Source: an uncultured Bacilli bacterium
GTDB lineage: Bacteria; Bacillota_I; Bacilli_A; RF39; UBA660
Assembly: GCA_947626515.1 (NCBI GenBank)
Contig: CANQSL010000011.1
Span: forward strand, 1-32,565
Length of the DNA stretch: 32,565 nt
Direction of reading: 5' to 3'
In this document: piece by piece, positions 1 through 32,565 of the stretch
Layout of the letters: every line of letters begins with the position of its first letter
Position numbering within the stretch: the stretch's first letter is position 1
Notes under the pieces: generated by a model
Database searches by the model: none
Told to the model about the DNA's origin: nothing
Seen by the model: only the letters and a program-made list of their open reading frames with translations
Made by a program: the position numbers and the translations under genes

Positions 1-24
1 TACCGGCATAGCCGGTAGTTTTTT
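1..24 (+). terminator. Rho-independent terminator, forward strand
   Basis: A perfect 7-bp GC-rich stem (TACCGGC / GCCGGTA) with a 3-nt ATA loop is followed by G and six T on the plus strand. It probably ends a forward gene lying to the left of the window. The window edge may cut off part of the stem. Confidence 0.7.
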
Positions 25-45
25 GTTTGACCTTAATGGTCAAAC
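25..45. other. Perfect 8-bp hairpin between two terminators
   Basis: GTTTGACC and GGTCAAAC form a perfect 8-bp stem around a 5-nt loop. Neither strand has a T-run directly after it, so it is not a typical terminator. It sits between the forward terminator at 1-24 and the A/T-flanked hairpin at 51-84. Role unknown. Confidence 0.5.
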
Positions 46-50
46 ATAAT

Positions 51-84
51 AAAAAAGTATCATATTTTAATTTGATACTTTTTT
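51..84 (-). terminator. Bidirectional terminator
   Basis: AAAAAAGTATCA (51-62) pairs with TGATACTTTTTT (73-84) around a 10-nt loop. The A- and T-rich flanks let it work on either strand. It lies 26 bp past the stop codon of the minus-strand gene at 111-1277. Confidence 0.75.
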
Positions 85-110
85 TAAACATTCATTTTTA
101 GATTATATAA

Positions 111-1277
111 TTACTCTTCGTTATAGATAACTTGTGTTATATTCTTTCCAATTTCTACTAATAGTATGTACCCACTCATATCCATTGTACCAATAGATGG
201 CGCATTAATTTTATACGAAACTTCAAGAATGTTATTTTCCTCTATAATATTTTCTATAGAAACTGAATTACTTCCACTCGTTAGAGGTACATATATTAAT
301 GCTAAAGATTTATTATCAAAATAAAGAGATGAATAATTTTTTAATAAAATATCTAATGTACCTTCCGTTTTGTTTCCATAGCTGTCATATTTATAATTAT
401 TATATTTTTCTACATATTTAACCAAATCTTCATAATTATTAATTATTTTTGCTTTATCAATATCAGTCATATTAATATATTGTGAATAAATAATATCACT
501 TCTATATTTATTTGATTTGCTTAAATTAGTTAATACTTTTTCTATATCTCCATCCATAATTATGAAAGTGGATTCTGCATCTGATTTTAAATAACCAATT
601 TTAGAATTATAGATATACAAAGATACATTATTATCAAAATTTAAAGTATAAATATATCCGTCATCATAAGTTTCATAATCATCATTTATATTAACTTTTA
701 AATATTTTGTATTTGAAATTATTTCCTCTTTCTTAGCTTCATCAATTATATTAATATTTTCATTTTCTTTTAAAACACTTATATTATTAGTTTCAATTTT
801 ATTAAATATTTTATCATTATTAATCTTCTCTATATTAATAAGTTTATCATATAGTTCACTACTAATTTTAACAGGGAATTTATCATTATTAATTTCTACT
901 TCTCCCCAATCTGAACCTACTGTAATTTTATATGAATCATTAACAATTAATTCAAGTTCATCAAATATTATACAATCACAATCATAAAATGATTTATCTT
1001 CTTTTAAAGTTTTTATTATATTAGAAATTTCTACAAAATCATTATCGTTTAATTTTATAGTTTGAAAATTAATAAAGTTATTTGTACTATTTAAGGCATT
1101 AGCCGTACTAATATTATATAAAGGAGCATATCTAAGATCTATTGTTTCTATTTTGTCAGGTAATAAATAATCATTATTTTCCTTTATATTATAAAAATAT
1201 TTTAAACCAAATAAACATACTATACTTATACATATTATAATTAATACAATTATAAAAATAATGATTTTTTTCTTCAT
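111..1277 (-). CDS. Membrane-anchored protein of unknown function
   Basis: 388 residues. A lysine-rich N-terminus (MKKK) is followed by one strongly hydrophobic segment at about residues 5-28. There is no clear lipobox, so I read it as an uncleaved anchor or signal sequence with the rest outside the cell. The exterior part is rich in Asn, Ile, Lys and Asp and looks mostly beta-stranded. It has a CDC motif near residue 100 and no catalytic signature I recognise. The start is supported by GGTGAT just upstream of the ATG. The gene stands alone: a terminator follows (51-84) and the preceding gene has its own terminator (1364-1404). I do not recognise the family and assign no function. Confidence 0.75.
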   Translation of the reverse strand: MKKKIIIFIIVLIIICISIVCLFGLKYFYNIKENNDYLLPDKIETIDLRYAPLYNISTANALNSTNNFINFQTIKLNDNDFVEISNIIKTLKEDKSFYDCDCIIFDELELIVNDSYKITVGSDWGEVEINNDKFPVKISSELYDKLINIEKINNDKIFNKIETNNISVLKENENINIIDEAKKEEIISNTKYLKVNINDDYETYDDGYIYTLNFDNNVSLYIYNSKIGYLKSDAESTFIIMDGDIEKVLTNLSKSNKYRSDIIYSQYINMTDIDKAKIINNYEDLVKYVEKYNNYKYDSYGNKTEGTLDILLKNYSSLYFDNKSLALIYVPLTSGSNSVSIENIIEENNILEVSYKINAPSIGTMDMSGYILLVEIGKNITQVIYNEE

Positions 1278-1363
1278 AATATCACCTAAACCTCATTATA
1301 CATTATAACCAAATACGTTTTTACAAAAATTATAAATATAATGTAAAGAATGTAAATTTATTA

Positions 1364-1404
1364 AAAAAGTTAAATCTGTTCTATAATTTATGATTTAACT
1401 TTTT
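1364..1404 (-). terminator. Terminator of the acyltransferase gene
   Basis: A perfect 13-bp stem (1364-1376 with 1392-1404) surrounds a 15-nt loop. On the minus strand it ends in a U-run. It begins 7 bp past the stop codon of the gene at 1412-3616. Confidence 0.85.
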
Positions 1405-1411
1405 ATTTAAA

Positions 1412-3616
1412 TTAAGAATTCAATTTTTCTTTTAATAATTTACTTAAAGCTTTATTTCCAAATTCATTTAAATGTACTTTATCAACCATTAAATAATCAT
1501 TATTTTTTACTTCTTCATAAAAATCTATCTTATTGATATCTAAATCATAAGTTTCTATTAAATCATTAATTGACACTAGATATATCTCATAATCTTTATA
1601 TAAATTTATTAAATCATTTAACTCATCTTTGCTTAAATTAATGTTATTATCAAAAGCAAAAACAATTCTATGGGTCATCGTTTTATCTTCTATTGATTTT
1701 TCTATACTATCTTTTATAAAATTATAATCCATTTCTTTATTCATAATAAATTTAGCATCATTAAAGTCTTTAGCTAAAAATTCATATGCATTTAATAGTA
1801 TATCATTTCCAATAAATGTAATTTTACTTAATTCCTTTTTTTCGTGCTCGTCTAATATACTTTGTTTATGTATATTAAACTTTTCTAAATAAACATTGTA
1901 AATACTATCATAAACTGCATTGGTATATGCTTTACTACCATAACCGGTTAAATGAATCTTATCAGATACAAAATATTCTTCGTGTCCTCTTGATACGTTA
2001 TACCAATCAATTATATGTAAATTGCTATATTTTTTAGATAGTGCAATTATATTTTGATTAGCATCAACATTATTAGTTGTAGTTATCCAAAATATATCTC
2101 TATCACCACATAATTTTATTATTTCTTCTTTACAAGATTTAGAGCAATCACCATTAGCACCTAAATTAAATACGATAACATCTTTCAATAAATTTTTAGC
2201 TTGTAAATCATTTATTATATCTTTAACCGCCCATGCTGTACGCGATATTTTTGCATCAAAATAACCATTTGGAAAAGTTTTATATAAGTCTGGAGTTGCC
2301 CCCAACATTACTGAATCTCCTATACCAACTATAGAAAGATTAGTTACTATATTTTTCAAATCTTCTTCCCCATTTTTTAATTCAGTTAATGTTTCACTCC
2401 AAGCATTTTCTTCTTCTTTCTTTTTTTCTATATATTCGTTTTGTTTTTGAATAACTAGTTCTTCATTTTTAGATAATTTATTTTCTAATTCCTTTATTTC
2501 TTTAGTATAATTTTTTGAAGTTATATATTTATAAAAACCAAATAGAGAAATTAGTAAGATTAAAAAACTAAATATATATCTTAATTCTTTAAATCCTTTT
2601 TTCTTATTAAATACATTGCTAAAATGCAATATGCAAGATAATAATAATGTAATAATAATAGTTAAAATTATCTTATACATAAAATTAAGTTTTGTTAACT
2701 GAAAAAAATAAATTACAGGATATTGAACTAAATATATTTCATAACTTATACTACATAAATAAGAAACTAATTTACTTTTTAAGTTATTAATTCTTTTTGT
2801 ATATATTGTTCCATAATCAATTAGTTTACAAGTAATTAAAGAAATTATTAGCATTGCTAAACACATATAATTAATATTACTATCTATAAAAACAAATAAA
2901 GTAATCATTATAATATTATAAATATAAAATAAACTTCGATTTATTAATTTATTTTTATAATAGAATTTGTCAAAATAATTATGAATAAAACCTAATAGCA
3001 TTCCTAAAAATAAAGGAAACATTCTTGTGAAAGTATTATAATACAATATCGTTATATTATTCTGTTTACTTACTTTATAAAAATATAAAAAAGAAACTAT
3101 TGTAGCTAATAATAAAATTATACATGGAAATATTTTATGCAACTTATTTCCTATTTTACGTAAGAACATAAAGATAAATGGAAAAATTAAGTCAAATTGT
3201 AATAATATTGATATATACCATAAATGCATAAATGGGGAACTTATATGTCTTGCAAAATAATCTAAATTTACTCCTATTTGCCAAAAATTATTAAAACCAA
3301 ATAATATAGAATTAACTTCTGCTTTTAAATTAAACCAAAGAGCGTTTGGAATAAATGATAATATTGCTATTGTTAAAAATACTACAATTATTAATGGCAA
3401 ATATATTTTTTTTAATAGATTTAAATAGTATTCTTTTAATGAAAATTTTTTCTTTTTAAAAGCTGATAAGCATGATAAATACGCACTTAAAATAAAAAAA
3501 GTGCATACAGCTAAATAGCCTCCTTTAAGTATATTTAAGTGATAAAATAATACTGAAATACATGCTATTAATCTAACTAAATTTAAATCATTATAAGTTA
3601 CTTTATTGGTTTTCAT
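1412..3616 (-). CDS. OatA-like O-acyltransferase with tandem SGNH domains
   Basis: 734 residues. The N-terminal half (about 1-365) is a multi-pass Acyltransferase_3 domain, with the expected His at 26 (LFYHLN), FFILSAYL, and HLWYISILLQF in place of the usual HLWYLSVEEQF. A charged, probably coiled-coil linker (370-410) leads to an SGNH hydrolase domain at about 428-570. That domain has block I GDS (433-435), block III GAN (486-488) and catalytic DKIH (552-555). This is the layout of peptidoglycan O-acetyltransferase OatA: the membrane part moves an acetyl group across the membrane and the SGNH domain transfers it to a wall sugar. Unusually, residues 597-734 look like a second, degenerate SGNH copy (GND for GDS, but DKVH kept). 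The substrate (peptidoglycan or another wall polymer) cannot be read from the sequence. Confidence 0.88.
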   Translation of the reverse strand: MKTNKVTYNDLNLVRLIACISVLFYHLNILKGGYLAVCTFFILSAYLSCLSAFKKKKFSLKEYYLNLLKKIYLPLIIVVFLTIAILSFIPNALWFNLKAEVNSILFGFNNFWQIGVNLDYFARHISSPFMHLWYISILLQFDLIFPFIFMFLRKIGNKLHKIFPCIILLLATIVSFLYFYKVSKQNNITILYYNTFTRMFPLFLGMLLGFIHNYFDKFYYKNKLINRSLFYIYNIIMITLFVFIDSNINYMCLAMLIISLITCKLIDYGTIYTKRINNLKSKLVSYLCSISYEIYLVQYPVIYFFQLTKLNFMYKIILTIIITLLLSCILHFSNVFNKKKGFKELRYIFSFLILLISLFGFYKYITSKNYTKEIKELENKLSKNEELVIQKQNEYIEKKKEEENAWSETLTELKNGEEDLKNIVTNLSIVGIGDSVMLGATPDLYKTFPNGYFDAKISRTAWAVKDIINDLQAKNLLKDVIVFNLGANGDCSKSCKEEIIKLCGDRDIFWITTTNNVDANQNIIALSKKYSNLHIIDWYNVSRGHEEYFVSDKIHLTGYGSKAYTNAVYDSIYNVYLEKFNIHKQSILDEHEKKELSKITFIGNDILLNAYEFLAKDFNDAKFIMNKEMDYNFIKDSIEKSIEDKTMTHRIVFAFDNNINLSKDELNDLINLYKDYEIYLVSINDLIETYDLDINKIDFYEEVKNNDYLMVDKVHLNEFGNKALSKLLKEKLNS

Positions 3617-3654
3617 TATTATCTACTATCCTACAATAAATTATATAAAATTCA

Positions 3655-3679
3655 AAAAAAAAGTCAATATTTAAGACTT
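3655..3679 (-). terminator. Weak terminator of the radical SAM gene
   Basis: AAGTC (3661-3665) pairs with GACTT (3675-3679), and nine A lie beside it, giving a long U-run on the minus strand. The 5-bp stem is weak. It overlaps the stop codon of the gene at 3671-4804. Confidence 0.4.
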
Positions 3680-4804
3680 ATTTTTATTAATTAATGCCAA
3701 ATTTTTTACCCAACTTTCACTCATTTTAGGACTTTCGATAAAATTTGCATCAACAGTATATCCAGTAAGCCATTTTATTAATCTAACATCTGATGTTGTA
3801 ATAAAATCCTTTATTTTTATTAATCTTCCATTTATATGCTTACAATCTATTGATGGAAATTCGCAAATTTTATTTTTACTTAAAATACATTCATGATCAT
3901 AGGTATCTACAAATTTATAATCAAAAGGAATGATATTGTGCAAATCTTTGTACTCTTTTAAACTATTTTTAAAGCTTATACACTTTTCTCTCATAATACA
4001 TTCAGAACAATTCATTTCACAAGGTCTATAATAATGAGCATTATAATCTCTATTCATATTATGAACATAACTTATTAAACAAGATGTTTTTCTAAATATC
4101 AATACGCCATATTTTTTAGCAAGCTTTTCAAATAATTCTATTATTTTTGGATCAATTATTTTTTTATGTCCAAAAGTATAACCTGGATATGGTTTTAAGT
4201 CTAATCCATTTTCATCCCATATCTTTACACTAGAAGGTTTTCCTTGCAAACCGGAATATCCTATAGGAAGATTATACTCTTTAGCAAGCCTAAAAACATT
4301 AGTAAAAGATTCTACTGTATCATTAACATTATATATAATCGGTCTAAATTCAATAGAATATTTGTAATTATTTTTTCTTCTTTTTATTTCTTTCAAATTA
4401 TTTTCAAATCTCTCCATTGTATTTCCATCTAAATAAGAATTTACTCCAAAGCATGAAAATGCTATATGTAAATCTAAATCAAATTTAATATCTGGAAATT
4501 TAGAATAATCACCTTTAGTAACAATAATTACTGGGCCTTTATGTTTAGCATTTTCTAAATCGTGTAATAATTTAATTGTATTATCTATTTGCAATAAAGG
4601 ATCTCCATAAAATAGATTAACAGCAACTGGTAAATTTATAAAATCTGGATTTATTTCACTAGGTAAAATATGATAATTCATATTTTCATGCTTTTCTCCA
4701 TTTAATCTACAATACTTACAATCAAAACAGTAATCTAATGAATCTCCTAATAAATAAAATGATTTTGCAAATAGTGCTAAATCTGTTACTTTTATATCCT
4801 TCAT
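3671..4804 (-). CDS. Radical SAM-like protein with atypical CX2CX2C site and C-terminal Cys cluster
   Basis: 377 residues. Near the N-terminus, CFDCKYC (C26, C29, C32) sits where radical SAM enzymes carry CX3CX2C. The spacing is one residue short, as if one residue were lost from a CPFDCKYC-like motif. The strand motif VNLFYGDPLLQ resembles the GGEP-type SAM-binding region. The middle part fits a radical SAM barrel. The C-terminal third has a second cysteine group (CEMNCSECIMREKC, then two more Cys at CEFPSIDC), like the auxiliary Fe-S clusters of SPASM/twitch proteins. The reaction is unknown. The start is fixed by GGTGAT just upstream. It follows the LysR gene on the same strand after 77 bp and could be co-transcribed with it. 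It might also be a DNA-repair-photolyase-like radical SAM protein. Confidence 0.65.
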   Translation of the reverse strand: MKDIKVTDLALFAKSFYLLGDSLDYCFDCKYCRLNGEKHENMNYHILPSEINPDFINLPVAVNLFYGDPLLQIDNTIKLLHDLENAKHKGPVIIVTKGDYSKFPDIKFDLDLHIAFSCFGVNSYLDGNTMERFENNLKEIKRRKNNYKYSIEFRPIIYNVNDTVESFTNVFRLAKEYNLPIGYSGLQGKPSSVKIWDENGLDLKPYPGYTFGHKKIIDPKIIELFEKLAKKYGVLIFRKTSCLISYVHNMNRDYNAHYYRPCEMNCSECIMREKCISFKNSLKEYKDLHNIIPFDYKFVDTYDHECILSKNKICEFPSIDCKHINGRLIKIKDFITTSDVRLIKWLTGYTVDANFIESPKMSESWVKNLALINKNKS

Positions 4805-4881
4805 ACTATCACCATTTTCATCTTAGCATTATTTTTATATAAAAAAAAACATTAATTTTTTATATTATGTATAACTTTTTT

Positions 4882-5778
4882 TCATATATTAATATTTGAA
4901 TTAATGTATTTTTTTATAAAATATATCGGTGCTTTTGTTAAATAGTTTTTTATGTATACTAAATTAATTGTAATAGTTGGCAATTTTTCTTTTAATTCTA
5001 TTATTTCAAAATCTTTATTATCTTTTATTAAATCATATATTATATATCCTATACCTAAATTTTCTTTTATAGCGCTTATAATCATTTCACTAGTATGAAT
5101 GTTAATAACATTAGAGATATCCACATTATTTTCTTCTAATAATTTATCTAAATTAATTCTATTGCTAGTTCCTTTTATAGGTAAAATTAAAGGTAAGTCT
5201 TCTAAATCCTTTAAACTTTCTACTGGTTTATTTATTTTCAGATTTTTATTTTTCACAAAACAATTTTTTACTTTTTTTAAAGGTACTATACAAACATCAT
5301 TTAATTTTGTAAATATTGGTGAAGTATCAATAATAAAATCTATTTCATGACTTTCAAGTAATGTTAATAATTGTTCAGTAGATTTACTTATTATAGTTAT
5401 TTCTATATTTGGATACTCTTTATGGAAGTTCAGAATATTGTTAAATAAATAAAATGATCCTATTTGAGATGGAACTCCTATAGACAATTTTCCTTTTTCA
5501 AGAGATTCATCTTCTAGCATAATTCTTTCAGCTATTAAAAAATTATTATAAGCTCTTTCAATATAAAAAAGAAGCGTTTTCCCTTTTTCCGTTAATGTAA
5601 TTCCTTTAATATTTCTAAATACTAATTCACAATTTAAATCGTTTTCTAATTTTTTTATAGCTTTGCTTACAGCTGGTTGAGATATAAAATTTTTTTCCGC
5701 TGCTTTTGAAATACTTCCATATTTAGCAACTTCATAAAAAGTTTTATATAAATTAAGATTAATATTGCTTTTATACAT
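4882..5778 (-). CDS. LysR-family transcriptional regulator
   Basis: About 298 residues from the preferred start, the normal LysR length. The N-terminal winged helix-turn-helix is clear (YKTFYEVAKYGSISKAAE, then SQPAVSKAIKKLE). A LysR substrate-binding domain follows, with the typical KGKLSIGVPSQIG start. The ORF track begins 17 codons upstream at 5829. I prefer the ATG at 5778 because AAGGTG lies 7 bp before it and a TTGAAA-17-TATAAT promoter lies at 5829-5801, inside the longer frame. It is transcribed away from the gene at 5891 with back-to-back promoters, the usual arrangement for a LysR protein that controls its neighbour and itself. The effector is unknown. Confidence 0.88.
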   Translation of the reverse strand: MYKSNINLNLYKTFYEVAKYGSISKAAEKNFISQPAVSKAIKKLENDLNCELVFRNIKGITLTEKGKTLLFYIERAYNNFLIAERIMLEDESLEKGKLSIGVPSQIGSFYLFNNILNFHKEYPNIEITIISKSTEQLLTLLESHEIDFIIDTSPIFTKLNDVCIVPLKKVKNCFVKNKNLKINKPVESLKDLEDLPLILPIKGTSNRINLDKLLEENNVDISNVINIHTSEMIISAIKENLGIGYIIYDLIKDNKDFEIIELKEKLPTITINLVYIKNYLTKAPIYFIKKYINSNINI

Positions 5779-5800
5779 TATAATACACCTTCGAATATAT

Positions 5801-5829
5801 ATTATAATAATGTTATTAAAGGATTTCAA
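5801..5829 (-). promoter_or_regulatory. Promoter of the LysR gene
   Basis: Read on the minus strand: TTGAAA (5829-5824), a 17-bp spacer, then TATAAT (5806-5801). This is a near-consensus housekeeping promoter about 23 bp before the ATG at 5778. Confidence 0.7.
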
Positions 5830-5832
5830 TAA
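5813..5832. promoter_or_regulatory. Possible LysR operator (inverted repeat)
   Basis: TTATT-N10-AATAA forms an inverted repeat containing T-N11-A, the loose LysR-box pattern. It lies in the divergent promoter region and overlaps the LysR -35 element. In such AT-rich DNA a chance match is easy. Confidence 0.3.
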
Positions 5833-5839
5833 TTATTTC

Positions 5840-5868
5840 TTGATTTAATTACTTACTACTTATATAAT
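5840..5868 (+). promoter_or_regulatory. Promoter of the 173-residue unknown gene
   Basis: TTGATT (5840-5845), a 17-bp spacer and a perfect TATAAT (5863-5868). It runs divergently from the LysR promoter; the two -35 boxes are only 10 bp apart. Confidence 0.7.
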
Positions 5869-5890
5869 ACGATATTAAAGGAGCAATAAT

Positions 5891-6412
5891 ATGAAAGCTT
5901 TTTTAAATAATTTTATGTGCATTGAAATAAATTATGAAGATACAATAATTATAATAGATAAAACAATAAACAACGATATTTGGTTCGAAAGTAATAAAAG
6001 TGATATTACTATAGAATTTAATATGTACTCACATAATACTGATGAATATTATTTATTTTTATCTTTTGAATACTTATTAAAAAACATACTAGGAAGATAT
6101 GTATTATATGAAGATAAGAAAAATAAACTTTTGCCTGTTGATTTTATTGATTTAAAAAATAAAACTATTACATTTCATTCTAATAGTGAATATGATAATA
6201 TTTTGAAAATAAAATTTGAAAATCAATCGATAATATTATCGCTTTCTAAATGTAACTATGCTGGAAAAAATATTAAAAATTGTATAAGAATTAAATCACA
6301 AGATTCAGATTATGGAATTTATTATCAAGATTTTTTAGGTTTTTATAGTTTTTTAGCTAAGAGAATAATAAATTTAAATGATAAGGTAAAAATTAAAGCA
6401 AAGACTATGTAA
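5891..6412 (+). CDS. Protein of unknown function, divergent from LysR gene
   Basis: 173 residues, soluble, with no signal peptide or membrane segment. It is rich in Ile, Asn, Lys and Tyr and looks mostly beta-stranded. I see no motif I can tie to a family. The start has a strong AAAGGAG site and a near-consensus promoter (5840-5868). Its divergent pairing with the LysR gene makes it the first candidate target of that regulator. The function cannot be assigned. Confidence 0.7.
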   Translation: MKAFLNNFMCIEINYEDTIIIIDKTINNDIWFESNKSDITIEFNMYSHNTDEYYLFLSFEYLLKNILGRYVLYEDKKNKLLPVDFIDLKNKTITFHSNSEYDNILKIKFENQSIILSLSKCNYAGKNIKNCIRIKSQDSDYGIYYQDFLGFYSFLAKRIINLNDKVKIKAKTM

Positions 6413-6478
6413 ATAATTATTAAAAATAGTATATTTTAGTAATTATTATAATGTATAATATAATTATAGGAGGAAACT

Positions 6479-6850
6479 ATGAATTCTAATTTACAATCAT
6501 TTTTTAGATCAGGTGGGTATGGAAATATGAATGAAGAAATTTCAAATTTAAGAGATACATTTTTTAGTACTAATGGCGAGTATGAATATATTAAAAAATT
6601 AATGAGTACAAAACCAGAAGAATTAATAAGTTTAGTTAATTTATGTAAAAAATTGCCCGATGAATTAATAGCAGAAAAGGCTAAAGAACTTGTAGATAAA
6701 ATTGACTTTGGAGAAATACCGGATGAAGAAATGCAAAATGCTGAAAATAAATTAATTATATACTTTTTAGCATTACAAGATAAAATTCTTTTAAAAGATC
6801 TAATATTAATATCTGATATAGAAGAAAAAGAACCCACTAGAACAAGATAA
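6479..6850 (+). CDS. Small acidic helical protein of unknown function
   Basis: 123 residues. It has a Ser/Gly-rich start (SFFRSGGYGNMNEE), then helices rich in Glu, Leu and Lys. There is no membrane segment and no motif I recognise. AGGAGG lies a short distance before the ATG. The terminator at 6844-6868 overlaps the last codons. A minus-strand ORF at 6436-6963 overlaps it, but that one lacks a good binding site and has no family-like motif, so I take it as a shadow. Confidence 0.65.
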   Translation: MNSNLQSFFRSGGYGNMNEEISNLRDTFFSTNGEYEYIKKLMSTKPEELISLVNLCKKLPDELIAEKAKELVDKIDFGEIPDEEMQNAENKLIIYFLALQDKILLKDLILISDIEEKEPTRTR

Positions 6851-6868
6851 TGCAAATTATCTTTTTTT
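6844..6868 (+). terminator. Terminator overlapping the stop codon of the 6479 gene
   Basis: AAGATAAT (6844-6851) pairs with ATTATCTT (6856-6863) around a GCAA tetraloop, followed by more T. The stop codon at 6848-6850 lies in the left arm. Confidence 0.8.
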
Positions 6869-6870
6869 AT

Positions 6871-6899
6871 TTGACATTTAAATATCATAATGATACTAT
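6871..6899 (+). promoter_or_regulatory. Near-consensus extended -10 promoter
   Basis: Perfect TTGACA (6871-6876), a 17-bp spacer, then TACTAT (6894-6899) preceded by TGA, i.e. an extended -10. It drives the gene at 6926 and starts only 2 bp after the upstream terminator. Confidence 0.75.
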
Positions 6900-6925
6900 A
6901 AATTTCATTAAAAGAAGGAAAAATT

Positions 6926-7834
6926 ATGGCTGGAATAATACATATTAAAAATAAAGAGAGCAAGACTTTTTTGAAAGAATGCGATTATTTAATAGAACCT
7001 AGTGAATCTCCTATTTATTATTCAATTTCTATTTATACTCTATTAAATGAAAAATTTAATTCATTATATTCAAACAAACATTTAGATGAATTTAAAGATA
7101 GTATTAAATTTTATAAAGATGCATTAGATGAATTTGAAGAAGACAGTAAATATATTAATAAAATTTATACTGTTTTAGATAATTATAAAAATAAAGAAAT
7201 GGATTTAATAAAAAATGCAGAATATATTTCTTTAGATTTCAACATAAAAGAAATAGAAGAATATATAAAATATAATCCAGAAATTTTGTGTAAAAAATTT
7301 ATTTTTTATTTAGATGAAATTGATATTTCATATTTAATTAGATTAAAAGAAATATTTAAAAATACAAATAATTTATATTTTATGATAAAAGGAAATACTG
7401 CACTTATAAATTATAATGACTGTTTAAATACATTCAAATATATTGAAGATATAGCATTGGATTCAAAAAAATACAATTTTTCTCCTTTGGAACAAATAAT
7501 GTATATTTATGATAATATTAGAGATAGAATTTATAAATTGGAAAATGAGGATGAAGATAAAAATATTTCAAGAGATTTATCAAAAGTTATTTTAGGAAAT
7601 AAAATTGTATGCCAAGGTTATGCAAATATTTTTGATGCAGTATTACGAATTTTAAAGTTTAATACACAAATAGTATATCTTTTTAATGAAAAATTGGGAC
7701 ATGCACGAAATATGGTACAAATTATAGATAAAAAATATAATATTAACGGAGTTTATTATTTTGACACAACTTGGGATAGCAAAAAAATGAAAATGACATT
7801 GAATTTCTTTTATCATACAAATATTTTGCTCTAA
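6926..7834 (+). CDS. Transglutaminase-like protein, 5' part of a frameshifted gene
   Basis: 302 residues as read. The first ~185 are a charged helical region. The last ~100 form a transglutaminase/protease-like core with a Cys-His-Asp triad: C229 in IVCQGYAN, H259 in LGHARNM, D280 in FDTTWDS. This fold gives cysteine proteases, transglutaminases or amidases; there is no signal peptide, so it should act in the cytoplasm. The frame breaks right after the Asp motif. A run of seven A (7781-7787) shifts translation to 16 junk-like residues and a stop. One extra A would continue smoothly into the downstream ORF (…NENDIEFLLSYKYF…). The intact protein would have about 505 residues. A sequencing error, a disabling mutation or slippage on the A-run are all possible. 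The start has GAAGGAAA and a strong promoter. Confidence 0.75.
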   Translation: MAGIIHIKNKESKTFLKECDYLIEPSESPIYYSISIYTLLNEKFNSLYSNKHLDEFKDSIKFYKDALDEFEEDSKYINKIYTVLDNYKNKEMDLIKNAEYISLDFNIKEIEEYIKYNPEILCKKFIFYLDEIDISYLIRLKEIFKNTNNLYFMIKGNTALINYNDCLNTFKYIEDIALDSKKYNFSPLEQIMYIYDNIRDRIYKLENEDEDKNISRDLSKVILGNKIVCQGYANIFDAVLRILKFNTQIVYLFNEKLGHARNMVQIIDKKYNINGVYYFDTTWDSKKMKMTLNFFYHTNILL

Positions 7835-7839
7835 CAAAG

Positions 7840-8442
7840 TTGGAATTTGAAAAATATAATAAAAAATATATAGATAAAAGATTTAAATGTTTTAATGATA
7901 AATTTGCAGATGAATTTATTGACAATTTGAATAAGAACGGAATAACGAATATCGATTCAAATGTTATACACTCAATTAATTATATGTCTGAATTTTTATG
8001 TAGCGAATGTTTGATTAATCCTATATTTGTTAATAATAATCCTAAAATGTTTACTTTGAAAGAATTATTATTAAAAGATTTTGACTCTAAAAAGACAATA
8101 AAAAAAGTTAAAAAAATGGCAAAATACTTTAATAGTCCTATACCAACAGAAATATTATTAAAAGCATTAGTGAATGTTAGAAAAATACAATATTATAAAT
8201 ATCCACAAAAATATTTATTTGATATAGATACTCTTTGCGAAATTGCAAATAAATCAAAATGGGATCCTTTAGACATATTTGAATTATTTTTTTCATATTT
8301 TAAAAGTTATTCAAATTATAATACTGCTTTAAAAAGTCAAATAAAAAATTATTTAGAAAATAATAATATAGAAAAAGAAATAGAATTGGTAAAACTTACT
8401 AAAACATTGAGAAATATTTATGATAAAAAGAATACAGAATAG
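7840..8442 (+). CDS. C-terminal part of the frameshifted transglutaminase-like protein
   Basis: 200 residues in the ORF track, starting at a TTG with no ribosome binding site. The frame is open further left, back to 7780, and that extra stretch (NENDIEFLLSYKYFALTK) reads as the natural continuation after the DTTWDS motif of the upstream ORF. I therefore treat this as the 3' part of one gene, not a separate gene. It is a soluble, helical, Lys/Asn-rich region with no motif I know. It ends in a hairpin shared with the convergent GroEL-like gene. Confidence 0.65.
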   Translation: MEFEKYNKKYIDKRFKCFNDKFADEFIDNLNKNGITNIDSNVIHSINYMSEFLCSECLINPIFVNNNPKMFTLKELLLKDFDSKKTIKKVKKMAKYFNSPIPTEILLKALVNVRKIQYYKYPQKYLFDIDTLCEIANKSKWDPLDIFELFFSYFKSYSNYNTALKSQIKNYLENNNIEKEIELVKLTKTLRNIYDKKNTE

Positions 8443-8452
8443 TATTCTTTTT
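8425..8452. terminator. Shared bidirectional terminator
   Basis: A perfect 11-bp stem, AAAAAGAATAC (8425-8435) with GTATTCTTTTT (8442-8452), surrounds a 6-nt loop. It overlaps the stop codons of both convergent genes (8440-8442 plus, 8453-8451 minus) and gives a U-run in each direction. Confidence 0.85.
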
Positions 8453-9995
8453 AATATATATCATTTTGTATAGTTATTTTTTTATCTTCACTTTGTTCAT
8501 TTATGATTAAGCTATTTGTAGTTAAAAGCATCCCAGCAATAGAACATGCGTTAGCTAAAGAGTTAATTAAAACATCGGCAGGATCTAATATTTTTGTTTC
8601 ATTATTATTTTCAAATAAATCTGTATTTATGTTATATATTTTAGAACAATTAGAATTTTCAATTTCTTTTAATATATTTAAATTTAACCCCGCATTATAT
8701 AATATTTGTTTAATAGGATATTTTAATGCTTCTTTAAATATTTCATCGCCATTATTATTTATCATCATATCAGTACTAATTTTATAAAATATTAACCCAC
8801 TTCCTGGAACTATTCCATTTTCTAAGGAAGAAATAGAACACAATGCATCATCATATCTCATTTTTAATTCTCTTCTCTCAATATCTGTAATTGCACCTAC
8901 ACTAATATAGGCTATTCCATTTTCTAACATTGCTATCCTTTTATCTAAAAATTCAAGTTCATATTTTTCACATACATCTTTTCTTTGGTCTTTTAAGGCT
9001 TTTAATCGATTAGATATAGATTTATTTTTACCAATGAAAGTAGAACTGTTGTTATCTATTTTAATTTCATTACATATACCCATATTAGATATTTTAATAT
9101 CACTTATATTATCTACTATTTTACTATTAGTTATGAATGATATATCATTTAAAGCGTCAATTTTATTTTTACCAAATTCTGGATTTTTTAATAATATAAT
9201 ATTTAATTTATTATTTATATATAACGATAAAATATTATTTACAAATTCATCACTATAATCTTCAGCTAATATTACTAAACTAGAATTTAGTTTAACTATT
9301 TCATTTATAATATTAGCTATGTCATCTATATTTAAAAGTTCTATATTTGTTGTTAATACATAAGCATTATTTAATGTTATTTCTTTTTCTAAAAGAAAAT
9401 AAGGAGATGCTAAATTCGTATCTATACTATAACCAACTTTATAAATAACTCTTGTTTCTTTTGTATTATTTTCTATTATTTTAATTGCATTTACATTTTT
9501 TACATGCTTATATGCTTCCATAATTTTATTTCCAATATATTTAGAATTAGAAGAAATACTTGCAATATCTTTTATATCTTTTAATTTGCATTTTCTACTA
9601 CATTTTTTTATTTCACTTATTATATTATTAACTGATAGATCCAATTCTTGTTTTAGTATGATTGGATTAACCCCATTATCTATCTTCTTTAATCCTAGCG
9701 TATATATAGCTTGAAGCAATACTAGTGTAGTTGTCGTCCCATCACCTACAATATCATTAGTTTTTATAGATGCTTCTTTTACCAAAGTTAATATAGTGTT
9801 TATACATTCGTCTTCACTTTCTATATTAGAAGCTATAGTCACTCCATCATTTGTTATAAAAGGACTAAATGAAAAATGATCAATGATTGCATTACTTCCC
9901 TTTGGACCTAAAGTAGCTTTTACGGTATTACACATAATATCCACTGCTTCTTTTATTTTATTTTTTAATTCATTTCCACTCACAATTATTTTCAT
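8451..9995 (-). CDS. groEL: Divergent GroEL-like chaperonin (Hsp60)
   Basis: 514 residues, slightly short for GroEL (about 540). The ATPase signatures are kept: TLGPKG (28-33), Asp39 (AIIDHFSF), TNDGVT, GDGTTT (84-89), and the hydrolytic Asp in RYDDALCS. The apical and intermediate regions align by eye (LKNPEFGKNKIDALNDI against the usual VKAPGFGDRRKEMLEDI). Two differences stand out: the normally strict GIVAGGG is GIVPGSG, and the C-terminus lacks the Gly-Gly-Met tail. No groES is next to it. Its ATG overlaps the stop of the TIGR03915-type gene by 4 bp, so it is the third gene of the radical SAM operon. It may be a specialised paralogue or the organism's only, fast-evolving GroEL. The window cannot tell which. 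Confidence 0.9.
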   Translation of the reverse strand: MKIIVSGNELKNKIKEAVDIMCNTVKATLGPKGSNAIIDHFSFSPFITNDGVTIASNIESEDECINTILTLVKEASIKTNDIVGDGTTTTLVLLQAIYTLGLKKIDNGVNPIILKQELDLSVNNIISEIKKCSRKCKLKDIKDIASISSNSKYIGNKIMEAYKHVKNVNAIKIIENNTKETRVIYKVGYSIDTNLASPYFLLEKEITLNNAYVLTTNIELLNIDDIANIINEIVKLNSSLVILAEDYSDEFVNNILSLYINNKLNIILLKNPEFGKNKIDALNDISFITNSKIVDNISDIKISNMGICNEIKIDNNSSTFIGKNKSISNRLKALKDQRKDVCEKYELEFLDKRIAMLENGIAYISVGAITDIERRELKMRYDDALCSISSLENGIVPGSGLIFYKISTDMMINNNGDEIFKEALKYPIKQILYNAGLNLNILKEIENSNCSKIYNINTDLFENNNETKILDPADVLINSLANACSIAGMLLTTNSLIINEQSEDKKITIQNDIY

Positions 9996-10744
9996 ACTTT
10001 ATCACTCATTTCTATAATATATTTCCAATATCTTTTAGGCATAAAACTCATCCTACATCTATCATTTTTTCTAGCTTGTATCCCAATAGTATTGTAAAAC
10101 AATTTCCACATAGATTCTATATTAGTCTCTTCATCACTTAATTCATTCGTAATTAATTTAAATTCTCTTCCACTGACTAAATAAAACATTTTTTTATCAT
10201 AAATACTTAATATATTTCTACCAACATCTTTAATTATCCAATATTCATTTTTTAATCTTTTAGAAAAATGCCTAGATAATTTAAATAAGATATCATTTAC
10301 AGGTTCTATTTCGGCGTATAGTATTTTATTTTTCATTTCTTTAAATCGAACAAATCCTTTGTATTTATGATTTTCACTTGTAACATATTTAGATATTTTA
10401 ATTGATTCACTTACACATTTTAAATTTCTCATATAAATAACTTTATCTTTATATTTTAAAGCACTTTTAAAAAAATAATAAATAATTAATTCTTTTTTTT
10501 CATTATTAGAAATATATACGTTATACATAATATTAAATATATTATTTCCAAATTTTTTTACCAAACTATCTATAATGTTTTTATCTTCTATATTAAGTAA
10601 TATTGTCTGATCAAATAAATTAGCTTGATATTTAGTATCTTTTATATCATATGGAATTATTTTTTTGCTTAATAATATTATTATCAAATTTAGTAAACTT
10701 ATAAAACTATCGTTATATAAATATATATAGTTTTCTTTTCTCAT
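9992..10744 (-). CDS. TIGR03915-type DNA metabolism protein, partner of the radical SAM protein
   Basis: 250 residues. It matches the family annotated as probable DNA metabolism protein (TIGR03915, DUF4130), which is usually paired with the radical SAM protein upstream and found fused to uracil-DNA glycosylase-like domains in other bacteria. Visible family features are the N-terminal YLYNDSFISLLN, the QANLFDQ segment, the central KGFVRFKEM…YAEIEP, WIIKDVGR, and the C-terminal FMPKRYWKYIIEM. It is soluble. The start codon overlaps the last base of the radical SAM stop (TAATG) and the stop overlaps the GroEL-like start (ATGA), which suggests coupled translation of all three. A DNA-repair role is inferred from the family and from the LexA box upstream; the chemistry is unknown. 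Confidence 0.88.
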   Translation of the reverse strand: MRKENYIYLYNDSFISLLNLIIILLSKKIIPYDIKDTKYQANLFDQTILLNIEDKNIIDSLVKKFGNNIFNIMYNVYISNNEKKELIIYYFFKSALKYKDKVIYMRNLKCVSESIKISKYVTSENHKYKGFVRFKEMKNKILYAEIEPVNDILFKLSRHFSKRLKNEYWIIKDVGRNILSIYDKKMFYLVSGREFKLITNELSDEETNIESMWKLFYNTIGIQARKNDRCRMSFMPKRYWKYIIEMSDKV

Positions 10745-11952
10745 TAAAATAATGTCAATTGTTCCTTATTGTTTAATTTTATTTCTTCATCTAATAATAC
10801 TAAATTTTTTTCAATAAAATTTGACTTAAAATAACTAATATCCATAAAATATTCTCCATTACATAATATAAAATATTTAGCTCTTTTTAAAACTACTCCC
10901 ATTTTTTTTAAATCATTAAAAGTAATTTTAAAATATCTTCTCGAATTAATTATTCTTTTTGCTGATTTAACTCCAATACCTGGTACTTTAAGTAAATCAT
11001 AATACGAAACTTTATTTACTTCTTTAGGGAACTCGTCTATATGATTTAACGCATAATTTGCTTTTGGATCTATTAATAGATTAAAATTTGGATTTTTTTC
11101 ATCTAATAAATCTTCTACTTTGAAATTATAAAATCTTAAAAGAAAATCTGCTTGATATAATCTATTTTCTCTAATTAGTGGAGGAATTTTTATACTCGGC
11201 AAGAGTTTATCTTTATTTACTGGTATATAAGCAGAATAAAATACTCTCTTTAAATTAAATTTATCGTACATATATTTACTTTTTTTAATAATATCAAAAT
11301 CAGTTTCATTTGTTGCACCTATTATCATTTGAGTACTTTGTCCTGCAGGAACAAACTTTCTCGATTTGTTTTCCTTTACATAGCCCATTATCTTGTTTAC
11401 TTTATTAATGTTTTTATTTGGAGCTAAAAGTCTTAACCCTTTTTCAGTTGGAAGTTCAATATTTGCACTCATTCGGTCAACTAATAATCCTAATTTTTTT
11501 ATTAATACCTCACTAGCACCAGGTATTGCTTTTGCATGTATATACCCTCCAAATTTATATTTCTTTCTTAAAAGTGAAATAGTTTCTATCATTAAATTCA
11601 TTGTATAATCTGGACTTTTTATAATTCCTGAACTTAAAAATAATCCCTCTATATAGTTTCTTCTATAAAAATTCATTGTTATAGTACATATTTCTTCTGG
11701 TGTGAATATCGCCCTTTTTACATTATTCGTTTTCCTATTTATACAATATTTGCAATCAAATATGCAACAATTTGTTAAAAGAATTTTTAAAAGAGATATA
11801 CATCTTCCATCACTAGAAAAAGAATGACAAATACCACTTATACTAGTATTTCCTATACCGTTAAAACTATTTCTATTTGATCCACTAGAAGAACATGAAG
11901 CATCGTATTTTGCACTATCAGATAAAATAGTTAATTTTTCTTTTAGTTCCAT
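10744..11952 (-). CDS. Putative DNA modification/repair radical SAM protein with HhH (TIGR03916 type)
   Basis: 402 residues. The N-terminus has the family hallmark AKYDASCSSSGSNR and GICHSFSSDGRCISLLK. A canonical radical SAM site follows, C63-X3-C67-X2-C70 (CIFDCKYC). The C-terminal part carries a helix-hairpin-helix (KVPGIGVKSAKRI), which binds DNA non-specifically. This is the family described as putative DNA modification/repair radical SAM protein. It is the first gene of a three-gene operon with the TIGR03915-type protein and the GroEL-like chaperonin. The start is set by GGTGAT before the ATG and a TTTACA-17-TATAAT promoter only about 16 bp upstream. A LexA-like box overlaps the -35 element, so SOS control is likely. 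Confidence 0.92.
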   Translation of the reverse strand: MELKEKLTILSDSAKYDASCSSSGSNRNSFNGIGNTSISGICHSFSSDGRCISLLKILLTNCCIFDCKYCINRKTNNVKRAIFTPEEICTITMNFYRRNYIEGLFLSSGIIKSPDYTMNLMIETISLLRKKYKFGGYIHAKAIPGASEVLIKKLGLLVDRMSANIELPTEKGLRLLAPNKNINKVNKIMGYVKENKSRKFVPAGQSTQMIIGATNETDFDIIKKSKYMYDKFNLKRVFYSAYIPVNKDKLLPSIKIPPLIRENRLYQADFLLRFYNFKVEDLLDEKNPNFNLLIDPKANYALNHIDEFPKEVNKVSYYDLLKVPGIGVKSAKRIINSRRYFKITFNDLKKMGVVLKRAKYFILCNGEYFMDISYFKSNFIEKNLVLLDEEIKLNNKEQLTLF

Positions 11953-11967
11953 AAAATCACCAAATAC

Positions 11968-11996
11968 ATTATATAATAAAAAAATATGTATGTAAA
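11968..11996 (-). promoter_or_regulatory. Promoter of the radical SAM/TIGR03915/GroEL operon
   Basis: Read on the minus strand: TTTACA (11996-11991), a 17-bp spacer and a perfect TATAAT (11973-11968). The ATG is at 11952, so the leader would be only about 10 nt. The -35 element is overlapped by a LexA-like box. Confidence 0.75.
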
Positions 11997-12006
11997 CATT
12001 TGTTCG
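11993..12006 (-). promoter_or_regulatory. LexA (SOS) box
   Basis: The minus strand reads CGAACAAATGTTTA. The Bacillus-type LexA/DinR consensus is CGAACRNRYGTTYC, and 13 of 14 positions agree; only the last base differs. It overlaps the -35 element of the operon promoter, where a repressor would block RNA polymerase. I saw no comparable box elsewhere in the window. Confidence 0.7.
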
Positions 12007-12038
12007 TATATTTTACTTGGTAATTTTTGCTAAAAAAT

Positions 12039-12063
12039 AAAAATTGAACATTGTTCAATTTTT
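12039..12063 (-). terminator. Terminator of the DUF975-CmpB gene
   Basis: AAAAATTGAAC (12039-12049) pairs with GTTCAATTTTT (12053-12063) around a 3-nt loop, with A/T-runs on both sides. It lies just past the stop codon of the minus-strand gene at 12070. Confidence 0.8.
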
Positions 12064-12069
12064 TTAAGA

Positions 12070-13593
12070 TTATTTAAATAATAATTTAAATAAAGTTGTA
12101 CCTGCAATTGTATTAGGCTTTAATGTAGAAAATATTAAATCTATTATATAAAATATAACTAATACAGTTGCAATTATTTTTTTAGATTTTAAACTTATTT
12201 TAGCATAAATATTATTTAAAAGTGGAGCTAGTATATATACAAATATTACCCCAGCTATTCCAAATATTAGTAATCCTTCTAAGCATATTCTACCCTTTAC
12301 GTTTAAAAAATAATCAGTATAATCCCACCACTTCATATGATGAAATGTTTCTAAATACCAACCAGTAAAATATTCTATTATTCCACAAAGACCTATAGAT
12401 GTAATAAATAAAATAAATGGATTATTTCTTAATTTTTTTAATAAAACTATAATCGCGACTGCTCCATAACCATAAATAGGAAGCCAAGGACCATACATTG
12501 ATCCTTTTTTTACAAAATAGCCACCTATTATATAATTTAAACTAATTTCCCAAATCCAACCAATTAATGCACATGTAAAAAAGAACAATATTAAAGTATT
12601 AATACTATACTTTGTATTATAATCTAGCCTCATCCATCTATTCTTTTTAGGCTCTTTAATAAAGTATTTATCACTTGGATAAAAATCATTTACAGAAGGA
12701 CCATCTAATAAAGTGTCTTTGAAATAATTTTTATATTTTTCATCATTTTTTAATAGTTTATTTCTAATATCAAAATAGAATTCTGCATATAAAGAATCTT
12801 TATAAATATTAAAGTAAAAAATGTTACTTAAATTAAATGTCAAAACCCCTAATATTTCCCATGGAAAAATATATATTTGTAACAACAATAATCTTAATTT
12901 ATTTTTATACATCATCTCTTTAGACAATTTAAAAGCATTTTTACAATTAATAGTTGGATTTTCTGCTAATATGTATGGAATCATAAAATATTCATAATAC
13001 TTATATATTCCTCCAAATACTGTTAAAAACCATAAAAAATTATGTATAAATTTTTTTAACATAATATAGGCTACATTTGATATTCTTCTTACTCGATAAA
13101 CAAAGAATAATTTATCCATATATATTTTTTTATATTTATGGTGTTCTAAATAATATCTGTTTTTTCCTACTATTATGAGGTTTTGTACAAAAACAAATAA
13201 AAGTAATACGAACAATAATCCTATAAGTTCTAATATAACATTTGGTAAAGCTAAATGACTAATAAAAATTAAAAATGTATTAATTATTCCTAAAACAATA
13301 TAGCCACTTCCTATTATCTGGTTAAAAAATATTGATAAAACCCCTTTAGTTGGATGATAAGATTTAGCTTTCTCGCCAATACTATTAAATGTTTTTTCTA
13401 TCTTATCATAATTAAATAAATTGCTATCTAATATTAAAACGTGATTTATATCTTTTATAGGTCTTTCTATAAATGTTCTATAATTATATCCACCATTGAC
13501 AACAATTAATACTATAAATGATACTATTAAACTACTCCAATAATAATTTTTAATAGTTTTTTTTGCTTTCTTCCTTATTTTTTTACTATCCAT
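12070..13593 (-). CDS. DUF975-like / CmpB-type (putative ABC transporter permease) membrane fusion
   Basis: 507 residues, with several membrane segments in both halves. The N-terminal ~270 residues resemble DUF975-type integral membrane proteins: a basic start, TM segments, then YILAENPTINCKNAFKLSKEMM, the usual membrane-proximal helix. The C-terminal ~180 residues match the putative ABC-transporter type IV (CmpB, DUF1113) family, with ALIGWIWEISLNYII, GSMYGPWLPIYGYG, EYFTGWYLETFHHMKWWDY and GRICLEG. No ABC ATPase gene lies beside it, so a transport role is unproven. It stands alone with its own terminator. The fused arrangement is clear from one uninterrupted frame. Exact TM count and function are uncertain. 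Confidence 0.82.
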   Translation of the reverse strand: MDSKKIRKKAKKTIKNYYWSSLIVSFIVLIVVNGGYNYRTFIERPIKDINHVLILDSNLFNYDKIEKTFNSIGEKAKSYHPTKGVLSIFFNQIIGSGYIVLGIINTFLIFISHLALPNVILELIGLLFVLLLFVFVQNLIIVGKNRYYLEHHKYKKIYMDKLFFVYRVRRISNVAYIMLKKFIHNFLWFLTVFGGIYKYYEYFMIPYILAENPTINCKNAFKLSKEMMYKNKLRLLLLQIYIFPWEILGVLTFNLSNIFYFNIYKDSLYAEFYFDIRNKLLKNDEKYKNYFKDTLLDGPSVNDFYPSDKYFIKEPKKNRWMRLDYNTKYSINTLILFFFTCALIGWIWEISLNYIIGGYFVKKGSMYGPWLPIYGYGAVAIIVLLKKLRNNPFILFITSIGLCGIIEYFTGWYLETFHHMKWWDYTDYFLNVKGRICLEGLLIFGIAGVIFVYILAPLLNNIYAKISLKSKKIIATVLVIFYIIDLIFSTLKPNTIAGTTLFKLLFK

Positions 13594-13738
13594 TTTAACC
13601 TATACTTCCTTATAATAATATTACTATATTTATTTAATAAATTCAATAAATTAAAAACATGTGTTATTTATATCAAGACAAAAGCCAATAATATTAAAAA
13701 AAACAATCATAATATATATTGGAAAAGGATGAAAATAT

Positions 13739-14107
13739 ATGTTTGATGCTTTTTCTATAGATTTAATGTTAGGTGGCTTTGACTCACTTTTTAAAACTTT
13801 ACTATCTTTTATAATTATTGATTACATAACATTAATATTAAGGTCTTTTTATAGCAAAAATATAAATACTAAGTTAAGTATTAAAAGTATTATTAAAAAA
13901 TTTGGTTATATAATAATAATATTTTTAGCAGTACAATTAGATAAAATATTTGAAAGTAGTATAAATATTAGAAATATAATAATATTTGTATTTATATCTA
14001 ATGAAGGCTTAGCTATTATAGAAAATTGGTCAAAAATGGGAATAAAAATACCCAAAATATTAAAAAATAAATTAGATGAAATAAATAAATCTAATGATGA
14101 AAAATAA
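13739..14107 (+). CDS. Holin-like small membrane protein (phage holin 4 family)
   Basis: 122 residues with two or three hydrophobic segments (about 20-38, 57-70, 78-92). The C-terminus carries the family hallmark ISNEGLAIIENWSKMGIKIPKIL, as in the toxin-secretion/phage-lysis holins of Firmicutes (Cph1/TcdE-like). Such proteins form membrane lesions that let endolysins or large proteins out. An AAAGGATG site precedes the ATG. No endolysin or other phage gene lies next to it, so it may be a domesticated holin serving wall turnover or protein release. That role is inference. Confidence 0.82.
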   Translation: MFDAFSIDLMLGGFDSLFKTLLSFIIIDYITLILRSFYSKNINTKLSIKSIIKKFGYIIIIFLAVQLDKIFESSINIRNIIIFVFISNEGLAIIENWSKMGIKIPKILKNKLDEINKSNDEK

Positions 14108-14191
14108 TCATTATCTAAAAATTAAATATACATAAAATATATGGATCCTCCTCTTTAATATCCATTTAGTATCTAACATTAAATTTTATTA

Positions 14192-14213
14192 AAAGACTAC
14201 ACAAGTAGTCTTT
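14192..14213 (+). terminator. Terminator after the holin-like gene
   Basis: A perfect 9-bp stem, AAAGACTAC (14192-14200) with GTAGTCTTT (14205-14213), surrounds an ACAA loop. The downstream T-run is short on the plus strand (TTTATATTATT). Confidence 0.65.
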
Positions 14214-14264
14214 ATATTATTGATAAATATTAAAAATAAATTTATAATTATAATAGGTGATTAA

Positions 14265-14591
14265 ATGAAAAAATATTTGTATGATTATATAAAGTCGATC
14301 GATGAAGTTATAAGTAAAAATGAAAATAAAGAAGATATTGTAAAAGAACACTTAATAAAAATAGAGTTTTTTCAACATGAACGTTTAATACATTTATTAG
14401 TAACATTATTTTATTGTGTATTTATGCTTATATTTTTGATAGGTGGCATGTTCTTTTGGCCGTTTTATATAGCTGGAATAATGCTTTTAATATTTGTGTT
14501 ATTCTATATTGTACATTATTTTAGATTGGAAAACGGTGTACAATATCTTTATAAACAATACGATATATTAAAAAAGAATTCAAAAAAATGA
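14265..14591 (+). CDS. Small two-TM membrane protein of unknown function
   Basis: 108 residues. A charged N-terminal ~40 residues is followed by two close hydrophobic segments (about 44-60 and 64-85), then a short basic C-terminal tail. Both ends probably face the cytoplasm. I see no recognisable family motif. AGGTGAT lies just before the ATG. It converges on the gene at 14598 and shares its terminator. Confidence 0.7.
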   Translation: MKKYLYDYIKSIDEVISKNENKEDIVKEHLIKIEFFQHERLIHLLVTLFYCVFMLIFLIGGMFFWPFYIAGIMLLIFVLFYIVHYFRLENGVQYLYKQYDILKKNSKK

Positions 14592-14599
14592 ATTCTTTT
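14572..14599. terminator. Shared bidirectional terminator
   Basis: AAAAGAATTCA (14572-14582) pairs perfectly with TGAATTCTTTT (14589-14599) around an A6 loop. It overlaps the stop codons of both convergent genes at 14591 and 14598. Confidence 0.8.
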
Positions 14600-15149
14600 A
14601 TTTTGCAGTTTGACTAATCGCATTATCTTCTTTAAGTAATACTTGCTCTTTTATATTTTTTATTATTTCAGTATTCTTTTTAATTATAGTAGATATCTCA
14701 TCTTCAATAGATTTATTTATTAGATTAACTAATTGAAATATTTCATTTTTGCTAATAGGCATAATATCATCATATGGTTTTAAATGTAATAAATTTGCAA
14801 CAAGAGTACATTTATCCTTCCAATCTAAATTTGAAAGAAAGTCATCTAACAGTCCTTTTCGATAAGATGATTTCAAAGACAAAATATTATTTTTAGAAAT
14901 AATTTGGTTAGCTTTTGATATTTTTATTGATAATTCATTATTATCTGAAAGAGAATATATATAAATAATATTTCTCTTGCTTTCTCCTAGACATTTTAAA
15001 TAATCAACTATTTCATCTAACGATAATTCTTTAGATTCATATACTGACTTTAAACTTTTATATACCATATCTTCAGGAATATCTTTTCTTTCTTCTTGCG
15101 ATAATTTTTTTATAGCTTCTAATAATAATTCGTCATATGTCTTTTCCAT
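14598..15149 (-). CDS. Soluble helical protein of unknown function
   Basis: About 183 residues from the preferred start (MEKTYDELLLEAIKKL…). It is mostly helical with no membrane segment and no motif I recognise. The ORF track starts 26 codons earlier at 15227. I prefer 15149 because GGTGAT lies 3 bp upstream of that ATG. The extra N-terminal stretch lies in AT-rich sequence with promoter-like elements. The end of the gene lies inside a bidirectional terminator. Confidence 0.65.
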   Translation of the reverse strand: MEKTYDELLLEAIKKLSQEERKDIPEDMVYKSLKSVYESKELSLDEIVDYLKCLGESKRNIIYIYSLSDNNELSIKISKANQIISKNNILSLKSSYRKGLLDDFLSNLDWKDKCTLVANLLHLKPYDDIMPISKNEIFQLVNLINKSIEDEISTIIKKNTEIIKNIKEQVLLKEDNAISQTAK

Positions 15150-15325
15150 ACAATCACCTATTATTAGGTTATTAAATTTATTATTTTTTTTCAACAAAAA
15201 AGTATGCTGTTTACAAAAATTATACATTGTATTTCTACTTCTTTAACTTTTAATTATTTTAATAAATATATTGTAATAAGTTTAAATAATGTTATAATAA
15301 ATCATGTTTTGAAAGGAATGTTTAT

Positions 15326-15850
15326 ATGATTAAAACTGAAATAATAAATCAAAGGATACTAGATAATAGAAAAGTAATTTTACAAACTATTAAAGAAACT
15401 GATGTTAATGGTTATGAGTATACCCATAATAAGATAATTTTACCTTATTTAACTGATGATGAGTTACTTGCCAGATACAAAAGAATTAAACCAATTGTAT
15501 CTATTGATAAACTTTATTATTATTTAAAAAAATATGATATTAATATGATGAGAAATCAAGCATATACATGGAATATTAATGAGGACATTAGAGGAAAAGT
15601 CGATATGACGGATGCAAAAACTTTAGATGAATTTTCGTGTTATCATACATATGATTATGCTGGATTTTTTAAACCAACAATAGCTGAAGTTCTTCAACAA
15701 TTTCCAGATGAACTTTTAAATGAAGCAAATGCTTTTTATATGACAAGTGCACCAGAAACAGTATTTGATTTAAATATGCAATCAGAAATAGTTAATGCTG
15801 GATGTCATCAATCTACAATAAAAGCACTAAAATTAAAAAATAATAAATAA
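15326..15850 (+). CDS. Protein of unknown function
   Basis: 174 residues, soluble, with no signal peptide. It has a Tyr/Asp/Asn-rich middle (YTWNINEDIRG, CYHTYDYAGFFKP) and no family motif I know. GAAAGGAA precedes the ATG at a good distance. It is a single gene with a weak hairpin at 15865-15889 after it. Composition is like that of its neighbours. Confidence 0.65.
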   Translation: MIKTEIINQRILDNRKVILQTIKETDVNGYEYTHNKIILPYLTDDELLARYKRIKPIVSIDKLYYYLKKYDINMMRNQAYTWNINEDIRGKVDMTDAKTLDEFSCYHTYDYAGFFKPTIAEVLQQFPDELLNEANAFYMTSAPETVFDLNMQSEIVNAGCHQSTIKALKLKNNK

Positions 15851-15864
15851 TTATTTTAAAGAAT

Positions 15865-15889
15865 TACAATTATTATATTGTAGTTTTTT
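15865..15889 (+). terminator. Weak terminator after the 15326 gene
   Basis: TACAAT (15865-15870) pairs with ATTGTA (15877-15882), followed by G and six T. The stem is short and AU-rich. Confidence 0.45.
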
Positions 15890-15897
15890 AATACTTT

Positions 15898-15924
15898 TAA
15901 AAAAAAGCTAACATTTCTGTTAGC
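15898..15924 (-). terminator. Terminator of the pentapeptide-repeat gene
   Basis: On the minus strand a 7-bp stem GCTAACA/TGTTAGC with a GAAA loop is followed by at least eight T. It lies about 175 bp past the stop of the gene at 16099. The 16-kb interval between holds only AT-rich sequence in which I see no gene. Confidence 0.65.
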
Positions 15925-16098
15925 ATTTATTACTTTCGAAATAAATCAGTTCAAGTTTTTTATCATATTAGAGATTGAAATGAATAGAAAATTATTTCAA
16001 ACTTTTCTTTTTTTGTTTAATACATAATTTTTATTAATTTCAATTTAATAAGATAATTTAACTTTATATTAATGCACACTTTACAATTTTTTAAAAAC

Positions 16099-16980
16099 TT
16101 ATCTTGTTGTTTTATTTATTTTTTCAAAAATAGATTTAATTTTTTTCTTTGTCAATATATAATCATTAGCTCTAACTTCCCCTAATTCAACATTTTGTTT
16201 CTCTAATTGCTTTCTATTAAAAGCTTCATCAACTATAAGTGTTGTTCCTTCTAACTTACATCCCCATAATTTATCAATATTTAAGTATTGTAAATCTAAA
16301 ACAGCATTGGTATTTGTTAAATTACAATAACAAATTTCGCATCCGCTAAAATCTTTTCCACTCATATCTACGTTTTCCAAATTAGTTCCTTCTAAATTTT
16401 TACCAAGTACAGTTTGAGGATCTAAATTAATTTTAGCATTCTTAAAACTTGCACCTTCTACATAAACATTTGTAAAATCTGCATGTGATAAATCAAGGCC
16501 ATCACATTTAGTCTCTGATAAGTCTTTATCATAAACTTTTTGAGGATTAATTGAAGCGTTTGTGTAGCTTAAATTGGTACTATAAATTACACATTCGTCA
16601 AAGCATTTATCACTCAAATCTATTCCTTCAAAGTTTGCTCCTTCTATATTTTTATCTTCTACTGTCTGAGGATCTATATCTGCATTCGTACCACGAAAAT
16701 CAACTCTACGAACATTTCTGCCAGCAAAAGAAATTCCTTCTAAATCAATAAACTTCAAAACACGTTGATCTCCAACATCGTAATTCATAATACCGTCTAA
16801 AAGAATCTTTGTAGTTTCCTTTCCTAATTTTATTTTTTCCATAGCATTACAATTTTCAATTAACTCTTTTTCATCATTTATGTCTATTCCTTTATTTTTT
16901 GCATATTTATAAATTTCTTCGTTCAACATCTTTAATAAATCACGATATTGATTTCCATCCATATTTAGTTTTCTTCTCAT
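16099..16980 (-). CDS. Pentapeptide-repeat protein with ~42-residue super-repeats
   Basis: 293 residues, soluble. A helical N-terminal region of about 75 residues leads into pentapeptide repeats of the A(D/N)LXX type (FEGIDLSDKCF, CDGLDLSHADF, LENVDMSGKDF). The repeats are grouped in a longer unit of roughly 42 residues that begins with N/DPQTV or NPQKV and contains K(N/D)LEG. About three units occur between residues 95 and 240. Such repeats fold as a right-handed quadrilateral beta-helix. The function of this one is unknown, and nothing links it to gyrase-protecting Qnr proteins. The start codon has an AGGGAGG site just upstream. It is a single gene. Confidence 0.8.
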   Translation of the reverse strand: MRRKLNMDGNQYRDLLKMLNEEIYKYAKNKGIDINDEKELIENCNAMEKIKLGKETTKILLDGIMNYDVGDQRVLKFIDLEGISFAGRNVRRVDFRGTNADIDPQTVEDKNIEGANFEGIDLSDKCFDECVIYSTNLSYTNASINPQKVYDKDLSETKCDGLDLSHADFTNVYVEGASFKNAKINLDPQTVLGKNLEGTNLENVDMSGKDFSGCEICYCNLTNTNAVLDLQYLNIDKLWGCKLEGTTLIVDEAFNRKQLEKQNVELGEVRANDYILTKKKIKSIFEKINKTTR

Positions 16981-17053
16981 TTTTCAAAACCTCCCTTAAT
17001 TGTTTATTATAACATATTTACTTTTAAAAGCATCAATTTCTTTTATTAAAATC

Positions 17054-17216
17054 TCACTTATCATTAAAAGCATAGTATGATTTAGCTTTATCGATAAAAC
17101 CCATATCTCTTTTTAATATAATATCTTCAAAAGTAAGGTTTAATTTATCTCATTGAATATCATTCGATAATATCTAAACCATTCAAAAATAAGTACTAGA
17201 TAAATTAAGTGTATTT
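17054..17216 (-). pseudogene. Remnant of a decayed gene (3' end)
   Basis: No intact gene lies in 16981-17268. On the minus strand, two overlapping open pieces look like one protein broken by a frameshift: LIFEWFRYYRMIFNEI, then DKLNLTFEDIILKRDMGF…SYYAFNDK and a stop at 17054. Neither piece has a start codon with a binding site. I do not recognise the parent family. Confidence 0.35.
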
Positions 17217-17233
17217 AAATGTATTATAGCAAC

Positions 17234-17254
17234 AAAAAAAGCCCATTTAAGGGC
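17234..17254 (-). terminator. Terminator of tRNA-Cys
   Basis: GCCC (17241-17244) pairs with GGGC (17251-17254), and seven A at 17234-17240 give a U7 run on the minus strand. It lies 15 bp past the tRNA 3' end. Confidence 0.7.
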
Positions 17255-17268
17255 ATTAAATAACTAAT

Positions 17269-17343
17269 TGGAGGGCCTAGTCGGATTTGAACCAACGAAT
17301 CGGGGAGTTGCAGTCCCATGCCTTACCACTTGGCTATAGACCC
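17269..17343 (-). tRNA. trnC: tRNA-Cys (anticodon GCA)
   Basis: 75 nt including an encoded CCA. The acceptor arms GGGTCTA/TAGGCCC pair with one G-U. The D arm is GCC/GGC, the anticodon loop CTGCAAC gives GCA (Cys), and the T arm is GTTGG/CCGAC with a TTCAAAT loop. The anticodon stem has a T-C mismatch at its outermost pair (27-43). It has its own promoter at 17374-17402 and a terminator at 17234-17254, so it is transcribed alone. Confidence 0.93.
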
Positions 17344-17373
17344 AATTGTAAACAACAAGTTCACGTATTTATA

Positions 17374-17402
17374 ATTTTACACTACTTAAATTCTTTTGTC
17401 AA
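17374..17402 (-). promoter_or_regulatory. Promoter of tRNA-Cys
   Basis: Minus strand: perfect TTGACA (17402-17397), a 17-bp spacer, TAAAAT (17379-17374). The start of transcription would be about 20-25 bp before the tRNA 5' end. Confidence 0.75.
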
Positions 17403-17436
17403 TTATGATAACTATTATATTTTATGTATCAATTAA

Positions 17437-17468
17437 AAAATAGAACTACTTTTAAGTAATTCTATTTT
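17437..17468 (-). terminator. Terminator of the 17462 gene
   Basis: AAAATAGAA (17437-17445) pairs with TTCTATTTT (17460-17468), with an inner TACT/AGTA stem after a one-base mismatch. It overlaps the stop codon at 17462-17464. Confidence 0.75.
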
Positions 17469-19048
17469 AATTTTATTTTAATTTCTGTATCTCTAAATAA
17501 TAATTCCATATTTAATTTAGTTGAATTTTTTAATTCATATGGAATAGAAATAAATAATTTATTATCAATTTTATTCAAAACTGTTATATCTTTTGCAGTC
17601 TTTACATTGCCATTTAATTCATATTCTATTTTAAAGAACGCTTTAAAAAAATCTATATCATTTTTATATACTTTACTTATATTTTTTTGACTATCTAAAG
17701 ATAAATTATAATCTAAAATAAGTAAAACATTATTAGCACTATTTGGAGTAATTAAACGAGTTCTTTCTATACAATCATTATCATCTTTACAGTCTTTTTC
17801 TGTATATGTATAACTATTACTTATTAAATAGCTATTTACTGTAATACTGGAACTTCCATAATTTTCACCAAATGTTACTTTTTCTTTCATATTATTATTT
17901 ACTTCTAATTTCTTTTTATCTATTTTTTTTGATTTAAATTTAACAATTTTATAAACTCCTTCCATTTCATCATCTTTGTATGAAATTTGATCATAAATTT
18001 TTATCTTATATGAATGTTTTTTATAACTTTTAGGGACTTCAAATATGAATAAGTAATTATATGTTTCTCCTGCATTTAAAAGAGTTTTATTATAAGGAAT
18101 ACCCATATCCATAAACTTATCATTAAAATAATTATTAGCATAAGAAAAATTGTCTCCAAATACTATTCTCATTTTGCTAAAATCAAACTTTTGAGATTCC
18201 GTTTTATTATTTTTAATATCTACATTAGCAATAATATATTTATAATCTTTTTTTACTATATTTTCATTTAAATCATATTCCGTTTCATAAACGTCATTTA
18301 TTTTAAAAGTAAAACCACCTGCTGAAAATTGTTTACCTAACTTATATGTATTGTGAGAAAAAGTAAATTTACTAATAGAGAATATTATTAAGATTCCTAT
18401 TAATACTAAACATACTGTATTAATTAATCCTCTATTTTCTATATAATAATATTTTAATTCTCTTATATATTTTCTGATACTTCTTTTATATTTATAAGTA
18501 TTTTTATTAAAAATGACCTCTACTTCTTCATTATCACTTTCTTCTTGTTTTAATTCTTCTATATCTTTTGAAAAATTAAACTTTTTTAAGTTGAATCCAA
18601 TAGTTGTAAAAGCAAACATAAAGATAAAATATAAAGCGGGAATTATTATCATTAACGATATATCAGAATATAAATTTAATGTTGTTTGTTCAATTGATGT
18701 TACTAATAAATCTCCAAATAAATTATTTACCAAAAACAAATATATTATTATAACAACAATGTAAAAAGCACAAAGAATATAATCCCTTAAAGGTTTCTTC
18801 TTTCTTATAAATAGTGAAATTATAGATGAAATTAATAATAAAATAAGAAAGATAGTTAACCCTAATTTAAAATTAATATAAGTAGATTTTAATACACCAT
18901 AGCTGGTATATGTTCCTAAATATATTTCACGTAACACTCCATGTAAATTATTTAAACTATAGGATAAGTAAATTAACAATATTGTTAAAATTAAATGAAT
19001 TAATCTAAAATATTTAATAAAAAATGCATAAGGTTTCTTAAATACCAT
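17462..19048 (-). CDS. Multi-pass membrane protein with large extracellular DUF4352-like domain
   Basis: 528 residues. The N-terminal part has about four membrane segments (roughly 12-30, 60-82, 90-112, 128-152), then a charged cytoplasmic stretch (FSKDIEELKQEESDNEE), and a further segment near 208-228. The C-terminal ~300 residues should be outside the cell. They look like an immunoglobulin-like beta domain of the DUF4352 type: AGGFTFKINDVYETEYD, KYIIANVDIKNNKTES, then a FxFEVPK-like strand. A second similar half includes a Cys pair (CKDDNDC). The function is not known. It has GGAGA before the ATG and its own terminator. Confidence 0.75.
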   Translation of the reverse strand: MVFKKPYAFFIKYFRLIHLILTILLIYLSYSLNNLHGVLREIYLGTYTSYGVLKSTYINFKLGLTIFLILLLISSIISLFIRKKKPLRDYILCAFYIVVIIIYLFLVNNLFGDLLVTSIEQTTLNLYSDISLMIIIPALYFIFMFAFTTIGFNLKKFNFSKDIEELKQEESDNEEVEVIFNKNTYKYKRSIRKYIRELKYYYIENRGLINTVCLVLIGILIIFSISKFTFSHNTYKLGKQFSAGGFTFKINDVYETEYDLNENIVKKDYKYIIANVDIKNNKTESQKFDFSKMRIVFGDNFSYANNYFNDKFMDMGIPYNKTLLNAGETYNYLFIFEVPKSYKKHSYKIKIYDQISYKDDEMEGVYKIVKFKSKKIDKKKLEVNNNMKEKVTFGENYGSSSITVNSYLISNSYTYTEKDCKDDNDCIERTRLITPNSANNVLLILDYNLSLDSQKNISKVYKNDIDFFKAFFKIEYELNGNVKTAKDITVLNKIDNKLFISIPYELKNSTKLNMELLFRDTEIKIKLK

Positions 19049-19138
19049 AACTATAGTCTCCTATTCTTTATAAATTATACCATCTAAATTTTAATATGTA
19101 AAATAATTAATTTTAACAAATTTTTATTTATTATTTTA

Positions 19139-19325
19139 CTATATTTTTTTTATCATATAGGTTTTATTCTTATATTCTTTAATTACTTCTAAATCATATT
19201 TAATCCAATTTGTCCAATATAATTCCTGTTTTATCATAATAACCGTCATCAACAATAATAACTTTCACTAATGGATTTTTTACTAATTAATCATTCATAT
19301 TATAAGCTTGTATTATCGCGCTTAC
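19139..19325 (-). pseudogene. Remnant of a decayed gene
   Basis: The 365-bp gap 19049-19413 has no intact gene. On the minus strand, consecutive pieces read SAIIQAYNMND, an in-frame stop, LVKNPLVKVIIVDDGYYDKT, then after a +/-1 shift ELYWTNWIKYDLEVIKEYKN…KI and a stop at 19139. They fit one protein hit by a nonsense and a frameshift mutation. VIIVDDG recalls family 2 glycosyltransferases, but the match is too short to name it. Confidence 0.4.
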
Positions 19326-19341
19326 TTAAATTAATCTCACT

Positions 19342-19364
19342 AAAAAAACCTATAAATAGGTTTT
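19342..19364 (-). terminator. Terminator of the double-LysM gene
   Basis: AAAACCTA (19345-19352) pairs with TAGGTTTT (19357-19364) around a 4-nt loop, with a U7 run on the minus strand. It lies about 50 bp past the stop of the gene at 19414. Confidence 0.75.
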
Positions 19365-19413
19365 AAAAATAAAGAAAGGCATATCTAGAAAAAATAACTT
19401 TATGTCGAAATTA

Positions 19414-19716
19414 TTATCTCTTATATGCAAATAATTGGCCACTTTCTAATAAAATTCTATTATTTACTTTATTAAAATCACTATAGTCAACATTAAATAA
19501 ATTTAATATATCATTCAAATTATCACCACTTTGAGTTAAGTAATAGCTGTAACCACTTTTAGGAATTAAAATCTTCTGACCCTCATATATATAATCATTC
19601 ATATTTAATCCATTAATTAAAGCTAATAATTCTGGATTAATATTATATTTTTTACTTATAGCATAAAGAGTATCTCCTTTTTGTATGTTATAAGTGTCAT
19701 ATAATTCATTATTCAT
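19414..19716 (-). CDS. Small protein with two LysM-like domains and no signal peptide
   Basis: 100 residues. The first LysM (about 8-52) is canonical: YNIQKGDTLYAISKKYNI, NPELLALINGL, then GQKILIP. The second (about 57-98) is weaker: YYLTQSGDNLNDILNLF, ESGQLFAYKR. LysM binds N-acetylglucosamine in peptidoglycan or chitin-like polymers. There is no signal peptide or membrane anchor, so export is not obvious. Spore-coat LysM proteins such as SafA share this trait because they act on the forespore from inside the mother cell. GGTGAA lies before the ATG. It is close behind the PH-domain gene, but a terminator separates them. Confidence 0.8.
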   Translation of the reverse strand: MNNELYDTYNIQKGDTLYAISKKYNINPELLALINGLNMNDYIYEGQKILIPKSGYSYYLTQSGDNLNDILNLFNVDYSDFNKVNNRILLESGQLFAYKR

Positions 19717-19756
19717 ACTTATTCACCTATTACTAATATATTAAAATAATTTAAAA

Positions 19757-19780
19757 AAGTTCTATTTTTTCATAGAACTT
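19757..19780 (-). terminator. Terminator of the PH-domain gene
   Basis: AAGTTCTAT (19757-19765) pairs with ATAGAACTT (19772-19780), followed by a U-run on the minus strand. It overlaps the stop codon at 19762-19764. Confidence 0.8.
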
Positions 19781-20217
19781 ATTTTCTTTTTATTTGGATA
19801 TAGTTTTTTTGCCTCTATCATATACATAGTTATAATTGTTTCAATTTCCTCAAGAGATTTCTTTGATAAATTAGAAAAATATATAACTTCTTTAGCTGTA
19901 TCTATAGTGATTCTTCCCCAAAATAGACCTGAGAAAACTTGCAAATCATTATATAATTCGGGAGTTACCGAATTTAATGAATATCCATATATGATATGAT
20001 CTTGAGCAATAAGTAATCTCTTAGATGTTACACATAATACTGCAGTATCAAAAAAATTAGTCCAACTATCATTTTTTTGTCCAGCACATGCATATAATAC
20101 TTCTTCATCTGGATTTAGATGTTTATCAATTATTGCACAATGTTTTTTCACTCTCCACATGATAGTACTAGGAAATCTTTTTTTAAATTGTTTAACACAT
20201 TGATATACATCTTTCAT
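19762..20217 (-). CDS. Bacterial PH-domain-like protein
   Basis: 151 residues, soluble. The middle carries the pattern of bacterial pleckstrin-homology-like proteins: NPDEEVLYACAGQ, FFDTAVLCVTSKRLLIAQ, SVTPELYNDLQVFSGLFWGRITIDT, then a C-terminal helix LEEIETIITMYMIEAKK. Its biochemical role is unknown. It is 18 bp downstream of the thioredoxin-like gene on the same strand and is probably in an operon with it. A terminator overlaps its own stop codon. Confidence 0.75.
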   Translation of the reverse strand: MKDVYQCVKQFKKRFPSTIMWRVKKHCAIIDKHLNPDEEVLYACAGQKNDSWTNFFDTAVLCVTSKRLLIAQDHIIYGYSLNSVTPELYNDLQVFSGLFWGRITIDTAKEVIYFSNLSKKSLEEIETIITMYMIEAKKLYPNKKKISSMKK

Positions 20218-20235
20218 TTAAATCACTCTCTTATA

Positions 20236-21057
20236 TTATTCCTCTATCATTCCAACATTTTTTAATTTATCCATTAAACTTGCTCTATCGACATAGCCAC
20301 TTATACAATCAATAACTTTGTTATCCTTAGTAAATATTGTCAAAGGTGTACCAAAACCATCAGATAGTTTAAAGTCTTTTCCAGCATTATTAGTATCACT
20401 ATTACACTTTCCTGGAATTACTAATTTAGATTTTATAATTTTACTATATTCATCTGAATTATAACTGTCTGAATCAAAGAAATAAATATCTAAATCATAT
20501 TTTTCAGCTAAAGCATTATATACTGGCTTAAATAAATTGCAATAACCACATGTATCTCTACCAAAAACAAACATTGTAACTTCATCACTCTTTACAATTT
20601 CATTAAATTCACTTGAATCTTTTGCAACTTTATATGAGATATTTTTATCATTGAAATCTGCAATTAAAAATGCATCAACATCATCACTTAGCTCGTCTAT
20701 TTCATCTTCTTTATACTCTTTTTGTATATCTCCTTCAACTATTATTGCATATTTAGTATCTTCGCTAAATTTACTAGTTATTTCTTTGTCGTCTGAAGCA
20801 TTTATAACTTCATAATCAAAAGAATAATCATTTTTTTCTTTATTTTTTACTTCATTTAATATCTTAGTGCTAGCTTTATCTACATCACCAATTGATATTA
20901 CATATGATTCATTAGAATTTAATTTTTCAATTACTTTATCATTTTCTTGTATATCTATTTTTTGTGATTTTATATAGTCACTTATAATAGGAATAAACAA
21001 AATAATTAGCACAATAACAAAAATTATCCATCCAACATAATTCTTTTTATCTTTCAT
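20236..21057 (-). CDS. Membrane-anchored thioredoxin-like protein (CGYC)
   Basis: 273 residues. One N-terminal membrane segment (about 9-27) is followed by an extracellular part. The thioredoxin fold lies at about 150-270: FVFGRDTCGYCNLF (C170-G-Y-C173) and the cis-proline GFGTPLTIF (P238). Two further Cys, C218 and C251, lie in the same domain. Residues 48-110 may be a second, Cys-free thioredoxin-like fold (YVISIGDVDKAS…). It probably acts as a disulfide exchange protein on the outer face of the membrane; the partner is unknown. AGGAGGTATT precedes the ATG. Unlike many thioredoxins it sits with a PH-domain gene rather than with DsbD or cytochrome genes. Confidence 0.85.
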   Translation of the reverse strand: MKDKKNYVGWIIFVIVLIILFIPIISDYIKSQKIDIQENDKVIEKLNSNESYVISIGDVDKASTKILNEVKNKEKNDYSFDYEVINASDDKEITSKFSEDTKYAIIVEGDIQKEYKEDEIDELSDDVDAFLIADFNDKNISYKVAKDSSEFNEIVKSDEVTMFVFGRDTCGYCNLFKPVYNALAEKYDLDIYFFDSDSYNSDEYSKIIKSKLVIPGKCNSDTNNAGKDFKLSDGFGTPLTIFTKDNKVIDCISGYVDRASLMDKLKNVGMIEE

Positions 21058-21123
21058 TTTTAAAATACCTCCTTGATAATTGTATCAAAAAAAATAATCT
21101 TAGTCTATAACTAAAGAAATAAA

Positions 21124-21843
21124 TTAATATTTAACGTTATATAAATATAAACCATTTGCAGGTGCAGTAGTATAATTTATTTTCTTATTACTATTAAATG
21201 CATTACGATAATCATTATAGCTAATTTTATTTTTTCCTACTTCAATTAATGATCCAACTATATTTCTTACCATATATCTATAAAAACTTTTTCCTTCAAA
21301 AGTAAAAATTATATAATCATTTTTTTTAGTTATACTAATTTTATATATTTCACTATCATAGTTATCTCTAGTACCACTTACAAAATTTTTATAAGAGTGT
21401 TGCCCAAATAAAATTTTGCTAGCTTTTCTCATCGAATTTATATTTAAATTATGACAATAATTATAAATAAAATCATTTTTAATAGCATTGTACTTTCCTA
21501 CATTTATAACATACTTATATATTTTTCTCTTTACACTAAATCTTGCGTGAAATGATTCATCTACTATTTTGCAATTATTAACGTAAATAGAAGGTGGCAA
21601 TATTGAGTTCATTGCTTGCACTAATCTTTTAGTAGGAATATTGACATTTAAATCAAAATGACATTTTTGATTTAAAGCATGAACTCCTTTATCGGTTCTT
21701 CCACTCCCCTTTACAATAACTTTTGATTTATTAATTTTACTTAATGCATATTCTAATTCTTTTTGAATAGAGTCTAAATTATTTAATCTTTGAAATCCAA
21801 AATATTTACTTCCATCATATGAAATACTTATCAAATATCTCAT
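21124..21843 (-). CDS. truA: tRNA pseudouridine synthase A
   Basis: 239 residues, normal TruA length. It makes pseudouridine at positions 38-40 in the anticodon arm of tRNAs. The catalytic motif GRTDKGVHA is present with Asp51. Other family features are YDGSKYFGFQRL near the start, RFSVKRKIYKYVI, and FYRYMVRNIVGSLIEVG. It is the last gene of the operon starting at 24773. Its ATG overlaps the stop of the degenerate ecfA2 gene by 4 bp. In Firmicutes truA normally follows ecfA1-ecfA2-ecfT; here ecfT is absent. Confidence 0.96.
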   Translation of the reverse strand: MRYLISISYDGSKYFGFQRLNNLDSIQKELEYALSKINKSKVIVKGSGRTDKGVHALNQKCHFDLNVNIPTKRLVQAMNSILPPSIYVNNCKIVDESFHARFSVKRKIYKYVINVGKYNAIKNDFIYNYCHNLNINSMRKASKILFGQHSYKNFVSGTRDNYDSEIYKISITKKNDYIIFTFEGKSFYRYMVRNIVGSLIEVGKNKISYNDYRNAFNSNKKINYTTAPANGLYLYNVKY

Positions 21844-22472
21844 TTTATACTCCTATAAATATCTTTTAATAACTCTTTATTATTTACTGTATATCCAAGT
21901 TTTGCTTTGTATTTATTTGCAAGTTTTATAAATTTAATTATCTCAGGATAATCTAAATTTATTCTACTTTTATATATTTTATTTATATCGTCCTGATAAA
22001 TTATTTTTCCATCTCTAAATACTATTAATTCTTGACATAATTCATTTAAGAAAACTAGGTCGTTGCTAATTGCAATCAATGTTTTTTTATAATTCCTTTT
22101 CAAATAATTTATTACTATCTTTTTATATTTATAATTTAAGCCTTTATCAAAATAATCTAATACTAAAATATTTTTATTATTTCTTAATGAATATATTAAT
22201 AATATTATTTTAAAAATACTTTTACTTACATTTTTTATTTTTTTATTTAATAAACTTTCTGGCATCTCAAATTCTTTTAAAAGATTTAATATATCATCAT
22301 CTAGCTTTAATTTATATCCATTCAAAAACCTTTTTATAGTCCATTCATCATCATAAGATATTCCTTCAAATTCTATACCGTAGTTAATTAAATCAATTTT
22401 ATCTTTATATACTGCAATAAATTTATTTTCCTTAAAAATATCCGATTTAGTATTTGTATACATTATTTCCAT
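21840..22472 (-). CDS. ecfA2: Degenerate ECF-type ATPase (EcfA2-like), lacks Walker A
   Basis: 210 residues against about 280 for EcfA2. The N-terminal nucleotide-binding part is lost or unrecognisable: no GxxGxGKS/T occurs. What remains reads as the ABC core: NVSKSIFK where the LSGGQ signature should be, ILVLDYFDKGLN for the Walker B/D-loop ILDEPTAGLD (the catalytic Glu is Tyr), and AISNDLVFL where the switch His is Asn. The strand IVFRDGKII and the C-terminal helix match EcfA-type ends. It should not hydrolyse ATP on its own. The ORF begins at 22472, but the ATG at 22463 (M4) overlaps the ecfA1 stop as TAATG and may be the true start. The gene overlaps truA by 4 bp. The assignment rests on gene order plus these motif remnants. 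Confidence 0.72.
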   Translation of the reverse strand: MEIMYTNTKSDIFKENKFIAVYKDKIDLINYGIEFEGISYDDEWTIKRFLNGYKLKLDDDILNLLKEFEMPESLLNKKIKNVSKSIFKIILLIYSLRNNKNILVLDYFDKGLNYKYKKIVINYLKRNYKKTLIAISNDLVFLNELCQELIVFRDGKIIYQDDINKIYKSRINLDYPEIIKFIKLANKYKAKLGYTVNNKELLKDIYRSIK

Positions 22473-23209
22473 AGTAAATCAATTAACTCCTTATGCACAA
22501 TATGTAATTCATTTATTAAGCCATATTCTTTTAACATTATATTTAAATCATATATAAACGGCATATTTAACCCTAAATCTTTAAATAATTTTTCATTTTT
22601 CAATATATTTTTTGATAAATCAAAATCATATTTATAACCTTTATTCATAACTAGAATTTTATCATATAAAAATAATTCTTCCATATCAGAAGTTATATTT
22701 AATAAAGTTATCTCATTTGCTTTTATATAATTTAAAATATTTGTTTTTTTATCTCTATTAAGATAAGTTAATAAATCGTCAATACAAAAAATTGATGGTT
22801 TTATTATCAATAAAGAAAGAATTTTTATATAATTTCTATCTTCTAATGACATATCTTCAAAATCAGATTTTAAAATGTTATCTAATTTAAAAAAGTCTTT
22901 AAATTCTTTAATACGATAATCAATCTCTTTAATTTCCATTCCTATTTTATATAAGTAATATCTTAATTCGCTTAATGGTGTTGGTGTATTAAAAATATTA
23001 TTATTTGATACACATACTATATTTTTACGTTTATAATCTAATGTAAACTGTTTAAGAAGTTTATTATCTATTAGTATATCCGTATTTTTCTTTATTCCAG
23101 ATAATTTATTTAAAATGTTTGTTTTCCCAGAACCTATTGGACCAATTATTCCAATTAATTCACCACTATTAATTGTAATATCTAAATCTTTAAATCTAAT
23201 TGTTTCCAT
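22463..23209 (-). CDS. ecfA1: Divergent ECF-type ATP-binding protein (EcfA1-like)
   Basis: 248 residues, ABC ATPase. Walker A is intact (GPIGSGKT, 23-30). Other motifs have drifted: Q-loop VSNNNIFN (no Gln), signature MSLEDR for LSGGQ, Walker B FCIDD with Asp145 in place of the catalytic Glu, and NITSDMEEL where the switch His is Ser. The C-terminal LGLNMPFIYDLNIMLKEYGL resembles the EcfA tail (LGLDVPEV…LLRKRGL). In ECF vitamin transporters EcfA1 and EcfA2 drive the EcfT membrane coupler and a substrate-binding S protein. No EcfT gene lies between this pair and truA. It may bind ATP but hydrolyse it poorly. It is 12 bp downstream of the DHH gene in the same operon. Confidence 0.78.
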   Translation of the reverse strand: METIRFKDLDITINSGELIGIIGPIGSGKTNILNKLSGIKKNTDILIDNKLLKQFTLDYKRKNIVCVSNNNIFNTPTPLSELRYYLYKIGMEIKEIDYRIKEFKDFFKLDNILKSDFEDMSLEDRNYIKILSLLIIKPSIFCIDDLLTYLNRDKKTNILNYIKANEITLLNITSDMEELFLYDKILVMNKGYKYDFDLSKNILKNEKLFKDLGLNMPFIYDLNIMLKEYGLINELHIVHKELIDLLWK

Positions 23210-23221
23210 AAATCTCCTATA

Positions 23222-24211
23222 TTATTCAAAATTTCTGTAAGGTATTAGTTTTTTTATTATCTGATTTTCTAATTCTTCTAAATTGTTAATATCTGGTTTC
23301 CCAGCTCCAGCAAAAAAATTACCTCCACCGTTAAATTGTCCCATTAATTCTCCAATATTAGTTTTACCATTGGATCTACCACTAATAGAAAGTTTGCCAT
23401 CTATCTTTCCTATCGCAAATGAGGCATCTGTCTGGTAATTGAGCATATAGTCTGCCGCTTTTGCTAATTCTTCTTTAGAGTATTCTTCATCTTGCCCATT
23501 TGCAATAGCAAATATAAAACTTACAAATTTTGTTTTTGAAACTAAGTCTTGTACTTTTCTATCGCTTAAAAAATTCAATTTAAAAAAATTATTTGCTATT
23601 TCTTGATTAGCGCCTTTCTCATATAAATATGCCACCGTTTTCATTGTTCTTGTATTATTATTTCTACTCAATCTGTTGGTATCTAAAAATATTCCTGCTA
23701 ATAAATAAGTAGCTATCTTAAAATCATATCTAATATTATATAATTTTAATAAATCTACCATTATTTCAGAAGCACTAGAGTAGCTAGTATCAATAAATTT
23801 ATTTTCTTCACTTGTTATTATAGTTTTATCATCTTCATTATGATGATCTATTAAAATAATGTTATTAAACGAATCCAATATGCTTTCACAACATACTAAA
23901 TTTTTCTTATTGACATCTAACGTAATCAATAAATCTTTATCTGTTTTAATACTGTTGTATGTATCTAAATTAATTATTGAAATAATATCTTTAGCTTCAT
24001 CAGAAATTTTTTTTGAAGCTGCTTCCATTTTTAATGGATCTTCATTAATTAAAATATGACATGGTACTCCTAACTTTTTTACAATTAAAGACATACTTAT
24101 ACAAGATGCTGTTGCATCACAATCTGCTCCAATATGGGGTGTTAAAATTACTTGATTACTTTCTAATATTAATTTAGTTAACTTTAATTTGAATTCACTT
24201 AATTTTTTCAT
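23222..24211 (-). CDS. DHH/DHHA1 phosphodiesterase (GdpP/NrnA-like)
   Basis: 329 residues, soluble. The DHH domain has PHIGADCDATAS (the HxxxDxD metal site), IDHHNED and GIFLDTNRLSRNN. The C-terminal DHHA1 domain has ISGRSNGKTNIGELMGQFNGGG. The spacing and the TRTMKTVAYLYEKGAN region look like the catalytic half of the c-di-AMP phosphodiesterase GdpP, but with no membrane, PAS or GGDEF parts. Stand-alone relatives cut c-di-AMP, pApA or short RNAs. The usual GGGH is GGGN here, which may alter substrate choice. Thirteen bp separate it from the DUF402 gene, and it is the second gene of the operon. Confidence 0.85.
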   Translation of the reverse strand: MKKLSEFKLKLTKLILESNQVILTPHIGADCDATASCISMSLIVKKLGVPCHILINEDPLKMEAASKKISDEAKDIISIINLDTYNSIKTDKDLLITLDVNKKNLVCCESILDSFNNIILIDHHNEDDKTIITSEENKFIDTSYSSASEIMVDLLKLYNIRYDFKIATYLLAGIFLDTNRLSRNNNTRTMKTVAYLYEKGANQEIANNFFKLNFLSDRKVQDLVSKTKFVSFIFAIANGQDEEYSKEELAKAADYMLNYQTDASFAIGKIDGKLSISGRSNGKTNIGELMGQFNGGGNFFAGAGKPDINNLEELENQIIKKLIPYRNFE

Positions 24212-24224
24212 TTTAGCCTATTTT

Positions 24225-24773
24225 CTAATCACTTTTTTTACCCTTTTTTATCTCTAAATATTTTTCATAATATTTATCAATTATTTTTTTATCAAAAGGA
24301 ACTGTGTTAGTTTGCTCCATTTCAATCAAATTAGATAATTCATTTTTTAATATTTTATCAATTTCTTTCGGATAGTGCATTATTTTGCTATGATAATTAT
24401 ATTCATTTCTATCTAACACTTTAAAAGCTCCATCTGGAAATACTCTTAAATCTAAATCATAATCTATATATTTTATTATTTTATCATCTATCAAAAATGG
24501 TGATGCAATATTACAATAATAAAATAATCCATATTTTTTTAATTGTGCAATTATATTAAACCATCTTTTTTTATAAAAAAACATAATTGCCGGTTCTTTT
24601 GTCTTATGAGTTGTTCCATTACTCTCAGTTACTTTAGTTTTGAAATTGCCACATACAATAAAGTCATCATTTATTTCTAATATAGTAGCTTCATCCCAAG
24701 TTCTATGTATTCTTTTATTATGTTTGTAACAGTGTATTTCTAGAACATCCCCTACTTTTATTTCTTCTTCCAT
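24225..24773 (-). CDS. DUF402 / nucleoside phosphatase (Ntdp, YgaC-like)
   Basis: About 182 residues from the preferred start. It matches the DUF402 family of nucleoside tri-/diphosphatases: HNKRIHRTWDEA, KKRWFNIIAQ, then YYCNIASPFLIDD, IDYDLDLRVFPDG and DRNEY. The conserved Asp/Glu residues that bind metal and phosphate are in these blocks. The ORF track starts at 24803, ten codons earlier. That ATG lies upstream of the expected transcription start of the TTGTTT-17-TATAAT promoter, so I choose the ATG at 24773, which has GAGTGGAT before it. It is the first gene of the DUF402-DHH-ecfA1-ecfA2-truA operon. Confidence 0.85.
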   Translation of the reverse strand: MEEEIKVGDVLEIHCYKHNKRIHRTWDEATILEINDDFIVCGNFKTKVTESNGTTHKTKEPAIMFFYKKRWFNIIAQLKKYGLFYYCNIASPFLIDDKIIKYIDYDLDLRVFPDGAFKVLDRNEYNYHSKIMHYPKEIDKILKNELSNLIEMEQTNTVPFDKKIIDKYYEKYLEIKKGKKSD

Positions 24774-24794
24774 AAAATCCACTCGCTTGTGTTT

Positions 24795-24823
24795 ATTATA
24801 CATATAAATTATAAAAAAAACAA
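24795..24823 (-). promoter_or_regulatory. Promoter of the DUF402-truA operon
   Basis: Minus strand: TTGTTT (24823-24818), a 17-bp spacer, perfect TATAAT (24800-24795). Its position excludes the ORF-track start at 24803 and supports the ATG at 24773. Confidence 0.7.
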
Positions 24824-24830
24824 GTAACTA

Positions 24831-24856
24831 AAAAGTGTATCAAACTAATACACTTT
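24831..24856 (-). terminator. Terminator of the pgk-tpiA operon
   Basis: AAAGTGTAT (24832-24840) pairs with ATACACTTT (24848-24856) around a 7-nt loop; a short U-run follows on the minus strand. It lies just past the tpiA stop at 24868. Confidence 0.7.
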
Positions 24857-24867
24857 GGCCATATTTA

Positions 24868-25536
24868 TTATTTTTTCAACATATTATATATTTTTAATAA
24901 GTTGTCTATATTTAAACTTTCTGTAGATAGCAATATCCCATCAATATCAAATTTTTTAATAACTTCAACATTAATTATATTGACTCCACCACCATATAGT
25001 AATTTTATATTATTTTTATCTTTAATATGACTTCTTATTATATTTATATTATCATTTATTAAATTCAAATCTATAGACTTAACACCAATATTTTCTTTAG
25101 GTTCATAAGCAATTATTACATTATTATCTTCAATAATATCTAAAACTTTATTTATCTCAGATATTATTTCATTAGCGTCACTGTTATCTTTATATCCAAT
25201 ACAATAAATTGGAATAATATTATTATCTAAACATATTTTCAATTTTTTAAACACTGATTCATCAGTTACATTTTTATAATTTCTTAAATCACTATGCCCT
25301 ATTAAAGAATATTTAACATTTAAACTTTTTAACTGTCGAGCATTTATTTCTCCAGTCATATTAGTATCCTTATATTCACTTATATCCTGACTTCCAAGTT
25401 TATATAAACCATTTTGAAATAAAGTCATATAACAAATAGAGGGCATAACTACTAAATCTAAATTTCTTATTTTTTCTTCATATCTTTTAATTTCTTCATA
25501 ATTTAAGTTAGCTTTATGGTTAACAAATATTTGCAT
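24868..25536 (-). CDS. tpiA: Triosephosphate isomerase, divergent
   Basis: 222 residues, short for the family (about 250). It interconverts dihydroxyacetone phosphate and glyceraldehyde 3-phosphate in glycolysis. The catalytic residues are kept: Asn6/Lys8 (VNHKAN), His81 (LIGHSDLRNY) and Glu145 (AYEPKENIG). Also present are GSQDISEY, TGEIN and the phosphate-binding YGGGVN. Two places differ strongly: IGHSERR is IGHSDLR, and the flexible loop 6 (VWAIGTG) reads KENIGVK. The start abuts the pgk stop with no gap, so the two are co-translated. It may be a working but fast-evolving enzyme or a paralogue with changed properties. Confidence 0.9.
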   Translation of the reverse strand: MQIFVNHKANLNYEEIKRYEEKIRNLDLVVMPSICYMTLFQNGLYKLGSQDISEYKDTNMTGEINARQLKSLNVKYSLIGHSDLRNYKNVTDESVFKKLKICLDNNIIPIYCIGYKDNSDANEIISEINKVLDIIEDNNVIIAYEPKENIGVKSIDLNLINDNINIIRSHIKDKNNIKLLYGGGVNIINVEVIKKFDIDGILLSTESLNIDNLLKIYNMLKK

Positions 25537-26694
25537 TTAATCCTCCATAGCTTGAAGTTTTCCATCTACTATATATTCTAATGTTGCACCTCCGCCTGTA
25601 GATTTATAATATAATTTATCTTGAAATCCAAGTTTATTAGTAGATGATACAGCATCTCCGCCACCAACAAATGTTTTTGCATTGCTTTCACTTAAAGCTT
25701 TCAATATACTTTCTGTGCCATTTTTAAATCTCTCATCTTCATATAAACCTATTGTTCCATTAATAAATACTGTCTTAGAATTATTTATTATATTTATATA
25801 TTTATCTATACTACTTTTTGAAATATCATAAATTACATCGTCTGATTTTAAATTATCAATTGTTCTTTCACAAACTGCATCATCATTAAGTACTTTAAAA
25901 TCAACTGGAAGTATAATTTTATCTGAATAGTTTTTTAATATTTCTTTAATTTCATCAATAGCTTCAATCGTGATTAAAGATTTCCCTACATTTATATCTT
26001 TAGCATAAAGAAAAGTATTCGCTATGCCACCACCAACTATCAAATAATCACATTTTTTAATTAATTCTTTTATCAATTTAATTTTATCGTCTACTTTTGC
26101 TCCACCCATAATTACTGTAAAAGGTCTTTCAGGGTTATTTATCAATTCATTTAACTTGGTTAACTCATAATCAATTAATAACCCATATGCACTAGGTATA
26201 TATTTTTTTATTCCATATGTTGATGCATGTTTTCTATGGCTTGATCCAAATGCATCATTTATAAATATGTCGGCTAATGATGCCCAATATTTTGATAATT
26301 CTATATCACAGGAACTTTCTAATTTTTCAGGATAATCTTCATATCTAGTATTTTCCATTAGTACTATTTCTTTATTTTTTAAATTTTTAATTAAATTTTC
26401 TAAGTTATTTCCTCTAGTTTCATTAGAAAAATATATATTAGTATTTAATAATTCTTTTAATTTTAAATATACCGGATATAAAGTATTCTTTTTTTTATCT
26501 TCTTCTGATTTAACTTTCCCCAAATGACTCATTAATATTATTTTGCAATTTTTTTCTAATAAATAATTAATAGTATCTAAACTTTTTATTATTTTAGTAT
26601 CATCTATTATTTCCCCATTTTTTATAGTAACATTTAAATCACTTCTCAAAATAACTGTTTTTTCTTTAACTTCTATATCTTTAATAAATTTCAT
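25537..26694 (-). CDS. pgk: Phosphoglycerate kinase
   Basis: 385 residues. It makes ATP from 1,3-bisphosphoglycerate in glycolysis. The N-domain substrate residues are present in LRSDLNV, MSHLGK, ENTRYED and NDAFGSSHRKHAST. The hinge and nucleotide-binding parts show VIMGGAKVDDKI, FINGTIGLYED, GGGDAVSS and STGGGATLEYI. Some normally strict positions have drifted: WNGPMG is INGTIG, and GK(E/Q)LPGL is GKLQAMED. GGTGAT precedes the ATG, and a promoter at 26710-26738 leaves a leader of only about 10 nt. It is the first gene of a two-gene operon with tpiA. gapA, gpm and eno are not in the window. Confidence 0.94.
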   Translation of the reverse strand: MKFIKDIEVKEKTVILRSDLNVTIKNGEIIDDTKIIKSLDTINYLLEKNCKIILMSHLGKVKSEEDKKKNTLYPVYLKLKELLNTNIYFSNETRGNNLENLIKNLKNKEIVLMENTRYEDYPEKLESSCDIELSKYWASLADIFINDAFGSSHRKHASTYGIKKYIPSAYGLLIDYELTKLNELINNPERPFTVIMGGAKVDDKIKLIKELIKKCDYLIVGGGIANTFLYAKDINVGKSLITIEAIDEIKEILKNYSDKIILPVDFKVLNDDAVCERTIDNLKSDDVIYDISKSSIDKYINIINNSKTVFINGTIGLYEDERFKNGTESILKALSESNAKTFVGGGDAVSSTNKLGFQDKLYYKSTGGGATLEYIVDGKLQAMED

Positions 26695-26709
26695 ATTATC
26701 ACCAATTTA

Positions 26710-26738
26710 ATTATAATGTATTAAAAAAAGAAATACAA
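26710..26738 (-). promoter_or_regulatory. Promoter of pgk-tpiA, nested in a terminator
   Basis: Minus strand: TTGTAT (26738-26733), a 17-bp spacer, perfect TATAAT (26715-26710). The -35 element and part of the spacer lie within the terminator hairpin of the upstream gene (26729-26751). Confidence 0.6.
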
Positions 26739-26751
26739 GTTAAGTATTTCT
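26723..26751 (-). terminator. Terminator of the glucosaminidase-like gene
   Basis: AGAAATAC (26729-26736) pairs with GTATTTCT (26744-26751) around a 7-nt loop, with a U7 run on the minus strand. It overlaps the stop codon at 26750. Confidence 0.75.
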
Positions 26752-27670
26752 AATAGTTTACAATATCATCAATTGTAATGTTTTGTGTATAATTTTCATA
26801 TTTATTTTTTGCTTTATTTACTAGGCTTATCCAATGACTGCTAGCAACTTTATTTCCATATTCATCATAAGTAGGACAATAAACTCTACCTATAGAATAT
26901 ACATCCGTTAATCCTTTATTAAAATAGCTATCATAAAGTAATCTAATATACTTTAATACTCCTATTTCAATATTATCATATACTATCAAACCATTGTTGC
27001 CCATACCACCATATACGTTATTTCTATTTAACATATATTTAACTTCATAGTAACCACTTTCTGCTGCACCTATACTTAATGCCAATACTCTATCGACACT
27101 AGTATATATATTTGTATAATACATTATTAATTTTTCTACATAATCACTGGAACCATTATATGGTATTTTATAATTTTTCCTCAATTCACTATTATTTTCA
27201 ACTAAATCGAGAAAATATTCGACTATTCCATATTCTACATTAGGATATTGCATAATCTTACCTTCTTTTTTTAAGCTTGCAATATTAGTAGGTTCTATAT
27301 TTTTTGTATTTGATGATCTACTTATTAAATCATCTTTTATAAAATCCATATCATATCCAAATGCTTTTGCAAAAAATAATAAAGTATTGTAATTTTGATT
27401 TATATAATAATTTATATCCTTGATTATTATTCTTGGTTTATCAAATTTTAAAGCAGTATATTTTACAACTTTATAATTTAATAAATCTCTATATCTATTC
27501 CCGAACTGCTTACGCAGCGGAACAATTTCCTCTACATCTGGTGTAGTAGGTTCTTCATTATTTGTTTCTGCATCTACATTAACTGTAATAGCAACAACAA
27601 AAATGACTAAAATAACAATACAGCACAAAACATGTTTTAAAGCTTTACTAGAAGCTTTCTCTTGTTTCAT
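26750..27670 (-). CDS. Secreted or anchored glucosaminidase-like wall hydrolase
   Basis: 306 residues. A basic N-terminus and a hydrophobic stretch (about 13-32, ending near VDAE) form a signal peptide or anchor. The C-terminal half (about 190-295) resembles the glucosaminidase/GH73 family: VDRVLALSIGAAESGYY places the catalytic Glu at 204, then NRNNVYGGMGNNG matches the usual NNLFGIKG, followed by IEIGVLKYIRLL. Such enzymes cut between GlcNAc and MurNAc in peptidoglycan. The middle part (60-180) has no motif I know. A TTGACA-17-TATTAT promoter and an AAGGAGG site precede it. It is a single gene. Confidence 0.82.
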   Translation of the reverse strand: MKQEKASSKALKHVLCCIVILVIFVVAITVNVDAETNNEEPTTPDVEEIVPLRKQFGNRYRDLLNYKVVKYTALKFDKPRIIIKDINYYINQNYNTLLFFAKAFGYDMDFIKDDLISRSSNTKNIEPTNIASLKKEGKIMQYPNVEYGIVEYFLDLVENNSELRKNYKIPYNGSSDYVEKLIMYYTNIYTSVDRVLALSIGAAESGYYEVKYMLNRNNVYGGMGNNGLIVYDNIEIGVLKYIRLLYDSYFNKGLTDVYSIGRVYCPTYDEYGNKVASSHWISLVNKAKNKYENYTQNITIDDIVNY

Positions 27671-27702
27671 AATTAGTTCTCCTCCTTAAGTCGAACTTCT
27701 AT

Positions 27703-27731
27703 ATAATACCATACATATTTTGTACTGTCAA
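27703..27731 (-). promoter_or_regulatory. Promoter of the glucosaminidase-like gene
   Basis: Minus strand: perfect TTGACA (27731-27726), a 17-bp spacer, TATTAT (27708-27703), about 33 bp before the ATG. Confidence 0.75.
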
Positions 27732-27764
27732 ATTTCAAATTATACCAATTTTAACCAAAAAATT

Positions 27765-27794
27765 AAAAAATATTGAAATAAATTCAATATTTTT
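27765..27794 (-). terminator. Terminator of the coiled-coil/LysM gene
   Basis: A perfect 12-bp stem, AAAAATATTGAA (27766-27777) with TTCAATATTTTT (27783-27794), surrounds a 5-nt loop and overlaps the stop codon at 27793. Confidence 0.8.
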
Positions 27795-29103
27795 ATGCTT
27801 TATAATTATAATCTGTTGGTATTTCTAACTTTATTCCTGCGAATATATTAGTGTCCTCAGCTAATGATTTTACTGTATCAAAATCAGTATTTATTCCATT
27901 AGAAATTAAATATTTATTTATTGCATCTTTGTTAAAATAATATATAGCTTCCCAATTATCTTTGCTTGGATAAACCTTTTCTGCAATATTTATTAATGAT
28001 TCTCCATCCGATAAAACATATGAAACAGATGCTACTTCATCCTCTACACTATTCTCAGTTTTTTCTTCTTCAGGCTCTTCTACTTTAGTTTCTTCTGAAG
28101 ATGTATCATCATTATTTTCTGTTTCAAAAGACTCATCATCCTTTGTTTCATCAACTTCTAAATTGCCTTCTTCTTGAAGTGTTTTTTCTTCACTATCTTC
28201 AGTTATAACTGGTTCAACTACTTCATCATCATTAAATAATGAAACTTCTGGTTCTTCTTTTTTAACTTCATTTTGAGTTTCTTCTTCAAATACATTTTTC
28301 GTATATTCTTCAGGAACTTTATCGTAATGTAAATTTAATTCTCCTAACAATTTATCTAATTGAGAATATGTATTACTTAAATCTAAACTTAATGCCTTAG
28401 GATAAGCGCTTAATACTTCATTCTTTTTAGAAGTATATTTTTCTATTTCTTTTTCTCTGTTGCTAATTTTCTTTTGACAGAATTCTATGTTTTCTCTTAC
28501 AGGTAAATCTAGTTCTTCTAAAGCTTTATTAAACTCATTATTAATTTTTTCTAAATCAGAAGACATTTCATCTATATCATGATTTGGTATATTCAAATCA
28601 TAATCATTATTTTTTGCTATTAAATATTCTTTTTCTATTAAAAGAGGTGTATTATTATTAATTAATTGATTTAAAATTTCATTTAAGTCATTTAATCTAA
28701 CATTACAATTCTCTATTTCATTTTGGCAATCAATAACTTTAGCTGGGTCATCTGTCTTAAATATTTCTTCTTTTAAAGTATTTAATCTTTCCTCTATATT
28801 CTTTATTTTAGATTCATATTCAGAAATCCTAGCTTCACTTTCAGATATAACATCATCTATATCTTTCATTCTTAAAGTATCTGATTCTTTTTTATTTATA
28901 AGACTTTTATATTTAGACATTTTTTCTATATAGCTTTCATCTATATTTTCGTCTTTCAATATATTAGACATTTCTTTGTTAAGTTCATTTATTTCTTCAG
29001 TATATTTTTCTATTTCTTTATCACACTTTTTTATCTGATTTAATGCTAAAAGGTTTTCTAATGCTTCTTTTTGTATAATATTTTCAAATAATAGTTCAAC
29101 CAT
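27793..29103 (-). CDS. Coiled-coil protein with acidic linker and C-terminal LysM-like domain
   Basis: 436 residues with no signal peptide or membrane segment. Residues ~10-260 are long charged heptad-like helices (coiled coil). Residues ~270-370 form a Glu/Asp-rich, probably disordered linker. The C-terminal ~65 residues are LysM-like: SYVLSDGESLINIAEKVYPSK, NWEAIYYFNKDAI, then AGIKLEIP. This is a wall- or glycan-binding module placed on a protein with no visible export signal. It could be a mother-cell-type coat or morphogenetic protein, or the domain may have another role in the cytoplasm. The ATG follows GAGAGGAAG. A promoter lies at 29131-29158. Confidence 0.75.
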   Translation of the reverse strand: MVELLFENIIQKEALENLLALNQIKKCDKEIEKYTEEINELNKEMSNILKDENIDESYIEKMSKYKSLINKKESDTLRMKDIDDVISESEARISEYESKIKNIEERLNTLKEEIFKTDDPAKVIDCQNEIENCNVRLNDLNEILNQLINNNTPLLIEKEYLIAKNNDYDLNIPNHDIDEMSSDLEKINNEFNKALEELDLPVRENIEFCQKKISNREKEIEKYTSKKNEVLSAYPKALSLDLSNTYSQLDKLLGELNLHYDKVPEEYTKNVFEEETQNEVKKEEPEVSLFNDDEVVEPVITEDSEEKTLQEEGNLEVDETKDDESFETENNDDTSSEETKVEEPEEEKTENSVEDEVASVSYVLSDGESLINIAEKVYPSKDNWEAIYYFNKDAINKYLISNGINTDFDTVKSLAEDTNIFAGIKLEIPTDYNYKA

Positions 29104-29130
29104 ATTTAACTTCCTCTCTATTCTAAAAGT

Positions 29131-29158
29131 ATTATAACATAATTTGACACTTTTGCAA
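29131..29158 (-). promoter_or_regulatory. Promoter of the coiled-coil/LysM gene
   Basis: Minus strand: TTGCAA (29158-29153), a 16-bp spacer and a perfect TATAAT (29136-29131). The rest of 29159-29331 is AT-rich with no gene that I can see. Confidence 0.6.
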
Positions 29159-29331
29159 GAATAATATGTTAAGTTTTAAAAAAATGTTTGCAATTATCTT
29201 AATTTTGTGATTTTTGTATATTATTTTTTAATTGATTTTTTTCTTAAGTTTTCTTAATAAAATTAATACTAAATTATAATCATTAATTACTAATTTTTTT
29301 AAATATTTTGATTATATATTTCTATATAAAT

Positions 29332-29368
29332 AAAAAGAATTAAATATTATTTTCTTTTAATTCTTTTT
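29332..29368 (-). terminator. Terminator of the 29367-31988 cluster
   Basis: A perfect 13-bp stem, AAAAAGAATTAAA (29332-29344) with TTTAATTCTTTTT (29356-29368), surrounds an 11-nt loop and overlaps the stop codon at 29367. Confidence 0.8.
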
Positions 29369-30353
29369 ATAATGTATATTTAAGAATTTTAATATTTTCT
29401 TGTTCTTTATTTAATAAAAATAATAGATAGTCTTTAAAAGTTTCATTTATAAAATTAATTTCAGTATTTAACTTCTTCTTAAAAAAGTCTACATACTGAC
29501 ATTCAAATAAAGATTTATCAGATAATTTTATATTATCTTTAATATATTTATCAGCAATTTTTGATAAATTACTAGAAAACATCTTTAAACTAGACATTAA
29601 AGCTACCCATGTAGTTTCTAAATCAGTATTTGAATTCCCTATAGCTAGTTTATCTATATTAAAATCCAAATTCAAATCTTGCTTAAAAATATTATAAACT
29701 TTATTATTAAAATCTTGAACTAAATTTTTTATTTTATTAATTAGTTCTATTTTTTCTGTTTCATTACAATTTATAGTCATTGCTTTACTTATATTAATAA
29801 TGTTTTCATTTAAATAATTACATATTGGTTTTAATGAATTTAAATCAATACTTTGAAATTCTTTTTTCTCTAATGTATTTAGTATTTTTTCTAAATCTTC
29901 TAATTCATTTACGGGAATACTTGCAGGATCATCAATGATTTTCTTTTTAGGAACATAAATATTATGAGTTGGATAACATGCTGCTTCCGTATCTGCCCCT
30001 TCATCTGGAACTTCCACCCATTCTCCATAAGTAATTATTTTTGAAGGTGATCCTGGATAATATTCTGGATAATTACTTTGTAAATACTTCTTATAATTTA
30101 GTAAAATATCTAATTTTGTTTTATTATTATTTTTTATTAAATCAGTTACTAATTTAAACGAATTAATATAATGTTCATTAAAATAACAATACAATTTTTG
30201 ATATACAGAATTAATATAAACATAATTTTTTGCTAAATCAAATGATAACGGTTTAATATATTCTAATGTTATATTTTGTTCTTCTTTAGACAAAGAATTA
30301 AGAACTTTAAGATTTTTATTAAAAGTATTTATATTATTATAAAGTATAGACAT
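29367..30353 (-). CDS. Protein of unknown function, third gene of WG-repeat cluster
   Basis: 328 residues, soluble, largely helical (Leu/Lys/Asn-rich). A distinct Pro/Tyr-rich insert near residues 92-140 reads YPEYYPGSPSKIITYGEW and GADTEAACYPTHNIYVP, and looks like an exposed or binding segment. I recognise no family. It follows the 130-residue gene by 15 bp on the same strand and ends in a strong terminator, so it is the last gene of a three-gene unit beginning at 31988. Confidence 0.7.
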   Translation of the reverse strand: MSILYNNINTFNKNLKVLNSLSKEEQNITLEYIKPLSFDLAKNYVYINSVYQKLYCYFNEHYINSFKLVTDLIKNNNKTKLDILLNYKKYLQSNYPEYYPGSPSKIITYGEWVEVPDEGADTEAACYPTHNIYVPKKKIIDDPASIPVNELEDLEKILNTLEKKEFQSIDLNSLKPICNYLNENIINISKAMTINCNETEKIELINKIKNLVQDFNNKVYNIFKQDLNLDFNIDKLAIGNSNTDLETTWVALMSSLKMFSSNLSKIADKYIKDNIKLSDKSLFECQYVDFFKKKLNTEINFINETFKDYLLFLLNKEQENIKILKYTL

Positions 30354-30368
30354 AATATAAAGAGTATC

Positions 30369-30761
30369 CTAATCAATATTGGAATATTTTTTTAAATATT
30401 GATTTAGATTTATTTTAAAAATCAAACTTTTTGTAATAAATGAATAATCTTTTGGATAATTAGTCATTTTTTTATATACGTTTTCTATTTCGTTGTATAG
30501 AGTTTTAAATTTATTTACAAAGGCTTCATTAAATTTAAGGGTAAAAGGAATATTATTTTCATTAAAGAAAATAGCTTCATCTATATTAGTTGTGGCTACA
30601 ATATGACTATGCTTAATAAAAATCTGTATATTTTCTAACATACATTCTTGCATACATATAGGTAATTCTCCAAGATTATTATGAATTATATTTTTGTATA
30701 CTGTTTCTGCATAATTATAAGGATTATTAACATTTTTTAATTTTTCTAAATCTAATTTCAT
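30369..30761 (-). CDS. Small protein of unknown function, second gene of WG-repeat cluster
   Basis: 130 residues, soluble, helical, with two Cys near residues 36-40 (ICMQECM). No known motif. It lies 3 bp downstream of the WG-repeat-like gene and 15 bp upstream of the 328-residue gene. The close spacing suggests the three products work together. AAAGGTAATT precedes the ATG. Confidence 0.68.
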   Translation of the reverse strand: MKLDLEKLKNVNNPYNYAETVYKNIIHNNLGELPICMQECMLENIQIFIKHSHIVATTNIDEAIFFNENNIPFTLKFNEAFVNKFKTLYNEIENVYKKMTNYPKDYSFITKSLIFKINLNQYLKKYSNID

Positions 30762-30764
30762 AAT

Positions 30765-31988
30765 TTAATTACCTTTCTTTAAAGTTTTTGATTTACTTTT
30801 CACTATATCATTTTGCAATAACATACTACTTATTTCAAATTCAATTTTTTCTAATTGCTCTTTGTTTTTAAAATACCTTTTATAACTTCTATTGTTAATT
30901 TGTGAAACTAGTTTAATTCCATATTTTTTAGTTTTATGTAAAATAATATGGCCTAAATCTTCTTCATAATATGGATACTGCTTTATTAAAAATTCTAACT
31001 GTTCTGCAGTTAATGTTCTTAATTCATCCAGATTAAAATATTTTTCAAATTCATCTTTTACAAAAGGTAAATTAAAATATGTTGTTTCTGCATTATTAAG
31101 ATTTATTACAAATATTTGGTTATCTTTTTGATATATAATATAATCATTAAAAAATAACAAAATATCAGCATCAATAGTCATTATTTTTTTCATTTTTGAA
31201 TCATATATATGTCTTTCATTATTATCAATACAATCCATACCATAAATCATATTTTTATTATTTACATATATATGTTTATAAATTGGTTCTAATAAAATAT
31301 TACCTTTTTTATTAATTAAACCTTTAAGTTCTCCATATTTATCGTTATGTACTGTAATTATATAATAAGGGAAATTTTTAGAAAGCTCTAATTTTAAAAT
31401 TTGTTTTTCAATATTAATTTTATTTAGCCCATATTTTTTTGAATAAATATAACTATTATTTTGCTTATCAGTTAAATAAACACTATAATCAGTTAATAAT
31501 TCTACTTTAACATATTCTTCAAAGTCTACTAAGAAATTCCCTTTTTCATCAATTACACCATATAAAACTTTATCTTTATCAGTCTTATAAACAACAAACA
31601 TTCCAAATTTGCGAGGACTACAACCTTCCCATAAGTTGCTTTTTAAACCGCTGCAATAAGTAGATTCACTAAGCATATCCGAAGTGCAAAAATTATAATT
31701 ATATATTTGTGAATATTCTCTTTTACGTTTTTCTATATGATAATAATTTGCTGACTCTTCATAAATTTCATTTAATTGCATAGGCTTGCCTGTTTTCAAA
31801 TTTATTACTTTAAATTTATTAATGTCTTTTTTGCTAATATAAAATAAGTCATTAAATTTTTTTGTAGTATTAGCTACAAAGAATCCTTCTTGAAATAAAA
31901 TAATTTTATCATTTAAATCATATAAAGATTCAATATAATTTTGCAAAATTTCTTTAGTTAATTTTTTTGTTTCAAATTCTTCCAACAT
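30765..31988 (-). CDS. WG-repeat-like protein
   Basis: About 407 residues from the preferred start (MLEEFETKKL…). It has no signal peptide or membrane segment from that start. Two stretches resemble WG (KWG) beta-propeller-like repeats: LYGVIDEKGNFLVDFEEY and LKGLINKKGNILLEPIYKHIY, each with G-(V/L)-I-(D/N)-x-KGN. The rest is beta-rich with weak further repeats. The ORF track starts 19 codons upstream at 32045. I prefer 31988 because AGAAAGGAAAA lies before that ATG and the extension is a hydrophobic AT-rich run. It is the first gene of a three-gene unit of unknown function. Confidence 0.7.
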   Translation of the reverse strand: MLEEFETKKLTKEILQNYIESLYDLNDKIILFQEGFFVANTTKKFNDLFYISKKDINKFKVINLKTGKPMQLNEIYEESANYYHIEKRKREYSQIYNYNFCTSDMLSESTYCSGLKSNLWEGCSPRKFGMFVVYKTDKDKVLYGVIDEKGNFLVDFEEYVKVELLTDYSVYLTDKQNNSYIYSKKYGLNKINIEKQILKLELSKNFPYYIITVHNDKYGELKGLINKKGNILLEPIYKHIYVNNKNMIYGMDCIDNNERHIYDSKMKKIMTIDADILLFFNDYIIYQKDNQIFVINLNNAETTYFNLPFVKDEFEKYFNLDELRTLTAEQLEFLIKQYPYYEEDLGHIILHKTKKYGIKLVSQINNRSYKRYFKNKEQLEKIEFEISSMLLQNDIVKSKSKTLKKGN

Positions 31989-32121
31989 ATTATTTTCCTT
32001 TCTTAACTTAATTATATAAAGATTTATAATATAAATAAAATACATTTATTTTATAGAAGTCATTACTTTTATTTATGAATAATATTTTTTAAAAAACTCA
32101 TAATAATCTCGGAGGGATATT

Positions 32122-32319
32122 ATGAAGACAGTACCTAATATAATTAGTACAAAAGATTTATCTTATATTGAAGATATGTTAAATTGGAAATTCATTCTCA
32201 TTAAGAAAATGAATAATTATATGAATGTTATACAAGATAAAAATATTGTAAAAGTTTTACAAACAGCAAGTGAAGAACTTACAAAAGAATATGAAAAATA
32301 TGTCGATTATTTAAATTAG
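32122..32319 (+). CDS. Small CotF-like/coat-associated protein
   Basis: 65 residues, helical. The sequence NIISTKDLSYIEDMLNWKF and a charged helix EELTKEYEKYVDYL resemble the small partner proteins that often precede CotF-type spore coat genes in Firmicutes. A CGGAGGG site lies before the ATG. The next gene (32329) starts 9 bp after its stop behind an AGGAGG site, so the two form an operon. The family call for this small gene rests on similarity by eye and its neighbour. Confidence 0.6.
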   Translation: MKTVPNIISTKDLSYIEDMLNWKFILIKKMNNYMNVIQDKNIVKVLQTASEELTKEYEKYVDYLN

Positions 32320-32328
32320 GAGGATAAA

Positions 32329-32565
32329 ATGGGAGAAACTATTAAAAATACGGAAACAAAAGTAAAAAAAGATTGTTATATGAACGATAAAGATATAATC
32401 AATGATATTCTTATATCTTATAAACATTTGGTATCAAGCTATGCAATTGCTTTAAATGAAGCTAGCAACAAAGATATATATAAATTATTTTTTGAAAGTT
32501 TTAAAAATATAAGCAGTATGCAAGCTAAAATTTTTGAATGTGCTTTTCAAAATGGGTGGTATCAA
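32329..32565 (+). CDS. CotF-like spore coat protein, cut by window end
   Basis: 79 codons are present and no stop is reached, so the gene continues beyond the window. It is not in the ORF track. After a short polar start it reads MNDKDIINDILISYKHL, SSYAIALNEASN and QAKIFECAFQNGWYQ. These are the features of the CotF (PF07875) coat protein family: a ferritin-like helical pair with a terminal NGWY-type segment. AGGAGG lies 6 bp before the ATG. Relatives occur in spore coats but also in Firmicutes not known to sporulate, so it is not proof of sporulation. Confidence 0.78.
   Translation, partial: MGETIKNTETKVKKDCYMNDKDIINDILISYKHLVSSYAIALNEASNKDIYKLFFESFKNISSMQAKIFECAFQNGWYQ

Follow-up and report, generated by a model that had tools for sequence, protein, structure and literature searches.

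The ECF ATPases EcfA1 and EcfA2 encoded in a 32,565-nucleotide stretch of DNA from an uncultured Bacilli bacterium (hereafter the window) are best explained, on balance, as a retained heterodimer that would no longer drive transport, namely a pseudo-ATPase with a second role independent of both ATPase activity and EcfT. An earlier note on this DNA had considered the arrangement at this locus; its observation stands, but its framing proved too narrow, given that the same event has occurred repeatedly across a large family of gut bacteria with small genomes, possibly RF39 of the uncultured Bacilli.

The genes ecfA1 (22463-23209), ecfA2 (21840-22472) and truA (21124-21843) follow one another on the minus strand and span positions 21124-23209, with no ecfT within the run. 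ORF prediction, profile models and AF2 models identify the first two as degenerate ECF ATPases of 248 aa and 210 aa, the latter N-terminally shortened and without a P-loop; truA (TIGR00071, 7e-59) is the constant downstream neighbour. The overlap between ecfA1 and ecfA2 is 10 bp and that between ecfA2 and truA 4 bp, such that truA starts inside ecfA2 and the slot is closed, leaving no room for ecfT. These coordinates bear out what the earlier note had said of the gene order, the missing ecfT and the 4-bp overlap. The 10-bp overlap (22463-22472) is near-invariant in about 100 related loci, with or without EcfT, implying conserved translational coupling of the two genes.

EcfA1 best matched the ECF ATPase models NF010156 (1e-27) and TIGR04520 (2.5e-26) and, among solved chains, EcfA1 of Lactobacillus delbrueckii (2.5e-16). 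For EcfA2 the best match was TIGR04521 (1.4e-9), confined to the region after the Q-loop, and there were weak sequence matches to ABC-F proteins. Neither protein reached its NCBIfam equivalog cut-off (EcfA1 scored 96.9 bits against 392, EcfA2 37.4 against 330). The AF2 model of EcfA1 (pLDDT 72.8) was closest to EcfA1 of an ATP-bound ECF module (8bms_A, TM 0.76), and that of EcfA2 (pLDDT 68.8) to EcfA2 of ECF-FolT2 (7nnu_B, TM 0.63). Homology to ECF ATPases includes the C-terminal domains, and both subunits share sequence and fold, as well as the overlapping ecfA2 start, with the Group II ECF module EcfA1-EcfA2-EcfT (L. delbrueckii ECF-FolT2; PDB 8bms, 7nnu, 5jsz). Unlike that module, the window pair has no EcfT, no recognised S component and no EcfA2 P-loop, its EcfA1 lacks the catalytic Glu, and neither subunit has the switch His.

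Sequence comparison placed the surviving motifs, all on the minus strand. EcfA1 carries an intact P-loop (GPIGSGKT, residues 23-30, positions 23120-23143), of which G23, P24, G28 and K29 are invariant in six relatives, and a Walker B motif, FCIDD (22775-22789), that keeps the Walker Asp and has Asp for the catalytic Glu. Ser174 (22688-22690) occupies the switch His position. The Q-loop position is Asn, a difference that alone says little, since intact family relatives often have Glu rather than Gln there. EcfA2 has lost its P-loop lobe, has Tyr at the catalytic Glu position (LVLDY) and Asn for the switch His, and retains VSKSI in place of LSGGQ as a signature remnant (22215-22229), more degraded than the LSKGQ, LSKSQ or LSKSE of three of four sister species. 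Walker A is therefore present in one subunit only, and the combination of catalytic Glu and switch His in neither. The earlier note's account of the motifs was accurate: the analysis confirmed that EcfA1 keeps Walker A and lacks the Walker B Glu, Q-loop Gln and switch His, and that EcfA2 lacks Walker A, the region before the end of its Q-loop being unmatched by TIGR04521. Downstream of these motifs lie the C-terminal domains of EcfA1 (22466-22615), which is the most conserved EcfA1 region in EcfT-less loci, and of EcfA2 (21843-21968), ending ELLKDIYRSIK.

We searched the genome of origin (1.37 Mb, 95.6% complete, 21% GC) for EcfT and S components, as the earlier note had proposed. Nothing scored over the PF02361 cut-off, and a profile built from 15 same-family EcfTs, all of which it recovers, returned no match, so the EcfT of a functional ECF transporter was not found to be encoded. 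The EcfT-less relatives likewise yielded no EcfT with Pfam or with the profile built from the family. Two weak EcfT matches (C19 and C9) fell below the cut-off, and the former was rejected as lying inside a 393-aa frame that reads as an FtsW/RodA-like protein. An EcfA1 tail profile matched once only, revealing no second EcfA1, and between them the tail and EcfT profiles gave no sign in this genome of the intact second ecfA1A2T set that would have spoken for decay of the present pair. No S component of the families PF12822, PF07155, PF09515, PF07456 or PF02632 exceeded the cut-off, a negative whose weight is limited by six EcfT-bearing relatives that likewise had no clear match. Weak PF12822 matches in EcfT-less genomes were rejected, being under the cut-off and mostly within unrelated frames.

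All four other genus members carry the same pair without ecfT (EcfA1 54-59% and EcfA2 63-70% identity), and the arrangement recurs in more than 100 relatives, which is far beyond chance. The 17 named loci with the pair, including those of the four genus members, are all from uncultured Bacilli MAGs, whose titles include rabbit ('Lapin'), goat colon, water-deer cecum and 'Sandtown' samples. Among 34 mapped family genomes, 15 have EcfT, two have a shrunken ORF in its slot (216 and 194 aa), and in 17 the slot is empty. Of 244 genomes of the family with a completeness of 90% or more, 211 contain the EcfA1 C-terminal tail and 80 contain EcfT, which leaves at least 131 with EcfA1 but no recognised EcfT; in other families of the class, EcfT was present in 17 of 17 genomes. 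Assembly gaps do not explain the pattern, since the EcfT-less genome G202, for one, consists of a single contig. The PF07456 S component was found in 9 of 15 EcfT-bearing relatives and in none of the 19 relatives with a mapped ecfA1-ecfA2 locus that lack EcfT or have a remnant of it, which suggests that transport itself was lost along with EcfT. In three EcfT-bearing loci (L088, L089 and L090, of genomes G007, G019 and G005) PF07456 adjoins ApbE-like genes, joined in two of these loci by FMN-binding-like genes, a neighbourhood resembling an extracellular electron transfer locus; PF07456 is missing from the EcfT-less relatives.

On a TruA tree of 33 genomes, four changes between EcfT states were needed, three of them forced by supported branches; with 115 genomes, 15 changes were needed and supported branches force nine for the EcfT-less label, counts that rest on this one gene's tree and on a remnant class that blurs the border between states. 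EcfT has thus been lost independently several times, and we give 'several' rather than a fixed number.

To follow the decay of the motifs, 75 further loci without recognised EcfT were read. One was excluded because its apparent 903-aa EcfA2 (genome G084) reflected a run of N; in 62 the order A1-A2-truA is uninterrupted, and in the other 12 an ORF of 189-233 aa fills the EcfT slot. The pooled set comprised 15 EcfT-present, 14 EcfT-remnant and 88 EcfT-absent loci, and counts are given in that order. In EcfA1, the P-loop (GxxxxGK[ST]) was found in 14, 11 and 71 loci and the Walker B Asp in 14, 14 and 78, the catalytic Glu in 11, 0 and 4 (with Asp in 53 and Asn in 27 of the absent class), the switch His in 7, 0 and 1, and the signature Gly in 10, 1 and 1. 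In EcfA2, the P-loop was retained in 13, 3 and 7, the switch His in 8, 0 and 3, and the signature Ser in 14, 14 and 73; Glu or Gln of the signature was present in 71 of the 88 EcfT-less loci. The retained elements (EcfA1 P-loop and Walker Asp, EcfA2 signature) would form one composite site, the other site being dismantled. Losses go further in part of the family: the EcfA2 lobe with the P-loop and Q-loop is missing in about 40 of the 88 EcfT-less loci, 17 of the 88 EcfA1s have no recognisable P-loop, and seven loci (L063, L155, L179, L189, L195, L201 and L209), forming a C-terminal-half lineage, encode only C-terminal halves (EcfA1 145-172 aa, EcfA2 181-191 aa). Throughout the EcfT-less loci, a Pro, a Tyr and a Trp of the EcfA1 C-terminal domain and the Lys of LIKDIYR in EcfA2 are each invariant (88 of 88), and the EcfA1 C-terminal domain holds 2.02 bits per column as against 0.91-1.32 in the rest of the protein. 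Conservation of these domains is just as high in the relatives in which EcfT persists.

Were a diverged EcfT-like protein to dock from elsewhere in the genome, with slow hydrolysis or ATP binding alone moving the substrate, the pair could still serve a transporter. A diverged EcfT can indeed escape detection, as profiles missed the 189-233 aa slot ORFs of 14 relatives, of which the two that were read from end to end are hydrophobic. Set against this are the closed slot and lack of any EcfT match here, the absence of all five S-component families over cut-off, the loss of the catalytic Glu and His, the missing EcfA2 lobe in so many loci and the same EcfT relocation that would be required in several lineages; we therefore regard continued transport as unlikely. 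The earlier note had offered two readings, a new role outside transport and an EcfT gene that is unlinked. The first is the one we prefer, EcfT being gone and selection having kept the pair, and the second is improbable for three reasons: in the 14 relatives the gene has become shorter at its original site, S components vanish with EcfT, and the lobe lost from EcfA2 in about 40 of the 88 EcfT-less loci is the one that would carry the EcfT groove. The two hydrophobic slot ORFs (194-216 aa; L078:3478-4128 and L067:5783-6367), which neither Pfam nor NCBIfam recognises, look like EcfT being lost or changing function.

We assessed selection on the pair by comparison among relatives, as had also been proposed. 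Across 10 close EcfT-less pairs, dN/dS was 0.08-0.35 for EcfA1, 0.09-0.36 for EcfA2 and 0.07-0.28 for truA, the pairs being taken from related genera and the genus members themselves (55-70% identity) apparently lying near synonymous saturation at 21% GC. Even for a pair with C-terminal halves only (G011/G155; 149 and 183 aa), dN/dS was 0.14 for EcfA1 and 0.16 for EcfA2. Neutral change simulated at the third-position divergence between the window's genome and a relative (G000 vs G003) leads one to expect 28% identity for EcfA1 and 35% for EcfA2; the observed values, 59% and 70%, are above this expectation. Frames were intact in the examined loci. Purifying selection thus holds EcfA1 and EcfA2, centred on their C-terminal domains, as the earlier note had supposed of the pair from its intact frames, and the relaxed selection that it had named as part of a case for decay is excluded. 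A decaying remnant, still undeleted in reduced AT-rich genomes, would account for the differing degrees to which motifs and ecfT have been lost within the family and for the genomes in which no EcfA1 tail was detected (33 of 244, about 14%), yet it is refuted as a general account, and very improbable, given truA-like dN/dS well below 1, intact frames, invariant C-terminal residues across the 88 EcfT-less loci and identities far above those of the neutral simulation. The pair is not indispensable everywhere, as those 33 genomes show, some of which may be explained by MAG gaps.

The only constant neighbours of the pair are truA and, usually, rplM-rpsI, and the upstream context can change completely. 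Upstream genes were rejected as a functional partner, not being conserved among related loci. Separately, positions 26750-30353 of the window contain three long ORFs (306, 436 and 328 aa) without a Pfam match. Transfer of the nucleotide-binding domains to a different ABC system, e.g., as a regulatory or structural dimer for another permease, would fit the ABC fold with one intact P-loop, and ABC complexes with one degenerate site are known (PMC7756269). It too is unlikely, in that no permease recurs upstream or downstream and loss of the EcfA2 coupling lobe speaks against any transmembrane coupling. A further reading would have the pair act together with tRNA or ribosome factors encoded in the truA-rplM-rpsI operon; it stays beside truA, and usually rplM-rpsI, through complete upstream change. 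Predictions for Mycoplasma genitalium have GatC and GatB interacting with ECF components, and in M. pneumoniae GatC is tied to such components by cross-links (PMC13047044). This translation-linked role is a distinctly unlikely one, as the operon order is ancestral in Bacilli (PMC8046335), so that the linkage may be inherited, and the Mycoplasma contact runs via an S-like domain of GatC, not shown for the present organisms. Ribosome-associated ABC-F proteins likewise have two ABC domains without a membrane partner; these are active tandem domains in one polypeptide, with the Walker B Glu, whereas here there are two genes, dead sites lacking that Glu, and ECF C-terminal domains.

For the favoured pseudo-ATPase, we infer that EcfA1 and EcfA2 still pair via their C-terminal domains. 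Conservation of these domains fits such an association, as does covariation, in which 13 of the top 60 EcfA1-EcfA2 pairs link the C-terminal domains (3.3 expected), a weak signal from which phylogeny was not removed; two top covarying pairs involve residues encoded by the 10-bp gene overlap. In most species, including the window's genus, the motifs suggest that the dimer would grip one ATP, with the P-loop and Walker B Asp of EcfA1 on one side and the remnant of the EcfA2 signature on the other. Turnover would presumably not follow, since Asp or Asn has replaced the catalytic Glu and the switch His has been lost. When the Glu of the ATPases is changed to Gln in an active ECF module, neither hydrolysis nor transport persists, and the double mutant is observed as a closed dimer with ATP bound (PMC10368641). 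By analogy, EcfA1 with Asp or Asn at the Glu position and without the His may be regarded as a natural counterpart of this 2EQ mutant, with which it shares catalytic Glu loss in the EcfA dimer and expected ATP binding without hydrolysis; the laboratory mutant keeps both sites and EcfT, whereas here one site is lost and EcfT absent. Degenerate-site ABC exporters such as TM287/288 are similarly asymmetric heterodimers with one degenerate nucleotide site, but retain one fully active site and membrane domains. ATP binding cannot be universal, judging from the 17 P-loop-less EcfA1s and the seven loci reduced to C-terminal halves; ATP would not be essential in lineages from which both lobes are gone, which leaves the C-terminal domains as the invariant core. 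The dimer, with no membrane subunit, may serve a putative partner either as a scaffold in solution or as a regulator that depends on ATP. In the searchable literature (subscription papers being outside its scope), we found no published EcfA pair that is EcfT-less, catalytically dead and selectively kept.

Two observations make it probable that the ancestral EcfA pair already had the proposed second role: the C-terminal domains are equally conserved alongside EcfT, and the pair was kept when EcfT was lost several times. More tentatively, it is possible that ECF ATPases in general have an ancestral EcfT- and hydrolysis-independent function in the C-terminal domains of the heterodimer; in this family it would be the only function left after transport had been abandoned many times, which would make the pair a new class of cytosolic pseudo-ATPase. 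ECF ATPases have been treated purely as vitamin-uptake motors and antibiotic targets. Retention of EcfA after loss of EcfT and of catalytic residues, in more than half of the sampled family, amounts to a natural experiment in which transport and a second function come apart, and it directs the search for that function to the C-terminal domains. An ecfA1/ecfA2 annotation in uncultured gut Bacilli consequently does not warrant inferring vitamin import and, if the ancestral function is real, the intact EcfA1A2 of other Bacilli may do the same job beside vitamin uptake.
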